The notes under the pieces: model-generated
The model's input: only the letters and a program-made list of their open reading frames with translations
Databases searched by the model: none
What the model was told of the DNA's origin: nothing
In this document: positions 1-64,000 of the stretch, one piece after another
Position numbering within the stretch: position 1 is the first letter of the stretch
Layout of the letters: the number at the start of each line of letters is the position of its first letter
Made by a program: the position numbers and the translations under genes
Source of the DNA: Clostridiales bacterium
GTDB taxonomy: Bacteria > Bacillota > Clostridia > Christensenellales > Aristaeellaceae
Length of the DNA: 64,000 nt
Assembly (NCBI GenBank): GCA_017569285.1
Contig: CP069419.1
Span: forward strand, 1,984,001 to 2,048,000
Direction: 5' to 3'

Positions 1-1
1 C

Positions 2-985
2 GAGGCCCGGGAAGTGATCAGTTTCCTGATGTCCCGGTACGGCGGGACGGAAGGTCCGCTGACTTATCCGGTGATCACCAAAGCCGGAGGAGAGAATATC
101 GGGTATGTCCAGATGGTTCCGCTGGAAGACGGTACCTGGGAGATCGGCTACCACATTGCGAAACGCCGCACCGGAAACGGCTATGCCACCGAAGCGGTCC
201 GGGCATTCCTGCCGGTGATGGCGGAGACACTCGGAATCGGTACGGTATACGGGATCTGCCTGACGGAGAACGCGGCGTCCCGGCATGTGCTGGACAAATG
301 CGGATTCATGCCGGAGTCCGAAGGCACCGGGGATTACCAGGGTGAGCAGCGGGAAGTATACAGAAGCGTCTGGAAAGCGGGTGCGGCGGAAAACAGGACA
401 CTGGACTGGTACCGGGAAAACGCGGAGGCATTTATCGCCAACACGGGCAAGGTGGATATGTCAGCGCATTACAATTCGTTCCTGGAGCTGGTTCCCTCCG
501 GCGGATATGTCATGGACCTGGGCTGCGGAGCCGGAAGCGCTTCGCTGTACTTCACGCAGAACGGATACCGGGTACTGGCGGTGGACGGGTGCGCGGAATT
601 CTGCGAGCATACCCGGCAGCGTGCGGGATGCGAAGCCCGCAATATGCGGTTTGATGAACTGGATTACACAGACACCTTTGACGGAATCTGGGCCTGTGCT
701 TCCCTGCTGCATGTGCGGAAGGCGGACCTGCCGGGGGTGCTTCGGCTGATTCACCGGGCTTTGAAGAAGGACGGTGTGTTCTACGCGTCGTTCAAATACG
801 GGGAAGATGAAAGAAACAAAAACGGAAGGGAATTCTCCGACTTTACGGAGGAATCACTCCGGGTCCTGCTGGATGAGGCAGGCGGATTCCGGATCAAAAG
901 CATATGGCATACCCATGACGCCCGCCCCGAAAGGGCGGATGAGCTCTGGGTCAATGTGATCTGCCTGGCGGAGAAGGATGCGTAA
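2..985 (+). CDS. GNAT acetyltransferase-SAM methyltransferase fusion (5' partial)
   Basis: The reading frame is open from the window edge, so the true start lies upstream. The first ~115 visible codons are the C-terminal part of a RimJ/RimL-type GNAT domain, with the acetyl-CoA loop RRTGNGYATEAV and a terminal strand with NAASRHVLDKCGF. After a short linker comes a class I methyltransferase of the TehB/UbiE kind, with SAM motif I VMDLGCGAGSAS and the acidic residue in VLAVDG. The protein may acetylate one small molecule or N-terminus and methylate another; the substrates cannot be read. It sits 11 bases before another GNAT gene, so the two are probably co-transcribed. The two-domain reading is secure, the function is not. 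Confidence 0.8.
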   Translation, partial: EAREVISFLMSRYGGTEGPLTYPVITKAGGENIGYVQMVPLEDGTWEIGYHIAKRRTGNGYATEAVRAFLPVMAETLGIGTVYGICLTENAASRHVLDKCGFMPESEGTGDYQGEQREVYRSVWKAGAAENRTLDWYRENAEAFIANTGKVDMSAHYNSFLELVPSGGYVMDLGCGAGSASLYFTQNGYRVLAVDGCAEFCEHTRQRAGCEARNMRFDELDYTDTFDGIWACASLLHVRKADLPGVLRLIHRALKKDGVFYASFKYGEDERNKNGREFSDFTEESLRVLLDEAGGFRIKSIWHTHDARPERADELWVNVICLAEKDA

Positions 986-996
986 TTCTGAGGTGA

Positions 997-1440
997 ATGA
1001 TGATGGTACAGCTGGAGCAGGTAACCAAAGAGAATATTGACGCGGTGCTTGCGCTGGATGTAAATGAGGACCAGAAGGGCTTTGTTTCCTCCACGGCCGA
1101 ATCCCTGGCCCAGGCATACGCATATTCCTTCACGGCGTTCCCGTTTGCGGTATCGGATGACGGGAAAATTGTTGGTTTTATCATGATGGGATTCTATGAG
1201 GAAAAGAATTATTACACCCTGTGGAAGCTGCTGATCGACCGGAAATACCAGCACCGGGGTTACGGCCGGAAAGCACTGGAGCTGGGCATTGCGTTCCTGA
1301 AGGAATGGTATGGTGTTTCGGCAGTCTTTACAGGTGTGTCGCCGGGGAATACCGCGGCGAAGAACCTGTACCGGTCCATGGGGTTCCGGGAAACCGGGCT
1401 GTTTGAGAACAACATGGAAGAAATGCGCCTGGACTGCTGA
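997..1440 (+). CDS. GNAT family N-acetyltransferase, diamine acetyltransferase-like
   Basis: This 147-residue protein is a single GNAT domain of normal family length. The acetyl-CoA pyrophosphate loop is visible as QHRGYGRKAL near residue 85, followed by NTAAKNLYRSMGF, the usual beta6/alpha4 end. The overall pattern resembles SpeG/BltD-type polyamine acetyltransferases, but substrate assignment is inference. A GAGGTG ribosome site lies just before a run of ATG codons at 1000-1006, so the start could be any of three adjacent methionines. It follows the GNAT-methyltransferase gene by 11 bases. Confidence 0.85.
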   Translation: MMMVQLEQVTKENIDAVLALDVNEDQKGFVSSTAESLAQAYAYSFTAFPFAVSDDGKIVGFIMMGFYEEKNYYTLWKLLIDRKYQHRGYGRKALELGIAFLKEWYGVSAVFTGVSPGNTAAKNLYRSMGFRETGLFENNMEEMRLDC

Positions 1441-1474
1441 AAAAAATAACGGGAGAAATTTCTGTAAAAAACGC

Positions 1475-1505
1475 TTGACCCTGACGCTGCGTCATACTTT
1501 ATGAT
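1475..1505 (+). promoter_or_regulatory. MerR-type promoter with 19-bp spacer and dyad operator
   Basis: TTGACC (1475-1480) and TATGAT (1500-1505) are separated by 19 bp, the over-long spacing that MerR-family activators correct by twisting DNA. The spacer carries the perfect dyad TGACGC-T-GCGTCA (1482-1494). The regulator gene starts 32 bases downstream, so autoregulation is the natural reading. Confidence 0.8.
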
Positions 1506-1536
1506 GGGTTCACCACGAGGAAGGGAGGCAGGCACT

Positions 1537-2268
1537 ATGATGACGGTTCATGAGGTCAGCTGGCTGACAGGCGTGAGTATACGCACCCTGCAGTACTATG
1601 ACCGGATTGGCTTGCTGCCGCCGGCGAAATATACGGATGCGGGCTACCGGCTGTATGACGATGCGGCCCTGGAAACCCTGCAGCAGATTCTCCTGTTCCG
1701 GGAACTGGAGCTCCCGCTGAAGGACATCGGGCGGATCATCCACAATCCGTCCTTTGACCGGCAGAAGGCACTGGACCAGCAGATTGAACTGCTGGAGCTG
1801 AAGAAGGAGCACCTGGACAGCCTGATCACCCTCGCACGTGTAATCAGGACATCAGGAGGAAAATCAAAGATGGATTTTTCAGCATTTGACACAAAGAAGC
1901 TGGATGAGTATGCTGCCCGGGCCAAAGAGGCCTGGGGAGATACCCCTGCGTATCAGGAGTATGAGCAGAAGGCCGGGGGAAGGTCTGCGGAAGAAAATGC
2001 GGACCTGAACCGGCAGATGATGGATATCTTCGCGGAGTTCGGCGCGGTCCGGGATACGGATCCCGCTTCCGGAAATGCCCGGGCTTTGGTCCGGAAACTG
2101 CAGGATTTCATCTCCGCCCATTACTATACCTGCACGGACCGGATCCTGGCGGGACTGGGACAGATGTATGCCGCCGGAGGAGAGATGACGGAAAACATCG
2201 ACCGCGCCGGCGGGAAAGGCACGGCGGAGTTTGCTGCCCGGGCGATCCGTCTGTACTGCGGGAAATAA
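1537..2268 (+). CDS. MerR family transcriptional regulator with TipAS antibiotic-recognition domain
   Basis: The 243-residue protein has an N-terminal MerR winged helix-turn-helix (VHEVSWLTGVSIRTLQYYDR), a central dimerisation coiled coil (about residues 75-115) and a C-terminal TipAS-like helical domain of about 120 residues. TipAS domains bind thiopeptides or other peptide-like antibiotics, so it may sense a drug and activate its own promoter. The ATG at 1537 is chosen because it follows AAGGGAGG, and because an in-frame ATG at 1501 lies inside the -10 element. No efflux or resistance gene follows directly; the nearest downstream gene on this strand is the XRE regulator. Confidence 0.87.
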   Translation: MMTVHEVSWLTGVSIRTLQYYDRIGLLPPAKYTDAGYRLYDDAALETLQQILLFRELELPLKDIGRIIHNPSFDRQKALDQQIELLELKKEHLDSLITLARVIRTSGGKSKMDFSAFDTKKLDEYAARAKEAWGDTPAYQEYEQKAGGRSAEENADLNRQMMDIFAEFGAVRDTDPASGNARALVRKLQDFISAHYYTCTDRILAGLGQMYAAGGEMTENIDRAGGKGTAEFAARAIRLYCGK

Positions 2269-2279
2269 GAACCATATGA

Positions 2280-2321
2280 AAAGCGGGACACTGTCGATGC
2301 GGCAGTGCCCCGCTGGTTTTT
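2280..2321 (+). terminator. Rho-independent terminator after the MerR gene
   Basis: A GC-rich hairpin with arms AGCGGG(G)CACTG and CAGTGCCCCGCT is followed by a run of seven T residues. It lies between the convergent MerR and YdeI-like genes. Confidence 0.75.
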
Positions 2322-2328
2322 TTACGGA

Positions 2329-2907
2329 TTATTTATAATATTTTTCAATTCCGCCGTAGCCGATGATCAGCTTGTTTTCCCGGGTTTTCCGGATGAAGTT
2401 GTCCAGGCGCTTCCGAAACTCCTCCGGCCGTTTCCGGGCATCATCAATATAGGCGATCCGGATTCTCCGGTAGGATTCCGTGAAGGAATTGTAATGGCAC
2501 CATGCAGTATCATCCCGGCGAATCTCGGAGAGGATGTCTTCCGGGAAAACATATTCAGCGGTGAGAATCTTCTCCACGGAAGGACGGACCTTCGGGTGGA
2601 TCAGTCCCCGTGCGTCCAGCCAGATCAGGCGTTCGATGTTCGGCCGGGAATAGGAGCTTTTCGGGTTCCGGGGCGTGAAATGCCGGCCCTGGTGAAGTGA
2701 ATCGATTCTCCTGGCGGTGCTGTCAATCCAGCCGAAGCACAGGGCTTCCTCCACCGCGTCATTGTAGGAAAGGCTGGCTTCACCCGATGCTTTCGTCGGG
2801 AATACGAACCAGACATCCGCGGCGGTTTCAAAATGGGATGACAGCCAGTTCCGCCATTCCTGCCGGTCCGCGGTATAAAACAGGTTTTCCGCTTTCAGGT
2901 CCGCCAT
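2329..2907 (-). CDS. YdeI/OmpD-associated family protein
   Basis: This 192-residue protein matches the YdeI/OmdA family in length and pattern: an N-terminal region with EWRNWLSSHFETAADVWFVF, the conserved YNDAVEEALCFGWIDS, and a basic C-terminal segment ending RKTRENKLIIGYGGIEKYY. Family members have been linked to resistance to some cationic peptides and bacteriocins, but the biochemical role is not settled. The ATG at 2907 follows GGAGAAG. It is transcribed alone, convergent with the MerR gene. Confidence 0.8.
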   Translation of the reverse strand: MADLKAENLFYTADRQEWRNWLSSHFETAADVWFVFPTKASGEASLSYNDAVEEALCFGWIDSTARRIDSLHQGRHFTPRNPKSSYSRPNIERLIWLDARGLIHPKVRPSVEKILTAEYVFPEDILSEIRRDDTAWCHYNSFTESYRRIRIAYIDDARKRPEEFRKRLDNFIRKTRENKLIIGYGGIEKYYK

Positions 2908-2940
2908 ATTCTTCTCCGATCATTCAGGGTTCAATGATAC

Positions 2941-2971
2941 TTGACCGGATATCCGATCCGGGTGGTACAAT
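2941..2971 (+). promoter_or_regulatory. Candidate promoter with 19-bp spacer and partial dyad
   Basis: TTGACC (2941-2946) and TACAAT (2966-2971) are 19 bp apart, with inverted arms CCGGAT/ATCCGG (2945-2950, 2956-2961) between them. The geometry resembles a MerR-controlled promoter. The next gene on this strand starts about 240 bases downstream; the interval holds no convincing gene. Confidence 0.45.
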
Positions 2972-3219
2972 AGCATTGTATTATGAAACATGCGGAAAAA
3001 CAATCCAGCCGGCAGATCATGCGGCCGCCCCGCATTCCGGCGGAAAAAAGGCCTGTTTTCCGCATAAAACCGGCAGTTGCAACCAGCGGTTGCGGAATTT
3101 CAAGCTCCGTTTGATAGCCTGCAACAGCCCGATCGGGTAATCTGGCCCTGCACCCGGAAAGCGAACCGCACCGGTTCGGAAACCGGGACATGACCAAATT
3201 GAGAAAGGCGGAACCCCCT

Positions 3220-4200
3220 ATGATTTTTGCGGACAAATTAATGGATCTCAGGAAAAAGAACGGTTGGTCCCAGGAGGAACTGGCGGAGAAGCTGAACGTC
3301 AGCCGGCAGGCAGTATCCAAGTGGGAAAGCGCACAGTCGGTGCCGGATATGAGCCGGATTATCCAGCTGTCAGAGCTGTTCGGTGTCAGTACGGATTACC
3401 TGCTGAAGGATGAAATGGAGCAGGCGGAGGTTTCCCCGGAAACCGCACCGGACAGCCTGATCCGGACTGTGGATATGGAAGAAGCCAACGCGTTCCTGAA
3501 GACCAAGGAAGAGAACTCCCGCCGGGTGGCCCTGGGCGTGCTGCTCTGCATCCTCTCCCCGGTCGCGCTGATCCTGCTGGGCGGCGCGCAGGCGATGGGC
3601 CTGCTGGACTGGTCAGAGAATATGGCAGGCGGAATCGGACTGGTGGTGATGATGCTGATGATCATCCCCGCGGTCGGGATGCTTGTGGTATCCAATCTCC
3701 GGATTTCCCGCTTTGAATATATGGAAAAGGAACCGTTTGAAACCCTGTACGGCGTTACCGGAATGGTGAAAGACCGGAAGGAGAAATTCCAGCCGGTCCA
3801 CACCCGGTACATGATGACCGGTATCATGCTGTGCATCGCGTCCACCATTCCGCTGTTCATCAGCCTGGTTTTCGGCAACGGGGAGAACTTCCTGCAGGTG
3901 GTGGGAATCGCATCCATCCTGCTGCTGGCGGCCATCGGCGTGATGCTGATCATCCGCGTGTCCATCATCTGGGGAAGCTACCAGCAGCTGCTGGAAGAGG
4001 GCGATTACACCCGTGAGAACAAGGAAAGCAACGGAAAGATCGGCCTTATCAGCGGCGCTTACTGGTGCGTGATTGCCGCGGCCTACCTGGCCTGGAGCTT
4101 CATCGGAGACAGCTGGAAAATCAGCTGGGTGATCTGGCCGGTTGCCGGCGTCCTCTTCGGCGCGGTGATTGGCATTACAAAAGCGCTCCGGAAGCGGTAA
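3220..4200 (+). CDS. XRE-family helix-turn-helix regulator with C-terminal membrane domain
   Basis: Residues 1-65 form a Cro/C1-type DNA-binding domain (KNGWSQEELAEKLNVSRQAVSKWE). Residues ~105-326 contain about six hydrophobic segments typical of integral membrane helices, so this is a membrane-tethered regulator. Such proteins are common in clostridia and are thought to sense envelope conditions or partner proteins; the signal here is unknown. The ATG at 3220 is preferred over one ten codons upstream because AAAGGCGG lies about eight bases before it. It is transcribed alone and ends at a strong terminator. Confidence 0.85.
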   Translation: MIFADKLMDLRKKNGWSQEELAEKLNVSRQAVSKWESAQSVPDMSRIIQLSELFGVSTDYLLKDEMEQAEVSPETAPDSLIRTVDMEEANAFLKTKEENSRRVALGVLLCILSPVALILLGGAQAMGLLDWSENMAGGIGLVVMMLMIIPAVGMLVVSNLRISRFEYMEKEPFETLYGVTGMVKDRKEKFQPVHTRYMMTGIMLCIASTIPLFISLVFGNGENFLQVVGIASILLLAAIGVMLIIRVSIIWGSYQQLLEEGDYTRENKESNGKIGLISGAYWCVIAAAYLAWSFIGDSWKISWVIWPVAGVLFGAVIGITKALRKR

Positions 4201-4235
4201 GCCTCCGGAACGCCATGGCATACAAACTGTTTTGT

Positions 4236-4263
4236 ACCGATCCGGTTACGGATCGGTTTTTTC
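4236..4263 (+). terminator. Terminator of the XRE gene; loop holds the convergent stop codon
   Basis: A nine-base-pair perfect stem (ACCGATCCG/CGGATCGGT) closes a GTTA loop and is followed by TTTTTT. The loop base triplet at 4246-4248 is the stop codon (TAA on the minus strand) of the convergent metallo-beta-lactamase gene. Confidence 0.88.
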
Positions 4264-5370
4264 TCTGCCGCTGCAGAGGAAGGTCGTGAATCCCAGGTTA
4301 TATACGGTGATCTGCCGGCCGAAGAATTCCGTGGGTTTTCCCTCCGCTTTCCCGTCTACAATGGCCTGCGCTCCTTCGCGAAGCCGCGGGATGCAGTCCG
4401 GGGAAAGGGGAATATCCGAATGGGAAGGCCAGATTTCATCAAACCCGCCGGTCATTTTCTCCAGTTTTTCCAGACTGGCAATATAATCCTTCATATTCCG
4501 GCGCTCACCGAACATGAAGATCCGTCCGTGCTCCTGGATCGGGTCCCCGCTGATCAGTATCCGGCGGCTGATATCCAGCACCGCGATGCTTCCGGGAGTA
4601 TGCCCGGGGAGATGGATGATCTTCAGCTTCCGGCTGCCCAGGTCGATTTCATCGCCGTCCTGTACCGGGATCACCCGGCCGCTTTTCCCGGACTGGTGGT
4701 AGTGCGGTTCATCCGCCGGATGCATGTAAACCGATTCAAACTCATCATTGCCGCCGGTATGGTCCTGGTCCGCATGGGTATTGAGCAGCATCACCGGAAG
4801 GCCGGTCAGCGCGGACGCGATTTCCTTCGCGTGGCGGACGGTCATCCCGGTATCGATCAGCAGCGCTTTTTCGGTGCCCTTCAGCAGGAAGAACCGGACC
4901 ATTCCGTTCTCGATCCGCCAGGTATCCCCGTCCACCGGAACGACGACCGCGCCGTACTGCTTTCCGCAGCCGCTGCAGATCCCGGTATGGACGGAGACGA
5001 TATGGCCGCATTCGCTGCAGGTCCACTGGTCCCGTTCGTTTTCCAGGAAGGCTTCCATGCCGAGCTCCCGGATATCCCGCAGGTTTTTCGCGGGGGATTC
5101 GTACAGCGGATATTTGGAAGTGTAGCGGTTCTGCTTTTCCATTACGTCTTCGCAGGGATAATCCGGGCATTCATCGCAGAATTCATAGCCGTTCTTCTTC
5201 CGCTTTTCGCAGAAAATGATGCCGCATCGGTACGCGCAGAACTCCGGCTTGTTCTCGTTGGGGCCATGGCATCCCGGGCAGGGGTTTTCTTCCGCCTGCG
5301 CGCGCTTGCACAGGCTGCAGTCCAGGCCGCAGGGGGCAATCATATCAGCGGTAATAAAAGCCGGTTTCAT
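4246..5370 (-). CDS. DUF3795-zinc ribbon-metallo-beta-lactamase fusion protein
   Basis: The 374-residue protein has three parts. Residues ~10-85 are a Cys-rich DUF3795 domain (CGLDCSLC, CPGCHG, FCDECPDYPC). Residues ~115-140 hold two CxxC pairs (CSECGH, CSGCGK) that look like a zinc ribbon or rubredoxin-like knuckle. Residues ~150-360 are a metallo-beta-lactamase fold with the metal motif THADQDH, a later PGHTPGS and an SGD strand. The enzyme part is expected to be a hydrolase or flavo-diiron-like redox protein of unknown substrate. AAGGAG precedes the ATG. The fusion itself is clear; function is not. Confidence 0.85.
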   Translation of the reverse strand: MKPAFITADMIAPCGLDCSLCKRAQAEENPCPGCHGPNENKPEFCAYRCGIIFCEKRKKNGYEFCDECPDYPCEDVMEKQNRYTSKYPLYESPAKNLRDIRELGMEAFLENERDQWTCSECGHIVSVHTGICSGCGKQYGAVVVPVDGDTWRIENGMVRFFLLKGTEKALLIDTGMTVRHAKEIASALTGLPVMLLNTHADQDHTGGNDEFESVYMHPADEPHYHQSGKSGRVIPVQDGDEIDLGSRKLKIIHLPGHTPGSIAVLDISRRILISGDPIQEHGRIFMFGERRNMKDYIASLEKLEKMTGGFDEIWPSHSDIPLSPDCIPRLREGAQAIVDGKAEGKPTEFFGRQITVYNLGFTTFLCSGREKTDP

Positions 5371-5395
5371 TTTTCCACACTCCTTGCTGAAAAAG

Positions 5396-5424
5396 ATTAT
5401 ACCAGAATGCCGGGCAGCAGAAAA
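5396..5424 (-). promoter_or_regulatory. Promoter of the DUF3795-MBL gene, overlapping the upstream terminator tail
   Basis: On the minus strand TTTTCT (5419-5424) and an extended -10, TGG-TATAAT (5396-5401), are 17 bp apart. The -35 coincides with the T-tract of the terminator at 5423-5456. Confidence 0.5.
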
Positions 5425-5456
5425 GCGGCAGGAAGACGGTGTTCTTCCTGCCGCTT
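5423..5456 (-). terminator. Terminator of the PadR/DUF2812 operon
   Basis: A 14-bp perfect stem (AAGCGGCAGGAAGA and its complement) with a six-base loop is followed on the minus strand by CTTTTCT. It lies just after the last gene of the operon. Confidence 0.8.
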
Positions 5457-5479
5457 GCTGTATGTTTCCGGTGCGGTGA

Positions 5480-5677
5480 TTACTTCCCGGCTTTTTCCTT
5501 CCGATGGATCCGGATGAGATTGAGGACGTTGCCCAATGCGACGAACAGCAGGCCGAAAGTCAGGAAGGTCCGGGATGCATTTTCATCCAGGATGGAAACG
5601 AGGATAAAGGCGATGCCGGCAATCCCGAGGACCAGAATGGCAATCGTCATGGAGGTTTTGTACAGTTTCCCGTTCAT
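5480..5677 (-). CDS. Small two-helix membrane protein
   Basis: This 65-residue protein has two hydrophobic segments (about residues 9-29 and 37-54) and a short basic C-terminal tail (RIHRKEKAGK). No family is recognised. It is the last gene of an operon led by a PadR regulator and a DUF2812 membrane protein, 24 bases after the latter, with a GAGAAAAAG-like ribosome site. It may act with the DUF2812 protein in the membrane, which is inference from position. Confidence 0.7.
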   Translation of the reverse strand: MNGKLYKTSMTIAILVLGIAGIAFILVSILDENASRTFLTFGLLFVALGNVLNLIRIHRKEKAGK

Positions 5678-5701
5678 TTCTTTTTCTCCTTATATGGCGG
5701 C

Positions 5702-6208
5702 TTATTCGTGCAGCAGCCGTTCTTTTTCCAGGGATTCCTTCTTGCCGTGGATCCGGCCCAGCGCGTACATCAGCAGGGTCGCGCACAGCAGGTTGATCCA
5801 TCCGGCCCGGGACGGGCTGAAAACATTCATGAAGCCGATGAGCAGGTTCGCACCGCCGATGGCTGCGAGGACCTTGCCGATCTTGTCCAGGTGGCCGATC
5901 CTGGAATCGATGTCGGAGAACAGGTCAAACGGGCCGTCCTCCGTCTTTTTGCGGAAGTAGATCCACATCATCATCCGGCCGATGTATTCCGCGCCGGTTT
6001 CCTCCATGAAGGAGACGTAGGACTCATCAAACGCGTGCATTTCCGTCCGCACGTTGTACTCGCCCGGCTCACAGCGGACAAAATGGTAGGAAGCGAATCC
6101 AACGCTTTCCAGCACCCAGCCGTTCATAGCCATTTCGTTCAGCCAGTCCTCTTCCTTATCAAACTCCCATACCCAGAACCATTTCCGGACTGTTTTCCTG
6201 CTTTCCAT
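5702..6208 (-). CDS. DUF2812 domain-containing membrane protein
   Basis: The 168-residue product starts with the DUF2812 signature (KWFWVWEFDKEEDWLNEM, then GWVLESVGFASYHF) and ends with two hydrophobic segments. DUF2812 genes are typically found next to PadR regulators, as here, and the pair is thought to respond to envelope stress or drugs. The ATG at 6208 is chosen because GGAGGA lies ten bases upstream and the frame overlaps the end of the PadR gene if extended. Its biochemical role is unknown. Confidence 0.83.
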   Translation of the reverse strand: MESRKTVRKWFWVWEFDKEEDWLNEMAMNGWVLESVGFASYHFVRCEPGEYNVRTEMHAFDESYVSFMEETGAEYIGRMMMWIYFRKKTEDGPFDLFSDIDSRIGHLDKIGKVLAAIGGANLLIGFMNVFSPSRAGWINLLCATLLMYALGRIHGKKESLEKERLLHE

Positions 6209-6212
6209 CTCT

Positions 6213-6527
6213 TTATTCCTCCGCCAATACTCTCTCTCCGTTGTCCGCAAGCTCCCGCAGGCGCGCCACCTCTCCGCGCAGTACCTGCATCCCTTTCTCC
6301 GTCAGTTTATATTCCTTGCGCCGGCTTTCATCCTCTGCCGGGAGCTGGATAATCCAGCCCTTTGAGCACAGCGCGTTCAGGGCGCCGTACAGCGTTCCGG
6401 CCGCCAGGTGAACCCGCCCACGGGACAGCTCCTCCGTCAGCTGCATAATGCCGTAGCCATGCCGGGGCCGGACCAGGGACAGGAGAATGTAGTAGGTGGA
6501 TTCTGTCAACGCAAATCCGTCTGCCAT
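6213..6527 (-). CDS. PadR family transcriptional regulator
   Basis: The 104-residue protein is a full-length PadR winged helix: YYILLSLVRPRHGYGIMQLTEE, then GTLYGALNALCSKGWI and the wing EDESRRKEYKLTEKG. PadR proteins are usually repressors released by a ligand. It is the first gene of a three-gene operon with the DUF2812 protein and a small membrane protein. Its promoter holds two matched palindromes that are very likely its own operators, so negative autoregulation is expected. Confidence 0.93.
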   Translation of the reverse strand: MADGFALTESTYYILLSLVRPRHGYGIMQLTEELSRGRVHLAAGTLYGALNALCSKGWIIQLPAEDESRRKEYKLTEKGMQVLRGEVARLRELADNGERVLAEE

Positions 6528-6549
6528 GTTCTCACCTCATTCATTGGTT

Positions 6550-6572
6550 GATATATCGTCAACCGATATATC
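6550..6572 (-). promoter_or_regulatory. PadR operator, proximal site
   Basis: Perfect inverted repeat GATATATCG-N5-CGATATATC between the -10 element and the PadR start codon. It shares its TATATCG-N5-CGATATA core with the distal site; the two centres are 31 bp apart, about three helical turns. Confidence 0.75.
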
Positions 6573-6580
6573 GTAATTGG

Positions 6581-6609
6581 ATTATATCGCCAGCCGATAT
6601 AAATGTCAA
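6581..6609 (-). promoter_or_regulatory. PadR operon promoter with embedded distal operator
   Basis: On the minus strand the -35 TTGACA (6604-6609) and -10 TATAAT (6581-6586) are perfect consensus with a 17-bp spacer. The palindrome TATATCG-N5-CGATATA (6583-6601) fills the spacer, so a bound repressor would block polymerase. Confidence 0.85.
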
Positions 6610-6698
6610 GCATTTTATACAGGATTTTTTCCGGCGCGCGGCGAATAACAGAAAAATTCATATTCCGGCGCTGCCGGGAGGATCCGAGGTGAAGGGAA

Positions 6699-7301
6699 AT
6701 GGCGAACCTGATTGTGGTATGCGGCCCCCAGGCGGTGGGAAAGATGACCGTGGCGGAGAGCCTGCGGGACAAGCTCCGGTATAACATGATGATGAATCAC
6801 GACAGCATTGAACTGTCGGACCGGATCTTCGGCTTTGCCACGCCGGCCCAGAAGGAACTCAACGAGGATATCCGGGAGAAGGTATTCGCACTGGCGGTCA
6901 AGCATAATGTGGACCTGATCTTTACTTATGTCTGCGCGTTTGACGAGCCGGAGGAGCGGGAGTACCTGACCGGGCTGAAGGACATGTTTGAGAAGGACGG
7001 CGGTCATTTCTACTTCATTGAGCTTTCCGCCGATCTTGAAACCCGCATCGCACGGAACGAGACGCCGCACCGGATGGAGCGGAAAGCCTCCAAGCTGGAC
7101 GTGGCCTGGAGCAGGGCAGACCTCCTGAGGAGCGACGCACGGTACCGGCTGAATACATCGGAGGGTGAAACCTGGTTTGAAAACCACCTGAAGATCGACA
7201 ATACCCGTCTGGAACCGGATCAGGTTGCGGACAGGGTGATCGAGGAGTACCACCTGGTGCCGAACGAAAAGGATGAGAAGGAATACCGCTACGGCGTGTG
7301 A
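6699..7301 (+). CDS. P-loop kinase-like protein
   Basis: This 200-residue protein starts with a Walker A motif (VVCGPQAVGKMT, residues ~6-17), and resembles small nucleoside or shikimate-kinase-like P-loop enzymes. Conserved features after it include a possible Walker B (VDLIFTYVCAFD) and an arginine-rich lid (ADLETRIARNETPHRMERK). The substrate is not evident. GAGGTGAAGGG precedes the ATG. The stop codon nearly abuts the following nucleotidyltransferase, so the two are probably co-translated. Confidence 0.75.
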   Translation: MANLIVVCGPQAVGKMTVAESLRDKLRYNMMMNHDSIELSDRIFGFATPAQKELNEDIREKVFALAVKHNVDLIFTYVCAFDEPEEREYLTGLKDMFEKDGGHFYFIELSADLETRIARNETPHRMERKASKLDVAWSRADLLRSDARYRLNTSEGETWFENHLKIDNTRLEPDQVADRVIEEYHLVPNEKDEKEYRYGV

Positions 7302-7309
7302 GGAATGAA

Positions 7310-8083
7310 ATGAAAAACGCGATTGACGCGATGGTGAATGAGATCGTCCGGATCATGGACGGGGATGTATACGGCATCTGGCTGTACGGAAGCGTGGTGA
7401 TGGATGATTTCCGGGCGGGATGGAGCGATATTGATTTTGTCGCGCTGACTTGCGGGGAAATCTCCGAAACCCGGGCGGAACAGCTGCTGACGCTCCGGCA
7501 GCAGATGCTGGAGAAAGAACCGGACAACCCGTATTACCGTTCTTTTGAGGGGGTCATTGCAAACCTGGATGAATACCGGGAAGGAAAGTTCCGCCGGCTG
7601 GTCTACTGGGGAACCAGCGGCCAGCGGGTGACGGACCGGTATGAACCGGATACCTTTTGCGCCTTCGAACTGGCGAAGTACGGCAAGCCGGTCTATGGCG
7701 GAAAACCGTGGATCCTGCCGGCACCCGGCCGGGAAGAACTGATCCGGGCGGTCCGGGCACATTATGAATCCATCCGGAAGTACGCGGCGCAGACGAATGA
7801 ATCGCTCTATTCCTGCGGCTGGCTGCTGGATATCGCCCGGTGTATCTATACGCTGCGGACCGGGAATGTGGTTTCCAAGACACAGGCGGGCATCCGGGCG
7901 CTGGAGGAGCACCTCTTTCCGGATGAGGCGCCGCTGCGGAAGACGGTTGAAATCCGGCAGGATCCGCAGGCTTTCAGGGACCGGGATGACGTGAAGCAGT
8001 GGCTGAAGGGCCTGGGACCGGTGGTGCAGCAGTACGCGGACGTACTGGAGGCGGAACTCCACAGCGTATCCGCCTGCGGGTGA
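7310..8083 (+). CDS. Nucleotidyltransferase (aminoglycoside adenylyltransferase-like)
   Basis: The 257-residue protein has the nucleotidyltransferase signature LYGS...WSDIDFVAL (residues ~20-45), where the two aspartates bind metal and the GS binds the triphosphate. The helical C-terminal half, with ESLYSCGWLLDIARCIYTLRTG, resembles AadA/ANT(9)-type enzymes and DUF4111. It may adenylylate an aminoglycoside or another alcohol, but resistance should not be assumed. The ATG at 7310 is preferred over the GTG at 7298 because GAGGA lies five bases before it. It overlaps the ribosome-site region of the kinase gene upstream. Confidence 0.78.
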   Translation: MKNAIDAMVNEIVRIMDGDVYGIWLYGSVVMDDFRAGWSDIDFVALTCGEISETRAEQLLTLRQQMLEKEPDNPYYRSFEGVIANLDEYREGKFRRLVYWGTSGQRVTDRYEPDTFCAFELAKYGKPVYGGKPWILPAPGREELIRAVRAHYESIRKYAAQTNESLYSCGWLLDIARCIYTLRTGNVVSKTQAGIRALEEHLFPDEAPLRKTVEIRQDPQAFRDRDDVKQWLKGLGPVVQQYADVLEAELHSVSACG

Positions 8084-8120
8084 GCCGGATGCTTCTGTGA
8101 AGGGAACCGGGAATTGTTTG

Positions 8121-8160
8121 AACGGCGGTATCGGGACAGGACTCCCGGTACCGTTTTTTT
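8121..8160 (+). terminator. Terminator after the nucleotidyltransferase gene
   Basis: An imperfect GC-rich hairpin (ACGGCGGTATCGGG against CCCGGTACCGT) is followed by seven T residues. Confidence 0.7.
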
Positions 8161-8173
8161 GTGCCGGATTTTG

Positions 8174-8203
8174 TTTTCAGTTTCCGGGGATTCATGGTAT
8201 GAT
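8174..8203 (+). promoter_or_regulatory. Promoter of the P1 peptidase gene
   Basis: TTTTCA (8174-8179), an 18-bp spacer and an extended -10 TGG-TATGAT (8198-8203) lie between a terminator and the P1 peptidase gene. Confidence 0.5.
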
Positions 8204-8280
8204 GGAAAAAAGAAATGAACCGCATGGAACAGGATCAACAACCGGCACAGGCCGGAGCAGGAACAAGGGAGTGGATGGAA

Positions 8281-9336
8281 ATGTCCGGCAGATTATCCGG
8301 AAGGCTTCCGGCTGTTTTACTGGCGGTGCTGCTCCTGGCGGGCGGCATGAATGTTTCCAAAGGAGAATCACAGATGGAAATACCGATCACTGATATCCGG
8401 CCGGTCCGGATCGGGCAGGCGGAGAACACCGAAGCGGGCACCGGATGTACGGTGCTGATCTGTGAAAACGGAATGGCGGCCGGCCTGGATGTGCGGGGCG
8501 GCGGCCCGGCATCCCGGGAAAGCCAGCTCCTGAACCCGCTGATGGCAGCGCAGACCGTCCACGCGGTGGTCCTTTCCGGGGGAAGCGCCTACGGCCTGGG
8601 CACAGCCAACGGCGTGATGCAGTACCTGGAGGAAAAGGGATACGGCTATGATACGGGATTCGCGCTGGTGCCCCTGGTGGCCCAGGCGGATATCTATGAC
8701 CTGTCCGTGGGCGACGCGAAGGTTCGTCCTGATGCCGCCATGGGATATGAGGCGGCCCGGAATGCCTTTGAAAACCCGAACTACCGGGACGGCAATTACG
8801 GCGTTGGCTGCGGGGCAACGGTCGGGAAGATTGCCGGAATGGAAACCTGCATGAAGTCGGGAATCGGCAGCTATGCCATTCAGCTGGGTGAACTGCAGGT
8901 CGGGGCAGTGGTCGTTGTGAACGCCCTGGGCGATGTATACGACTGGAAAACCGGGGAACAGGTTGCCGGCCTGCTCTCGGAAGACCGGAAGTCCATGCGG
9001 AGCACGTCGGAATATATGAAACAGTCCGTCGCGGCGGTGGAGAACAAATTTACGGGAAACACCACCCTGGCGGTGATCATCACCAACGCGAAGTTCAATA
9101 AAACCCAGCTGTGCAAGATCGCCGGCATGGGCCATGACGGGATGGCGCGGGCAATCCGGCCGGTCCATACTTCCGCGGACGGGGACAGCATCTACGCGCT
9201 GTCGGTTGGGGAAGTGGAAGCGGACCAGGACCTGGTGGGCCTGCTGGCGGCGGAAGTGATCAGCGAGGCGATTATCCGGGCGGTGGAGAACGCGGAAAGC
9301 GCGTACGGATATCCTTCGGCCGCGGAGCTGAAGTGA
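8281..9336 (+). CDS. P1 family peptidase (DmpA/BapA-type aminopeptidase)
   Basis: This is an Ntn-type P1 (S58) peptidase of the short DmpA/L-aminopeptidase-D-esterase group. Visible hallmarks are GGPASRESQLLNP, VLSGGSAYGL, YGVGCGATVGKIAG and the autocleavage region NTTLAVIITNA, where the second threonine is the likely nucleophile. Two starts are possible. ATG 8281 (351 residues) gives a signal-peptide-like start with PAVLLAVLLLAGG. ATG 8374 (320 residues) has an excellent AAGGAG eight bases upstream and would give a cytoplasmic protein. I list the longer form because the hydrophobic leader is well formed, but both may be used. Confidence 0.85.
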   Translation: MSGRLSGRLPAVLLAVLLLAGGMNVSKGESQMEIPITDIRPVRIGQAENTEAGTGCTVLICENGMAAGLDVRGGGPASRESQLLNPLMAAQTVHAVVLSGGSAYGLGTANGVMQYLEEKGYGYDTGFALVPLVAQADIYDLSVGDAKVRPDAAMGYEAARNAFENPNYRDGNYGVGCGATVGKIAGMETCMKSGIGSYAIQLGELQVGAVVVVNALGDVYDWKTGEQVAGLLSEDRKSMRSTSEYMKQSVAAVENKFTGNTTLAVIITNAKFNKTQLCKIAGMGHDGMARAIRPVHTSADGDSIYALSVGEVEADQDLVGLLAAEVISEAIIRAVENAESAYGYPSAAELK

Positions 9337-9454
9337 AACAGGACAGGCCGGAAAGCAGCGGAGATGGACAAATGCTGAATAAAACGGGACAGCCGGTCAT
9401 CAAAACCATGGAGCATGGAAAACCGGACCGCCGGAGAAAGGTGCGTGAGGGCGA

Positions 9455-10243
9455 ATGAACCAGCAGGAAAGATGCCTGTGGCTGATCCGCACCCTGCTGG
9501 ATGAAACGCCGCAGTACAGGGACATAGCGGTTCCGCTGGGTGCCGAACGAAGATGGCAGCTGCTCCGCAGCCTGATGAACGTCCGTCCGCCGATGCCGGT
9601 AACGGATGAGTTCCTCTGTGTACAGGATGAATTCCTGAAGGAAATGACCGCGGAGAAAGGTATTACGGACGGGGAAAGCCTGCATGCATGCCCCGGCGAT
9701 CCGCATCTGGTGCTCTGGCAGGGGGATATCACGACCCTCCGGTGCGATGCCATCGTCAACGCGGCGAACAGCCGGATGCTGGGCTGCTTTTCCCCCTGCC
9801 ACGGCTGTATCGACAATATCATCCATACCATGAGCGGGGTGCAGCTCCGCCTGGCCTGTGATGAGCTGATGCGCGCACAGGGGTATGAGGAACCCACGGG
9901 ACAGGCAAAGATCACCCCCGGGTTCAACCTGCCGGCCCGGTATGTGCTGCATACGGTCGGCCCGATTATCGACGATGAAGTGACCGCGGGGGATGAGGCG
10001 CTGCTGGCTTCCTGCTACCGTTCCTGTCTGGAGCTGGCGGGACAGAACAGCCTGCAGTCCGTCGCGTTCTGCTGCATTTCCACCGGTGTCTTCCGCTTCC
10101 CACCGGACCGCGCGGCCGGAATCGCGGTTAGGACGGTAAAGGAATTCCTGCAGGGAGAGACAAGCGTCCGGCGCGTGATTTTCAATGTGTTTAAGGATAG
10201 CGACCTGGCAATTTACCGGGAACTGCTGGCACAGGGAGAATAA
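9455..10243 (+). CDS. Zinc-dependent macrodomain protein-ADP-ribose hydrolase
   Basis: The 262-residue protein has an N-terminal helical lead (~85 residues) and a macrodomain with ADP-ribose motifs QGDITTLRCDAIVNAANS, the zinc-binding loop LGCFSPCHGCIDNIIH, and the phosphate loop CCISTGVFRFPPDRAA. These mark the Zn-Macro class found beside SirTM sirtuins in Staphylococcus and Streptococcus, which removes the ADP-ribose that SirTM adds. The SirTM gene follows one base after this stop codon, so the pair is translationally linked. GAGGG precedes the ATG. Confidence 0.92.
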   Translation: MNQQERCLWLIRTLLDETPQYRDIAVPLGAERRWQLLRSLMNVRPPMPVTDEFLCVQDEFLKEMTAEKGITDGESLHACPGDPHLVLWQGDITTLRCDAIVNAANSRMLGCFSPCHGCIDNIIHTMSGVQLRLACDELMRAQGYEEPTGQAKITPGFNLPARYVLHTVGPIIDDEVTAGDEALLASCYRSCLELAGQNSLQSVAFCCISTGVFRFPPDRAAGIAVRTVKEFLQGETSVRRVIFNVFKDSDLAIYRELLAQGE

Positions 10244-10244
10244 T

Positions 10245-11129
10245 ATGGATGAAAAAGTATTGCGGCTGAAGGAAGCAATTGAAACGGCGGATGCCGTGAT
10301 CATCGGGGCCGGCGCGGGGCTTTCCACCGCCGCCGGGTTTGTGTATACCGGCGAACGGTTTGACCGGTACTTCAGCGATTTCAGCCGGAAGTACGGTTTC
10401 CGGGATATGTATTCGGGCGGATTCTTCCCGTATCCGTCCCCGGCGGAATTCTGGGCATACTGGAGCCGGTATATCTGGATCAACCGGTATATGGATGCGC
10501 CGAAATCCACCTATAGCGACCTGTACCGGCTTGTGAAGAACAAGGATTATTTTGTCCTTACGACCAATGTGGACCACTGCTTCCAGAAGGCCGGCTTTGA
10601 CAAGAAACGGCTTTTCTACACCCAGGGGGACTACGGCCTTTTCCAGTGCACAGAGCCCTGCTGCCGAAAGACCTGGGACAATGAGGACACGATCCGGAAG
10701 ATGATCCTCGCGCAGGGATATACCATCGGGGAAAACAATGAACTGAGCCTCCCTGAAGGCACGGAAGCCGGAATGGCTGTTCCGGAGGAACTGCTGCCGA
10801 AGTGCCCGAACTGCGGGCGGCCGCTGACCATGAACCTCCGCTCGGACAGCAAATTCGTGGAGGATGAAGGCTGGCAGGCGGCGGCTGTGGAATATGAAGC
10901 CTGGCTGACACAGCACCGGGACCGGAAGGTGGTTTACCTGGAGATCGGCGTCGGCTACAATACGCCCGGAATCATCAAATACAGCTTCTGGCAGGAGGTT
11001 TACCGGAACAAAAACGCGGTGTATGCCTGCCTGAACATGGAGGAAGACCGGGTACCGGAGGAAATTGCCGGGCGGTCGATCCTCATCGGCGGGGATTCGG
11101 CCCGGGTCATTGCGGAGCTGGTATCATGA
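10245..11129 (+). CDS. SirTM-type (class M) sirtuin, protein ADP-ribosyltransferase
   Basis: The 294-residue protein has the NAD-binding loop IGAGAGLSTAAGF, the core TTNVDHCFQKAGF and a Cys4 zinc knuckle (CTEPCC, CPNC). The position of the catalytic histidine of deacetylating sirtuins is occupied in the stretch YTQGDYGLFQC by glutamine, as in SirTM enzymes, which ADP-ribosylate lipoylated GcvH-like proteins instead of deacetylating. Here no gcvH-like or lplA gene is adjacent; the target is therefore unknown. The start is one base after the macrodomain stop, and the stop overlaps the next start (ATGA). Confidence 0.92.
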   Translation: MDEKVLRLKEAIETADAVIIGAGAGLSTAAGFVYTGERFDRYFSDFSRKYGFRDMYSGGFFPYPSPAEFWAYWSRYIWINRYMDAPKSTYSDLYRLVKNKDYFVLTTNVDHCFQKAGFDKKRLFYTQGDYGLFQCTEPCCRKTWDNEDTIRKMILAQGYTIGENNELSLPEGTEAGMAVPEELLPKCPNCGRPLTMNLRSDSKFVEDEGWQAAAVEYEAWLTQHRDRKVVYLEIGVGYNTPGIIKYSFWQEVYRNKNAVYACLNMEEDRVPEEIAGRSILIGGDSARVIAELVS

Positions 11130-12067
11130 TCATCAATACAGGACAGCGTACGGATATTCCGGCCTTCTATTCGGAATGGTTTGCCAACCGGCTGAAGGCC
11201 GGTTTTGTGCTGGTCCGCAATCCGTACAATCCCATTTCCGTAACCCGGTACCGGCTTTCCCCGGACGTGGTGGATCTGATCGGTTTCTGCACGAAGAACC
11301 CGGCGCCCATGCTGCCGAAGATGGACCTGCTGCGGGATTACGGGCAGTACTGGTATGTCACCATTACGCCGTACGGGAAGGAAATCGAGCCGCGGGTTCC
11401 GGACAAGCGGGAAGTACTGGAAAGCTTCCGGCAGCTCTCGGAAATCGTCGGGCCGGAACGCATCGGGTGGCGGTATGATCCGGTGTTCATCAGTGATGCG
11501 TACCCGGCGGAAAGGCATATCCGGGCTTTTGAGTATATGGCCAAAGCCCTGGAGGGATATACGCATACGGCGGTGATCAGCTTTGTGGACCTGTATGAGA
11601 AAACAAAGCGGAATTTCCCGGAGGTGCGGCCGGTGGATCCGGAGCAGCGCCTGCTGCTGGGAAAAGCGTTTACAGAAACCGGCCGGCAGTACGGCATGAC
11701 GATCCGGCCCTGCGGCGAAGGAGACGAGCTGGCACAGTTCGGCGCGGACTGCGGGGGATGCATGACCGTTGCCATGTATGAACAGGCGCTGGGCCGGCGC
11801 CTGAAGGTGCCGAAATTCGTCCCCGCCCGGAAGGAATGCGCCTGCTATCTCGGTGGGGATATCGGGGCATACAACACCTGCGGCCACCTGTGCCGGTATT
11901 GCTATGCGAACTACGACGCGGAAACCGTGCGCAGGAACATGGCGGCGCATGATCCGCAGTCCCCGATGCTGACCGGACACCTGATGCCGGGAGACCAGGT
12001 GCATGAGGCCCGGCAGGAAAGCTGGATTGATCCGCAGATCTCCATGGACGATATGCCGGGACTGTGA
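11126..12067 (+). CDS. DUF1848 family protein
   Basis: This 313-residue protein matches DUF1848 along its length (opening IINTGQRTDIPAFYSEWF, then GFVLVRNPYNP). Near the C-terminus, residues 252-259 form a CX3CX2C motif with an aromatic residue before the last Cys (CGHLCRYC), preceded by ECACYLGGD. This looks like a radical-SAM-style iron-sulfur site, though radical SAM motifs are usually N-terminal. Its ATG overlaps the sirtuin stop codon, so it is the third gene of a macrodomain-SirTM operon and probably acts with them. No function is established. Confidence 0.87.
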   Translation: MIINTGQRTDIPAFYSEWFANRLKAGFVLVRNPYNPISVTRYRLSPDVVDLIGFCTKNPAPMLPKMDLLRDYGQYWYVTITPYGKEIEPRVPDKREVLESFRQLSEIVGPERIGWRYDPVFISDAYPAERHIRAFEYMAKALEGYTHTAVISFVDLYEKTKRNFPEVRPVDPEQRLLLGKAFTETGRQYGMTIRPCGEGDELAQFGADCGGCMTVAMYEQALGRRLKVPKFVPARKECACYLGGDIGAYNTCGHLCRYCYANYDAETVRRNMAAHDPQSPMLTGHLMPGDQVHEARQESWIDPQISMDDMPGL

Positions 12068-12161
12068 CCGAAAAAAAAATTTTTTGAAAGGGCCCTAACC
12101 GATTCCCTCATCCGGACATTATACGTATGGAAGCTTCCAGAAAAGGGAAAGGATTTTGAAC

Positions 12162-13709
12162 ATGACTGCCGGAATGAATGACGAACAGATCGAACGGATG
12201 TCCAGGACGATGTTCCGCTTCTGCCTGTCCAGGACAGGCTCCTACCATGATGCGGAGGATCTCGCCCAGGAAATCCTGCTCATCGCCTGCAGGGCGGATC
12301 ATCATTTTGAGGATGAGAAGGCCTTCTGCGCGTTTGTCTGGAAAACTGCCGGGAATATCCTGAAGAGCTGGTACCGCCGTCAGGCCGGACAGCACACGGA
12401 GGAGCCGGATGAAAACCTGCCGGATCACCGGGCTGAGGAGCTGGAGGAGCAGGCGCAGGACCATGAGCAGGTGCAGAAAATCCTCCGTGAGATGACCCGG
12501 CTTTCCTCCGATTACCGCCGCGTCATGGTGGCGTATTACATGGACGGAAAACCGGTCCGGGAGATCGCCGCAAACCTTTCCCTGTCCGAGAGCATGGTGA
12601 AATACCTGCTGTTCCAGTCGAGAAAGCACATTCGGGAGGGAATCAATATGGAAAAAGAACTGGGAAGACTGAGCTATGACCCTGTGGACCTGACCCTGAT
12701 CTTCTGGGGCGGAAAATGCCGGTATTACGAGATCTTCCGGAATAACCGCCTGAGGCAGAATATTGTGATGGCCTGCTATTATGACAGGCTGACCGAGGAG
12801 CAGCTGAGCCTGCAGCTCGGCGTTCCGACCGCCTACCTGGAGGAAGACCTGAAAAAGCTCCTGGAATACGACCTGCTGAAGAAAAAGGGCCTGGCGTACC
12901 AGAGCAATATCGTGATTATTACCCGGAAGGAACTGGAAGCGGTCCGCCGGTACAACGAGGCGGACCTGAAGGAGATTGCATCCGGGATCCGGGAGTTTGT
13001 GGACGGAAACATGGAGAAAATCCGCGCGCTGGGATTTTACGGGAGCGACATGCCTGCCAATTCCATCAAGTGGATGCTTGTTTCGCTGATCCTGCGCTTG
13101 GCCTATGTGGATATGCTGCAGGGCGATATGAAGCTGGATTATCCGACGGACTGTTTCGGTGATGCCTGCTTCCGCTTCCTGATGGAGCTGGAAAAGGATG
13201 ATCCGTATTTCATGGGCATTTCATCCTGTGTGGTTGACGGAAACGCCCTCTTCTTCTGGGATGTGCCGCTCAACGGGGAAATGCTGCACCCGGCGGCCAG
13301 CACCTCCCGGGCCAATATGCTGATGTCGCTGACAGATTCACAGCCGGAAACGGACGGCGACCGGCTGATCTGCGCGGAGCTGGTGGAAGCCGGCCTGGCG
13401 AGGAAAACGGATGCAGGAATCCTGCCGAACTTCCCCTGTCTGGACGCGGCGCAGGGCAGCACACTGAACGAAATGATCCGGCCGGTCGCATGGGAGATCT
13501 GCGGAAACGCGAAGCGCCGTGCCGGCGGTATTGCCGGGATCATGGCGGAGCATGCACCGGAGCACCTGGCGGATTACGCCGCGAAGCTCCCCGTGCTGTG
13601 CCAGATGCAGGAGGCGGAGGAAATCATGCGGATGCTCTGCGAAAGCGGATGGCTTCTCCCGGCGAGGGAGGGCATGTCGGCCACTACCGTGATCATGAAA
13701 AACAAATAA
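12162..13709 (+). CDS. ECF-type RNA polymerase sigma factor with long C-terminal extension
   Basis: Residues ~5-165 are a complete ECF sigma factor: region 2 (FRFCLSRTGSYHDAEDLAQEIL) and region 4 (REIAANLSLSESMVKYLLFQSRKHI). They are followed by about 350 residues not found in ordinary ECF factors. This extension begins with a winged-helix-like segment (LTEEQLSLQLGVPTAYLEEDLKKLLEYDLL) and continues into a mixed helical region with several cysteines. No anti-sigma gene is adjacent, so the extension may regulate the sigma domain in cis. The start ATG at 12162 follows AGGGAAAGGA. Confidence 0.85.
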   Translation: MTAGMNDEQIERMSRTMFRFCLSRTGSYHDAEDLAQEILLIACRADHHFEDEKAFCAFVWKTAGNILKSWYRRQAGQHTEEPDENLPDHRAEELEEQAQDHEQVQKILREMTRLSSDYRRVMVAYYMDGKPVREIAANLSLSESMVKYLLFQSRKHIREGINMEKELGRLSYDPVDLTLIFWGGKCRYYEIFRNNRLRQNIVMACYYDRLTEEQLSLQLGVPTAYLEEDLKKLLEYDLLKKKGLAYQSNIVIITRKELEAVRRYNEADLKEIASGIREFVDGNMEKIRALGFYGSDMPANSIKWMLVSLILRLAYVDMLQGDMKLDYPTDCFGDACFRFLMELEKDDPYFMGISSCVVDGNALFFWDVPLNGEMLHPAASTSRANMLMSLTDSQPETDGDRLICAELVEAGLARKTDAGILPNFPCLDAAQGSTLNEMIRPVAWEICGNAKRRAGGIAGIMAEHAPEHLADYAAKLPVLCQMQEAEEIMRMLCESGWLLPAREGMSATTVIMKNK

Positions 13710-13730
13710 AGCCGTTGAACCGGGTATGCG

Positions 13731-13757
13731 GCGGGGATTGTGAATCCCCGCTTTTTC
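13731..13757 (+). terminator. Terminator of the ECF sigma gene
   Basis: A nine-base-pair perfect stem (GCGGGGATT/AATCCCCGC) with a GTG loop is followed by TTTTTCT. Confidence 0.9.
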
Positions 13758-13810
13758 TGATATGATCGGAGCACGACAGTTGTCTATTTTTTTATACTCC
13801 GGAGGATATA

Positions 13811-14632
13811 ATGGAATTCTATCCCACAGATGACCTGAAGGAATCCCGGGCGGGATCCGGTATCAATGACCGGGAAACGGTCAAAGCCCAGTATAAAACG
13901 GCGGAAAAGCTGGATATCCGGATTTCGATCCACAGCAGGTATTCCACCAACAAGCAGGGCTTCGGAAACTGGATTGCCTCGCATTACGATATCCGGGACG
14001 GGATGTCCGTGCTGGAGCTGGGATGCGGAACGGGGGATATGTGGACCGGAAAGCAGGAAACCATCCGCCGCTGCTCCCGGCTGATCCTTTCGGATTTTTC
14101 CGAAGGCATGCTGGAGAAGGCGAAGGAAACGCTCCGGGATTATGAGGGAATCGAATACCGGGTGATTGATATCCAGGATATTCCGTTCAAAGACGGGGAA
14201 TTCGATCTCGTGATTGCCAATATGATGCTGTACCATGTGCCGGATCTGCAGAAGGGACTCCGGGAGGTCCGGCGGGTGCTGAAGGAAAACGGAACATTCT
14301 GCTGCGCGACCTTCGGCGAACACGGGATGATGGAGTACATCTCCGGCCTGTTCAGCGCCGGCAGCAATCCGGGCGGAAGCGGCAGCAGCTTTACGCTGCA
14401 GAACGGCGGGGAGAAGCTCCGGACGGTGTTTCCGGACGTCCGGGAGCTGCGGTATGAGGATTCGCTCGAGGTCACGGATGTGGAGGACATGGTGGACTAT
14501 ATCAAGTCCCTGACCGGGATGTCGGAACTGAGAAAGCTTCCCCGGGAGGAAATCCGGTCGGTGCTGGAAGCGAACATGCGCGACGGAATCCTGCATGTGC
14601 CGAAGGAATACGGAATGTTTATTGCCTGCTGA
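13811..14632 (+). CDS. Class I SAM-dependent methyltransferase
   Basis: The 273-residue protein has the SAM-binding motif I (MSVLELGCGTGDMW), an acidic motif II (LILSDFSEGMLEKAK) and the motif LVIANMMLYHVPDL, typical of UbiE/COQ5-like methyltransferases. The substrate cannot be read. CGGAGGATATA places the start at 13811. It begins a same-strand run of small accessory genes (DUF5655-like protein, GNAT, HAD nucleotidase). Confidence 0.88.
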   Translation: MEFYPTDDLKESRAGSGINDRETVKAQYKTAEKLDIRISIHSRYSTNKQGFGNWIASHYDIRDGMSVLELGCGTGDMWTGKQETIRRCSRLILSDFSEGMLEKAKETLRDYEGIEYRVIDIQDIPFKDGEFDLVIANMMLYHVPDLQKGLREVRRVLKENGTFCCATFGEHGMMEYISGLFSAGSNPGGSGSSFTLQNGGEKLRTVFPDVRELRYEDSLEVTDVEDMVDYIKSLTGMSELRKLPREEIRSVLEANMRDGILHVPKEYGMFIAC

Positions 14633-14665
14633 GCGGGGATACGGAAAGGAAACGGAGGATTCAGG

Positions 14666-15052
14666 ATGCGGGAACCGGATATGGATACGCTGGTATTCTT
14701 CAGCGGACATCCGGATGCGCTGGAATTGTACCGGGTTTTTGAGGATCTTCTGTACCGTGAATTTCCCTGTGTCAACCGGCGCGTACAGAAGACGCAGATC
14801 ACCTTTTACAACCGGCATGTTTTTGCGTGTGTTTCCTTTGCGCGGGTGAAGAAGAAGGCGGAGCTGCCGGAAGGGTACCTGGTCATCACGATCGGGCTGC
14901 CTGCACCGCTGGAGTCACCGCGCATCGCGGTGAAAACCGAACCGTATCCCAACCGGTGGACGCATCATATTGTCATCAGCCGGCCGGAGGAACTGGACGG
15001 GGAACTGACAGACTGGATCCGGGCGTCCTATGATTTTGCGGAAGCAAAATGA
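14666..15052 (+). CDS. DUF5655-like small protein
   Basis: The 128-residue protein opens with LVFFSGHPDALELYRVFEDLL and continues with NRRVQKTQITFYNRHVFACVSF and a C-terminal HHIVISRPEELDGEL. This pattern resembles DUF5655, a small domain of unknown role often found near GNAT and methyltransferase genes. GGAGGA precedes the ATG. It lies 33 bases after the methyltransferase and 46 bases before a GNAT gene. Confidence 0.65.
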   Translation: MREPDMDTLVFFSGHPDALELYRVFEDLLYREFPCVNRRVQKTQITFYNRHVFACVSFARVKKKAELPEGYLVITIGLPAPLESPRIAVKTEPYPNRWTHHIVISRPEELDGELTDWIRASYDFAEAK

Positions 15053-15098
15053 AGGATTGCTTCCGGACGGAAATAAAGGAGTCGGAGGAAAGAACCAT

Positions 15099-15647
15099 AT
15101 GATCTATCCTGCGGAGAACATGACACTGAAGGACGGAAGGCAGTGCGCGATCCGTTCGGCGGAGCCGGAAGACGCGCCGCGCATGACGCGGTATATGAAG
15201 ATCATGCTGGGCGAGACGCCGTTCCTCCTGCGCACCCCGGAGGAATTTACCATTACGGAGGAACGGGAAGCGGAAATCCTGGCCGGGCGCCGGGACGATC
15301 CCCGCAGCCTGATGCTGGTGGCGGAAGTGGACGGGGAGATTGCCGCCTGTGCCGATGTGCAGTCCCATGGCGCCCAGAGCCGCCGGTTCCACCGTGCGGA
15401 GCTGGGAATTTCCGTACGGAAGGATTACTGGCGCCTGGGAATCGGCTCCGCGATGATGGAGCGGCTGATTGCTTTTGCCCGGCAGGCCGCCTTCGAGCAG
15501 ATCGAGCTGACGGTGGAATCAAAGAACTACCGGGCGCTGCCCCTGTACCACAAATACGGGTTTGTGATCTACGGAACCCGGCCGCATGGGCTGAAATATC
15601 CGGACGGCAGCTATGACAATGACTACCTGATGATCAAAATGCTGTAA
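15099..15647 (+). CDS. GNAT family N-acetyltransferase
   Basis: The 182-residue protein is a single GNAT domain: motif A ISVRKDYWRLGIGSAMMERL and the terminal ELTVESKNYRALPLYHKYGF. The pattern resembles RimI/YjgM-like amine acetyltransferases; the substrate is unknown. An upstream in-frame ATG at 15030 is rejected because it lies inside the preceding gene, while GGAGGA sits ten bases before the ATG at 15099. Confidence 0.87.
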   Translation: MIYPAENMTLKDGRQCAIRSAEPEDAPRMTRYMKIMLGETPFLLRTPEEFTITEEREAEILAGRRDDPRSLMLVAEVDGEIAACADVQSHGAQSRRFHRAELGISVRKDYWRLGIGSAMMERLIAFARQAAFEQIELTVESKNYRALPLYHKYGFVIYGTRPHGLKYPDGSYDNDYLMIKML

Positions 15648-15698
15648 CCATGCCGGCAATGCCGGTTCCTGCGCGACACGGTAAGGAAGTGGAATACG

Positions 15699-16295
15699 GT
15701 GAATATTTACGTGGATTTTGACGACTGCCTGTGTGAGTCCGGGAAGTTTTTTTCCGGACTGGTCCGGGAGATGTTCGGGCTGGACGTGCCGTATGAAAAG
15801 ATGCGGTACTTCAACCTCCAGCAGGCTTTCGGCCTGACGGATGAACAGTACCGGCAGCTGCTGGTGAAAGGCCATGAGCCGGAGCTGCTCCTTTCCTATG
15901 AGGAGACGCCGGGAGCATCGGACGTAATCAATGAGTGGATTCGGAAGGGACATGACGTATCGATTATCACCGGCCGCCCGTACAGCTCGTATGAGGCATC
16001 CCGCCTTTGGCTGGACCGGCATGGAATGCAGGATGCCCGGATGCTGATCATGGACAAATACGGCCGGGAAACCGCCGCCCGGAAAGAGGATTACATCCTG
16101 GATCCCGAAGACTATTACCGGATGAAGTTTGATTATGCGGTGGAGGATTCGCCTTCGGCCTTCCGGTTTTTCGACCACCTGCCGCAGCTGAAGGTGCTGG
16201 TGTTTGACCGGCCGTGGAACCGGACGGCGGAGCTTCCGGACAACTATACCCGGTGCCGCGGCTGGGAGGAAATCCGGGCGAACGCGGCGGGGTAA
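15699..16295 (+). CDS. HAD-family 5'(3')-deoxyribonucleotidase-like protein
   Basis: The 198-residue protein starts with GTG and carries HAD motif I as YVDFDDCLCESG, with DxD catalytic aspartates, motif II SIITGRP and a late acidic motif DYAVEDSPS. This arrangement resembles the 5' nucleotidase NT5C-like group of HAD phosphatases, which dephosphorylate (deoxy)nucleotides. It may work with nearby nucleotide-handling enzymes, but no operon partner proves this. Confidence 0.75.
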   Translation: MNIYVDFDDCLCESGKFFSGLVREMFGLDVPYEKMRYFNLQQAFGLTDEQYRQLLVKGHEPELLLSYEETPGASDVINEWIRKGHDVSIITGRPYSSYEASRLWLDRHGMQDARMLIMDKYGRETAARKEDYILDPEDYYRMKFDYAVEDSPSAFRFFDHLPQLKVLVFDRPWNRTAELPDNYTRCRGWEEIRANAAG

Positions 16296-16348
16296 ACGTA
16301 ACGGAAGATGTTTTGACAGACGAGTGTTGATCGGGGGAGGAAACGGAA

Positions 16349-17170
16349 ATGAAAAATGGCTGGATTGCATTTGTTCTCGCGCTTTGCCTGGCGGCTGGCG
16401 GGATTGCTTCCGCTGCGGCACAGGCCCCGGTGCAGCCGCTGATTGAGCGGGTGGTGGTTTCCTACGCGGATTCCGGGACGATCGATGAGAAGGCGCTGGC
16501 AGAACTGACCGCCCTGGACCCGGAACTTGGGAAGAAATGGACGTTGATCATGCACCTTTGGGAAGCGCCGGTGGATGTCTGCCCCCGGCTTTCGGACGAC
16601 CTGCCCGGTGATGATTCACTGTGCCTGGTGGCACTGGGTTTTCAGCTGAACCCGGATGGTACCATGCGGGAAGAACTGATTGAACGGCTGAAGGTGCTGC
16701 TTGCGGCAGCCGAACAGTATCCGCAGGCGCTGATCGTATGTACGGGCGGCGGGACGGCGGCCGATGATCCGGCTGCCACCGAAGCGGGGCGGATGGCCGA
16801 ATGGCTGAAAGCGCAGGGAGTGGATCCTGCCCGGATCATTGTGGAGGATCATTCCCTGACAACGGCCCAGAATGCCATCTTTACCTTTGACATCCTGGAG
16901 GAACGGTTTCCGCAGGTAAAACAGCTGGCAATCATTTCCAGCGATTACCATATCGCGACAGGGGCGCTGCTGTTCGGCGCGGAAATGATCCTGCGGGACA
17001 GCGATATTGAAATCGCCGGGAATGCCGCCTGGAACGCGCCGTCCGGCACACTGTCCGCCATGTTCCAGGCCGGAGCGCTGATTGAGCTTTCCGGGGACGT
17101 GGAAACCGCCTTTGAAATCTATTATGATACGTATGATATTCATGAACTCCCGCCGCTGCCCGCGGACTGA
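16349..17170 (+). CDS. YdcF/SanA-like DUF218 protein, exported
   Basis: The 273-residue protein has a typical signal peptide (WIAFVLALCLAAGGIASAAA). Residues ~85-200 form the DUF218 domain with VCTGGGTAADDP, EAGRMAEWLKAQGV, the acidic motif ARIIVEDHSLTTAQNA and IISSDYHIATG. DUF218 proteins such as E. coli SanA and ElyC affect envelope integrity, and the enzymatic role is unsettled. A GGGGGAGG ribosome site precedes the ATG. Confidence 0.85.
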   Translation: MKNGWIAFVLALCLAAGGIASAAAQAPVQPLIERVVVSYADSGTIDEKALAELTALDPELGKKWTLIMHLWEAPVDVCPRLSDDLPGDDSLCLVALGFQLNPDGTMREELIERLKVLLAAAEQYPQALIVCTGGGTAADDPAATEAGRMAEWLKAQGVDPARIIVEDHSLTTAQNAIFTFDILEERFPQVKQLAIISSDYHIATGALLFGAEMILRDSDIEIAGNAAWNAPSGTLSAMFQAGALIELSGDVETAFEIYYDTYDIHELPPLPAD

Positions 17171-17254
17171 AGATGAAATGGGAAGCACGCCGGCAGAACG
17201 GGTGCCTGACCGTCCGGCAGGGGTAAGATTAATGATGTTTAATCGGAGGAATAT

Positions 17255-18052
17255 ATGGATACTTTTGTCAATGAAAAGGACTTTGAGCTGCTGGCACAGG
17301 ACCGGTATACCTTCGCGGTGCTGGACCGGATTCTGCGAGGCAGCTGTGAACTGATCCGGACCAACCACCGGGACCTGATCATGTGCCATTCGGAGCATCC
17401 GTATCCGGTATGGATCTGGACCCCGGACGGATGCGCGGATGCGGTGAAGGAACAGGCATGGGAACAGGCAAAGGAACTGCGTCCGTTCACGTCCGGGAAT
17501 AAGTACAATATCAAGCATGAGCTGGCTGAATACTTCCTGGAAAAAGCCGGGAAGGAGAACCTGGATATCGGAATCTCCATGCAGCTGTTCGCGTATGACT
17601 GCCCGGTTTCTGTCCGGCCGGACTGCCCGACAGACGGGGAACTGTACTGCTGCACCCAGGAGGACCTGGAAGAGGCGGTGTCCATCATGTCGAGCTTCCA
17701 TGATGCGATCGGAGAGAAACCGGCAACGGAAAACCGCATCCGGGAAAAGGCGCAGATGTTTATTGACGATCATGCGTTCTTCTTCTGGAAAAACGCGGAG
17801 GGACAGATTGCGGCCTGCTGCTCCTACCGCTGCAACCAGGGGCTCGGCTGCATAGGCAGCGTATATACCCGGCCGGAATACCGCCGGAGGCATTACGCGC
17901 AGCACATGGTTTATGAGGTTACCGAAAAGATCCGGGAGCGGGGATTTATGCCCATGCTCTATACCGATGCGGGGTACGCAGCGTCCAATGCCTGCTATGA
18001 GAAGATCGGGTATGTGCTGCGGGGCCGGCTGTGCACCGTGGCGATGGCCTGA
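17255..18052 (+). CDS. GNAT family N-acetyltransferase
   Basis: The 265-residue protein has an N-terminal ~130-residue region (VLDRILRGSCELIRTNHRDLIMCHSEHPYP) and a C-terminal GNAT domain with acetyl-CoA loop YTRPEYRRRHYAQHMVYEV and end motif AASNACYEKIGY. This resembles the two-part DUF4081/GNAT layout of clostridial acetyltransferases. The substrate is unknown. CGGAGGA precedes the ATG. Confidence 0.82.
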   Translation: MDTFVNEKDFELLAQDRYTFAVLDRILRGSCELIRTNHRDLIMCHSEHPYPVWIWTPDGCADAVKEQAWEQAKELRPFTSGNKYNIKHELAEYFLEKAGKENLDIGISMQLFAYDCPVSVRPDCPTDGELYCCTQEDLEEAVSIMSSFHDAIGEKPATENRIREKAQMFIDDHAFFFWKNAEGQIAACCSYRCNQGLGCIGSVYTRPEYRRRHYAQHMVYEVTEKIRERGFMPMLYTDAGYAASNACYEKIGYVLRGRLCTVAMA

Positions 18053-18162
18053 AACACAAAAAATACGCCTTCGGGGCCTTAACCCCTTTTGGATTCCGTC
18101 ATTTCGTGGTATATTGGCATGGTCATCTTTTCAATCGGATTATCTTTCTTGGAGGAATGAAA

Positions 18163-19263
18163 ATGAAGAACATTATCCTGACAGGGGATCGTCCCACCGG
18201 GCGGCTGCACCTCGGTCATTATGTCGGCTCCCTGAAGCGCCGCGTGGAACTGCAGAATTCCGGAAAGTTCGACGAGATCAATATCCTGATCGCGGACGAC
18301 CAGGCGCTGACGGATAATGCCGACAATCCCGGCAAGATCCGGGAGAATATTATCAACGTGGTGCTGGATTACCTGAGCGTCGGCCTGGATCCGGAAAAGA
18401 CCACCATCTGCGTGCAGAGCGCCCTGCCGGCCCTGCATGCGCTGACCTTCTACTACCTGAACCTGGTGACCACCGCCAGGCTGAGCCGGAACCCCACCGT
18501 GAAGGCGGAAATCCAGATGCGCGGCTTTGCCGATGAAGGCCTCCCGGCTGGATTTTTCTGCTATCCCGTGTCCCAGGCGGCGGACATCACCGCCTTTGAC
18601 GCGACGGTCGTGCCGGTGGGCGAGGACCAGCTGCCGATGATTGAACAGACGCGGGAAATCGTGGAGAAGTTCAACAAAATCTACGGCGAGACCCTGGTGC
18701 TTCCCAAGGCGATGATTCCCGAAAACGAAACCCAGCGGCGCCTGCCCGGTGTGGATGGCAAGGCGAAGATGAGCAAGAGCCTGGGCAACTGCATTTACCT
18801 GTCCGACGACGCGAAGACGGTGAAGAAGCAGGTCAACGGCAAGATGTTCACCGACCCGCAGCACCTGCAGATTTCCGATCCCGGCCATACGGAAGGCAAC
18901 GTGGTATTCACCTACCTGGACGCCTTCTGCACGGATGAGCACTTCGCGGAGTTCCTGCCGGATTACGCGAACCTGGAGGAAATGAAGGAGCATTACCGCC
19001 GCGGCGGCCTGGGAGACGGCACCTGCAAGAAGTTCCTGATCAATATCCTGGAAGAAACCCTGAGCCCCATCCGCGCGGAGCGGGCCAAATGGGAAAACGA
19101 TATCGACTCTGTGTACGATATCATCCAGGCCGGTACCCTGAAAGCGCAGGAAACGACCAACGCCACGCTGGCGCGGGTCCGGAAGGCGATGCGGATCAAC
19201 TATTTCGATGACCGTGGGATTATCAAAGAGTGGGATAAAATGCTGAAGGCCGCGAAGCAGTAA
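18163..19263 (+). CDS. trpS: Tryptophan--tRNA ligase
   Basis: TrpRS charges tRNA-Trp. The 366-residue protein has the class I signatures GDRPTGRLHLGHYVGSL (HIGH) and AKMSKSLGN (KMSKS), plus the tryptophan pocket region ADDQALTDN. The ATG at 18163 is used because TTGGAGGA lies about eight bases upstream; a nearer methionine at 18157 is too close. The 110-base leader is too short for a T-box. A bidirectional terminator follows. Confidence 0.96.
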   Translation: MKNIILTGDRPTGRLHLGHYVGSLKRRVELQNSGKFDEINILIADDQALTDNADNPGKIRENIINVVLDYLSVGLDPEKTTICVQSALPALHALTFYYLNLVTTARLSRNPTVKAEIQMRGFADEGLPAGFFCYPVSQAADITAFDATVVPVGEDQLPMIEQTREIVEKFNKIYGETLVLPKAMIPENETQRRLPGVDGKAKMSKSLGNCIYLSDDAKTVKKQVNGKMFTDPQHLQISDPGHTEGNVVFTYLDAFCTDEHFAEFLPDYANLEEMKEHYRRGGLGDGTCKKFLINILEETLSPIRAERAKWENDIDSVYDIIQAGTLKAQETTNATLARVRKAMRINYFDDRGIIKEWDKMLKAAKQ

Positions 19264-19298
19264 CCCCGGAAGGGACTGCCGGAACGCAGCAAAAAAGA

Positions 19299-19323
19299 CC
19301 GCCGTGGAAACGGCGGCCTTTTT
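19299..19323. terminator. Bidirectional terminator between trpS and the convergent exported-protein gene
   Basis: Stem CCGCCGT/ACGGCGG with a GGAA loop has TTTTT on the plus strand and TCTTTTTT on the minus strand, so it can stop both transcripts. Confidence 0.88.
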
Positions 19324-19335
19324 GCATGTTTGTTT

Positions 19336-19959
19336 TTACTGCGCCACGTCGAAGTCCTGGTGGATCCGCACGATCTCCAGGTTTTCATTCAGCTCGATGA
19401 TGGTGGCGTAATAATCAAAGCCGATGCTGGTCTCTTCCTTCTCCGCCTTGATCTTCAGGATATCCGCCAGGCCCTGGGTGACCACGGCTTCCGGGTTTTC
19501 CGGGTCGGAGGCGTCCTCATACACGATGCCTTCGGCTGCGGGAAGATACAGCAGCGCGAACGCGTGCATGAAGCGCCGGTCATCATCCGTGCTCATGGCG
19601 ATCATATCGTCATCACCGACCTGGGTGAACACGATTTCGGTTCCGTCTTCCGTGGTGACCAGGATATCCCCGGTATCTTCCTCCTCGGTCTTTTCCTTTA
19701 CCGTGTATACCTGCCCGCCGGCCAGGAGCGTGTCTCCTGCGGCCAGCTTTTCGACATCCTCAATATCGAAGCAGTCATCCGTGTACAGGAGGACGGCAAA
19801 TGTTCTGTCGGTTTCATTGTATTCGCCGACGGTCGCGTTGACCACCATGCCGGCAAGGCCTTCAAATTCATCCTGGTCCGGCAGAACCGTCTTCGCGAGC
19901 GCGGCGGATGCGGACAGGGCAAGTGCAAGGATCAGGATCAGGGAAATCAGTTTCTTCAT
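19336..19959 (-). CDS. Exported protein of unknown function
   Basis: The 207-residue protein starts with a cleavable signal peptide ending SASAALA and has no lipobox cysteine. The mature part is acidic and mostly beta by pattern (TFAVLLYTDDCFDIEDVEKL, GDILVTTEDGTEIVFT), with no family I recognise. The ATG at 19959 is chosen because GGAGG lies 7-11 bases upstream and because the longer frame lacks an RBS. The leader resembles that of the metQ product in the same window. Its role is unknown. Confidence 0.75.
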   Translation of the reverse strand: MKKLISLILILALALSASAALAKTVLPDQDEFEGLAGMVVNATVGEYNETDRTFAVLLYTDDCFDIEDVEKLAAGDTLLAGGQVYTVKEKTEEEDTGDILVTTEDGTEIVFTQVGDDDMIAMSTDDDRRFMHAFALLYLPAAEGIVYEDASDPENPEAVVTQGLADILKIKAEKEETSIGFDYYATIIELNENLEIVRIHQDFDVAQ

Positions 19960-20299
19960 GGGAAAGCCTCCTTCGGTTTCAGTGTTCCGGACAAATAACG
20001 ACAGGGGCAGGCGGTTTGTTCCCGCCCGGCGGGACTTTGGTCCTGCCGGCGTCCTGATTATATACCCTCCGGCCGGAAAAATTAACTTTGGCACAAGGTT
20101 GCGGCCCGGGGATAGAAGACAGGAATACCGTCTTTTTTTGTCTATGGGAATATGGTATGATTTGGAAGTATATTCTGATGAACACCGTATTTCCGGGGGG
20201 AAGACTGCCTGCGCAGGCTGACCGAGCCGGTCGGTTTCCGGAGCAGCATGGAATACCGGCTGAAGACGGCGTATTCAGGAAAAAGGAGGGTGGAGCGGA
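19960..20299. other. Intergenic region between divergent genes
   Basis: Holds the minus-strand TATAAT promoter element (near 20057-20062) for the exported-protein gene and, on the plus strand, an extended -10 TGG-TATGAT (20156-20161) for the methyltransferase at 20300. An open frame through it has no ribosome site or family match. I see no RNA gene. Confidence 0.4.
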
Positions 20300-21088
20300 A
20301 TGAGCAGCAGGGAAGAAATCGTATGCGGCTTTTACGGACAGGGAGATGAGGACAGCCGACTGAAACGGAGCCGCCACGGCCAGCTGGAGTACTTCACCAC
20401 CATGGCATATATCCACCGCTATGCAAATCCGAACTCCAGGGTGCTGGAAGTCGGCGCGGGCACCGGCCGGTATTCCATTGCGCTGGCGAAGGAGGGCATG
20501 CGTGTTTCCGCGGTGGAGCTGGTGGAGGAAAACCTTGCGGTCCTGCGGGAAAACAGCCGGAGAATGGACAATATCGAGTCCTTTCAGGGCGATGCCGTCG
20601 ACCTGGGCCGGTTCGCGGACAACACCTTTGATGTGACGCTGGTCCTGGGTCCCATGTACCACATCTATGAACCGAAAGACGTAAACAGCGCCCTCGATGA
20701 AGCCATCCGCGTGACAAAGCCGGGCGGAGTGATCCTGTTCGCGTTCATTTCAGTGTTCGGCATCATGTACGCGAACTATTTCCAGGGCAACTGGGCGGCC
20801 GGCCAGGAGGAGAACTTCGACGCGGATTACAGGATCCGCCATTTCAAGGAACAGCTGTTCACCGGATATGACGTGCCGGAGTTTGAACAGCTGTTTGAAA
20901 GCAAGCCTGTTGAATGGATCACGACGGCAGGAACGGACGGAATGGTGGAATCCATCGAAGACCGGGAGGATTTCCGGATTCCGGATGAGGACTTTGAGGC
21001 GTTTGCCGCCTGGTACCTGCATTTTGCCGAGAAGCGGGAACTGCTGGGAGCGACGAATCATCTGCTGTATATCTGCCGGAAGAAATAA
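20300..21088 (+). CDS. Class I SAM-dependent methyltransferase
   Basis: The 262-residue protein has SAM motif I (SRVLEVGAGTGRYSIALA), the acidic motif SAVELVEENLAVL, and the post-I motif DVTLVLGPMYHIYEP. It matches the methyltransferase 11/25 group, and the substrate is unknown. AGGAGG lies about ten bases before the ATG. It is transcribed alone, divergent from the exported-protein gene. Confidence 0.87.
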   Translation: MSSREEIVCGFYGQGDEDSRLKRSRHGQLEYFTTMAYIHRYANPNSRVLEVGAGTGRYSIALAKEGMRVSAVELVEENLAVLRENSRRMDNIESFQGDAVDLGRFADNTFDVTLVLGPMYHIYEPKDVNSALDEAIRVTKPGGVILFAFISVFGIMYANYFQGNWAAGQEENFDADYRIRHFKEQLFTGYDVPEFEQLFESKPVEWITTAGTDGMVESIEDREDFRIPDEDFEAFAAWYLHFAEKRELLGATNHLLYICRKK

Positions 21089-21132
21089 AAAACCGAACGG
21101 AGGGACGGTTCCTTTCGTTCGGTAAAACCACG

Positions 21133-21166
21133 CAGGCGGAAAAGATTATTCCGCCTGTTTTCTTTT
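21133..21166 (+). terminator. Terminator after the methyltransferase; loop holds the convergent stop codon
   Basis: Stem CAGGCGGAA/TTCCGCCTG closes the loop AAGATTA and is followed by TTTTCTTTTT. The triplet at 21146-21148 in the loop is the stop codon of the convergent EamA transporter. Confidence 0.88.
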
Positions 21167-22063
21167 TCCCCGGATATTCAGGAGGATGACGGCGGAGAGG
21201 ATCAGGATGATTCCGATCCCGGAGACGAGGGTCAGCTTCTCGGAGAAGAACAGGATTCCGACCAGGGTTGCCACCATCGGTTCAATCGTCGCGAGAATGC
21301 CGGCCCGGCTGGCTTCCACGGTGTTCAGGCCGAGCGTGTAGGCCAGGAAGGGAATGACGGCGGTCACCAGGGCGGTAAGGCCGCAGTCGAGCAGCAGCGG
21401 AAGCAGGTCCGGCGCGGCGCTGAATTTCGCGGTCATATCCGCCGGTCCGCAGACCAGCCAGGAACCGGCGGCCGCAAACAGGAAAGCATAGGCGGTCACT
21501 TTATAGGGGGAATACTTCCGGAGGGCAACTGTCCCTAGGATACTGTACAGGCCGTAGCCGATACCGGAGCCCAGGCCGACCAGCAGGCCGGTGAGGGTGA
21601 TCCCTTCGCCGGAAATCCCGGAAACCAGCACACAGCCGGCAAAGGCCAGCGCCAGGGCCAGCAGTTTTTTTCCGTTCAGCTTTTCCCGGAAGAACAGGAC
21701 GGACATCAGCATGATCCAGATCGGGGAGGTATAGAGCAGGATGGCCGCGGTGGACAGCGGCATCATCGTGATGGCGGTGAAGTAGCAGACTGTAAAGAAA
21801 AGGATGCTTCCGAAGCCCAGGGCCAGGAATAGGGGAAGGTCCCGAAGCGCGATCCGGAAGCCGGAACGGTCTTTGATCAGCAGCAGGATGCTGAAGAACA
21901 GCGCAGCAAGCGTCACGCGGATGCAGACAATCTGGGCGGAGGTGAAGCCGTATGTTCCGAGCTGCCGGACAAAGATTCCCATGCTGCCCCAGAAGCAGCC
22001 CGCCAGGATAATCAGCAGGGGACCGATATTCCGTTTGTTCTTCTCCGCCATTTCAGCAATCAC
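21146..22063 (-). CDS. EamA/DMT family transporter
   Basis: The 305-residue protein has about ten hydrophobic helices in two EamA repeats, starting with ILAGCFWGSMGIFVRQL and repeated as LVGLGSGIGYGLYSILG in the second half. It belongs to the drug/metabolite transporter group and probably exports a small metabolite across the cytoplasmic membrane. The GTG start at 22063 has GAAAGG upstream; an in-frame ATG four codons later lacks a site. Confidence 0.88.
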   Translation of the reverse strand: MIAEMAEKNKRNIGPLLIILAGCFWGSMGIFVRQLGTYGFTSAQIVCIRVTLAALFFSILLLIKDRSGFRIALRDLPLFLALGFGSILFFTVCYFTAITMMPLSTAAILLYTSPIWIMLMSVLFFREKLNGKKLLALALAFAGCVLVSGISGEGITLTGLLVGLGSGIGYGLYSILGTVALRKYSPYKVTAYAFLFAAAGSWLVCGPADMTAKFSAAPDLLPLLLDCGLTALVTAVIPFLAYTLGLNTVEASRAGILATIEPMVATLVGILFFSEKLTLVSGIGIILILSAVILLNIRGKRKQAE

Positions 22064-22174
22064 CGAAACCTTTCATTACATTCCCGGATATTATGCATGA
22101 ACCGGTTACCGATTTCAACTGTGAAAAAAGCAAATTCCATTGATGCCGGAATGCCCGGCAGCCGCGGCTTCCGC

Positions 22175-22203
22175 TTGTACTCCTATAAAATCCATGGTAA
22201 TAT
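22175..22203 (+). promoter_or_regulatory. Promoter of the Rrf2 regulator gene
   Basis: TTGTAC (22175-22180) and TAATAT (22198-22203) are separated by 17 bp, about 28 bases before the start codon. Confidence 0.7.
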
Positions 22204-22231
22204 TGGGTTACAGGATTGCGAGGTAATGCAT

Positions 22232-22669
22232 ATGAAGATTTCCACCAAAGGCCGCTATGCCCTCCGCATGCTGCTCGATCTCGCGGAGCATCAGCAGAAC
22301 GGCTTTATTTCCCTGAACGAGGTCGCGAAACGCCAGGATATTTCCAAGAAATACCTGGAGCAGATCATCCCGATTTTCAACAACACCGACGTGCTGCGGA
22401 CCAGCCGCGGCCCCCAGGGCGGCTATATGCTGGCCAAATCTCCCGACAAATATACCGTCGGAGAAATCCTGCGCATTACGGAGGGCTCTCTGGCCCCGGT
22501 GGACTGCGCCGCCCAGGATCCGGTCGAGTGCGCCCGCGGCGCTGAATGCGTGATGCTTCCGGTATGGCAGGGACTGAACAAGGTGATTAATGATTACCTG
22601 GACAGTATCACCCTGCAGGATATCCTGGACAGGGAACAGGACCGGTACGCGAACGACTATATCATCTGA
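22232..22669 (+). CDS. Rrf2 family transcriptional regulator (IscR/CymR-like)
   Basis: The 145-residue protein is a standard Rrf2 winged helix: ISTKGRYALRMLLDLAEH, SKKYLEQIIPIF and SRGPQGGYMLAKSP. The C-terminal third holds three cysteines, spaced C-x7-C-x5-C (DCAAQDPVEC then ARGAEC), near the C-x5-C-x5-C iron-sulfur ligand set of IscR. It may therefore bind an iron-sulfur cluster and sense iron, sulfur or oxygen; a cysteine-metabolism role like CymR is the alternative. GAGGT precedes the ATG. It is monocistronic. Confidence 0.9.
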   Translation: MKISTKGRYALRMLLDLAEHQQNGFISLNEVAKRQDISKKYLEQIIPIFNNTDVLRTSRGPQGGYMLAKSPDKYTVGEILRITEGSLAPVDCAAQDPVECARGAECVMLPVWQGLNKVINDYLDSITLQDILDREQDRYANDYII

Positions 22670-22719
22670 CCGGGTTCTGGGACATTATTCATTTGTTTTC
22701 TTTTCCATTTCAGAGATCA

Positions 22720-22746
22720 GCCGGTGAAAAACACCGGCGCTTTTTT
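22720..22746 (+). terminator. Terminator of the Rrf2 gene
   Basis: Stem GCCGGTG/CACCGGC with an AAAAA loop is followed by GCTTTTTT. Confidence 0.9.
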
Positions 22747-22877
22747 CTGCCCAAAAAGAGAAGAATGTGGTATGATAGGGGATAGAAACTGACTGGAAAA
22801 CAACCATCGTCCATTTCTGCGACGCGCGGGGTTCCTGGTTCTGCGAATCGGACTGGATGCTGAAAAGGGAGGTTTAT

Positions 22878-23306
22878 ATGATGACGGAGGAAATGAAAAA
22901 CTGCTCTTATTGCTCGGAGGGCGTGCTGCTGGACGCGTTCGGAATCAAGATCGGCGAACTGCCGATGTCCAAGGTGATCCTGTTTAAGGAACAGAGCCAC
23001 CGCGGCCGGGTGATCGTTGCCTGCAAAAAACACGTGGACGATATCACCATGCTGACCGGGGAAGAACGGAAACAGTATATGGATGACGTCTCCCATGTGG
23101 CGGAGATTCTCCATGAGCTTTTCCATCCGGACAAGATCAACTTCGGCGCGTACGGCGATACCATGCATCACCTCCACTTCCACCTGGTTCCGAAATATAA
23201 GGACGGCTTTGAGTGGGGCGGCGTGTTTGCCATGAATCCCAAGGCGGTTACGCTCACGCAGGAAGAGTACGATGAGCTGGTCCGCATGATCCGGGAGAAG
23301 CTGTAA
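22878..23306 (+). CDS. HIT family protein (histidine triad nucleotide hydrolase)
   Basis: The 142-residue protein carries the histidine triad HLHFHLVPK near residue 103 and the upstream HIT core (GRVIVACKKHVDDITMLT). HIT proteins hydrolyse adenosine phosphoramidates or dinucleoside polyphosphates. The ATG at 22878 sits after AAAGGGAGG; an earlier frame start at 22857 contains that ribosome site. An extended -10 TGG-TATGAT at 22771-22776 may be the promoter. Confidence 0.9.
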   Translation: MMTEEMKNCSYCSEGVLLDAFGIKIGELPMSKVILFKEQSHRGRVIVACKKHVDDITMLTGEERKQYMDDVSHVAEILHELFHPDKINFGAYGDTMHHLHFHLVPKYKDGFEWGGVFAMNPKAVTLTQEEYDELVRMIREKL

Positions 23307-23374
23307 TACAGCATGCCGCGGAATAATCGGCAGCACGATCCATACAAGGTTGAGCAGCAAGGGAGCATCTGGAT

Positions 23375-23944
23375 ATGAAAGTACTGGTTCTGAACGGATC
23401 CCCCCGTCCGGATGGCGATACGGCCTGTATCCTGCAGCTCCTGAAGGAAAAACTGCCATGTGATACGGTTTTTGAATTCCTGAATGCTTTTGAAGCCGAT
23501 ATCCGGCCATGCGATGACTGCAGGTATTGCTGGGAAAACGAGGGCTGCCGTATCCATGACCGGATGGATATGATCTGGAAAGATGATTACGATGTTCTGG
23601 TACTGGCCTCGCCCCTGTATATGTCTTTCGTGACCCCGCCGCTCTTTTCGATTATCAGCAGGCTGAATGTGATCTGGAGCAATCGGTATTTCCTGAAAAC
23701 TCCCGGCAGACTGAAACCGAAGAAGGGTATCCTCATCCTGACAGGCGGAGGGGACGGGTCCCCGGATCCTGCGATCCGTATTGCAAAGACAGCATTCAGA
23801 TTCCTGAATGTACAGTTCGATCCGGCTTTGGATTATATACGGTCGCTCCATACAAACCGTGTCCCGGTCCGGGAAGACCCGGAAACGGCCGGACAGGCAG
23901 ATGCGGCGGTCCGGCATTTGATTGGGGAGGTGCATGGATCATGA
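23375..23944 (+). CDS. Flavodoxin-fold NAD(P)H-dependent oxidoreductase, iron-sulfur flavoprotein type
   Basis: The 189-residue protein begins with the FMN phosphate loop VLNGSPRPDGDT, and has the cysteine cluster CDDCRYCWENEGC (residues ~46-58) and the flavin site ASPLYMSFVTPPL, as in the iron-sulfur flavoprotein/NADPH-FMN reductase group. It should shuttle electrons between NAD(P)H and a flavin or quinone; the partner is unknown. Its stop overlaps the rpiB start by four bases, so the two are translationally coupled. Confidence 0.85.
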   Translation: MKVLVLNGSPRPDGDTACILQLLKEKLPCDTVFEFLNAFEADIRPCDDCRYCWENEGCRIHDRMDMIWKDDYDVLVLASPLYMSFVTPPLFSIISRLNVIWSNRYFLKTPGRLKPKKGILILTGGGDGSPDPAIRIAKTAFRFLNVQFDPALDYIRSLHTNRVPVREDPETAGQADAAVRHLIGEVHGS

Positions 23945-24396
23945 TTGCGCTGGCTTGTGACCATCATGGAATTGCCCTGAAGCATGAATTGATGAAAATG
24001 CTGGATGAGATGGGGCTGGAATGGAAGGATTTCGGCACCTTTGACGTGAACAGCAAGGATGATTATCCGGTGTACGGATATAAAGCGGCCAAAGCGGTGG
24101 CGTCCGGGGAATGCGACCGGGGGATCCTGCTCTGCGGCACCGGGATGGGAATCAGCATTGCAGCCGGGAAAGTCCCGGGGATCCGGGTGTGTACCTGCAG
24201 CGACGTATACAGCGCTGAGATGAGCAAGCGCCATAACAACAGCAATGTCCTGACGATGGGGGCCTTGGTTGTGGGCACAGAGCAGGCGAAAATGATCGCC
24301 CGGCACTGGCTGACGGCTGAATTTGAGGGCGGCCGCCATCAGCGGCGGATTGATATGATCACCCGGATCGAGAACGGGGAAGAACCGGAAGCATAA
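23941..24396 (+). CDS. rpiB: RpiB/LacA/LacB family sugar-phosphate isomerase
   Basis: The 151-residue protein matches ribose-5-phosphate isomerase B: ACDHHGIALK at the start, the catalytic cysteine loop GILLCGTGMGISIAAGK, and RHNNSNVLTMGALVVG. It interconverts ribose 5-phosphate and ribulose 5-phosphate, although allose- or galactose-phosphate isomerases share this fold. The AGK in place of the usual ANK after the cysteine loop is a small oddity. It overlaps the flavoprotein gene by four bases. Confidence 0.88.
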   Translation: MIALACDHHGIALKHELMKMLDEMGLEWKDFGTFDVNSKDDYPVYGYKAAKAVASGECDRGILLCGTGMGISIAAGKVPGIRVCTCSDVYSAEMSKRHNNSNVLTMGALVVGTEQAKMIARHWLTAEFEGGRHQRRIDMITRIENGEEPEA

Positions 24397-24437
24397 TATC
24401 AGCCGGTCAGCAAACCGGTATTTCAGGAAGGCATCGG

Positions 24438-25232
24438 ATGAATAACGAAAAAAACTTTGGGGCGACTTTTGATACCGTAGCAGCGGACTACGATCAAATC
24501 CGCCCCGGATATGTCAGCGATATTTACAGCACAATCTTCGATTATATTCCGATCGGAGAAAACTCACGGGTTATTGAAGTCGGAAGCGGAACCGGCCAGG
24601 CCACAGAGCCTGTGCTGAAAACCGGCTGTGAACTGACGGCAGTCGAATACGGCGTGAACCTGTCGGAAGTACTGAAGGCGAAGTTCAGGGATTATCAGAA
24701 CTTCCATGTTGTGACTGCCAGGTTTGAAGATGCTGAACTCGAAGAGGATGCATACGACCTTGTTTTCTCTGCAACGGCATTCCACTGGGTGCCGGAAGAG
24801 ATCGGATATCCAAAACTGTATTCGATCCTGAAAAAAGGCGGTGCTTTTGCCCGCTTTGCCAACCGCCCCAGGAACTGCAGGGACAATCCGGAGCTTGGCG
24901 CGGAGATCCAGGAGCTGTACAGCGATTACTATGACCGGCATCACGGAGCCAGATCAGGAACCAAAGCCTGGTTTACGGAGGAAAAAGCAAAGGAGATCTC
25001 CCGGATTCCCGAAAAATATGGTTTTACAGATATCCGGTACCATCTGTTCTATCGGGAAAGAGTATTGACGGCCCGGGAATACATTCAGCTTCTTGGCACC
25101 TACTCGGATCACATCGCAATCGGGGAGGAGATCAGGAACGAATTCTTCTCGAAAATCGGGGAAGCGATCAACCGCCATGGGGGAACAATTACCATCAACG
25201 ATACACTGGACCTGGAACTGGCAAGAAAGTAA
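24438..25232 (+). CDS. Class I SAM-dependent methyltransferase
   Basis: The 264-residue protein has SAM motif I SRVIEVGSGTGQATEPVL, the acidic motif LTAVEYG, and DLVFSATAFHWVPEE, typical of methyltransferase 11 enzymes resembling trans-aconitate methyltransferase. The substrate is unknown. A GGAAGG ribosome site lies 8-10 bases before the ATG. It begins a patch of accessory genes with lower GC than the flanks. Confidence 0.87.
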   Translation: MNNEKNFGATFDTVAADYDQIRPGYVSDIYSTIFDYIPIGENSRVIEVGSGTGQATEPVLKTGCELTAVEYGVNLSEVLKAKFRDYQNFHVVTARFEDAELEEDAYDLVFSATAFHWVPEEIGYPKLYSILKKGGAFARFANRPRNCRDNPELGAEIQELYSDYYDRHHGARSGTKAWFTEEKAKEISRIPEKYGFTDIRYHLFYRERVLTAREYIQLLGTYSDHIAIGEEIRNEFFSKIGEAINRHGGTITINDTLDLELARK

Positions 25233-25263
25233 AAAAAATGCTGAGCAGGAAGAAGGTTGAACA

Positions 25264-25587
25264 ATGACGGTTGGTTTTGTCATCTGGAGCATTGTGTTCC
25301 TGATGCTTGTGGGTATCGGAATCTGGACGTGGAGATCAGATAAGGCCGCAGGCTTTTTTGCCGGCACAAAACCGCCGGAAGTTACGGATATCCGGAAATA
25401 TAACCATTCCGTGGCGGTCCTGTGGTTTGCCTATGCGGTTCTGTTTGAACTGCTTGGGCTTCCGCTCCTCTTCCTGAAGCAGAATTCAGCGGGGTTCCTG
25501 GGATCCATTCTGGGTGTGCCGGTAATCTCGATTGCGCTGATGATCGTTTATCACCGGATTCTCCGCAAATACGAAAAGAAAAAGTGA
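25264..25587 (+). CDS. DUF3784-like small membrane protein
   Basis: The 107-residue protein has three hydrophobic segments separated by a conserved-looking middle (KAAGFFAGTKPPEVTDIRKYN), the pattern of DUF3784 proteins. A short basic tail (RKYEKKK) should face the cytoplasm. The role is unknown. It lies between a methyltransferase and a P-loop kinase gene that starts eight bases after its stop. Confidence 0.7.
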   Translation: MTVGFVIWSIVFLMLVGIGIWTWRSDKAAGFFAGTKPPEVTDIRKYNHSVAVLWFAYAVLFELLGLPLLFLKQNSAGFLGSILGVPVISIALMIVYHRILRKYEKKK

Positions 25588-25594
25588 GGAATCC

Positions 25595-26113
25595 ATGGGA
25601 ATCCTGATATGCGGGCTGAACGGAGCCGGAAAAAGCACCCTGGGCAGAATACTGGCGGACCGGATGGGATATGAGTTCATCGACAATGAGGATCTCTATT
25701 TCCCGAAGGAAGATCCAAACTATATGTTCTTCGGCCCGAGGAGCGAGGAAGAAGTGGTCCGGCTCCTGGAAGAAAAGATCACCGCGAACAACCGGTTCAT
25801 CTTTGCGGCTGTCCGGGGAAATTACGGCGATAAGCTGGTATCGTCGCTGGATCATATTGTTTATATTGAGGTTCCGAAGCAGGTCCGCGGACAGCGCGTC
25901 CGGGACCGCTCGTATCAGAAATTCGGAGACCGGATGCTCCCCGGCGGGGACCTGTTTGAAAAGGAAAACAAGTGGTTTTCACTGACGGACAGCAGAACCG
26001 ATGACTATGTGACGGACTGGCTGGAGCAGGCGGATTGTCCGGTAATCCGGATTGACGGGACGCGGCCGGTCGAAGAGAACGCGGATTATCTGGTTTCGGT
26101 GCTGTCAGAATGA
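25595..26113 (+). CDS. P-loop NTPase/shikimate-kinase-like protein
   Basis: The 172-residue protein opens with a Walker A motif (LICGLNGAGKSTLGR), and has FIDNEDLYF after it and a basic lid (RGQRVRDRSYQKFG). The layout is that of small kinases such as shikimate, gluconate or nucleoside kinases, but the acceptor is not evident. It starts eight bases after the DUF3784-like gene, so the two are probably one transcript. Confidence 0.72.
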   Translation: MGILICGLNGAGKSTLGRILADRMGYEFIDNEDLYFPKEDPNYMFFGPRSEEEVVRLLEEKITANNRFIFAAVRGNYGDKLVSSLDHIVYIEVPKQVRGQRVRDRSYQKFGDRMLPGGDLFEKENKWFSLTDSRTDDYVTDWLEQADCPVIRIDGTRPVEENADYLVSVLSE

Positions 26114-26158
26114 TCTGCCGATTGGATTATCGGCATTTGCAGCAGGAGGCATAGTCAC

Positions 26159-27694
26159 ATGAAGCAATGGGCGAAAAGGGTTGTCCTGTTCGGCGTGGAC
26201 GGAGCCGGCACTTTTTTTGAGCAGACTCCCACCCCCAACATTGACCGTATCTTCCGCAACGGAGCCGTCTGCCGGCGCGCGCTGACCGAACTGCCGTCCA
26301 TCAGCGCGGAATGCTGGGGAAGTATCCTGCACGGGGTGGACTGCCGCCGCCACGGGCTGACCAACTGGGCCACGGGCAAGCGGACATTTCCGACCGATTC
26401 GCCCTATCCGTCCGTGTTCCGGGTAATCCGGGAAAACCGGCCGGATGCGGAAATGGCTTCCTTCTGCGAATGGGGAAACGTCAACTACGGCATCATTGAG
26501 AACAATCTCGGCGTATATGAGGTCAACGCTGAGGGCGATGAGCTGATCCAGGCCGCCGTGGACTATATCAACGGGCACGATTTTACCCTGATCTACTTCC
26601 ATTTCGATATTCCGGACGGGGCGGGCCATGCCCACGGTTACGGCTCGCCAGAGCACCTGGCTTCGATCACGCTGGCGGACAGCTGGATCGGCCGGGTCAC
26701 GGAGGCAATTGAAAAGCGCGGCTGGCTGGAGGATACCCTGCTGCTGGTAGAGCCTGACCATGGCGGTACCCCGCCGGACGAACACGGCCGGGGCAGCCAC
26801 GGCGGAGACAGTGACGCGGAGAAGTATGTGTGCTTCTTCGCCGCGGGCGGAGGCGCGCAGCACACGGAACTGCACGACATGCTGACGCGGGATACTGCGC
26901 CGGCTATCCTGCATGCTCTCGGCCTCCCGATTCCCGATACCTGGAACAGCCGGGTGCCGGGCGGCCTGTTTGCCGATGTGCCGGAGAACCTGCCCCGCCC
27001 GGAGGGACTGCCCGTCCAGGTGGAGGAGCTGAAGCTGAAGAAGGAGTACGGGCGCTTTGAGGAAGAGCTGGCCGGGCTGAAACCCGCACTGCACCTTCCG
27101 TTCTCCACGCCCGACGCCCTTCCGGAGGGTACGGAACGCATGGGCAAGCTGTACCTGGTGGACGGCCTGCGCGAAAAGGCCATGCGCTTCGATGACGGCG
27201 CGCTCCGCATCCCCTGCCCGCTGGAAGGCGGCAGTGTTTCGTTTACCGCCTGGCTGCGCCTGGACGCGGTGGAAAACAGGATGCCCGTGCTGAGCGTCCG
27301 CTGCGCGGAGGACGGGTCGTCCTGGATCTGCATCGCGGCAACGGGTGAGGACCATCTGGTGCTGTCAGTCAAGCTGCGCGGCGTCAATAAACCCCGGCAT
27401 ATGGAGGTTGCCCTTCCGGCCAAAAGGACAGGAACCTGGATCTTTGCGGCGGGCTCCTTTGACGCGGAAGCGGGAACCGCGGGCTTCTCCATCAACTTTG
27501 AACCCGTCATGCACCAGCTGCTGCCCGGCAGGGAGATCATGGGCGAAGGCGAAAAAGCACAGCTCCTGCTGGGTATTGACGACCTCAGCACGGATGAACA
27601 GCGCTTCCCGGGTGAGCTGGAGGACGTGTGCGTATACAACAAAGCGCTGACGGATGAGGATATCGCGAAGCTGAAGGCATATTATCTGGGGTAA
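26159..27694 (+). CDS. Alkaline-phosphatase-superfamily phosphodiesterase with LamG-like C-terminal domain
   Basis: Residues ~1-265 are an alkaline-phosphatase-superfamily hydrolase (nucleotide pyrophosphatase/phosphodiesterase branch): metal motif FGVDGAG, a putative serine nucleophile region LPSISAECWGSILHG, FDIPDGAGHAHGYGS and PDHGGTPPDEHGRGSHGG. Residues ~325-511 resemble a LamG/concanavalin-like beta sandwich (SFTAWLRLDAVENRMPVLSV, ELEDVCVYNKALTDEDIAKL). There is no signal peptide, so the lectin-like domain is cytoplasmic, which is odd. Local GC content is higher than in neighbouring accessory genes. Four bases separate it from the nitrilase gene. Confidence 0.85.
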   Translation: MKQWAKRVVLFGVDGAGTFFEQTPTPNIDRIFRNGAVCRRALTELPSISAECWGSILHGVDCRRHGLTNWATGKRTFPTDSPYPSVFRVIRENRPDAEMASFCEWGNVNYGIIENNLGVYEVNAEGDELIQAAVDYINGHDFTLIYFHFDIPDGAGHAHGYGSPEHLASITLADSWIGRVTEAIEKRGWLEDTLLLVEPDHGGTPPDEHGRGSHGGDSDAEKYVCFFAAGGGAQHTELHDMLTRDTAPAILHALGLPIPDTWNSRVPGGLFADVPENLPRPEGLPVQVEELKLKKEYGRFEEELAGLKPALHLPFSTPDALPEGTERMGKLYLVDGLREKAMRFDDGALRIPCPLEGGSVSFTAWLRLDAVENRMPVLSVRCAEDGSSWICIAATGEDHLVLSVKLRGVNKPRHMEVALPAKRTGTWIFAAGSFDAEAGTAGFSINFEPVMHQLLPGREIMGEGEKAQLLLGIDDLSTDEQRFPGELEDVCVYNKALTDEDIAKLKAYYLG

Positions 27695-27698
27695 AACT

Positions 27699-28412
27699 AT
27701 GCGAATTGGATTGGTTTCATATCGGTGTGAAAACCGGAACATTGCATTCAATATGAGCCAGATTGAGCTTGCAATGAAACGCGCGGAAGGAAATGCGGAA
27801 ATGCTTTGCTTCGGCGAGGCGTTTCTGCAGGGCTTTGACGCTCTGTGCTGGGATTATGATGCCGATAAGGAAATTGCGCTTGAGCTTTCATCGGAAACCA
27901 TAACCCGGCTGAAGAACTGGACGGTTCAATACGGTATTTCCCTGGCAACAGGTTATATTGAGAGGGACGGGGAAAAGCTGTATTCATCCTGCGTTGTCAT
28001 TTCGGAGGGCAGGATCATCCATAACTACAGGCGCATCTCAAAAGGCTGGAAAGAATACTCCAGGACAGACGGACATTATTGCGAGGGTGATCAGACGGGA
28101 ACATTCCGGCTCCACGGGAAAGAAATGATGATTACACTTTGCGGCGATCTCTGGGACTTTCCGGACCGGTTTCGGACAGAACATCTCCTGCTCTGGCCTG
28201 TATATGTCAACTACACGGTTGAGGAATGGAATTCCGGCGCGCTTGATGAATATGCGGTACAGTCGGCGCTGGCAGCGAACGACGTTCTGATGATCAATCC
28301 GATTGACAATGATCCTGTAAATCACGGCGGCTCCTTCCGCTTTCATCACGGAAAGACCATTGCAAGGATCCCGTTTGACCAGGAAGAAATACTGATAGTG
28401 GATATTCCGTAG
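27699..28412 (+). CDS. Carbon-nitrogen hydrolase (nitrilase superfamily)
   Basis: The 237-residue protein has the catalytic triad of nitrilase-family amidases: Glu in CFGEAFLQGFD, Lys in RRISKGWKEY and Cys in LCGDLWDFPD. The triad lysine region and WDFP differ from the commonest consensus, so the substrate may be unusual. It probably hydrolyses an amide or nitrile and is cytoplasmic. It begins four bases after the phosphodiesterase gene and is likely co-transcribed. Confidence 0.85.
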   Translation: MRIGLVSYRCENRNIAFNMSQIELAMKRAEGNAEMLCFGEAFLQGFDALCWDYDADKEIALELSSETITRLKNWTVQYGISLATGYIERDGEKLYSSCVVISEGRIIHNYRRISKGWKEYSRTDGHYCEGDQTGTFRLHGKEMMITLCGDLWDFPDRFRTEHLLLWPVYVNYTVEEWNSGALDEYAVQSALAANDVLMINPIDNDPVNHGGSFRFHHGKTIARIPFDQEEILIVDIP

Positions 28413-28475
28413 CAAAACTGACAGGTGCTGTCCTGATCGCTACTGGTTGATTATATTGAACAAGGAGGCATATTG

Positions 28476-29150
28476 ATGGAAATTGCATTCCAGGTTGTCA
28501 GCGTGATCCTGATTATCGGAGCGGTACTTCTGTTCTGGAAAAAGAATTCCGGGAATTCCGTGATTACAAACTTCCAGAAAGCACTGGTTGTTTTCCAGAT
28601 TGTACTGTGCGGCGGTTTCTTTGCCCTGTGCGTTTCCGACGTGCTGGATATCCGGGTGAATTTCTCGGCTGTACGCGTGTCCCTGAATGTTTTTTATGCG
28701 CTGGTGTTTCTTTCCCTGACAGCATTCGCCCTGTCGGGTTTGGAACAAAAAAAGCAAAAGTATATGCGGTTGATTGTCTGCTTATGTGCCGCATTGATTG
28801 CGATGCAGTGCTTTGTTTTTCCGTATGATGCGAAAAATGAGTTTATGCGGATTTGCGAAGCGGTTGAAGGGATTGCTGTTTTCACCATGCTGATCGTGCT
28901 GGCAACACAGATCAACAATGAGAAATATGGCCAAAGCGCCCTGTTTGTGATCATTCTTCTTGAGATTGCAGTCGCTGTATTCAACACCGTGCAGCCGATG
29001 GCCTCCATCACAGAGGATATCCAGAGCATCGATATCCCGATGAATTATCTGGCGCTGTATATGCGGCCTGTCATATTCGCCTCTCTTGCGTTGGTTTACC
29101 GCACCTGGATGGATCTGTACAAAGCCGGAAAACCGGAAGCGGAAATGTGA
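28476..29150 (+). CDS. Seven-helix membrane protein of unknown function
   Basis: The 224-residue protein has about seven hydrophobic segments spread evenly, with short polar loops (KQKYMRL, NNEKYGQS, YRTWMDLYKAGKPEAEM). No family motif is recognised. AAGGAGG lies before the ATG at 28476; a TTG three bases earlier is a less likely start. The GC content is below the window average, as in its neighbours. It may be a histidine-kinase-like sensor membrane domain without the kinase, but this is a guess. Confidence 0.65.
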   Translation: MEIAFQVVSVILIIGAVLLFWKKNSGNSVITNFQKALVVFQIVLCGGFFALCVSDVLDIRVNFSAVRVSLNVFYALVFLSLTAFALSGLEQKKQKYMRLIVCLCAALIAMQCFVFPYDAKNEFMRICEAVEGIAVFTMLIVLATQINNEKYGQSALFVIILLEIAVAVFNTVQPMASITEDIQSIDIPMNYLALYMRPVIFASLALVYRTWMDLYKAGKPEAEM

Positions 29151-29280
29151 CAATCCTGCCGGGTATGAAGACCGGGAAACAATAAGGTGGCTGTTGCCGT
29201 GAATTCGGTTATGAAGGATGTATCGGGTCTATGTGGGATGGACGGCGCGCCTGCCGGATACATTAAGGGGATTAGAAACG

Positions 29281-30630
29281 ATGTCGAACCGTAAAGCAGT
29301 GGTTCTGGATATGACAAAAGGAAACGCCGTCAGGATGATCCTGACTTTCGCGATTCCGCTGTTTATCGGAAACATCTTCCAGCAGGTCTATTCCATGGTG
29401 GATACCATGGTGGCCGGATACTGCCTGGGGGATCAGGCGATTGCTGCGATCGGATCAACATCCTCCCTGTACGGGCTGGTGATTGACCTGGCATGGGGAT
29501 TGAACAGCGGCTTTGCGCTGATCGTGACGCAGGCCTTTGGCGCCCACGAGCGGTGGAAAATCCGAAAAGCCATCGGGCATATGATGGTACTGGACGGAAT
29601 TATTGCGGCTGCTCTGGCAATTCCCGCACTGATCTTCCTCCCGTCGTTGATGCGGCTGATGAATACGCCTGAAAGTATCTTTGATCAGGCATACAGCTAT
29701 ATGGTGGTGATTATTGCGGGCTTGCCGGCAACCATCTGCTATAACATGTTTGCCGGAATCCTGCGGGCCTTCGGGAACAGCAGAACACCGCTGTATTTCC
29801 TGATATTCTCCAGTGTTCTGAATATCGCTCTGGATCTGCTTTTTGTGGCGGTGTTCCAGATGGGTGTGGGCGGCGCTGCGTTGGCAACGGTTGCGGCGCA
29901 GGTTGTTTCAGGCGTTCTGGCAGGCATCCATGTATATCACAGCTACTGCGATATGCTGCCGGCGAAGGAAGATTTCAGGCTGGAAAAAGGACTGACAAAA
30001 GAAATGCTGGCCACCGGCACAGCGATGGGATTTATGTACAGTCTTGTGGATCTGGGCTCCGTGGTATTCCAGGGGGCGTCGAATGCCCTTGGCGATATAT
30101 ATATTGCGGCTCATACTGCTGCCCGGCGGATCATCAACATTCTGATGCAGCCCATGAGCGGCTTGATGAATGCTTCAGGCACCTTTGTTGGTCAGAATTG
30201 GGGCGCGAAGCAGAAGCAGAGAATCCGGGACACACTGAAAAAAATCATGGGGATGCAGATTGCCTGGGGATTGTTTTCCTGCCTGATCGTATATCTCTTC
30301 GGACAAGCAATCATCCGGTTTGTGACCGGAACGCAGAGCGAAGAAATCCTGGACAACGCAGTCATGAGCCTGCGCATCCATTTTCCCTTCTTCCCGGTAT
30401 TGGGCGTTTTGCTGGCAATGCGGGTCAGCATGCAAAGTATGGGGCAGAAGACTGCACCGGTGGTCTCCAGCGTTATTGAACTGCTGATGAAGATAATTGC
30501 TGCCCTGTGGATGATTCCTGCATTCGGGTTTGTCGGGGTCTGCGTGACAGAGCCGGTCACCTGGGCGATTATGACAGCTTTCCTGATAACTGTTTATCTG
30601 GTGAAAACCCAAAAGATACTGGCAGACTGA
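29281..30630 (+). CDS. MATE family efflux transporter
   Basis: The 449-residue protein has about twelve hydrophobic helices with MATE hallmarks: LTFAIPLFIGNIFQQVYSMVDTMVAG in the first helices, GLNSGFALIVTQAFG, and a repeated half starting TGTAMGFMYSLVDLG. It belongs to the DinF/NorM-like group that exports cationic drugs with Na+ or H+. An upstream in-frame ATG at 29218 is rejected because AGGGG precedes the ATG at 29281. It is followed by the AT-rich HAD/ASCH pair. Confidence 0.9.
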   Translation: MSNRKAVVLDMTKGNAVRMILTFAIPLFIGNIFQQVYSMVDTMVAGYCLGDQAIAAIGSTSSLYGLVIDLAWGLNSGFALIVTQAFGAHERWKIRKAIGHMMVLDGIIAAALAIPALIFLPSLMRLMNTPESIFDQAYSYMVVIIAGLPATICYNMFAGILRAFGNSRTPLYFLIFSSVLNIALDLLFVAVFQMGVGGAALATVAAQVVSGVLAGIHVYHSYCDMLPAKEDFRLEKGLTKEMLATGTAMGFMYSLVDLGSVVFQGASNALGDIYIAAHTAARRIINILMQPMSGLMNASGTFVGQNWGAKQKQRIRDTLKKIMGMQIAWGLFSCLIVYLFGQAIIRFVTGTQSEEILDNAVMSLRIHFPFFPVLGVLLAMRVSMQSMGQKTAPVVSSVIELLMKIIAALWMIPAFGFVGVCVTEPVTWAIMTAFLITVYLVKTQKILAD

Positions 30631-30731
30631 TGGTAAGAACCAGGGTGTGTAAAAACCAGACTGATGCAGGGAGAACCGGAACATAAGGGCGCTGCACCGG
30701 TGGGTATTGACCATAAAGTGGAGGATAAGGG

Positions 30732-31487
30732 ATGACAGCAAAAGACTACATTACCAGACCAAAGATGATTCTTTTTGACTATGGTGGAACACTGCTATGT
30801 GAACCTGAATGGGATATGCTTCGAGGTGAGAGAGCCATTTTTGAACATATTGTTGCCAATCCGCATCACTATACACCAGAAGAACTTTGCTCATGGGAAA
30901 AAGAATACTTTCAGTCACTTCAAAATGTCAGAGACTTAGGGGCAGAGCCTACAGAAATTCAGATGCTGCGACTCAAATATGAGCTTCACGGAATAAAACT
31001 GGATATCCCATATGATGAAGCTGAATATATCTTCTGGGATCATACGGCTCCGATGTCAGAAAAATGCTTGTACCCCAATATTCGTGAATTGTTAATCTAT
31101 CTACATGATAACAGTATTCGCACGGGAGTTATAAGTAATATCGGCTGGACAGGATCAGCATTACGACGGAGAATCAACACACTTCTTCCGGATCATCATT
31201 TTGAGTTTATTCTTGCTTCCAGTGATTACGGATTGAGGAAGCCAGATAAAAGACTGTTTCAGGTGGCCTTGGAAAAGGCTGCGCTGAAACCAGATGATGT
31301 CTGGTTCTGTGGAGACACATTCGATAAGGATATAGAAGGCGCTCATGCTGCTGGGATACACGCTGTTCTCTATCAAGGATCTGCTGATGGCAGTGCGAGG
31401 CGGCTTTTTCAAAATAATAGTAATACACATATTCCAATGATTTTGGACTGGAACGATTTCATTGAGATTCTAAAAAGCATTATGTAG
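30732..31487 (+). CDS. HAD family hydrolase
   Basis: The 251-residue protein has HAD motif I as LFDYGGTLL, where the second aspartate of DxD is replaced by glycine, the known DxGGT variant. Motif II is VISNIGW, the motif III lysine is in GLRKPDK and motif IV is VWFCGDTFDKDIEG. It probably dephosphorylates a small molecule. The gene is visibly more AT-rich than most of the window, so it may have been acquired. GGAGGATAAGGG precedes the ATG. Confidence 0.88.
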   Translation: MTAKDYITRPKMILFDYGGTLLCEPEWDMLRGERAIFEHIVANPHHYTPEELCSWEKEYFQSLQNVRDLGAEPTEIQMLRLKYELHGIKLDIPYDEAEYIFWDHTAPMSEKCLYPNIRELLIYLHDNSIRTGVISNIGWTGSALRRRINTLLPDHHFEFILASSDYGLRKPDKRLFQVALEKAALKPDDVWFCGDTFDKDIEGAHAAGIHAVLYQGSADGSARRLFQNNSNTHIPMILDWNDFIEILKSIM

Positions 31488-31521
31488 AACTATTTGAGCG
31501 GCATTTACCGAGGTGATTGTT

Positions 31522-31920
31522 GTGAAAGTATTAAGCTTGACAGAGCCATACGCAACATTGGTCAAAAAAGGATTCAAAACCATAGATACACGGAGTTGGA
31601 AAACAAGATATCGAGGTAAATTATATATTCATGCCAGTTCAACGCGCATACCCAAGGATTACCGTGAAAATCAGGAACTGATGTCCCTTGTTGATCTACA
31701 GGAATTGAATTATGGGAATATTATCTGCGTTTGTGAACTGAATGACTGCATTTTGATGACAGATTCTTTCGTTGAAGAAATCAGAAAAAACCAAAGCGAG
31801 TTTGTTTCAGGAGTATATGCACCAGGAAGATATGCTTGGATTTTTAAAAACATTACTGTTCTGGATCATCCAATTCCTGCTAAGGGGCATCTTGGCTTAT
31901 GGGATTTTGATTATTTGTGA
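31522..31920 (+). CDS. ASCH domain protein
   Basis: The 132-residue protein is a single ASCH domain (VLSLTEPYATLVKKGFKTIDTRSW, YRGKLYIHAS, PGRYAWIFKNI). ASCH domains are related to PUA domains and bind RNA; some hydrolyse N4-acetylcytidine. The GTG at 31522 is preferred because GAGG lies 8-10 bases upstream; an earlier GTG at 31513 overlaps that site. Like the HAD gene before it, the sequence is AT-rich, and this gene lies 34 bases after that one. Confidence 0.83.
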   Translation: MKVLSLTEPYATLVKKGFKTIDTRSWKTRYRGKLYIHASSTRIPKDYRENQELMSLVDLQELNYGNIICVCELNDCILMTDSFVEEIRKNQSEFVSGVYAPGRYAWIFKNITVLDHPIPAKGHLGLWDFDYL

Positions 31921-31959
31921 TAAACTTGACAAACATAAATACCATGATTTGAGGTTTTT

Positions 31960-32003
31960 CGCCACCCTGTTTACATCGAATCCGCCACCTCGTTTACATC
32001 GAA
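31960..32003. repeat. Two near-identical 21-bp direct repeats resembling an IS21-type end
   Basis: Units CGCCACCctGTTTACATCGAA (31960-31980) and CGCCACCtcGTTTACATCGAA (31983-32003) repeat with a 23-bp period. Multiple end repeats with a TGTTTAC core are typical of IS21-family termini. No transposase is present, so this would be a relic. The family reading is inference. Confidence 0.45.
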
Positions 32004-32123
32004 AGTTTGGGATATTAGGTGAACCGTCACTTTGCCCGCGCCGAACTTTGTGTACGGCAAATGAGTACCCCCGGACGCGGGCAAAAAGAAAGAGAAGCCT
32101 GATTTCTCAAGCTTCTCGTGTGG
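32004..32123. other. Non-coding interval with inverted repeats
   Basis: Contains the perfect inverted repeat TTTGCCCGCG/CGCGGGCAAA (32032-32041, 32078-32087) and, on the minus strand, a hairpin GAGAAGC/GCTTCTC followed by TTTCTTTTT (about 32081-32116) that looks like a terminator for the tRNA-like fragment next to it. No gene is seen. Confidence 0.5.
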
Positions 32124-32149
32124 TGGTGACAGTTGGACTCGAACCAACG
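32124..32149 (-). repeat. 26-bp copy of the 3' end of tRNA-Val
   Basis: This segment is identical to 32401-32426, the T-arm and acceptor 3' strand of the intact tRNA-Val. The rest of the tRNA is missing here, so it is a tRNA remnant or an attachment-site-like duplication. Confidence 0.8.
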
Positions 32150-32211
32150 GTCTCCCTTCGGTCGGTCAGCTTCGCAATCAGGTCGAACCAACGTCCGCAA
32201 CCTCAATGGTC

Positions 32212-32328
32212 GTGACTCCACACTGTGGAGATCACTCCCTTTCGGTTGAGAAAGCCACCGACGAGATTCCCGCCACTGGCGGTCGTCGGTGGCTTTCCCC
32301 CATGATGTGAACCTGTTCACATCATGGG
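32212..32328. repeat. Run of three perfect palindromes
   Basis: CTCCACA-c-TGTGGAG with flanks (32212-32235), a 15-bp stem GAAAGCCACCGACGA and its complement (32250-32264, 32283-32297), and a 14-bp stem with CT loop centred on 32313 (32299-32328). The last one carries GTTCACATC, the tRNA-Val anticodon arm sequence. None has a T-tract. Confidence 0.8.
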
Positions 32329-32358
32329 ACCGTTCGTTCGGAACCAAGATGCGATCAT

Positions 32359-32399
32359 ACAAAAATCAGGACCGCCATAAAGGCGGTCCTGATTTTTGT
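32359..32399 (-). terminator. Terminator of tRNA-Val
   Basis: An 18-bp perfect stem with a five-base loop ends, on the minus strand, in GATTTTTGT, directly after the tRNA 3' end. Confidence 0.88.
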
Positions 32400-32400
32400 G

Positions 32401-32473
32401 TGGTGACAGTTGGACTCGAACCAACGACCCCATCGATGTGAACGATGTGCTCTACCGACTGAGCCATGCCACC
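32401..32473 (-). tRNA. tRNA-Val (anticodon CAC)
   Basis: On the minus strand the sequence folds as a full cloverleaf: acceptor GGTGGCA/TGTCACC (one G-U pair), D-arm GCTCAGTCGGTAGAGC, anticodon stem CATCG/CGATG with loop TTCACAT (anticodon CAC), five-base variable loop, T-arm GTTGGTTCGAGTCCAAC, discriminator A. The CCA end is not encoded. A consensus promoter and a strong terminator flank it. Confidence 0.96.
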
Positions 32474-32486
32474 GGGAACAGACGAT

Positions 32487-32515
32487 ATTATACACGAAGG
32501 GGAGGGATTGGTCAA
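32487..32515 (-). promoter_or_regulatory. tRNA-Val promoter
   Basis: On the minus strand TTGACC (32510-32515) and TATAAT (32487-32492) are 17 bp apart, 14 bases before the tRNA 5' end. Confidence 0.85.
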
Positions 32516-32529
32516 GGCGAAATTTTCAG

Positions 32530-33144
32530 TTACGCGTTCTGGAAAACGTTGGAGTAAATCCGGCCGCGGACGGGGGTGACGCCGCACTGCTCGAAAAGCT
32601 GCGGGACGGTGAGGAATTCAAAGCCGCGCTTCTTCAGTTCGGGGATGACCACCTTCAGGGCTTCCACGGTGTTGACGTTGCCGGTCATGTCGTGCAGGAG
32701 GTAGATGACGCCGTCGGCGGCGATATTCAGCATCCGGCGGATGCGTTCTTCGGCGGAAACTTCGGGAACCCAGTCCTCACAGCCGATACCGGAAATGAAG
32801 GTAAGGTCCACCGCGTCAAACAGCGAAGGGCTGATGGAGATGAAGGGCGGACGGAAGAAGCGGGGGCTTTCCCCGGTCACGGCGGCGATCTTCTCCGAGC
32901 AGACGCGGATCTCTTCCCGGACTTCTTCGGCCGGCATATCGGCCATCGGCCGGTGGGTGATGGAGTGGTTTTCGATATCACAGCCCAGCGAAACGGCACG
33001 GCGGATCTGGCCTTCCGTTTCCGGGGAGATGTTGTTTGCGATCAGGAAAAATGACGCGGGAATATGATGCTCCTCCAGGAGATCCAGCACCTGGGGTGTG
33101 GTGATGTTGTTGGGGCCGTCGTCGAAGCTCAGCGCGATACGCAC
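32530..33144 (-). CDS. Polysaccharide deacetylase (NodB-type), no signal peptide
   Basis: The 204-residue protein is a NodB-fold carbohydrate esterase: metal and catalytic Asp in IALSFDDGPN, His pair in ENHSITHR, RFFRPPF and the final IYLLHDM. The GTG at 33144 is chosen because GAGGAGG lies eight bases upstream. No signal peptide or transmembrane helix is present, so the target may be cytoplasmic or the protein is exported by another route. It is transcribed divergently from cysE. Confidence 0.88.
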   Translation of the reverse strand: MRIALSFDDGPNNITTPQVLDLLEEHHIPASFFLIANNISPETEGQIRRAVSLGCDIENHSITHRPMADMPAEEVREEIRVCSEKIAAVTGESPRFFRPPFISISPSLFDAVDLTFISGIGCEDWVPEVSAEERIRRMLNIAADGVIYLLHDMTGNVNTVEALKVVIPELKKRGFEFLTVPQLFEQCGVTPVRGRIYSNVFQNA

Positions 33145-33245
33145 GGGGAGCACCTCCTCGGAAGGTTGCTTTCTGTTATTATATGTCGGTGTGCGGCAAC
33201 ATGGGGAATTATATCGGACGGCATGGAAATTGTAAAGGCGCTTTC

Positions 33246-33274
33246 TTGACAGGGAACGGGCGGAACGATAGAAT
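33246..33274 (+). promoter_or_regulatory. cysE promoter
   Basis: TTGACA (33246-33251) and TAGAAT (33269-33274) are separated by 17 bp. The -35 lies in GGCGCTTTCTTGACAGG, a 17-base block also found at 35277-35293. Confidence 0.82.
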
Positions 33275-33332
33275 GTTAGGGCACTCAGGAGCCGGATAGT
33301 CCGGCACAGACGAAAGAAACGGGGTGAACGGG

Positions 33333-34196
33333 ATGAAAGCGGATTTTCGGAAGACGATGGAAGCGCTGGACAGCGTTTCCACGGAGAAACTGCTTTCCTG
33401 TGCCCATTCCTGCCCGCCGCCGGACCGGAGGAAGATCGTCCGGGTGATCAAGGATTTCCAGGCGGTTCTTTTCCCACTGTGCTTCCGCCGGGATGATCCG
33501 GATATGGCGGATGAGGTGCTGCTGGGAAGGGGCCTGCATGCCCTGGAACAGCAGATCAGCGTCGCCCTGTGCTTTTCCGGGAAAGAACGCCAGGAGGCTG
33601 TGGAGGAAGCCGCGGAAGCATGCGAAACCTTTGCGGCCCGGCTGGCTCCGGTGAAGGAGTTGCTGCTGAAGGATATCGAGGCACTGTACGAAGGCGACCC
33701 CGCGGCGAAATGCCGGGAAGAGGTCATGATTTCCTATCCGGGCTTCTACGCGGTTTCCATCTACCGGATGGCGCATGAACTGTACAGCCTGAAGATTCCG
33801 CTGATTCCCCGTATCATGACAGAGTTCGCCCATGAGAAGACGGGAATCGATATCCATCCGGGCGCGACGGTGGGAGAGTTCTTCTGCATTGACCACGGTA
33901 CCGGTATCGTCATCGGGGAAACCACGGTGATCGGCGACCATGTGAAGCTGTACCAGGGCGTGACGCTCGGTGCGAAGAGCTTCGAGCTGGATGAGGACGG
34001 AAATCCCGTGAAGGGGATCAAACGCCATCCGAACATCGGGAACCATGTGGTCATCTACGCCAACGCGACAATTCTGGGAGGGAACACGACGATCGGGGAC
34101 AACTGTGTGATCGGCGGCAACACCTGGCTGACGCACTCCGTGAAGCCGGGGACCACGGTAGCCTACACCGCGCCGGAGAACCAGAAGCAGGAATAA
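33333..34196 (+). CDS. cysE: Serine O-acetyltransferase
   Basis: The 287-residue enzyme transfers acetyl from acetyl-CoA to serine for cysteine synthesis. The N-terminal ~120 residues are a helical SATase domain and the rest a left-handed beta helix with hexapeptide repeats (GIDIHPGATVGEFFCIDHGTGIVIGE, IGDNCVIGGNTWLTHSV). The 300-residue EpsC-like form is common in clostridia. The ATG at 33333 is used; a GTG three codons upstream is less likely. It ends at a UUCG-loop terminator. Confidence 0.92.
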   Translation: MKADFRKTMEALDSVSTEKLLSCAHSCPPPDRRKIVRVIKDFQAVLFPLCFRRDDPDMADEVLLGRGLHALEQQISVALCFSGKERQEAVEEAAEACETFAARLAPVKELLLKDIEALYEGDPAAKCREEVMISYPGFYAVSIYRMAHELYSLKIPLIPRIMTEFAHEKTGIDIHPGATVGEFFCIDHGTGIVIGETTVIGDHVKLYQGVTLGAKSFELDEDGNPVKGIKRHPNIGNHVVIYANATILGGNTTIGDNCVIGGNTWLTHSVKPGTTVAYTAPENQKQE

Positions 34197-34212
34197 GTTT
34201 TTGACAGATATG

Positions 34213-34240
34213 AAAACAGCAGCCTTCGGGCTGCTGTTTT
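34213..34240. terminator. Bidirectional terminator between cysE and the CHAP gene
   Basis: A 12-bp perfect stem (AAAACAGCAGCC and its complement) closes a TTCG tetraloop; T-runs lie on both strands. Confidence 0.9.
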
Positions 34241-34243
34241 GGG

Positions 34244-35182
34244 TTACCGCTGGCTGCTCAGGATCAGGTCCGTGAATACGGGGTCCTGTTCCATAAGCGC
34301 CCGGGTTTCCATATCCACCTGGCAGGTCTGGTGAAGGCCGTTGTCTTTCTGGTACTGCTTCAGGGCTTTCACGGAGTTTTCCGTGATTTCCTCGATGACC
34401 TGCCGCTCGTTCAGGTAACCTTGCAGGAACAGGTAGCGGTTGATAACGGGGCAGTCATCGCCCCGGCTGCACAGCCGGAGGGACCGGGTGGCCTTCCGGA
34501 TGGGAGTTCCGAACCCATAGATCCTTCCGTCGGCGGCGCCATATACAGCCCGCTGGACCCGGTCCGGGTTGTTGCCTTCGATCACGTGAATCAGCAGGGA
34601 TCCGTCCGGATCCTGCGAAACGCCTTCAACGATCGCCACATGGTCGGTCCCCTTTTTGGGGTTGTAATACGAAAACCACATGTAATCCCCGGGGTCAGGG
34701 ATGTATTCATGGTTCTCCAGGTAGGTATCCGCCCCGTTCAGCCACATCCGCTCGTCCGTGGCAGGTACCCGGGAATGGGCGGAGATGAAACGCTCCCGTT
34801 CCAGGAACCAGGGTGCGCCGTCCTTGGGGTGGCCGTAATGGGGAAAGATATTGTTCATCAGGGAAGTGCCGTAGCGCTGGTCCGTTTCGTTTACACACCA
34901 GGTGAGGAACTCCGCACACCAGGCGCAGTACTCGTCCCCGATCCATTTTCCGTATTTGGACTTGTTGTTCGGCCCTTCCACATAGCCGATCTCCTCCTGG
35001 GCGGTTTTCAGGACGAGAAGCCACGGGGCGTTTTCCAGGGCGTCCGTCTCGTCAATGACCGGAGGAACCCATTCCTCCGTGGGTACCCAGGTTCTGCCGG
35101 ACGGGGCCTCCGCGAGGCATACCGGGACCAGGGCAGACAGGAAAACCATCAGCAGCAGGAATCCGAATATTCTCTTTTTCAT
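34244..35182 (-). CDS. Exported CHAP-domain protein
   Basis: The 312-residue protein has a signal peptide (IFGFLLLMVFLSALVPVCLA) and a CHAP-like domain with the catalytic cysteine region EYCAWCAEFLTWC and histidine in GTDHVAIVEG, so it should cleave peptidoglycan amide bonds. The C-terminal ~80 residues (RSLRLCSRGDDCPVINRYLFLQGYL ... VKALKQYQKDNGL) look like a peptidoglycan-binding domain. GGGGGC precedes the ATG at 35182. It is convergent with cysE and lies beside secreted deacetylases, which fits an envelope role. Confidence 0.83.
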   Translation of the reverse strand: MKKRIFGFLLLMVFLSALVPVCLAEAPSGRTWVPTEEWVPPVIDETDALENAPWLLVLKTAQEEIGYVEGPNNKSKYGKWIGDEYCAWCAEFLTWCVNETDQRYGTSLMNNIFPHYGHPKDGAPWFLERERFISAHSRVPATDERMWLNGADTYLENHEYIPDPGDYMWFSYYNPKKGTDHVAIVEGVSQDPDGSLLIHVIEGNNPDRVQRAVYGAADGRIYGFGTPIRKATRSLRLCSRGDDCPVINRYLFLQGYLNERQVIEEITENSVKALKQYQKDNGLHQTCQVDMETRALMEQDPVFTDLILSSQR

Positions 35183-35276
35183 GCTCAAGCCCCCTGAATT
35201 GTCAGGTTAATGACATACAAATTATATAGCATATTTTGAAATCTGTCATCCTGCTGACTGAAGCGCTTCCTGCGGG

Positions 35277-35315
35277 GGCGCTTTCTTGACAGGAATCGCG
35301 GACAACATATAAAAT
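35277..35315 (+). promoter_or_regulatory. Promoter of the secreted deacetylase cluster
   Basis: TTGACA (35286-35291) is followed at 16-18 bp by TATAAAAT. It shares GGCGCTTTCTTGACAGG with the cysE promoter. Confidence 0.72.
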
Positions 35316-35384
35316 AGATCAGTTATATGATGTGCAGAAATGGGATCCCGGACAGCTTTGGGAGAAAAAGGGGGAGCAGTTTAC

Positions 35385-36143
35385 ATGAAACGGATGATCA
35401 GCATTCTTCTGGCATTGCTTTTCCTCTTCGGAGCTTTCGGAGCCGGAGCGGAAACCAATGAGGAACTGATGGCTTCTTCCTTTGTGCTCCGCCATGCGGA
35501 CCGGAGCATCCCGAAGGTAGCCATCACGGTGGATGACTGCTACCAGAGCGCGACGGAATGGATCCGGCGGGACGTGGAGCTGTGCCGGAAGTACGGGATC
35601 GCGATGACGTTTTTCCCGCTGGTGTATACCGGGTGCCTGGAAGAAAAATACCGCGACCTCTGGCAGGAAGTGCTGGACAGCGGGTGCGAGATCGGTACGC
35701 ATTCCAACCGCCATGTCAAATTCGGCAACCGGGACGCGATCGGGATTATCGGGGGACTCGGCCGGGCCCAGGAAGCCCTGGACAAGACCCTGGGATACCA
35801 TTATGAGGTCCGGTGGCTGCGCCCGCCGTACGGGAGTGTTGACAAAGGAAAGCGCCTGAGCAGCCAGTCGGTGATCAAGGCCATCCAGAAATACGGTTTT
35901 GAGCATATTGTGGACTGGGACGTCAGCGAAACGGTGGACCTGAAAAAAGCGCTGAAAGTAACGCAGAACGGAAGCATCCTGCTGTTCCATTCCAAGAAGA
36001 AGGATACGCTCTTCCTGGAGAAGCTGATTCCGGAACTGCTGGAGCGTGGGTTTGAGCTGGTGACGGTCAGCGAGCTGTTCGGCTTTGAGCCCCCGGAAAC
36101 GGGCGAAGAGCTGTATGTGTACAACAAGGCGGATTACCAGTAA
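35385..36143 (+). CDS. Exported polysaccharide deacetylase
   Basis: The 252-residue NodB-type enzyme has a signal peptide (MISILLALLFLFGAFGAGA) and the full active-site set: ITVDDCYQ, GTHSNRH, RWLRPPYG and the terminal ILLFHSKKK. It probably deacetylates peptidoglycan or another extracellular glycan. GGGGGAG precedes the ATG at 35385. A close paralogue follows 67 bases downstream, and the two share the DVSET and TVSELFG stretches, so they arose by duplication. Confidence 0.9.
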   Translation: MKRMISILLALLFLFGAFGAGAETNEELMASSFVLRHADRSIPKVAITVDDCYQSATEWIRRDVELCRKYGIAMTFFPLVYTGCLEEKYRDLWQEVLDSGCEIGTHSNRHVKFGNRDAIGIIGGLGRAQEALDKTLGYHYEVRWLRPPYGSVDKGKRLSSQSVIKAIQKYGFEHIVDWDVSETVDLKKALKVTQNGSILLFHSKKKDTLFLEKLIPELLERGFELVTVSELFGFEPPETGEELYVYNKADYQ

Positions 36144-36210
36144 CCGCCTGCGGGATCCGGAGACAGCATGGGCTGCGTGAATTTGAGTACGGAAGAGGGA
36201 TGCTTGCCGG

Positions 36211-36966
36211 ATGATCAGGAAAGGGCTTTCCGTATTTCTGGCGCTGATTCTGCTCCTGCCGGCAGCCCTTGCGGAAGGGACGGCAGGAAAAGACCCGGAA
36301 ACCGGGCTGGAATACTTTAAGGTCCGGCATGGCAGCCGTGAAAGCCGGAAGATCGCAATTACCATGGACGACGTGAATGAGCGCCAGTGGGTGTGGAAAG
36401 CGGTGGAACTCTGCCGCGAATATGGAATCGCGATGACGTTCTTTCCGAACGGATCCAGCCTGAAGGAAGCCGACCGGGAAGGATGGCTGGACGTGATTGA
36501 TGTCGGCTGCGAAATCGGAAACCATGGCAACGATCACAAAAGCATGAAGGAGCAGGGCGCGTGGGCGGTCCTGTACAAACTGGGGATTTTCCAGCAAAAG
36601 CTGGACAGCGTGCTCGGGGTCCATTATCCGGTCCGGTGGTTCCGGCCGCCGTACGGTGATATTGCCGACAGTTCCGGGAATGAGAACCCCCATACCCGGA
36701 CCATCCGGATGTACGGGTATGACCACGTGCTCCTCTGGGATGTCAGCGAAACAAACGCCCGGAAGGCTGCTGAAAAGGTTCAGAACGGGAGTATCCTGCT
36801 GTACCATGCCCGGAAGAAGGACTATGAGTGCCTGGCGGAACTGATCCCCATGCTCCTGGATGCCGGATATGAACCGGTGACGGTCAGCGAACTGTTCGGT
36901 TATCCCCTGCCTGAAACCGGCGGGGAGCTGTATACTTTTGACAAGGATCTGTATCTGGAAAAGTAA
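36211..36966 (+). CDS. Exported polysaccharide deacetylase, paralogue
   Basis: The 251-residue protein has a signal peptide ending LLPAALA and the NodB motifs ITMDDVNER, GNHGNDHKS, RWFRPPYGD and SILLYHARKK. It is similar throughout to the preceding deacetylase. The second metal histidine and both aspartates are present, so it should be active. It lies in an apparent operon with the DUF6273-like and MBL genes. Confidence 0.9.
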   Translation: MIRKGLSVFLALILLLPAALAEGTAGKDPETGLEYFKVRHGSRESRKIAITMDDVNERQWVWKAVELCREYGIAMTFFPNGSSLKEADREGWLDVIDVGCEIGNHGNDHKSMKEQGAWAVLYKLGIFQQKLDSVLGVHYPVRWFRPPYGDIADSSGNENPHTRTIRMYGYDHVLLWDVSETNARKAAEKVQNGSILLYHARKKDYECLAELIPMLLDAGYEPVTVSELFGYPLPETGGELYTFDKDLYLEK

Positions 36967-36989
36967 GGCGTTTATGCCGGCGGAGGTGG

Positions 36990-37877
36990 ATGATTCGGAT
37001 GATCAGAAGATGGAGCCTGATACTCCTGGCGCTTATGCTTTTCTGCTCGGCCGCCATGGCGGAGGGGGAACTGCGCGGTTACAGCGAAGGAAACGGCTAT
37101 ATCTATGTGACCTTCGGGCGATATTTCCAGAGCATCGACGGCGGAACCCCGGACAACGGAAAGCAGGCCTGGCAGTGGAGCACCCAGGCGAAAACGGAGC
37201 GGAAAGCCGCCAAGAAGGCAAAGAAGGAATACGATCCGGGAGAAGCCCGGAAAGACCCGATCCTCTGGCGGGTGATGTCCGCGGACGGGGAAAAGGTATT
37301 CCTCCTCAGCGAGTATGTGCTGTTTGCTTCCGTAATGCACAGCAGCATCAAGGAATTCCGGGACTACGGTTCGGACTTCACGATAACGGACCTGAGCCGG
37401 AAACTGAACGGCGAGTTTATGGCGGACGCCTTTTCCGAAACGGAACAGGCAGCCATGCTGGAGCGGGACGGGCTGGGAAAGGTATTCCTTCCGGATTCCC
37501 GGGAACTGGAAGACCCGGCAATGGGCTTCAGCAAACAAAAGAGCCAGAACAAGCTGCGGAAAGCCTGGGCGACGGAGTACGCCATCCGGGTGACCGGGGC
37601 TTATGTATACCAGCCGAAGAACGGAAACCATACGCCGTACTGGCTGCGGGAGCAGTCCACGACGGATAAGCGGCAGGGCCGGTCCATCAAAAGCACCGGG
37701 GCAATCGGCCGCCTCGGCGTGACCGGGGAGGATGTCGGCGCCCGCCCCGCGATTGACCTGCGGCCGGATGCCATCCGGATCGAAGGCGGCAGCGGGACAA
37801 AGGATGATCCCTACCGGCTGGTGCCTGTTTCGGAAGAAGCCGGACAGCCTGAAGTGACAACGGAAGAACTGGAATAA
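36990..37877 (+). CDS. Exported DUF6273-like protein
   Basis: The 295-residue protein has a signal peptide (WSLILLALMLFCSAAMA). The mature part has the DUF6273 pattern: VTFGRYFQSIDG, PILWRVMSADGEKVFLLSEYVL, LNGEFMADAFSETEQAAM, a VFLPDSREL segment and GARPAIDLRPDAI. The function of this family is unknown; it is frequent in gut clostridia and often surface-located. GGAGG lies just before the ATG at 36990. Confidence 0.78.
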   Translation: MIRMIRRWSLILLALMLFCSAAMAEGELRGYSEGNGYIYVTFGRYFQSIDGGTPDNGKQAWQWSTQAKTERKAAKKAKKEYDPGEARKDPILWRVMSADGEKVFLLSEYVLFASVMHSSIKEFRDYGSDFTITDLSRKLNGEFMADAFSETEQAAMLERDGLGKVFLPDSRELEDPAMGFSKQKSQNKLRKAWATEYAIRVTGAYVYQPKNGNHTPYWLREQSTTDKRQGRSIKSTGAIGRLGVTGEDVGARPAIDLRPDAIRIEGGSGTKDDPYRLVPVSEEAGQPEVTTEELE

Positions 37878-37897
37878 ACGAAGGGGACAGCAGACAC

Positions 37898-38773
37898 ATG
37901 AGAAAAGCTATCGGAGCCCTGGTCCTGGCGGTGGTGCTGGCCGCGGGCATACTGTGCGGCGCGGGAGCGGAGGTATTCCTGAACAAGGAAAAGCCCGCGG
38001 ACTGGGAAGAACGCGACCTGCTGAAGATTACCGCCATGGATTTTGTGCAGAATGACGCGTTTATCCTGCAGTGCGGCGGGGAAAGCATGATCATCGATGG
38101 CGGTTCGAAGAAGTACTGGAAAACCATGATGGACTATCTTGAATCCCTTGGGCTGTCCCATGTGAATATCCTGTTCAACACCCACCCGCATGACGACCAC
38201 CTGGAAGCGCAGATCCAGATGGTGAAATCCGGCCGGCTGACGGCGGACCGGTTTGTATCCCCGTTCTTCATCGATTACGGCGTGGGATATGACAAGGTGA
38301 AATACCAGCGGGAAATGGTGAAGGTGCTGGAGGATAAGGGCATTCCGTTTGTCCAGATCCTGCCGGATGAGGAGCTGACGCTCGGCGGCGCCCGGATGGT
38401 GCTGTACCGGTACCCGGACGGGAAGGACGCCAACCAGCTCAGCGGTGTGCTGTGGCTGCACTACGGGGATGCCACGATCCTGCTGCCCGGTGACCTGACC
38501 GGCGACGGGGAAAGATGGTTGGTGAACCATTACGGAGCGGAAGGCCTGAAGTCCGATATCCTGAAATCCCCGCACCACGGAATTGTGCGGATGGTTCCGG
38601 AATTCCTGGAGGCGGTGGATCCCGCGCTGACGGTGATTACCAACCGGCGGGATTCCAATCAGAAAGCCCAGCTGGACGCGCGGAAGTACGCGAACATCTG
38701 GACTTCGATGGGGAAGGTTTTCATGGAGACAGACGGGAAAGACTGGTATGTGACCCAGGTAAAAAACCCGTAA
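37898..38773 (+). CDS. Exported metallo-beta-lactamase-fold protein (ComEC/Rec2-like)
   Basis: The 291-residue protein has a signal peptide (GALVLAVVLAAGILCGAGA), then a metallo-beta-lactamase fold with NTHPHDDHLEAQ and later LLPGDLTG, KSPHHGIVR. This matches the soluble ComEC/Rec2-related branch, which in naturally competent cells degrades one DNA strand. Here it is a free exported protein beside deacetylases, so a different phosphoester or lactone target is possible. It ends the cluster at a terminator. Confidence 0.85.
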   Translation: MRKAIGALVLAVVLAAGILCGAGAEVFLNKEKPADWEERDLLKITAMDFVQNDAFILQCGGESMIIDGGSKKYWKTMMDYLESLGLSHVNILFNTHPHDDHLEAQIQMVKSGRLTADRFVSPFFIDYGVGYDKVKYQREMVKVLEDKGIPFVQILPDEELTLGGARMVLYRYPDGKDANQLSGVLWLHYGDATILLPGDLTGDGERWLVNHYGAEGLKSDILKSPHHGIVRMVPEFLEAVDPALTVITNRRDSNQKAQLDARKYANIWTSMGKVFMETDGKDWYVTQVKNP

Positions 38774-38784
38774 GGATAAAAGGA

Positions 38785-38820
38785 ACGGCGGCTGGTCAGG
38801 TCCAGCCGCCGTCGAGTTTT
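38785..38820 (+). terminator. Terminator of the secreted-protein cluster; loop holds the convergent stop codon
   Basis: An 11-bp perfect stem (ACGGCGGCTGG and its complement) with loop TCAGGT is followed by CGAGTTTT. The triplet at 38796-38798 is the stop codon (TGA, minus strand) of the SDR gene. Confidence 0.85.
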
Positions 38821-39518
38821 ACGATGTTGCCGGTGAAGTAATCCGGCATTTCCAGCAGGCGGAGGACCGCCTGCGCTACCTCATCCGGTGAGGCGATATA
38901 TCCCGCGGGGATCTGGTTACGGATCTCCGCGGTTTCTGTTTCCGACAGGTGGGCGTTCATCCGGGTATCCGCCATGCCCGGCGCCAATGCGTTCACCTGG
39001 ATGCCGGAGGGCGCGAGCTCCCGGGCCAGCGCCTGTGTAAAGGCGTTTACCGCGCCCTTGCTCGCGCTGTAGGCCACCTCGCAGGAGGCGCCGCACAGGC
39101 CCCAGACAGAGGAAATGTTCAGGATTTTCCCGTGTCCGCTGCGGACCATGTCCGGCACATAGGTGTGGCAGGTATTATACACGGAGGTCAGGTTGGTGCG
39201 GATCACCTCGTCCCATTCGGCGGGCGGCATATCCGTCAGCAGCCCGGTGCGGGAGATGCCGGCGTTGTTGACCAGCACATCCACCGGGCCGAACTGCCTG
39301 CGCAGGGATTCCACGTAGGCGGCATCGCCCGCATCCCCGAGAGAAGCGGCACAAAGAAGATCCCCCGCCGCGGAAACGAGGCGGGAGGTTTCTTCCAGGG
39401 CGGCGGCATCATGGCCGCCGTTCAGTATGATTTTGGAATATTTTCCGGATCCGGCGCAGGCCAGCGCGATGGCACGGCCGATGCCCCGGGAGGCTCCGGT
39501 AATCAGGATTGTGCTCAT
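38796..39518 (-). CDS. SDR family oxidoreductase (FabG-like)
   Basis: The 240-residue protein is a classical short-chain dehydrogenase: cofactor loop ILITGASRGIGRAIA, NNAG strand (VLVNNAGISRT), catalytic Ser in ILNISSVWG and the YSASK motif. It resembles 3-oxoacyl-ACP reductases, but no fatty-acid genes are near, so the substrate is open. Its start overlaps the stop of the VanY-like gene (ATGA), so the two are co-translated. Confidence 0.9.
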   Translation of the reverse strand: MSTILITGASRGIGRAIALACAGSGKYSKIILNGGHDAAALEETSRLVSAAGDLLCAASLGDAGDAAYVESLRRQFGPVDVLVNNAGISRTGLLTDMPPAEWDEVIRTNLTSVYNTCHTYVPDMVRSGHGKILNISSVWGLCGASCEVAYSASKGAVNAFTQALARELAPSGIQVNALAPGMADTRMNAHLSETETAEIRNQIPAGYIASPDEVAQAVLRLLEMPDYFTGNIVKLDGGWT

Positions 39519-40678
39519 TCGAATTCAAACACCGTAATCACAGCGCCCATGTTGTCCAGGGAGGAAATGTGGGAAGCCGAGGGCGTCAGCAGGACATCAA
39601 ACTCGTTCGCGTCGCCGACGAACTGGCGGTAGATCTCATACTTCCGGTTGCCGTTTTCGTACACCACGATGTGCGGATGCTCCTGCAGGTATTCGATGTA
39701 TTCTTCCAGGCAGAAGTCCATCAGGTGCATGACAGCGGCGCTGCCCCGGCCTACATAGCGGTAAATGCCCAGCTTCATGGAGATGCCGGTCTTAAAGGTC
39801 TTGTCCAGCGTGCCGACGGTCGGCCAGTCCTGCAGCGGGAAGCGGAAGACGATGCCGTACTTCCAGCTGTTTTCATTCATCCACGCGGCCTGCGGGGTGG
39901 TGTGGTACTTCGGCGCGGCAACCTCGGCGTCGTTCCGGTCATACAGGCGGAGCGTGAAGGCCAGGCCGGAGTTGTACTCGCTGGTGCCCGGATAGTTGAC
40001 TTCCTTCATCGCGGCTTCCTTGCGGGCGTTTTCATCCTTGTATTTGGAGGAAAGCGCGTCCATCTTCTTGTTAAACAGCGCTTCCTGCGTGGAGTAGGAA
40101 CGGTAGCCTTCGTCCACCATATAGTGCTCCATGCCATCGGCCTTTGCGGCGGTGATGGCTTCCAGCAGGGCATCTGTCGCAACCTTGAACAGGTTGACGT
40201 TGTAGTCCTTCACCTGGATTTTGGAGTTGCCGCCGACATAACGGCCGATGCTGACGATGTTGGGGTCGGCATCGTTGAAATCATCCGGACGGGCGTGGAA
40301 CGCGTTCACCAGCAGAAGGCCGTTGTTCATCACGTCCGCGCGGGTCTTGTGCTCCGCGGTGGCGTGCTCCAGCGGGAAAGTGGATACATCGATGATTTCC
40401 CAGCCTTCGGTCTTCGTGGGCTTCGGCCATTCTTCGGGCTCGGTGGGCTGCATCGCCTGGTTCCGCAGGTCAATCAGCTGCTGCTGGTAGGCCTGCATGT
40501 TTTCCTGGTTCTGCTTGTCCACCGCCGCATACTGCTCGGCCATTTCCTTCGCGGCAGTCTGCCGGATCGGATCGGTGACGATCGGTCTCAGCAGGAAACC
40601 GCATGCGGCCAGCGCGGCGACCAACAGGGTAATCACCAGGACAACCGGTACCGCCTTGCTCTTCTTTCTGTTGCTCAT
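39515..40678 (-). CDS. VanY-like D-Ala-D-Ala carboxypeptidase homologue without zinc ligands
   Basis: The 387-residue protein has a membrane anchor (VPVVLVITLLVAALAACGFLL), a coiled region (~40-80) and a C-terminal VanY-fold domain: GYRSYSTQEALFN, PGTSEYNSGLA, YGIVFRFP, IYRYVG. In active VanY enzymes the zinc ligands sit in SxHxxGxAxD and ExxHxRYVG. Here they are Tyr235 for His, Thr242 for Asp, Ile305 for the second His, and Lys302 for the catalytic Glu. The fold is kept but catalysis should be lost, so it probably binds peptidoglycan or regulates a partner. It overlaps the downstream SDR gene by four bases. Confidence 0.85.
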   Translation of the reverse strand: MSNRKKSKAVPVVLVITLLVAALAACGFLLRPIVTDPIRQTAAKEMAEQYAAVDKQNQENMQAYQQQLIDLRNQAMQPTEPEEWPKPTKTEGWEIIDVSTFPLEHATAEHKTRADVMNNGLLLVNAFHARPDDFNDADPNIVSIGRYVGGNSKIQVKDYNVNLFKVATDALLEAITAAKADGMEHYMVDEGYRSYSTQEALFNKKMDALSSKYKDENARKEAAMKEVNYPGTSEYNSGLAFTLRLYDRNDAEVAAPKYHTTPQAAWMNENSWKYGIVFRFPLQDWPTVGTLDKTFKTGISMKLGIYRYVGRGSAAVMHLMDFCLEEYIEYLQEHPHIVVYENGNRKYEIYRQFVGDANEFDVLLTPSASHISSLDNMGAVITVFEFE

Positions 40679-40750
40679 TTCCAGACACCTGCCTTTGAAT
40701 CAAATCTTTCCAGACAAGGACTCTGACATATAAACGAAACTCATTCTATA

Positions 40751-40808
40751 AAAATTTCGTTACGAAATTTTAAAATTCCTTCTTTTTTCGTAAATGTTGA
40801 CATTTACG
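40751..40808. promoter_or_regulatory. Two AT-rich palindromes upstream of the VanY-like gene
   Basis: AAAATTTCG-TTA-CGAAATTTT (40751-40771) and CGTAAATGT-TG-ACATTTACG (40789-40808) are perfect inverted repeats in the region where the VanY-like gene's promoter should lie. They look like operators for a regulator not identified here. Confidence 0.55.
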
Positions 40809-40910
40809 GACCGGGTAAGAAGCAGAATTGATGAATGTAAACTGCTTTTGCGATCGCCGTTACCCGCTCAGGCTTCGCCAGGGCTCGCCTTTGCGGACGG
40901 CTGTAGCATG

Positions 40911-40962
40911 GCAACTGTTACCCATTTTTGCTTCGCAGCTGCTTGCAAAAATGGACAGTTGC
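40911..40962. repeat. Long hairpin after argS
   Basis: GCAACTGT (40911-40918) pairs with ACAGTTGC (40955-40962) and CCATTTTTGC (40922-40931) with GCAAAAATGG (40945-40954), giving an 18-bp stem with one three-base bulge. It ends one base before the argS stop codon and has no T-tract. Confidence 0.75.
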
Positions 40963-42684
40963 TCACATCCTCTCGGGCGCTTCAATCCCGATCAGGTAAA
41001 GGCCGGTTTTGATGACCTGGCGGGTGGCATCGGCCAGGGCGATACGGGCGGCTGCCTGCGCGGGTTCGCCGTCCAGGATGCGGTGCTCGTAGTAGTACTT
41101 GTTGAACGCCTGGGCGATGTCGGTCACCGCGCGGGTGATCATGCTGGGCTCGTACTTGTCGGCGGCTTCGCGGATGACGTCCGGGAACCGGCTCAGCAGG
41201 CGGAGCAGCGCCTGGGCTTCATCGTCCGTCAGGGCGGACCAGTCGGGTTCCGCCGTGATGCCTTCCGCCTTGCGCAGCAGGCTGCAGCAGCGGGCATGGG
41301 TGTACTGGACGTAGGGGCCGGACTCGCCGTCGAAGTTCAGGGCACGGTCCCAGCGGAAGTCGATATCCTTGATCCGGTTATTGGAAAGGTCGGTGTAGAC
41401 CACGGCGCCGATACCCACCTGGCGGGCCACCTCGTCCTTGTTCTCCAGGTTGGGGGACTTCTCCTCGATAATCGCACGGGCTTTTTCCACGGCCTGGTCC
41501 AGCAGGTCCTCCAGCAGGACGACATTGCCCTTCCGGGTGGAGAGGGCTTCACCCTCAAAGCTGATCATGCCGAAGGCCACGTGCACGCAGTCCTTGGCCC
41601 ACGGATAGCCCATCTTTTCCAGTACACGGAACACCTGGCGGAAATGCAGGTCCTGCTGGTAGGCGACGACATACAGGCACTTGTCGAAGTGGTAGGTGTT
41701 CTGGCGGTATACGGCCGCGGCCAGATCGCGGGTGGCATAGATTGTGGCGCCGTCGCTCTTGAGGATCAGGCAGGGAGGCATATTGTCCTCGCTCAGGTCC
41801 ACGACCTGGGCGCCCTGGCTCTCGGTGAGCAGGCCCTTGTTCCGCAGTTCCTGCACCACGGGTTCCATCTTATCGTTGTAGAAGCTCTCGCCGGCGTAGC
41901 TGTCGAAGCTGACTCCCAGCTTCGCGTAGGTCTTCGCGGCATCCTTCAGGGTCACTTCCTTGAACCAGCGGAAGATCTCCATGGCTTCCGGATCGTTGTC
42001 CTCAATCTTCTTGAACCAGGCGCGGCCCTCGTCCTCCAGCGCCGGATCGTTTTCCGCTTCCTTGTGGAAACGGACATACAGCTCGGTCATCGCGTCGATG
42101 CCGCGCTCCTCCACGTCTTCCTTTTTGCCCCACTTTTTATAGGCGCAGACCATCTTGCCGAACTGGGTGCCCCAGTCGCCCAGGTGGTTGATGCCCACGG
42201 TCTCATAGCCCAGGAAGTCGAAAATCCGCTTCAGGCTGTGGCCGATCATCGTGGTGGACAGATGGCCGATGTGGAACCGCTTGGCGATATTGATGGAGGA
42301 GTAGTCCAGGCAGACGGTCTTTCCCTTTCCGATATCGGAGGAACCGTACTTTTCACCCTGTGCCCGCAGCGCGGCCATGGTTTCGGCCGCGAAGTTCTCG
42401 CGGTTCAGGAAGAAGTTCATATATCCGTTGACAGGCTGCACGGAGGCAACGTCCTCGTGCGTCCAGGCAGCGCAGACCGCTTCGGCAATTTTCGGCGGGG
42501 CCATGCGCAGGGGCTTCGCCAAGCGGAAGCAGGGGAACGCGTAGTCGCCCAGCGCGGGATCCGGCGGCACGGCCAGCAGGCCCTTGATATCATCCGCGCC
42601 CGGCAGGCCTTCCGCCTCCGGCCACAGGCTCTTTATGCATTCCGCCGCCAGCGCGGCGATCTGACTCCTGGTATCCATGTTCAT
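40963..42684 (-). CDS. argS: Arginine--tRNA ligase
   Basis: The 573-residue enzyme charges tRNA-Arg. It has the ArgRS N-terminal Add-1 domain (VPPDPALGDYAFPC), HIGH signature NIAKRFHIGHLSTTMIG, the LGDWGTQFGK block, an STRKGNVV motif in place of KMSKS (common in ArgRS) and a C-terminal anticodon-binding domain. GGAAGG precedes two adjacent ATG codons (42684, 42678). It is transcribed alone, divergently from nifJ. Confidence 0.97.
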   Translation of the reverse strand: MNMDTRSQIAALAAECIKSLWPEAEGLPGADDIKGLLAVPPDPALGDYAFPCFRLAKPLRMAPPKIAEAVCAAWTHEDVASVQPVNGYMNFFLNRENFAAETMAALRAQGEKYGSSDIGKGKTVCLDYSSINIAKRFHIGHLSTTMIGHSLKRIFDFLGYETVGINHLGDWGTQFGKMVCAYKKWGKKEDVEERGIDAMTELYVRFHKEAENDPALEDEGRAWFKKIEDNDPEAMEIFRWFKEVTLKDAAKTYAKLGVSFDSYAGESFYNDKMEPVVQELRNKGLLTESQGAQVVDLSEDNMPPCLILKSDGATIYATRDLAAAVYRQNTYHFDKCLYVVAYQQDLHFRQVFRVLEKMGYPWAKDCVHVAFGMISFEGEALSTRKGNVVLLEDLLDQAVEKARAIIEEKSPNLENKDEVARQVGIGAVVYTDLSNNRIKDIDFRWDRALNFDGESGPYVQYTHARCCSLLRKAEGITAEPDWSALTDDEAQALLRLLSRFPDVIREAADKYEPSMITRAVTDIAQAFNKYYYEHRILDGEPAQAAARIALADATRQVIKTGLYLIGIEAPERM

Positions 42685-42761
42685 TCATCCTTCCGGCATC
42701 AAGTATTGCAAAGTCCGCGCCGAGAGCTTGCACGCCCCGGAATCACGCGGAACTATCCCTA

Positions 42762-42791
42762 ATCATATCATAGGAAAGGGAAAAAACGCAA
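42762..42791 (-). promoter_or_regulatory. argS promoter
   Basis: On the minus strand TTGCGT (42786-42791) and TATGAT (42762-42767) are 18 bp apart, about 80 bases before the argS start. Confidence 0.6.
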
Positions 42792-42917
42792 CACAGGGCG
42801 GGTTTGCGCCGGTCTGTCTGATTTGTTTGAAAGATAAAATACAAATTTATTCTTGCAATACCGGGGTTTTCCGCGGTTCCGGTGGCTTTCGGGGCGTCAA
42901 AATCCCTGCCGCATTGA

Positions 42918-42946
42918 TTGACATCCGCCGGGCCGGTGCTTATAAT
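42918..42946 (+). promoter_or_regulatory. nifJ promoter, perfect consensus
   Basis: TTGACA (42918-42923), a 17-bp spacer and TATAAT (42941-42946) match the sigma-A consensus exactly, followed by AGGAGGGG before the ATG. Strong constitutive expression is expected. Confidence 0.92.
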
Positions 42947-42981
42947 ATAAGAATACTTGATGAATATCAGGAGGGGTTATC

Positions 42982-46512
<3,531 letters not shown>

Positions 46513-46527
46513 TTTACCCCGGTTTTT

Positions 46528-46560
46528 ACGGACCGCCGCGATTCCGCGGCGGTCCGTTTT
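46528..46560 (+). terminator. nifJ terminator
   Basis: A 13-bp perfect stem (ACGGACCGCCGCG and its complement) with an ATTC loop is followed by TTTT. It lies 16 bases after the stop codon. Confidence 0.9.
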
Positions 46561-46586
46561 GAACATCACGGAAGGAGGCGGAAAGC

Positions 46587-49016
46587 ATGATCTGGTTCCA
46601 GCAGTTTTTCCTGGACCGGGAGCAGGATATTGTGGTGGACCTCTATATGGAGGGGGACCGCCTGTTCCATGTGATCCGCACCCCGAACCACCATACCGGC
46701 AACCTGATCACCAACCTGGCCCGGCTGTGCGGGCTGGAAACGGAGACCGGGGAGCAGGGGCTGCTGGTGATCCGTGGGGAAGTTCCCTGCTATTTCGACG
46801 GGGAAAACCGGCGGATGTATATCTTCCGCCTGGGCAATACCAAGGTGGCCAACATCTACCCGGACGGCCGGGTGGAGGTAAAGGCTTCCATTCCCGCGAT
46901 CTCCAAAACCCTGATGAGCCAGACCAAGGACTACCGCGCCGGGGAGCAGAAAACAATCGTCAAGACGTATATCCGCGCGGAGTGCAAGTTCCATACCGAC
47001 CTGCATACCCACATGAACGGCAACCTGCCGCCGGACGCGCTGATCGCCCTGGGCATCGTCCACCAGCTGCGCTATCCGCTTTACTACATCAAGAAGCTGG
47101 GGCTGAAGGTCACCCCGGCGCAGGCGGAGCTCCTGGCCGGACGCCGCGCGCGGGCGGAGGCGGCCATGCAGGACAGCCTCACAGACGGAAAGCACCGGGA
47201 CCGGCAGATTGATGACCAGGTATTCATCAACTTTGCTGACCTGATCCTCGGCAATCCCGCGGACGCGGCGGAGAACATCAGCCGCATCCGGAACTCCCTC
47301 ACCATCCCGAAGGACGGGCAGGCGGTATTTGCCAACCTCGAAAAGGTTTACCTTTACCGGTACGTGTTCACCAAGGGAATCCCCGTAGAGGATCCTTTCA
47401 GCGGCCTGAACCCGGACAACATTCCGGACCGGGTGACCCGGGACTATGTGCTGCGGATGCGCCGGGACCGGGAAGACGAACGATACGCGCGGAACACGCT
47501 GTTCCAGGACCTGCTGCTGTGGATCGCGCGGGAGTACCAGCGTCAGGGCATCCAGTACACGGAGATATCCGACACGGCGCTGGTGAACGCGGCGGACGCG
47601 CCGGCCCGCCTGCGGGAAATCCATGAAATCATGCCCGCGGTCACCCGGGAAACGGGTGTGCTGATCCGCTTCCTCGCTGGCATCCGGCGGATTCCCCTGA
47701 CCATCGTGAAGAGCCGGATCACCCCGGCGGACTACCTGGCCGAAAACCTGCGCGTGCTGCGGGCGGTGGCCATGGATCCGTACGTGGCCGGCAGCGATAT
47801 CATCGGCGAGGAAGTCAACGATATCCTCGAACTGCGCCCGACCATCCGGGAACTGGTGAAAATCGCCGGGGAAAACCCCGGGTTTGTGCTGCGGATCCAC
47901 GCGGGCGAGAATGACGGCCTGCGGGACAACGTGGCCAACAGCATCCGCTGCGTGAAGGAAGCACTGGCGCCCGGCCAGCCGATGCCGGATGTGCGGCTCG
48001 GCCACGGGCTGTACACCTGCGACCTGCGCAGCGCGAAGGGAAAACAGCTGCTGGAGGAGATGCGGGAATCCGGGGTAACCCTGGAATTCCAGATCACCTC
48101 GAACGTTCGCCTGAACAACCTGTCTTCCATGGGGCGTCACCCGCTGCGCAGCTACCTGCGGGCGGGCGTCCGCTGCGTGCAGGGCACGGACGGCGGCGCG
48201 CTGTACGGCACCAACTCCATCGATGAGGAGCTGTCGCTGGAAAAGCTGCTGGGCCTTACGGTGCCGGAGCTGAAGCAGATGGCGGATACCGACCGGGAAA
48301 TCCTCGAGAAGAGCCGGGAGCTGTTTGCCCGCCGCGAGGCGGACTTCCGAGCGCGGTGTGCCGGAAAGGACGTGGAGGAATACTATATCCGCCGCCTGGC
48401 CGGGCTGCGGCCGGTGGAAAGCCGGCTGTGGAAATCCTCCGGCAAACGGGACGCCGAGGCAGCCCTGAAGGACCGCGTCGCGCCGCTGCCGGCCGGAATG
48501 ACCCCGCTGGTCATTGCCGGCGGAAGCTTCTCCGCCGGACGGCGCCGCCCGCCCATGCGGGAGGAGGACCGGGCGCTGATCAATGACCTGCTGGCGAAGG
48601 CGGACCCGGAAAAGGTGTTCCTGGTCATCGGCCACCGGCTGACCGGGCAGGAGGGATACCTGGCCGCGCAGAACCGGGGGCGCTTCCGGATTTTCGCGGT
48701 CGTTCCGCGGGAACTTTCCCAGGCGGAAATCGGCCGGCTGCAGGAAAGCGGCGTCTCCGTCCGGATTTCGGACGAAAACGCCGCCATGGGGCTGTATAAG
48801 ACTTTCGCGGATGAGATATTCGACCGGTATGAGGCCGCGCTGCTGGCATTCGACGGAAACTCCGCCGCAATGAACCTGATCCAGGAGGCCAAGAACGGCC
48901 GGAAGAAGGCACGGATCTACCTGAATACACGCTCCCGGGACCTGGCGGCCAAGGGGAGCGTGCTGGAAGGCTATGTGCGCCCGCTGGGTGAAGCGCGGCG
49001 GGAGTGGGAAGGCTGA
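46587..49016 (+). CDS. Adenosine-deaminase-like protein with N-terminal extension and C-terminal Rossmann-like domain
   Basis: The 809-residue protein holds an adenosine deaminase core (~residues 130-600): metal pair H140/H142 in DLHTHMNG, RIHAGE (H438, E441), LGHGLY (H473) and TDGGALYG (D535). The second aspartate of the usual TDDP is glycine. Before the core lies a ~130-residue beta-rich domain (LITNLARLCGLETETGEQGLLVI) of no recognised family. After it (~636-800) comes a Rossmann-like domain (PLVIAGGSFSAGR, VFLVIGHRLTGQEGYLAA, KARIYLN) that resembles SLOG nucleotide-binding domains. It probably deaminates a purine compound sensed or bound by the C-terminal domain; it is far longer than ordinary Add (~340 residues). 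GGAAGGAGG precedes the ATG. Confidence 0.8.
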   Translation: MIWFQQFFLDREQDIVVDLYMEGDRLFHVIRTPNHHTGNLITNLARLCGLETETGEQGLLVIRGEVPCYFDGENRRMYIFRLGNTKVANIYPDGRVEVKASIPAISKTLMSQTKDYRAGEQKTIVKTYIRAECKFHTDLHTHMNGNLPPDALIALGIVHQLRYPLYYIKKLGLKVTPAQAELLAGRRARAEAAMQDSLTDGKHRDRQIDDQVFINFADLILGNPADAAENISRIRNSLTIPKDGQAVFANLEKVYLYRYVFTKGIPVEDPFSGLNPDNIPDRVTRDYVLRMRRDREDERYARNTLFQDLLLWIAREYQRQGIQYTEISDTALVNAADAPARLREIHEIMPAVTRETGVLIRFLAGIRRIPLTIVKSRITPADYLAENLRVLRAVAMDPYVAGSDIIGEEVNDILELRPTIRELVKIAGENPGFVLRIHAGENDGLRDNVANSIRCVKEALAPGQPMPDVRLGHGLYTCDLRSAKGKQLLEEMRESGVTLEFQITSNVRLNNLSSMGRHPLRSYLRAGVRCVQGTDGGALYGTNSIDEELSLEKLLGLTVPELKQMADTDREILEKSRELFARREADFRARCAGKDVEEYYIRRLAGLRPVESRLWKSSGKRDAEAALKDRVAPLPAGMTPLVIAGGSFSAGRRRPPMREEDRALINDLLAKADPEKVFLVIGHRLTGQEGYLAAQNRGRFRIFAVVPRELSQAEIGRLQESGVSVRISDENAAMGLYKTFADEIFDRYEAALLAFDGNSAAMNLIQEAKNGRKKARIYLNTRSRDLAAKGSVLEGYVRPLGEARREWEG

Positions 49017-49019
49017 CCG

Positions 49020-50105
49020 TCAGCGCCTGCGGCGGTCATGGCCGGACTGCCGGTAGTAAGCGGATTTGTTTTCATACATCCTTTGGTCGGATGCCCGGAT
49101 TACTTCGTTCAGGTCATCACGGTTTTCCCGCATCGCGTATCCGGCGGCAACGCTGCCGGACGCTTCGGCAATCTCCCGGGTCATCACTTCCAGGGCGGAC
49201 GATACGTCCGCCTCTGTTTTTTTCAGGAAGAGGATCATGAACTCATCCCCGCCGATCCGGTAGGGAATCACGGTGTTGTCCGCGCGGGCCGCCATGCAGC
49301 GGCCGATCATGCGGAGCGCTTCATCTCCGGCATCGTGTCCCTTTGAATCGTTCAGGCGCTTCAGGCCGTTCATATCCACGGAGGCCACGGCGGTGATGAA
49401 CCGCTCCTGGTCCACCAGGTCCGCGTAGAAGGCCTGGCGGTTCCGCAGGCCGGTCAGCGCGTCCAGGTCCGCGTCCTGCTGGTTGATGAACATATAGTAG
49501 AAGATCACGCCGATCAGGATAAACGCGGTAAGGTGCTTGCCGCCGATCTCGATATCGAACACGGCGGCCAGGACACAGGAGATTCCGCACAGCATCAGTA
49601 CGCGGACCTCATTGGTCTTGCCCACCCGGTAACGCTGGTAGGTGACGAAGAAAAGCAGCAGCAGGTAAAGCCCGGCGACAAAGAAGCCGAGGTAGTTCAG
49701 CGGCCCCCGGGCAAAGGCGTAGCTTTCCTCATCAAACCAGAAATAGATTCTCGAGAAGAAGGCGGAAAAGGCGAGCAGTGTGTTGAAAACGGCGGGCACC
49801 CAGAACAGCCAGACCCGCTTTCCGGCTCTTTCCCCGATGGCTACCAGCAGCATGCTGAGCGCGGCGGCCGGGCGGAGGGAATACCCGAGGGAGGAAAACA
49901 GGATCCGCCAGAAACGGCGGGAAGGATCCTGCGCGGCATATTCCTCCAGCAGCTCCGACAGGATCAGGAGCGCGCAGCAGAAAACGGCCGTATAGAAATG
50001 GCGCATCCGGCGGTCGGTGATCCGGCTGCGCAGTTTCAGCCGCAGGAAAAAACCGACGACCAGGAAAATGGACACCAGCTGTTCGTTCAGGAATTGGGCG
50101 AGCAT
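49020..50105 (-). CDS. Membrane-bound diguanylate cyclase (GGDEF)
   Basis: The 361-residue protein has six or seven hydrophobic segments in residues 1-205 and a GGDEF domain after DALTGLRNRQAFY, with the signature YRIGGDEFMIL and substrate region MNGLKRLNDSKGHDAGDEAL. It should make cyclic di-GMP in response to an unknown membrane signal. No inhibitory RxxD site is obvious before GGDEF. Its stop lies three bases from the convergent ADA-like gene. A CGGAGGACC ribosome site precedes the ATG. Confidence 0.92.
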   Translation of the reverse strand: MLAQFLNEQLVSIFLVVGFFLRLKLRSRITDRRMRHFYTAVFCCALLILSELLEEYAAQDPSRRFWRILFSSLGYSLRPAAALSMLLVAIGERAGKRVWLFWVPAVFNTLLAFSAFFSRIYFWFDEESYAFARGPLNYLGFFVAGLYLLLLFFVTYQRYRVGKTNEVRVLMLCGISCVLAAVFDIEIGGKHLTAFILIGVIFYYMFINQQDADLDALTGLRNRQAFYADLVDQERFITAVASVDMNGLKRLNDSKGHDAGDEALRMIGRCMAARADNTVIPYRIGGDEFMILFLKKTEADVSSALEVMTREIAEASGSVAAGYAMRENRDDLNEVIRASDQRMYENKSAYYRQSGHDRRRR

Positions 50106-50245
50106 ATCAGGTCCTCCGTATAAACGGGATTGATTCTGTATCCAAAACTTTTCGGTTATTCTACCATATCCCCGGCTGTTTTGTCGACAGGGGGAAGGAG
50201 AAAGACATATAGACTGAAACTATAGCTCCATATTGTTTTCATATA

Positions 50246-50275
50246 TTGGACAAACAGATATCGGGATGGTAGGAT
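50246..50275 (+). promoter_or_regulatory. met transporter promoter
   Basis: TTGGAC (50246-50251), an 18-bp spacer and TAGGAT (50270-50275) precede a leader of about 200 bases before metQ. Confidence 0.6.
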
Positions 50276-50306
50276 TTATCCATCAGAAACGAAGGAGGGA
50301 GACGCC

Positions 50307-50390
50307 GTGACAGCTTACCGGACGGACTGGACCATGCGAATGTGTTCCGCTGTGGGTGGAGCCTGTCGCGAAATCGTTTTCCGAATGTGA
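50307..50390 (+). CDS. Possible leader peptide of the met operon
   Basis: GTG at 50307 follows AAGGAGGGAG and opens a 27-residue frame ending with Met then TGA; methionine codons occur at positions 1, 10, 12 and 27 and two Cys codons are present. It lies in the metQ leader, 32 bases before a hairpin with a T-rich tail (50423-50448). A role in methionine-dependent attenuation is inference; no known riboswitch motif was recognised in the leader. Confidence 0.4.
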   Translation: MTAYRTDWTMRMCSAVGGACREIVFRM

Positions 50391-50422
50391 CGCGTGATAC
50401 AACGCTGCAATGTTTTTGACGG

Positions 50423-50448
50423 GAAGCGAATCGCTTCTCTATTTATTT
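50423..50448 (+). terminator. Candidate attenuator hairpin in the metQ leader
   Basis: A six-base-pair stem GAAGCG/CGCTTC with an AAT loop is followed by TCTATTTATTTT, 30 bases before the metQ start. Confidence 0.45.
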
Positions 50449-50476
50449 TCCCTGAATGACGAAAGGAGATATCCCC

Positions 50477-51322
50477 ATGAAGAAACTGATTGCCCTGCTG
50501 ATTGCCTTGGCTCTGACCCTGTCCCTGACGGCTGCCCTGGCCGATACGATTACGATCGCGGTTCCCAACGACCCCACCAATGAAGGACGCGCCCTCCTGC
50601 TGCTGCAGAGCCAGGGAGTCCTGACCCTGAAGGAAGGCTCCGGCCTGGAAGCCACCAAGGGTGATATCGAATCCTCCATCGTGGACATTGAACTGGTTGA
50701 AGTCGAAGCTGCCCTGGTTCCCGAAATCAAGCAGGATGTGGACTACGCCATCATCAACAACAACTACGCCCTGCAGGCGGGCCTGAATCCCGTAGAGGAC
50801 TCCCTGCTGATCGAAAGCGCGGATTCCCCCTACGTCAACGTGGTCAGCGTGAAGGAAGGCAATGAGAATTCCGATGAGGCCAAGGCGCTCGCCGCTGCCC
50901 TGCAGAGCCAGAAGGTCGTTGACTTCATCAACAACACCTATGCCGGCGCCGCGGTCGCGACCGTGACGGAAATCACTGACGGCTTTGACGCGACCGTTGA
51001 CTATGAAGCGCTGAACGGCAAGACCATCACCATTGCGGCTACGCCCGTTCCCCATGTGGAAGTGCTGAAGATCGCCGCGGAAATCCTGGCTGAAAAGGGC
51101 ATCACCCTGGATGTCAAGGAAGTAACCGACTATGTGACTCCCAACGAGTTTGTTGAGAATGGCGACGTGTTCGCGAACTACTTCGCGCACCAGCCCTACC
51201 AGGATTCCTTCAACGCCGGCAACGGCACGCACCTGGTCACCATCGCCGGCATCCACGTGGAGCCCATGGCCCTCTACGGCGGAAAGCAGGCGGACCTGGC
51301 TGCCCTTGGAATCGCCAAGTAA
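50477..51322 (+). CDS. metQ: Circularly permuted MetQ/NlpA-family methionine-binding protein
   Basis: This 281-residue binding protein belongs to a methionine ABC importer with the metN and metI that follow. Its two halves are in reverse order compared with MetQ. Residues 22-163 are the normal C-terminal part (TITIAVPNDPTNEGRALLLL through SADSPYVNVV and VVDFINNTY). After an ~18-residue linker, residues 182-281 are the normal N-terminal part (TITIAATPVPHVEVL, VTDYVTPN, ANYFAHQPYQDSFN, IHVEPMALYGG). The total length is that of one MetQ, so this is a true permutation and not a duplication. A signal peptide ending TAALA is present but no lipobox cysteine. The leader upstream has a possible attenuator. 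Confidence 0.9.
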   Translation: MKKLIALLIALALTLSLTAALADTITIAVPNDPTNEGRALLLLQSQGVLTLKEGSGLEATKGDIESSIVDIELVEVEAALVPEIKQDVDYAIINNNYALQAGLNPVEDSLLIESADSPYVNVVSVKEGNENSDEAKALAAALQSQKVVDFINNTYAGAAVATVTEITDGFDATVDYEALNGKTITIAATPVPHVEVLKIAAEILAEKGITLDVKEVTDYVTPNEFVENGDVFANYFAHQPYQDSFNAGNGTHLVTIAGIHVEPMALYGGKQADLAALGIAK

Positions 51323-51369
51323 TTGACATCTTAAGCGGGAACGGTTATCATCATACCTGTGGAATATGA

Positions 51370-51410
51370 CACACCGGCAGCGCCTTTGCCGCCGGTGTGC
51401 TTTCGTGTTT
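51370..51410 (+). terminator. Partial terminator between metQ and metN
   Basis: Stem CACACCGGC/GCCGGTGTG is followed by CTTTCGTGTTTT. Such a hairpin would lower metN-metI relative to metQ, as is common for binding-protein operons. Confidence 0.65.
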
Positions 51411-51432
51411 TGAGAAATATGGGGAGACTGCC

Positions 51433-52485
51433 ATGATTGAGCTGCGGAACCTGAGTAAGAACTTCGTCACAGCGGACGGGCCGGTGGATGCGCTGAAGCA
51501 TGTCAACCTGACCATCCGGGACGGGGACATCTATGGAATCATCGGCATGAGCGGCGCCGGGAAAAGCACCCTGGTCCGCTGTATCAACATGCTGGAGCGG
51601 CCGACGGAAGGCTCGGTCGTCTGGGACGGTACAGACCTGGGCTCCCTGAGCGAGAAGCAGATCCAGCAGGTACGCCACCAGATCACGATGATCTTCCAGT
51701 CCTTCAACCTGCTGATGCAGCGTACCTGCCTGGAAAACATCATGCTGCCGCTGAAGCTGATCCATATGCCCCGGGCGGAGGCGCGGAAGCGGGCCATGGC
51801 CCTGCTGGAAACCGTCGGCCTGCCGGACAAGGCCAACTCCTATCCGGCCCAGCTGTCCGGCGGCCAGCAGCAGCGAATCGCCATCGCGCGGGCGCTGGCA
51901 ACGGATCCGAAGGTGCTGCTGTGCGATGAGGCCACCAGCGCGCTGGACCCGAAAACCACCCACGCGATCCTGGAGCTGATCCGCGAGATCAACCAGAAAA
52001 TGGGGATCACCGTCATCGTAATCACCCACCAGATGAGCGTGGTGCAGGAGATCTGCAACCGCGTGGCAATCCTCGAAAACGGCAGCGTGGTCGAGGAAGG
52101 CGAGGTCAGCGATATCTTCAGCAATCCCCGGGCGGAGGCGACCAAGGCGCTGGTGTATCCGGACATGGCAGAGGGCATGGATTCCTTCGGCACGGCGCAC
52201 CAGCAGATGGTGCGGCTGGTCTTCCAGGGCGCCGGCGCGGCGACAACCCCGCTGATTGCTTCCATGGCGATCGAGTGCGGCATCGCGGCGAACATCCTGG
52301 CTGCGACCACGCGGACGCTGGGCGGTAAGGTATACGGCAATATGCTGCTGAACATTCCCGGCGGGCCGGATGAGCTGGCCACCGCGGTCAAATTCCTGAA
52401 GAAGACGCCGAACGTCACCGTCCAGGTGGACGTGGAATACGATGCGGAATCGGCGGAAGGAGAGGAGGCGGAGCCGCGTGGGTGA
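51433..52485 (+). CDS. metN: Methionine ABC transporter ATP-binding protein
   Basis: The 350-residue ATPase has Walker A GMSGAGKST, the signature LSGGQQQR, Walker B VLLCDEATSALD and the H-loop ITHQMS. Residues ~265-345 form the NIL domain that binds methionine and inhibits transport when methionine is high. The ATG at 51433 is chosen because GGGGAG lies nearby and an earlier ATG at 51397 has no ribosome site. Its last codons overlap the metI start. Confidence 0.95.
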   Translation: MIELRNLSKNFVTADGPVDALKHVNLTIRDGDIYGIIGMSGAGKSTLVRCINMLERPTEGSVVWDGTDLGSLSEKQIQQVRHQITMIFQSFNLLMQRTCLENIMLPLKLIHMPRAEARKRAMALLETVGLPDKANSYPAQLSGGQQQRIAIARALATDPKVLLCDEATSALDPKTTHAILELIREINQKMGITVIVITHQMSVVQEICNRVAILENGSVVEEGEVSDIFSNPRAEATKALVYPDMAEGMDSFGTAHQQMVRLVFQGAGAATTPLIASMAIECGIAANILAATTRTLGGKVYGNMLLNIPGGPDELATAVKFLKKTPNVTVQVDVEYDAESAEGEEAEPRG

Positions 52486-53194
52486 TTATATCGCGACATA
52501 CTATAACCCGGATAAAATCGCGAAGGCATGGAGCGTGATCCAGGCCGACTTCCTGCGGGAAACCGGCGTCACGCTGTACATCACGCTGATGGCGACGCTG
52601 TTCGCCATCATCATCGGCCTGCCGCTGGGTGTGATCCTGGTGACGGGCGACAGCAAGGGAATCCATCCGCTGCCCAAGCCCCTGATGGCTTTCCTCAACG
52701 GGATGATCAACCTGCTTCGTTCCGCGCCCTTCATCATCCTGATCGTGGTGCTGATGCCCATCACCCGCGCGATCGTGGGGAAAGCGGTCGGAAACGCTGC
52801 GGTCATCGTTCCGCTGATCATCGCCGCGTTCCCGTTTGTGGCGCGGCTGGTGGAGGGCTCCCTGCGTGAGGTGAACCCGAATATCGTGGAGATGTCCCTG
52901 TCCATGGGCGCGACCACCTGGCAGACGGTGATGCATGTGATGCTGCCGGAGAGCGTGCCGAGCCTCATTACGAGCTTTACCACAGCGATTACCACCATCC
53001 TCGGCTACACCGCAATGTCCGGCGCCGTCGGCGGCGGCGGACTGGGCAACCTGGCCATCACCCAGGGCCAGCAGCGGTACAACCAGGCGGTACTGCTGGC
53101 AGCGCTGATCGTACTGGTGATCCTGGTCCAGGTGTTCCAGAGCGTCGGTACCCACCTGGCGGCGAAGGCGGACAAGCGGCTGAAAAACAAATAA
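52478..53194 (+). CDS. metI: Methionine ABC transporter permease
   Basis: The 238-residue permease has five hydrophobic helices and the EAA-type motif VEMSLSMGATTWQTVMHVMLPES that docks on MetN, plus GYTAMSGAVGGGGLG near the end. The GTG at 52478 overlaps the end of metN by eight bases and follows GGAGG. It completes the metQ-metN-metI importer. Confidence 0.94.
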   Translation: MGDYIATYYNPDKIAKAWSVIQADFLRETGVTLYITLMATLFAIIIGLPLGVILVTGDSKGIHPLPKPLMAFLNGMINLLRSAPFIILIVVLMPITRAIVGKAVGNAAVIVPLIIAAFPFVARLVEGSLREVNPNIVEMSLSMGATTWQTVMHVMLPESVPSLITSFTTAITTILGYTAMSGAVGGGGLGNLAITQGQQRYNQAVLLAALIVLVILVQVFQSVGTHLAAKADKRLKNK

Positions 53195-53313
53195 GAAGAA
53201 AAATAAACGGCTGTATTTTTCCCCAAACGGCCTGTTTCCGCGGGCGGGACGGGGATATACTGTGCATGTACCGGGAAGATCGGTACGAGAACTGTTTTCA
53301 GGAGGACATGAAC

Positions 53314-53649
53314 ATGAGCTGGATTTTTACGGTTGCACTGGGAATCGGTATCGGATATTTCGCCGTTCAGGCGCTGAAGAAGAATAACGACGCGAGCCGG
53401 GAAGAAGGGTTCGAGGCTGCGGAGAGTACCGAAGCGGCGGAAACCACTCGTTCTGCCGGGACAAAGCGCCTGCACAAGAGCGCGGCGGACAGGAAGCTGG
53501 CCGGCGTGTGCGGCGGTATCGCAGAATACTTCGGCGTGGATTCCACCATTATCCGCCTGGTGTTCGCCCTGCTGGTCGTCGGCTGGGGCACCGGCATCCT
53601 GGCGTACATCGTGGCCGCTCTGGTCCTGCCTGAGGCAGATAAGGCCTGA
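53314..53649 (+). CDS. PspC domain membrane protein
   Basis: The 111-residue protein has an N-terminal hydrophobic helix (IFTVALGIGIGYFAV), a polar linker and a C-terminal PspC domain (LAGVCGGIAEYFGVDSTIIRLVFALLVVGWG). PspC proteins are linked to phage-shock and membrane-stress responses. The ATG at 53314 is chosen because AGGAGG lies about nine bases upstream. It is transcribed alone. Confidence 0.88.
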   Translation: MSWIFTVALGIGIGYFAVQALKKNNDASREEGFEAAESTEAAETTRSAGTKRLHKSAADRKLAGVCGGIAEYFGVDSTIIRLVFALLVVGWGTGILAYIVAALVLPEADKA

Positions 53650-53672
53650 CGGATTTTCCCAAAGTGCAGAAA

Positions 53673-53704
53673 CACAGCCCGTACCGGCATCCGGTGCGGG
53701 CTGT
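53673..53704 (+). terminator. Terminator of the PspC gene
   Basis: ACAGCCCGTACCGG pairs almost perfectly with CCGGTGCGGGCTGT around a CAT loop; the following TTCCTGTT is only moderately T-rich. Confidence 0.6.
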
Positions 53705-53709
53705 TCCTG

Positions 53710-53739
53710 TTGTGCGGCAGATGGATTATGTGGTATACT
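53710..53739 (+). promoter_or_regulatory. rsmA operon promoter
   Basis: TTGTGC (53710-53715), an 18-bp spacer and an extended -10 TGG-TATACT (53734-53739) lie 23 bases before the rsmA start. Confidence 0.65.
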
Positions 53740-53761
53740 TCCCCCGATGGAGGGCGGACCG

Positions 53762-54607
53762 ATGAGCAAGACAAAAGAACGAATCCGGGAGGGAAACCTC
53801 CGCTACAAGCAGTCACTCGGGCAGAATTTCCTGTACGATGAGGAACTGCTCGCGTCGCTGGCGGACGCGGCCGGCATCCGGCCCGGGGAAGACGTGCTGG
53901 AGATCGGTCCGGGCTGCGGCAGCCTCACAAAGCACCTGTGCCGCCGGGCGGGGCATGTGCTGAGCGTGGAGCTGGACGAGCGGCTGATTCCGCTGCTGAA
54001 CGCCTTTATGGCCGAGGAGAAGAACCTTACCGTGCTGCAGGGGGACATCATGGCGGTGGACCTGCCGAAGATCACGGAGCCGCTGTCGAAACCCTTCGCG
54101 GTGGTGGCCAATATTCCGTATTATATCACGACGCCGCTGATCACGCGGCTGCTGACCTCCGGGCTGGATATCAGCCGCCTGGCGCTGATGGTCCAGAAGG
54201 AAGTGGCGGACAAGATCCTGTCGTCCCCCGGGGATGAAGGCTGGGGTCCGCTGGCCATCCGCTGCCGGTATATGTGCGAGCCGTACCGGGCCATGGAGGT
54301 GCCGGCCGCCTGCTTCACGCCGCCGCCGAAGGTGGACAGCACCTTTATTGTGTTGCCGGTCCGTGAAAAGCCCGCGGTGGAGGTAAAGGACGAGGAGATG
54401 TTCTTCCGCGTCTCCGCGGCGGCCTTTGCCCTGCGGCGGAAGACGATGGTCAACAACCTGTGCGCTACGTTCCGGGCGGAACGTGCGCAGGCGGTACAGT
54501 GGATGACGGACGCCGGGCTGGATGAGAAGGTGCGCGGCGAACGGCTGTCGCTGGAGGAACTGGCACGCCTGGCCGACGTAATGGCGGAAGGAAAGGAAAG
54601 CATATGA
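53762..54607 (+). CDS. rsmA: 16S rRNA (adenine(1518)-N(6)/adenine(1519)-N(6))-dimethyltransferase
   Basis: RsmA/KsgA dimethylates two adenines near the 3' end of 16S rRNA, a late small-subunit check. The 281-residue protein has QSLGQNFLYDEELL, SAM motif VLEIGPGCGSLTKHL, the substrate loop VVANIPYYITTPLI and PPPKVDSTFI. The ATG at 53762 follows GGAGGGCGG. It leads an apparent operon with dut, GNAT-ManA, hflX and the GTPase-NYN gene. Confidence 0.96.
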   Translation: MSKTKERIREGNLRYKQSLGQNFLYDEELLASLADAAGIRPGEDVLEIGPGCGSLTKHLCRRAGHVLSVELDERLIPLLNAFMAEEKNLTVLQGDIMAVDLPKITEPLSKPFAVVANIPYYITTPLITRLLTSGLDISRLALMVQKEVADKILSSPGDEGWGPLAIRCRYMCEPYRAMEVPAACFTPPPKVDSTFIVLPVREKPAVEVKDEEMFFRVSAAAFALRRKTMVNNLCATFRAERAQAVQWMTDAGLDEKVRGERLSLEELARLADVMAEGKESI

Positions 54608-55089
54608 CGATCGCGAAATTCGGGCATGTATCCGCACAGCAGTATGCGGAAGCGATGGGCACCCGTCTGGACGGCGCGATGGCGGTGGAGGAGATCCCCA
54701 TGCCGAAGCGGGCGACCGCCGGCAGCGCGGGATATGATTTTGTTTCCCCGCTGGACGTGACGATTGAACCGGATGGAACCGCCCTGATCCCCACCGGGAT
54801 CCGCGCGGAAATGGAACCCGGCTGGGTGCTGGTGCTGTTTCCCCGCAGCTCGCTGGGCTTCAAGCACGGTATCCGCCTTAGCAATACGGCAGGCATCATC
54901 GACAGCGACTATGCCTTTGCGAAGAACGAGGGGCATATTATGGTCAAGCTGCGGAATCCGTCCGCGGCGCCAGTCACTATCGGCCGCGGCGAGCGCTTCT
55001 GCCAGGGAATCTTCCTGCCCTACGGGCTGGCGGAGGAATCCGGGGAGTTCGCGGAGCGGGAAGGCGGATTCGGAAGCACCGGGAAATAA
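54604..55089 (+). CDS. dut: dUTP diphosphatase
   Basis: The 161-residue enzyme hydrolyses dUTP to dUMP and pyrophosphate. All Dut motifs are visible: ATAGSAGYDF, PRSSLGFKHG, LSNTAGIIDSDY, GERFCQGIF and the C-terminal arm REGGFGSTG. It overlaps the rsmA stop by four bases (ATGA), so it is co-translated. The last base is three codons before a GNAT-ManA gene region. Confidence 0.94.
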   Translation: MTIAKFGHVSAQQYAEAMGTRLDGAMAVEEIPMPKRATAGSAGYDFVSPLDVTIEPDGTALIPTGIRAEMEPGWVLVLFPRSSLGFKHGIRLSNTAGIIDSDYAFAKNEGHIMVKLRNPSAAPVTIGRGERFCQGIFLPYGLAEESGEFAEREGGFGSTGK

Positions 55090-55140
55090 AACCATGATCG
55101 GGGGGCGGCCGGAGAACCGCCTGCGGGGAGGACGAAAGCC

Positions 55141-56604
55141 ATGGAACTGATCAAAGCAACAGCGGGCGACCTGCCGGAGCTGCTGGACCTGTATGAGCGG
55201 GTATCCGATGAAATGGAAAAAAACGGACTGCGCCAGTGGCACTGGGGCGTGTATCCGACCGAGGAAATGATCCGCGATGACGTGGAGCAGGGCCTCATGT
55301 ACATCCAGCGGGCAGACGGGGTGATTGCCGGCGCGGTGGCCATATTTGATGGGGCCGATGAGCCGGAGTACGCGGAGGTTCCGTGGACCGGCGGGGTGAA
55401 CCCGGGATACTTCCACCGCCTGGCGGTGGATCCGGCCATGCAGGGCATGGGAATTGCGGGCGGTATCCTGGATGACGTGCAGCAGATCCTGCGCAGCGCC
55501 GGATGCGACTGCGTCCGGTGCGATACGAACGATCAGAATGCCCGGGCCCGGCGGCTGTATACGAAGATGGGCTTCTCCCCATGCGGCCCGGTGACCTGGG
55601 ACGATACGCCCGGGGAGGCTTATACGGCCTTTGACAAAACCCTGCGTCGGGAAACGCCCATGTGGCCGATCCGCATGACGCCGGCTTTCCGCAGCGGAAA
55701 GGCGACCCCCTGGGGCGGCGGCAGGATGAAGGAGATCTATGGCAAGGAGATCCCGGAAACGCCGACCGGCGAGAGCCTGGAGGTCAGCTGCATTCCGGGA
55801 CTGGAAAGCCGGGACCCGATGGGCCGGACCCTGCCGGAGCTGATTGACCGCTACCGGGAAAAGCTGGTCGGGAAATATGCCGATAAACCGTTCCCGCTGC
55901 TGCTGAAGCTGATTGACGCGCGCCTGCCCCTGAGCGTGCAGGTGCATCCGAACGACGCGTATGCCCGCCTGCATGAGGACGGGAAGCTGGGCAAGAACGA
56001 GGCCTGGCTGATCCTGGACACGCCGGAAGGCGGCGGGGAACTGGTGTACGGCATCCAGGCGGGCACCAGCATGGAAGAACTGCGCGCGGCCTGCCTGGAG
56101 GGAAGCGCGGTGGAGCCGCTGCTGCGCCGGGTGCGGGTGAGGGCCGGGGATATCTGCAATATTCCCGCCGGATGCGTGCATGCCATCGGCGCGGGGATCA
56201 TGCTGTATGAAATCCAGCAGTCCTCGGATGTGACCTACCGCTTCTACGACTGGGACCGGACCGATGAGAACGGGAACCGGCGGGAGCTGCACCTGCGGAA
56301 GGGACTGGAGGTCACGAACCTGAAGCTTGCGCCCCGGCCGCTGCATGTGGAGAGTGCGGACGGCGTGCGCCGCATGCTGGATGAGGATTACTTTACACTG
56401 GACGTGATCCGGACGCACAGCCGTGTGAGCCTGCCGCCGGTGAAGCACTTCGGGATGATTACGCTGCTGGACGGGGAACTGAATATGACCTGGGCAGGCG
56501 GAAGCGTAAAAATGAAGAAGGGCGAAACCTTCTTCCTGCCGGCGAGCGCGCCGGAGATCACCGTGCGGGGCGAAGGCACCGCGGCGGTGTCCATGCCGAA
56601 ATAA
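55141..56604 (+). CDS. GNAT acetyltransferase-mannose-6-phosphate isomerase fusion
   Basis: Residues 1-165 form a GNAT domain (RLAVDPAMQGMGIAGGIL, NARARRLYTKMGF). Residues ~175-487 form a type I mannose-6-phosphate isomerase: TPWGGGRMKEIYGK, zinc motif SVQVHPNDAYA, the acidic ligand KNEAWLIL and IPAGCVHAIGAGIM. Both domains are complete, so the protein may couple sugar-phosphate isomerisation to an acetyl transfer. GGAGG precedes the ATG. It lies within a translation-related gene run, 51 bases after dut and 24 before hflX. Confidence 0.88.
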   Translation: MELIKATAGDLPELLDLYERVSDEMEKNGLRQWHWGVYPTEEMIRDDVEQGLMYIQRADGVIAGAVAIFDGADEPEYAEVPWTGGVNPGYFHRLAVDPAMQGMGIAGGILDDVQQILRSAGCDCVRCDTNDQNARARRLYTKMGFSPCGPVTWDDTPGEAYTAFDKTLRRETPMWPIRMTPAFRSGKATPWGGGRMKEIYGKEIPETPTGESLEVSCIPGLESRDPMGRTLPELIDRYREKLVGKYADKPFPLLLKLIDARLPLSVQVHPNDAYARLHEDGKLGKNEAWLILDTPEGGGELVYGIQAGTSMEELRAACLEGSAVEPLLRRVRVRAGDICNIPAGCVHAIGAGIMLYEIQQSSDVTYRFYDWDRTDENGNRRELHLRKGLEVTNLKLAPRPLHVESADGVRRMLDEDYFTLDVIRTHSRVSLPPVKHFGMITLLDGELNMTWAGGSVKMKKGETFFLPASAPEITVRGEGTAAVSMPK

Positions 56605-56628
56605 GACGATACGGATAAGGAAGGACAA

Positions 56629-58395
56629 ATGAAGTTTAACGTTACGGGAAATATTGAAGGAATCCGGGAGGCGATCCTGGCCCGGCTGGATGAGCTGTAC
56701 AGCTATGAGCTGGAGGACGGGGAGTTCCTGCCGCGGGAGCTGATGAAGATCCTGGCGGAATGTTCCTGCGCCGTCAACCGGGAAATTGCCCTGTACATCA
56801 CGCGGGATGGCGAGATCGTCAGCGTTTCCGTGGGAACGGACTGCGACGTGGAGCTGACGGACTACCGGCTGCGGCGGAATGTGAACCGGCTGAGCTATGT
56901 GCGGTGCGTGCATACGCATCCGGACGGCGACGGCCGGCTGAGCGACGTGGACCTGAGCGCTCTGAAGATCTTCCGCTACGACGCGATGACCGCCGTGGGC
57001 GTGAAGAACGGGGAGCCGACGTTTGTGCAGACCGCTTTCCTCGTGGAAAACGCGGAGGTCCTGCTGTCGGATACGGCGCGCTGGTATAAGCTGCCGGACG
57101 CCGAATGGCTGAACCAGATCGACCTGAGCGACGAGCTGGTGGGCCGCGAGGAAACAAAGCAGGTGGAGGATGAGCGGGAACGCGCCGTTCTCATGGGCAT
57201 TGAGAACACGGAATCCCTGGAGGAACTGCGCCGCCTGGCGGAAACCGCCGGCGCGGAGGTGGTGGGCGCCTTCCTGCAGAAGCGCGACAAGCCCGACGGG
57301 GCGATGTTCATCGGCAAGGGCCGGGCGGAGGAACTGGCCCGGGACTGCCAGGCGCTGGAGGCGGACGTATGCATTTTCGATGAGGAGCTCACCGGAATGC
57401 AGGTGCGTAACCTGGAGGAAACGCTGCGCGTGAAGGTGATCGACCGGACCGCGCTGATCCTGGATATTTTTGCCCAGCGCGCTTCCAGCGCCGAGGGCAA
57501 GCTGCAGGTGGAGCTGGCACAGCTGCAGTACCGCTCCGCGCGGCTGATCGGCCAGGGCTTGGTCCTGAGCCGGCTGGCCGGTGGTATCGGTACCCGGGGC
57601 CCCGGTGAAAGCAAGCTGGAAATGAACCGCCGCCGCATCCGGGAACGGATGACGGAGCTGCGCCGGAAGCTGGATGAGCTGGAGAAGCAGCGGAATATCC
57701 GCCGCAAAAGCCGGGAGCGGAACGATGTCCCGGTGGTGGCGCTGGTCGGCTATACCAACGCCGGAAAATCCACCCTGCTCAATGCCCTCACCGGGTCGGA
57801 CGTCTATGTGCAGGACCAGCTGTTCGCCACGCTGGACGCGGTGTCCCGCCGCATGGAAACGGCGGAGAAGACGCCGTACCTGCTCACGGACACCGTCGGC
57901 TTTATCCGGAAGCTGCCGCATACGCTGATCAGCGCCTTCCGCTCCACCCTGGATGAGGCGGTGCTGGCGGATGTGCTGGTGATCGTGTCGGACGGTGCGA
58001 GCCCGGATATGCTGAAGCAGCATGACACCGTGGAACAGGTGCTGGATGAGCTGGGAGCGACTGCACAGAAGCGCATTGAAGTGATCAACAAGTGCGACGC
58101 GGCGGATCCGATGCCCTCCTTCCCGGGTGCGGTGATGATCTCCGCGAAGACGGGCGAGGGCCTGGAGGACCTGAAGGCGGCCATCGCGTCGGCCCTGCAG
58201 GAAACCTACGCGCCGGTCTCCTTCCTCATTCCCTTCAGCCGTTACGGCATCCTGGCGGAGATCCGCGGCATGGGCCGCGTGATCACCGAGGAGCATACGG
58301 ATGAGGGCACTGCGGTCACCGTGATGATTGCGCGGGAGGACGTGGAAAAACTGGTGCGGAAGCACGGCGCGGATATTATCCGGCAGAAGGACTGA
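56629..58395 (+). CDS. hflX: GTPase HflX with N-terminal JAMM-like domain
   Basis: HflX is a ribosome-splitting GTPase. The 588-residue protein has the HflX N-domain (residues ~190-370, including GTRGPGESKLEMNRRRI) and a GTPase domain with P-loop VGYTNAGKST, G3 DTVGF and NKCD. Residues 1-170 are an extra domain with the JAMM/MPN metal motif HTHPDGDGRLSDVD (H95, H97, S105, D108) and Glu52 upstream. Ordinary HflX (~425 residues) lacks it, though long forms are known in clostridia. GGAAGGAC precedes the ATG. Confidence 0.93.
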   Translation: MKFNVTGNIEGIREAILARLDELYSYELEDGEFLPRELMKILAECSCAVNREIALYITRDGEIVSVSVGTDCDVELTDYRLRRNVNRLSYVRCVHTHPDGDGRLSDVDLSALKIFRYDAMTAVGVKNGEPTFVQTAFLVENAEVLLSDTARWYKLPDAEWLNQIDLSDELVGREETKQVEDERERAVLMGIENTESLEELRRLAETAGAEVVGAFLQKRDKPDGAMFIGKGRAEELARDCQALEADVCIFDEELTGMQVRNLEETLRVKVIDRTALILDIFAQRASSAEGKLQVELAQLQYRSARLIGQGLVLSRLAGGIGTRGPGESKLEMNRRRIRERMTELRRKLDELEKQRNIRRKSRERNDVPVVALVGYTNAGKSTLLNALTGSDVYVQDQLFATLDAVSRRMETAEKTPYLLTDTVGFIRKLPHTLISAFRSTLDEAVLADVLVIVSDGASPDMLKQHDTVEQVLDELGATAQKRIEVINKCDAADPMPSFPGAVMISAKTGEGLEDLKAAIASALQETYAPVSFLIPFSRYGILAEIRGMGRVITEEHTDEGTAVTVMIAREDVEKLVRKHGADIIRQKD

Positions 58396-58412
58396 CAAAG
58401 GGGGATACCGGG

Positions 58413-61040
58413 ATGGCGAAGCAGCTGGTCATCGGCCTGGCGGCCCATGTGGACGCCGGCAAGACCACCCTGTCCGAAGCCATGCTGTATCTTTCCGGCG
58501 CGGTGCGCAGGCAGGGCCGGGTCGACCACGGGGATACGTGGCTGGACACCGGGGAGATGGAGAAGGAACGCGGCATCACGATCTTCTCCAAGGAAGCCCG
58601 CCTGACCTGGAAAAAAACCGATATTACCCTGATCGACACCCCCGGGCATGCGGACTTTTCCGGGGAAGCGGAGCGCGCCGTCAGCGTGATGGACGCCGCT
58701 GTGCTGGTGATCAGCGCGCCGGAAGGCGTGCAGCCGCACACCCGCTCCCTGTGGAATATCCTGCGGGAAAACGGTGTGCCGGTCATTTTCTTTCTCAACA
58801 AAACCGAACAGTTCCAGGGCAGCCGGGAGGAGCTGCTGGCCTCGCTGCGGCGGGAGCTGGCGGACCCGGTGGTTCCTTTTCCGGATCTCGATCCCGAGCG
58901 GATTGCCCTGTGCGATGAACGCTGCCTGGATGTGTTCCTGCGGGAAGGGGAGATTCCGGACCGCATGATCCATTCCCTGGTTGCCTCCCGGCGGCTGTTT
59001 CCGTGCTTTTCCGGCGCGGCGCTGCGGAACGAGGGCGTGACGGAGCTGCTGGATTTCCTGGCCGCGCTGGACCTGGGGAAACAGTACCCCGCGGAGTTCG
59101 GCGCCCGGGTGTACAAGGTGGCCCGCGACGCGCGGAACGCGCGCCTGGTGTTCATGAAGATCACCGGCGGTGTGCTGAAGGCGCGGGACATGCTGGCGGT
59201 CCGGGGCACGGACGGGGAAACCCGGTCGGAAAAGGCGGCGGAAATCCGCCTGTATTCCGGCGCACGGTATACCGCCGTACCGGAGGCGGCGGCCGGGCAG
59301 GTCTGCTGCGTTTCCGGGCTGTCCATCGGAATGCCGGGCGACCGGCTGGGAGCCGACAGCGGCACGCCCACCCGGATGATGCGCCCGTGCTATGCCTGCC
59401 GCCTGGTACTCGCGCCGGGGACGGACATCCATTACGCGCTGGACTGCATGAAGGTGCTGGAGGAAGAGGAACCCCTGATCCAGGCGGAATATATCGAGGC
59501 GAAGCGGGAGATCCGGGTGCACTCCATGGGGGACGTGTACCTGGAGGTGCTGGCCCGCCAGCTGAAGGACCGCTTCGGAATCGAGGCGTCCTTTGCGGAC
59601 AGCAGCGTGCTCTACCGGGAGACCATTGAGGCGCCGGTGGAGGGCGTGGGACACTATGAACCCCTGCGCCATTACGCGGAGGTCCACCTGCTGCTTTCGC
59701 CGCTGCCCCGCGGCAGCGGGCTGCAGTTTGACTCCGCCGTGCATGTGGACGACCTGGCGCTCAACTGGCAGCGCCTGATTATGACCCACCTCCGGGAGAA
59801 AACGCATGTGGGTGTGCTGACCGGAAGCCCGATTACGGATATGCGGATTACCCTGGTGGCCGGCAAAGCGCACCTGAAGCATACCGAGGGCGGGGATTTC
59901 CGCCAGGCAACCTACCGTGCCCTGCGGCAGGGCCTGATGAAGGCAAAGAGCATCCTGCTGGAGCCGTGGATGCGGCTGGAGATTACCGTGCCGGAGGAAA
60001 ACACCGGCCGGGTCATGAGCGACCTGACCGCCATGGGCGGAAGGTTTGACGCGCCGGAGGACGCGGGCGGCACCCTGCGGCGGCTGGAGGCCGCGGCGCC
60101 GGCGGGCGCCTGTGCGTCCTATGGGCGGGAAGTGAATATCTTCACCAAAGGGCGCGGCAGCGTATCCACCTCCTTCCTGGACTGGGAACCCTGCGCGGAC
60201 GCGGAAAAGGTGATTGCGGAAAAGGGCTACAACCCGGAACGGGATACCTGGAACAGCGCGGATTCCGTATTCTGCTCCCACGGCGCCGGGGTCACCGTGC
60301 CCTGGCACCAGGTGGAACAGTATATGCACCTGCCGCTGCTGGACGAACGGGAGAAGGCGGGAAAAACATCCGCAGTCTCCGGCGGCGCGGTGTCCGCCTA
60401 CCGGGGAACCCGGGAAGAGGACGAGGCGCTGGAGCGGATTTTCGAAAAGACCTACGGCCCTGTGAAGGCCCGGGAGCTCACGCGCCCGGCACCGGTGGTC
60501 ATCAGCGCCGGGACACCGGAAAAGAAAGCCGCCCCGCGCGGGGAAATCATTCTCATCGACGGGTACAATGTGCTCAATGCCTGGGAGGAATGGAAGCCGT
60601 ACCTGGCGGACAACATCGAGGGCACCCGGTACGCGCTGATGGACCTGATGTGCAATTATGCCGGAGCCACCGGCAAAAGCGTGATCCTGGTATTCGACGC
60701 ATACAAGGTTCCGGGCAATCCCGGTTCGGCGGAGCGGTATCACAACATCTGGGTGATCTACACCCGGGAGGCGCAGACAGCGGACGCGTTCATCGAGCAG
60801 ACGACGTACCTGGCCCGGGGATGCGCGGTGCGCGTGGTCACGTCCGACCGGCCGGAGCAGCTGATTGCCGCGGGCAACGCGGCGATGCGCACATCCGCCC
60901 GGGAGTTCCACGCGGAGGTCAACCGCGTCCGGGGCGGGATTGCCGCCTTCCTGGCGGAAAACAACCGCATCCGGCCGGACCGGAGCATCGAGAAAGCCTA
61001 CAAGGAAGCCTGGATCAAAAAACAGCGGGAAGATCAGTAA
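58413..61040 (+). CDS. Ribosomal-protection-type translational GTPase fused to a YacP/Rae1-like NYN nuclease domain
   Basis: Residues 1-~640 are an EF-G/TetM-like GTPase: P-loop AAHVDAGKTT, RGITIFSKE, DTPGHADF, then domains II-V with IHSMGDVYLEVL. The G4 motif is NKTE rather than NKxD. Residues ~711-860 are a NYN domain like YacP/Rae1 (IILIDGYNVLNAW, ILVFDAYKVPG, TADAFIEQ), the type of nuclease that cuts mRNA in the ribosomal A site. The fusion would place a GTPase and an mRNA nuclease on one stalled ribosome. It follows hflX by 17 bases; a 3' terminator of the convergent MFS gene overlaps its last codons. Confidence 0.9.
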   Translation: MAKQLVIGLAAHVDAGKTTLSEAMLYLSGAVRRQGRVDHGDTWLDTGEMEKERGITIFSKEARLTWKKTDITLIDTPGHADFSGEAERAVSVMDAAVLVISAPEGVQPHTRSLWNILRENGVPVIFFLNKTEQFQGSREELLASLRRELADPVVPFPDLDPERIALCDERCLDVFLREGEIPDRMIHSLVASRRLFPCFSGAALRNEGVTELLDFLAALDLGKQYPAEFGARVYKVARDARNARLVFMKITGGVLKARDMLAVRGTDGETRSEKAAEIRLYSGARYTAVPEAAAGQVCCVSGLSIGMPGDRLGADSGTPTRMMRPCYACRLVLAPGTDIHYALDCMKVLEEEEPLIQAEYIEAKREIRVHSMGDVYLEVLARQLKDRFGIEASFADSSVLYRETIEAPVEGVGHYEPLRHYAEVHLLLSPLPRGSGLQFDSAVHVDDLALNWQRLIMTHLREKTHVGVLTGSPITDMRITLVAGKAHLKHTEGGDFRQATYRALRQGLMKAKSILLEPWMRLEITVPEENTGRVMSDLTAMGGRFDAPEDAGGTLRRLEAAAPAGACASYGREVNIFTKGRGSVSTSFLDWEPCADAEKVIAEKGYNPERDTWNSADSVFCSHGAGVTVPWHQVEQYMHLPLLDEREKAGKTSAVSGGAVSAYRGTREEDEALERIFEKTYGPVKARELTRPAPVVISAGTPEKKAAPRGEIILIDGYNVLNAWEEWKPYLADNIEGTRYALMDLMCNYAGATGKSVILVFDAYKVPGNPGSAERYHNIWVIYTREAQTADAFIEQTTYLARGCAVRVVTSDRPEQLIAAGNAAMRTSAREFHAEVNRVRGGIAAFLAENNRIRPDRSIEKAYKEAWIKKQREDQ

Positions 61041-61054
61041 AGATCTTCCCGCTG
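61017..61054 (-). terminator. Terminator of the MFS gene; loop holds the GTPase-NYN stop codon
   Basis: A 13-bp perfect stem (CAGCGGGAAGATC and its complement) with loop AGTAAA is followed, on the minus strand, by TTTTTT (61017-61022). The loop contains the TAA (61038-61040) that ends the convergent GTPase-NYN gene. Confidence 0.88.
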
Positions 61055-61072
61055 ATGCGTTATCCCGATGTA

Positions 61073-62638
61073 TCAGTCGCCAACGTCGAAGCTTTCCAGC
61101 TTTCCGGCGGGGATCGGCCTGCTGTCACCGTGGCGGACGAAGAGCATCGTCACGGAGGACAGGAAGACGAACACCGCGGCGTAGGGGAACAGGGAGGTCA
61201 TGCCGGCCTTGTCCATCAGCAGGCCGGACAGGTACGGTGTAACTGTCTGCGCCGCCATGCTGGCCGTGTAGTAGAAGCCGGTGTACTTGCCGACGTCACC
61301 GCCGCGGGAGAGCTCTACCACCATCGGGAAGCTGTTGACGTTGATGGTGGCCCAGCCGATGCCGGCCAGGGCGAACATCGCGTTCATCAGCATGATCGGG
61401 CTGCCCTCGCGTACGAACGCGGCCACGATGAACGAGGCGGTCAGCATGGTGATGCCGATCAGGATGGTCTTCTTGCGGCCGATTTTGCTGGCAATGATGC
61501 CGACCGGCAGGTAGGCGACGATGGCCGCGGCGTTGGCGATCATCAGGGTGGTGTTGTAGTCCAGGGACAGCACCTTGCCGGCGTATACGGAGTACTTGGA
61601 GGTTACCGCGTTGTAGCCCATGAACCAGAAGACCACACTGGCGAGGATCAGGATCAGGGAGCGCTTCTCCGCGGCGGAAAGCTTCCGGGAAGCGGGTTTG
61701 TCGTCAACGTCATCGTTTTCGTTCAGGTCCAGATGGAAGCGGCGGCTCTGCGCCTCCATCTCCTCCACAAAGCGCGGCTCGTCCACCTTCCAGCGGAAGA
61801 TGGCCAGGCTCACCAGCATGATGCCGGCGATGATGGCGAAGAAGGTGGTGTAGCTCATCAGGGAGTTCTTCACCGCGCCGGTGGAGAACACGATGCCCAG
61901 GCCCAGCACGATGATGCCGCCGAAGGTGCCCATCAGGTTGATAATCGCGTTGCCCTTGCTGCGCAGCGGCTTGATGGTCACGTCCGGCATCAGGGCAACG
62001 GCCGGGGAGCGGAAGGTGGACATGGCGATCAGCAGGAGCAGCAGCACGGCAATAAAGATAATCAGCGTCGTCGGGTTTTTGTGGGTGACCTGCTGGGCGT
62101 AGTGCTGCCGGGCGGGAACCACATAGTTCAGGTATTCATCGGAAGTGGAGGTTTTGCCGGTATCCGGGTTGGTGACCTGGGACCGGATGGCGGTGAATTC
62201 CTCCTCGGTGAATTTCTCACCCAGGACAAAGGACTCATTTTCCGTTGTCTGCAGCGTCTCATCCTTCTCTGCGTTGTACAGTACGGACAGGGCGGCGGGA
62301 TCGTCGATCTTCGAGACGTCGGAGATGTTCTTCAGCTGGGCGTTGTCCGTAAAGGAAAGGCCGACCAGCAGGACCGCAGCGCACAGCGTACCGATGACGA
62401 TGAACGGAGTGCGGCGGCCGCGTTTGCTTTTGCACCGGTCGCTCAGCGCGCCGAACAGCGGCAGCATGAACAGTGCCAGGATATTGTCCAGCGCCATGAT
62501 GATGCCGGAATTCGCCTGGTTCATGCCGAATTTGTCCGTCAGGATTTTCGGGATGATGGTATCATACGCCTGCCAGAAGGTGCAGATGAGGAAAAACGCG
62601 AATCCAACAAAGATCGTCCGTTTGTAATTCAGTTTCAT
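61073..62638 (-). CDS. MFS transporter with large external loop
   Basis: The 521-residue protein has about twelve hydrophobic helices and the MFS cytoplasmic motif GALSDRCKSKRGRRTP after helix 2, similar to GPH/SLC45-type sugar carriers. An insertion of about 90 residues between helices 3 and 4 (around residues 95-190) is predicted to be external and rich in acidic and polar residues, which is unusual. The substrate is unknown; a sugar or oligosaccharide is likely. A GGAGGCATATGT region precedes the ATG. Confidence 0.88.
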   Translation of the reverse strand: MKLNYKRTIFVGFAFFLICTFWQAYDTIIPKILTDKFGMNQANSGIIMALDNILALFMLPLFGALSDRCKSKRGRRTPFIVIGTLCAAVLLVGLSFTDNAQLKNISDVSKIDDPAALSVLYNAEKDETLQTTENESFVLGEKFTEEEFTAIRSQVTNPDTGKTSTSDEYLNYVVPARQHYAQQVTHKNPTTLIIFIAVLLLLLIAMSTFRSPAVALMPDVTIKPLRSKGNAIINLMGTFGGIIVLGLGIVFSTGAVKNSLMSYTTFFAIIAGIMLVSLAIFRWKVDEPRFVEEMEAQSRRFHLDLNENDDVDDKPASRKLSAAEKRSLILILASVVFWFMGYNAVTSKYSVYAGKVLSLDYNTTLMIANAAAIVAYLPVGIIASKIGRKKTILIGITMLTASFIVAAFVREGSPIMLMNAMFALAGIGWATINVNSFPMVVELSRGGDVGKYTGFYYTASMAAQTVTPYLSGLLMDKAGMTSLFPYAAVFVFLSSVTMLFVRHGDSRPIPAGKLESFDVGD

Positions 62639-62680
62639 ACATATGCCTCCACAGATATATCATACAGAGAACATTCTTTT

Positions 62681-62709
62681 TTGCTATTTTACCGTATTTT
62701 GCGTATAAT
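62681..62709 (+). promoter_or_regulatory. Promoter of the glycerophosphodiesterase gene
   Basis: TTGCTA (62681-62686), a 17-bp spacer and TATAAT (62704-62709) lie 46 bases before the start codon. Confidence 0.78.
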
Positions 62710-62754
62710 CTCAATATCCGCAGGGATATGGATAATTTTCGGGGAGGCCTTTGT

Positions 62755-63558
62755 ATGATCTGGATACTGATTGCGGTTGTGCTTTTCCTTGCCGTGTGGA
62801 TTTACCTGATTATGCCGCGTACGGGCCGGGAACGGCGGGCGCCGTTTACAGGCCGCGCCTTTGCCCACCGGGGGCTGTATGAGGCGGACCAGTCCGTGCC
62901 GGAGAACTCACTGCCGGCGTTCCGCCGGGCGGTGGAGGCCGGGTATGGCGCGGAACTGGACGTGCAGATGACAAAGGACGGGGAAGTCGTCGTTTTCCAC
63001 GATGACGACCTGAAACGCGGGTGCGGCATCGACGCCCGGATCTGCGACATGACGCTGGAGGAAGTGCGCGCGCTGCGCCTGTTCGGCACGGAAGAGCAGA
63101 TTCCGCTCTTCGCGGACGTGCTGGAAATCTTCAGCGGGAAACAGCCGCTGATCGTGGAACTGAAGTATGCGCCGAACTGGAAGCCGCTGTCTGAAAAGAC
63201 CCGGCAGATGCTGGCTGCCTACAGCGGGCCGGCCTGCATTGAGAGCTTCCATCCGTCCATTGTCCGGTACTTCCGGCAGGAGGATCCGGAACGGGTGCGC
63301 GGCCAGCTGGCGCAGGCGGCCCGGGCATACGGGAGTTCCACTCCGAAGCTGTATGCGTTTGCGGTCAGCCGCGTGCTGACCAATGTGGCAACCCGGCCGG
63401 ATTTCATCGCCTACGGCCTCGGGCCGAAGCCGGTTTCCGTCCGCCTGTGCGAAGCAATCGGCGCGATGAAGGTGTGCTGGACCGCCCGCGGGGCAGAAAA
63501 CCATGCCCGCCGTATGAAGGAAAACGACGCGGTGATTTTTGAGCATTACCGGCCGTAA
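62755..63558 (+). CDS. Glycerophosphodiester phosphodiesterase, membrane-anchored
   Basis: The 267-residue protein has an N-terminal hydrophobic helix (ILIAVVLFLAVWIYLIM) and a GDPD TIM barrel: AHRGLYEADQSVPENSLPAF, ELDVQMTKDGEVVVFHDDDL, IVELKY and ESFHPSIVRYF. It cleaves glycerophosphodiesters to glycerol 3-phosphate and an alcohol at the membrane. The ATG at 62755 follows GGGGAGG. The usual metal and catalytic residues (HRG, ELD, HDD) are present. Confidence 0.9.
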   Translation: MIWILIAVVLFLAVWIYLIMPRTGRERRAPFTGRAFAHRGLYEADQSVPENSLPAFRRAVEAGYGAELDVQMTKDGEVVVFHDDDLKRGCGIDARICDMTLEEVRALRLFGTEEQIPLFADVLEIFSGKQPLIVELKYAPNWKPLSEKTRQMLAAYSGPACIESFHPSIVRYFRQEDPERVRGQLAQAARAYGSSTPKLYAFAVSRVLTNVATRPDFIAYGLGPKPVSVRLCEAIGAMKVCWTARGAENHARRMKENDAVIFEHYRP

Positions 63559-63589
63559 CCCGGCAGATGCATATAAGGAAAGCCTTCCG

Positions 63590-63613
63590 GAAATTTCCGG
63601 AAGGCTTTTTTGA
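63590..63613. terminator. Bidirectional terminator between the GDPD and permease genes
   Basis: AAAGCCTTCCGGA pairs with TCCGGAAGGCTTT around AAATT, with T-runs on both strands, between two convergent genes. Confidence 0.82.
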
Positions 63614-63629
63614 CTGCCCCTTGAACGCG

Positions 63630-64000
63630 TCAGCGCATGCCCTTGTCGTAGGGAATACCTTCCGCCTTGGGCGCCCGACTCTTCTTGCTGGTCAGTGCCA
63701 GGACCACCATGGAGGCAATGAAGGGCATCATGTTATAGATTTCTTTCGGCCAGTGCAGATCCTGCAGCAGCGGGAAACTGTCGGCGATGTTCGCCATGGC
63801 GCGGAACAGGGAGAAGAACACCGCAGCCAGGGCGATGCGGAACGGCTTCCACTGGCCGAAGATCATCACGGCCAGGGCCAGGAAGCCCATACCGGTCACA
63901 CCCTGTTCGAAGTTCCACTTGGAAATGGCGGGGACGATGTACGCCATGCCGCCGATGCCGCCCAGGAAGCCGGAGAACATCACGCCGGTATACCGCATCC
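63630..64000 (-). CDS. Nucleoside-type ABC transporter permease (3' end; 5' part outside window)
   Basis: The visible C-terminal ~123 residues resemble the BmpC/YufQ branch of nucleoside and simple-sugar ABC permeases: SGFLGGIGGMAYIVPAISKW, TGMGFLALAVMIFGQWKPF, then helical segments and a basic tail. It would import a nucleoside or similar solute. The gene starts beyond the window end, so partner genes cannot be seen. Confidence 0.8.
   Translation of the reverse strand, partial: MRYTGVMFSGFLGGIGGMAYIVPAISKWNFEQGVTGMGFLALAVMIFGQWKPFRIALAAVFFSLFRAMANIADSFPLLQDLHWPKEIYNMMPFIASMVVLALTSKKSRAPKAEGIPYDKGMR

Follow-up and report, generated by a model that had tools for sequence, protein, structure and literature searches.

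A circularly permuted methionine-binding protein MetQ in Clostridia and the probable repeated origin of its topology

The window analysed here, a stretch of 64,000 nucleotides from a Clostridiales bacterium of the Aristaeellaceae (GenBank GCA_017569285.1, contig CP069419.1, positions 1,984,001 to 2,048,000), carries the genes metQ, metN and metI on its forward strand. The metQ gene (50477-51322), identified by open reading frame calling and Pfam, encodes a protein of 281 amino acids; the ribosome-binding site AAAGGAGA, rated good, lies 5′ of its ATG at 50477, and an alternative in-frame ATG is situated upstream at 50456. The protein begins with a signal peptide (50477-50542) that has no lipobox and ends in ALA, with a predicted cleavage site before D. 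It is followed by the canonical C-terminal half, now first (50534-50956), which by alignment contains the methionine-contact positions R38, N96, and N121, by a new linker of residues 161-183 (50957-51025; delimited by Pfam edges) bearing the type A motif DG[YF]DxxVDYxxLxG, and by the canonical N-terminal half, now last (51026-51307), with the contact positions Y219, F236, H238, and Y241. Downstream, metN (51433-52485) encodes an ATPase with a C-terminal NIL domain (best NCBIfam match ABC_MetN, 352.6 bits, under the cut-off of 499.7), and metI (52481-53194), whose start codon is tentative, encodes the permease (best NCBIfam match PRK10782 MetI, 166.2 bits, under the cut-off of 212).

A single Pfam family, PF03180 (MetQ/NlpA), was found in the window MetQ, with 234.4 bits against a cut-off of 27, in two stretches of non-canonical order: model positions 93-233 at 50534-50956 (E 7.1e-43) precede model positions 1-94 at 51026-51307 (E 1.4e-25). 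Both halves constitute the sole PF03180 matches in the 3.27-Mb, two-contig genome. TIGR00363 likewise matched in two stretches (156.6 bits, under the curated subfamily cut-off of 228.85), as did each of the 22 distinct PDB sequences found by phmmer, and the swapped order was visible in both printed phmmer alignments. When aligned to Escherichia coli MetQ, the two halves scored 282 and 127, the best of 500 shuffles reaching 64 and 58, respectively, and the whole protein scored 392 with its halves swapped back compared to 282 unswapped. These analyses confirmed that 50477-51322(+) encodes a MetQ with its halves in reversed order. They also bore out the further details of the original prediction, namely that the protein has the length of a single MetQ, that its second half corresponds to the MetQ N-lobe, and that a new linker lies at residues of about 164-181, within the 161-183 given by the Pfam edges.

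Relatives of the locus were collected by scanning 84,980 species genomes, and the best 80 of 590 were used. The C-half preceded the N-half in 80/80 of these loci, and metN was located downstream of the permuted metQ in 74 of them. Genomes among the best 80 include Faecalibacterium prausnitzii APC923/61-1, Faecalibacterium sp. An122, Oscillibacter sp. ER4 and Oscillibacter sp. MSJ-31 (titles without 'MAG'), many gut or rumen MAGs, and three Treponema MAGs. The same order was present in four further genomes of the window's genus (G026, G066, G091, G354). Within the window's family, the form represented by the window, type A, occurred in at least 25 of 100 genomes, the window's own counted; one of the copies included, at locus L069 (4153-4992, minus strand), has a shortened N half. 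A second form, type B, occurred in at least 13 of the 100 (14 genes); one of these copies, at L061 (4438-5112, plus strand), is broken by a stop. Full-length type A matches with E < 1e-115 were found in 9/297 genomes of the order, 16/341 of the class, and 3/348 of the phylum; each of these counts includes the window genome. In four of the six genomes reached via the loci, including F. prausnitzii and Oscillibacter MSJ-31, the permuted protein is the only MetQ, and in the other two a canonical MetQ exists beside it; several MetQs per genome are common in the window's family. The fetched set comprised 132 distinct permuted MetQs (115 type A, 16 type B, and the single protein L203) and 65 canonical ones. 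Because sequences of types A and B served as queries, the ratio of 132 to 65 is no estimate of frequency. The fit to E. coli MetQ was better with the halves swapped in 132/132 permuted proteins and better unswapped in 65/65 canonical ones.

This distribution bears on the concern, raised with the original prediction, that a sequencing or assembly join at about 50,970 had wrongly put together halves of two ordinary MetQ genes. The window genome is indeed one assembly, but the same order in 80/80 of the best 80 of 590 loci, in the four genomes of the genus, and in at least 25/100 genomes of the family, together with an intact frame, a conserved linker, and purifying selection on the permuted metQ, makes such an artefact next to impossible, and it was rejected because independent genomes share the permuted order. 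The permuted MetQ is thus a widespread form present in many gut bacteria and not an oddity of one genome; the original prediction had proposed looking for the same block order in other genomes, where it proved to be widespread and probably of more than one origin.

An AlphaFold model of the window MetQ, built with 37 type A sequences, reached a pLDDT of 89.5 and a pTM of 0.83, and the linker region (residues 161-183) was modelled confidently, with block means of 94-98. Foldseek comparisons of this model with solved MetQs covered 81-148 columns (TM 0.27-0.45 by query, rmsd 1.1-4.5 Å); a sequential aligner faced with a permuted chain should give such partial coverage of about one half, the aligned part not being printed. 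The type A linker is nearly constant in length (gap 21-26, median 22), and its motif, DG[YFWHL]Dxx[VIL]DYxxLxG, occurs in 89/115 type A proteins and in none of the 82 remaining MetQs. Linkers of type B exceed this length (30-40, median 32) and differ in motif. The new chain ends sit at the first lobe-to-lobe crossing of the canonical chain. In the proposed architecture, the permuted chain would start, after the signal peptide, at the strand following this first crossover, run through the canonical C-terminal half and the conserved linker of about 23 residues that connects the former C- and N-termini, and finish with the canonical N-terminal half. Fold, clam-shell closure around methionine, and delivery to MetNI would be retained, the changed feature being the exit point of the chain ends and hence of the N-terminal tether.

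The genes metN and metI adjoin the window metQ at 51433-53194, in agreement with the original prediction. More generally, metN was situated within 2.6 kb downstream of the permuted metQ in 119/132 cases, upstream in 4, and was not found in 9, so that the permuted metQ is mostly the first gene of its operon; for canonical metQ, metI lies upstream in 52/65, which makes metQ mostly the last gene. The canonical order metN-metI-metQ is retained at the type B loci L201 and L202, and at L203. In the window, the gap between metQ and metN (51323-51432, plus strand) contains a G+C-rich hairpin (z −2.0) that is possibly an attenuator. A near-consensus promoter-like element, TTGACA-17-TATCAT, was also noted in this gap, directly at the metQ stop, with the strong hairpin 5′ of metN. 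A search of the operon region around the window metQ gave neither a riboswitch nor a T-box. Among 71 loci scanned, two, L140 and L124, possess a T-box leader 5′ of the permuted metQ, with an AUG after GAAC that we take to be the specifier; the L140 leader lies at 3629-3878(+), 44 bases from the metQ start, and that of L124 at 3301-3552(+). On the opposite strand of L124, a match to the TwoAYGGAY RNA was observed at 3643-3807.

Regarding the binding site, PMC6739813 lists R156, N213, N238, Y81, F98, H100, and Y103 as the residues that hold methionine in Neisseria meningitidis MetQ; by alignment, their equivalents in the window protein are R38, N96, N121, Y219, F236, H238, and Y241. Position N121 corresponds to E. 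coli N229, an asparagine whose loss lowers methionine binding more than 10^5-fold. All seven residues of this list are invariant in 115/115 type A proteins. In type B (n = 16), R38, N121, and Y219 are invariant, F236, H238, and Y241 are kept in 15/16, and T or S occupies the N96 position; measured against the same list, L203 differs solely by W instead of Y219. The ratio dN/dS for permuted metQ was about 0.13, 0.16, and 0.21 in three pairs. Taken together, we are highly confident that the product of this gene works as the methionine-binding component of a MetNIQ importer, with a circularly permuted chain, binding and transport being predicted from these features. Counting against this explanation are the short Foldseek alignments, the negative riboswitch and T-box result for the window's operon region, the failure to find fused intermediates among 262 lobe-bearing ORFs of 258 loci, the scores of the window MetQ and MetN below the NCBIfam curated cut-offs, and the weak stimulation of MetNI by lipid-free N. 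meningitidis MetQ, given that the window protein cannot be lipidated. A permuted protein that no longer serves methionine transport, having acquired another ligand or a sensor role, could account for the replacement of N96 by T or S in type B. Nevertheless, E. coli MetQ itself has T there, so the absence of an N213 equivalent was no longer taken to indicate a different ligand; type A keeps all seven listed contacts, and two type A operons have a T-box with an AUG specifier, which leaves this alternative very improbable. The original prediction that the protein should be functional appears sound, as judged from the kept contacts, the confident AlphaFold model, and the downstream metN-metI.

The window MetQ contains no cysteine at all, the lipobox cysteine included, and thus cannot be a lipoprotein; LspA is encoded in the window genome. 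By pattern counts, which are approximate, a lipobox is present in 3/38 permuted and 5/40 canonical MetQs of the window's family, and in 75/94 permuted and 22/25 canonical MetQs outside it, so within the fetched set the lipobox approximately tracks the host family and not the permutation. We rejected the idea that permutation caused the lipobox to be lost, since most canonical MetQs of the window's family have none either. In PMC8416018, the N-terminal lipid tether of MetQ is described as important for docking on MetNI, and the secreted, lipid-free N. meningitidis MetQ barely stimulates its MetNI. This raises the question of how MetQs without a lipobox keep near the pump; an uncleaved signal, an outer membrane, or mere concentration may hold the lipid-free permuted proteins there.

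For the phylogenetic analyses, the halves were aligned separately and the alignments joined, and a 72% identity filter reduced the 197 proteins to 86 representatives, of which 39 were permuted and 47 canonical. The MetQ tree (86 rows) requires three changes for the permuted state: the 33 rows of type A make up a single clade (100/99), type B falls within another group of canonical MetQs, and L203 stands elsewhere again. Counting starred branches only, three changes are forced in the quick MetQ tree and two in the careful one, and one-change trees made up 0% of 200 bootstrap trees. The tree of MetN (60 rows), whose gene is not permuted, also needs three changes, two of them forced, and constraining A and B to one clade, with L203 left aside, cost 80 log units (AU p 0.0167). 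Because the MetQ and MetN trees and the AU test separate A from B, at least two origins of the permuted state, both at the same hinge, are probable. We consider at least two independent permutations of MetQ likely, and perhaps three, with the break each time where the chain first crosses between the lobes: one gave type A (in Clostridia, passed to Treponema), another type B, and a possible third L203, which stands alone. That third event is no more than a candidate, since L203 is long-branched and comes from one genome; among 40 genomes of its family, no L203-like protein was found beyond L203 itself. The trees might instead be misled and A and B share one permuted ancestor, given that they are alike in cut point and swapped order and both are mostly arranged as metQ-metN-metI, that the AU p of 0.017 is moderate, and that the starred branches of the careful tree force only two changes. 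Against this, A stands apart from B in both trees and the AU test, no bootstrap tree has one change, the linkers differ in median length (22 and 32) and motif, and L201 and L202 of type B keep the canonical gene order; we judge a single permutation improbable, although less so than the other alternatives weighed here.

Type A was also detected in 6/79 genomes of the Treponema genus group to which the genome of locus L110 belongs, five of them below E 1e-115 and one cut by a contig end. At L247, L248, and L249 of this group, the permuted metQ lies among other genes on contigs of 98-153 kb, adjoined by metN-metI in two of the three cases and without them in L248. The two Treponema representatives group together within type A in the MetQ and MetN trees. 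We take the Treponema type A metQ as a transfer from Clostridia; contamination of individual MAGs remains conceivable.

Circular permutation can arise via gene duplication. A model of permutation by duplication appears in PMC3320104, and canonical metQ genes in tandem on one strand, within one operon, were found at L195 (two, 15 bases apart), L200 (three), L232 (two), and L032 (two). These adjacent genes are seen as raw material for such a process, in which tandem duplication would be followed by trimming; fission and fusion may offer an alternative route. No fused N-C-N-C or C-N-C intermediate was present among 262 lobe-bearing ORFs of 258 loci. Long ORFs in L168 and L196-L198 were discarded as duplication intermediates, since they turned out to be either a frame extended too far or a fusion to a different binding-protein domain. 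In L196 (3367-5088, minus strand) and L197 (2946-4685, minus strand), a different amino-acid-type binding-protein domain, recognized by eye, lies 5′ of a canonical MetQ; these single ORFs, beside metN and metI, would be two-receptor fusions. The halves might also derive from two different MetQ paralogues fused to each other instead of from one permuted gene, as many genomes of the window's family hold several MetQs and the single-lobe trees, with few columns, are poorly resolved. Nevertheless, in the N-half tree as in the C-half tree, type B goes with the same canonical group, each tree requiring one change when L203 is set aside, and type A is separate from that group; on this agreement, the chimera is disfavoured and has, in our view, a slim chance of being correct.

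Few ABC importers are structurally as well studied as MetQ-MetNI, and in the permuted form the N-terminus has shifted from one end of the fold to the hinge while, by our functional prediction, binding site and pump are retained. The permuted MetQ hence offers a direct way to ask what drives a change of topology, whether the site of the tether is important, and by what route permutations spread. It amounts to a natural experiment on how a binding protein can be rewired and yet, as predicted, keep working. What surprises most is its probable recurrence; if the independent origins are true, the permuted topology would be a repeatedly reachable, tolerated, perhaps favoured state and not a frozen accident. 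Permuted binding proteins also score badly in order-dependent annotation and fold searches.

When compared to canonical MetQ/NlpA of E. coli and N. meningitidis, the window protein has two homologous halves, contacts kept with one N/T difference from E. coli, and MetN and MetI as partners, but differs by its reversed halves, new conserved linker, and missing lipobox. Canonical MetQs of its own family (e.g., L003-L032) share the fold family and often also lack the lipobox, whereas their N half comes first and their operon is usually metN-metI-metQ. The original prediction knew of no natural permutant in this family, and nothing contradicted it: no report was found in the open-licence literature, as available, on permuted MetQ, NlpA, or solute- and substrate-binding proteins, and in the available part of the CIRPIN preprint, where MetQ was looked for, no permuted MetQ was found. 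On these sources, the permuted MetQ is new, and a permuted binding protein of another class is already known: TpMglB-2 (Tp0684) of Treponema pallidum, presented in 2016 as a natural circular permutant, 'Type Ic / Cluster Bc' (PMC4990184). The window MetQ lies outside Type Ic, its best sequence and fold matches being MetQs. Brautigam et al. suggest that the TpMglB-2 permutation might be an adaptation to anchoring; for MetQ, the lipobox in the fetched set follows the host family instead. Both are natural circular permutants of substrate-binding proteins and both occur in treponemes and Gram-positives; TpMglB-2, in contrast, has a type I sugar-binding fold of another family, and its permuted portion is poorly conserved, while both halves of the permuted MetQ match canonical MetQ well.
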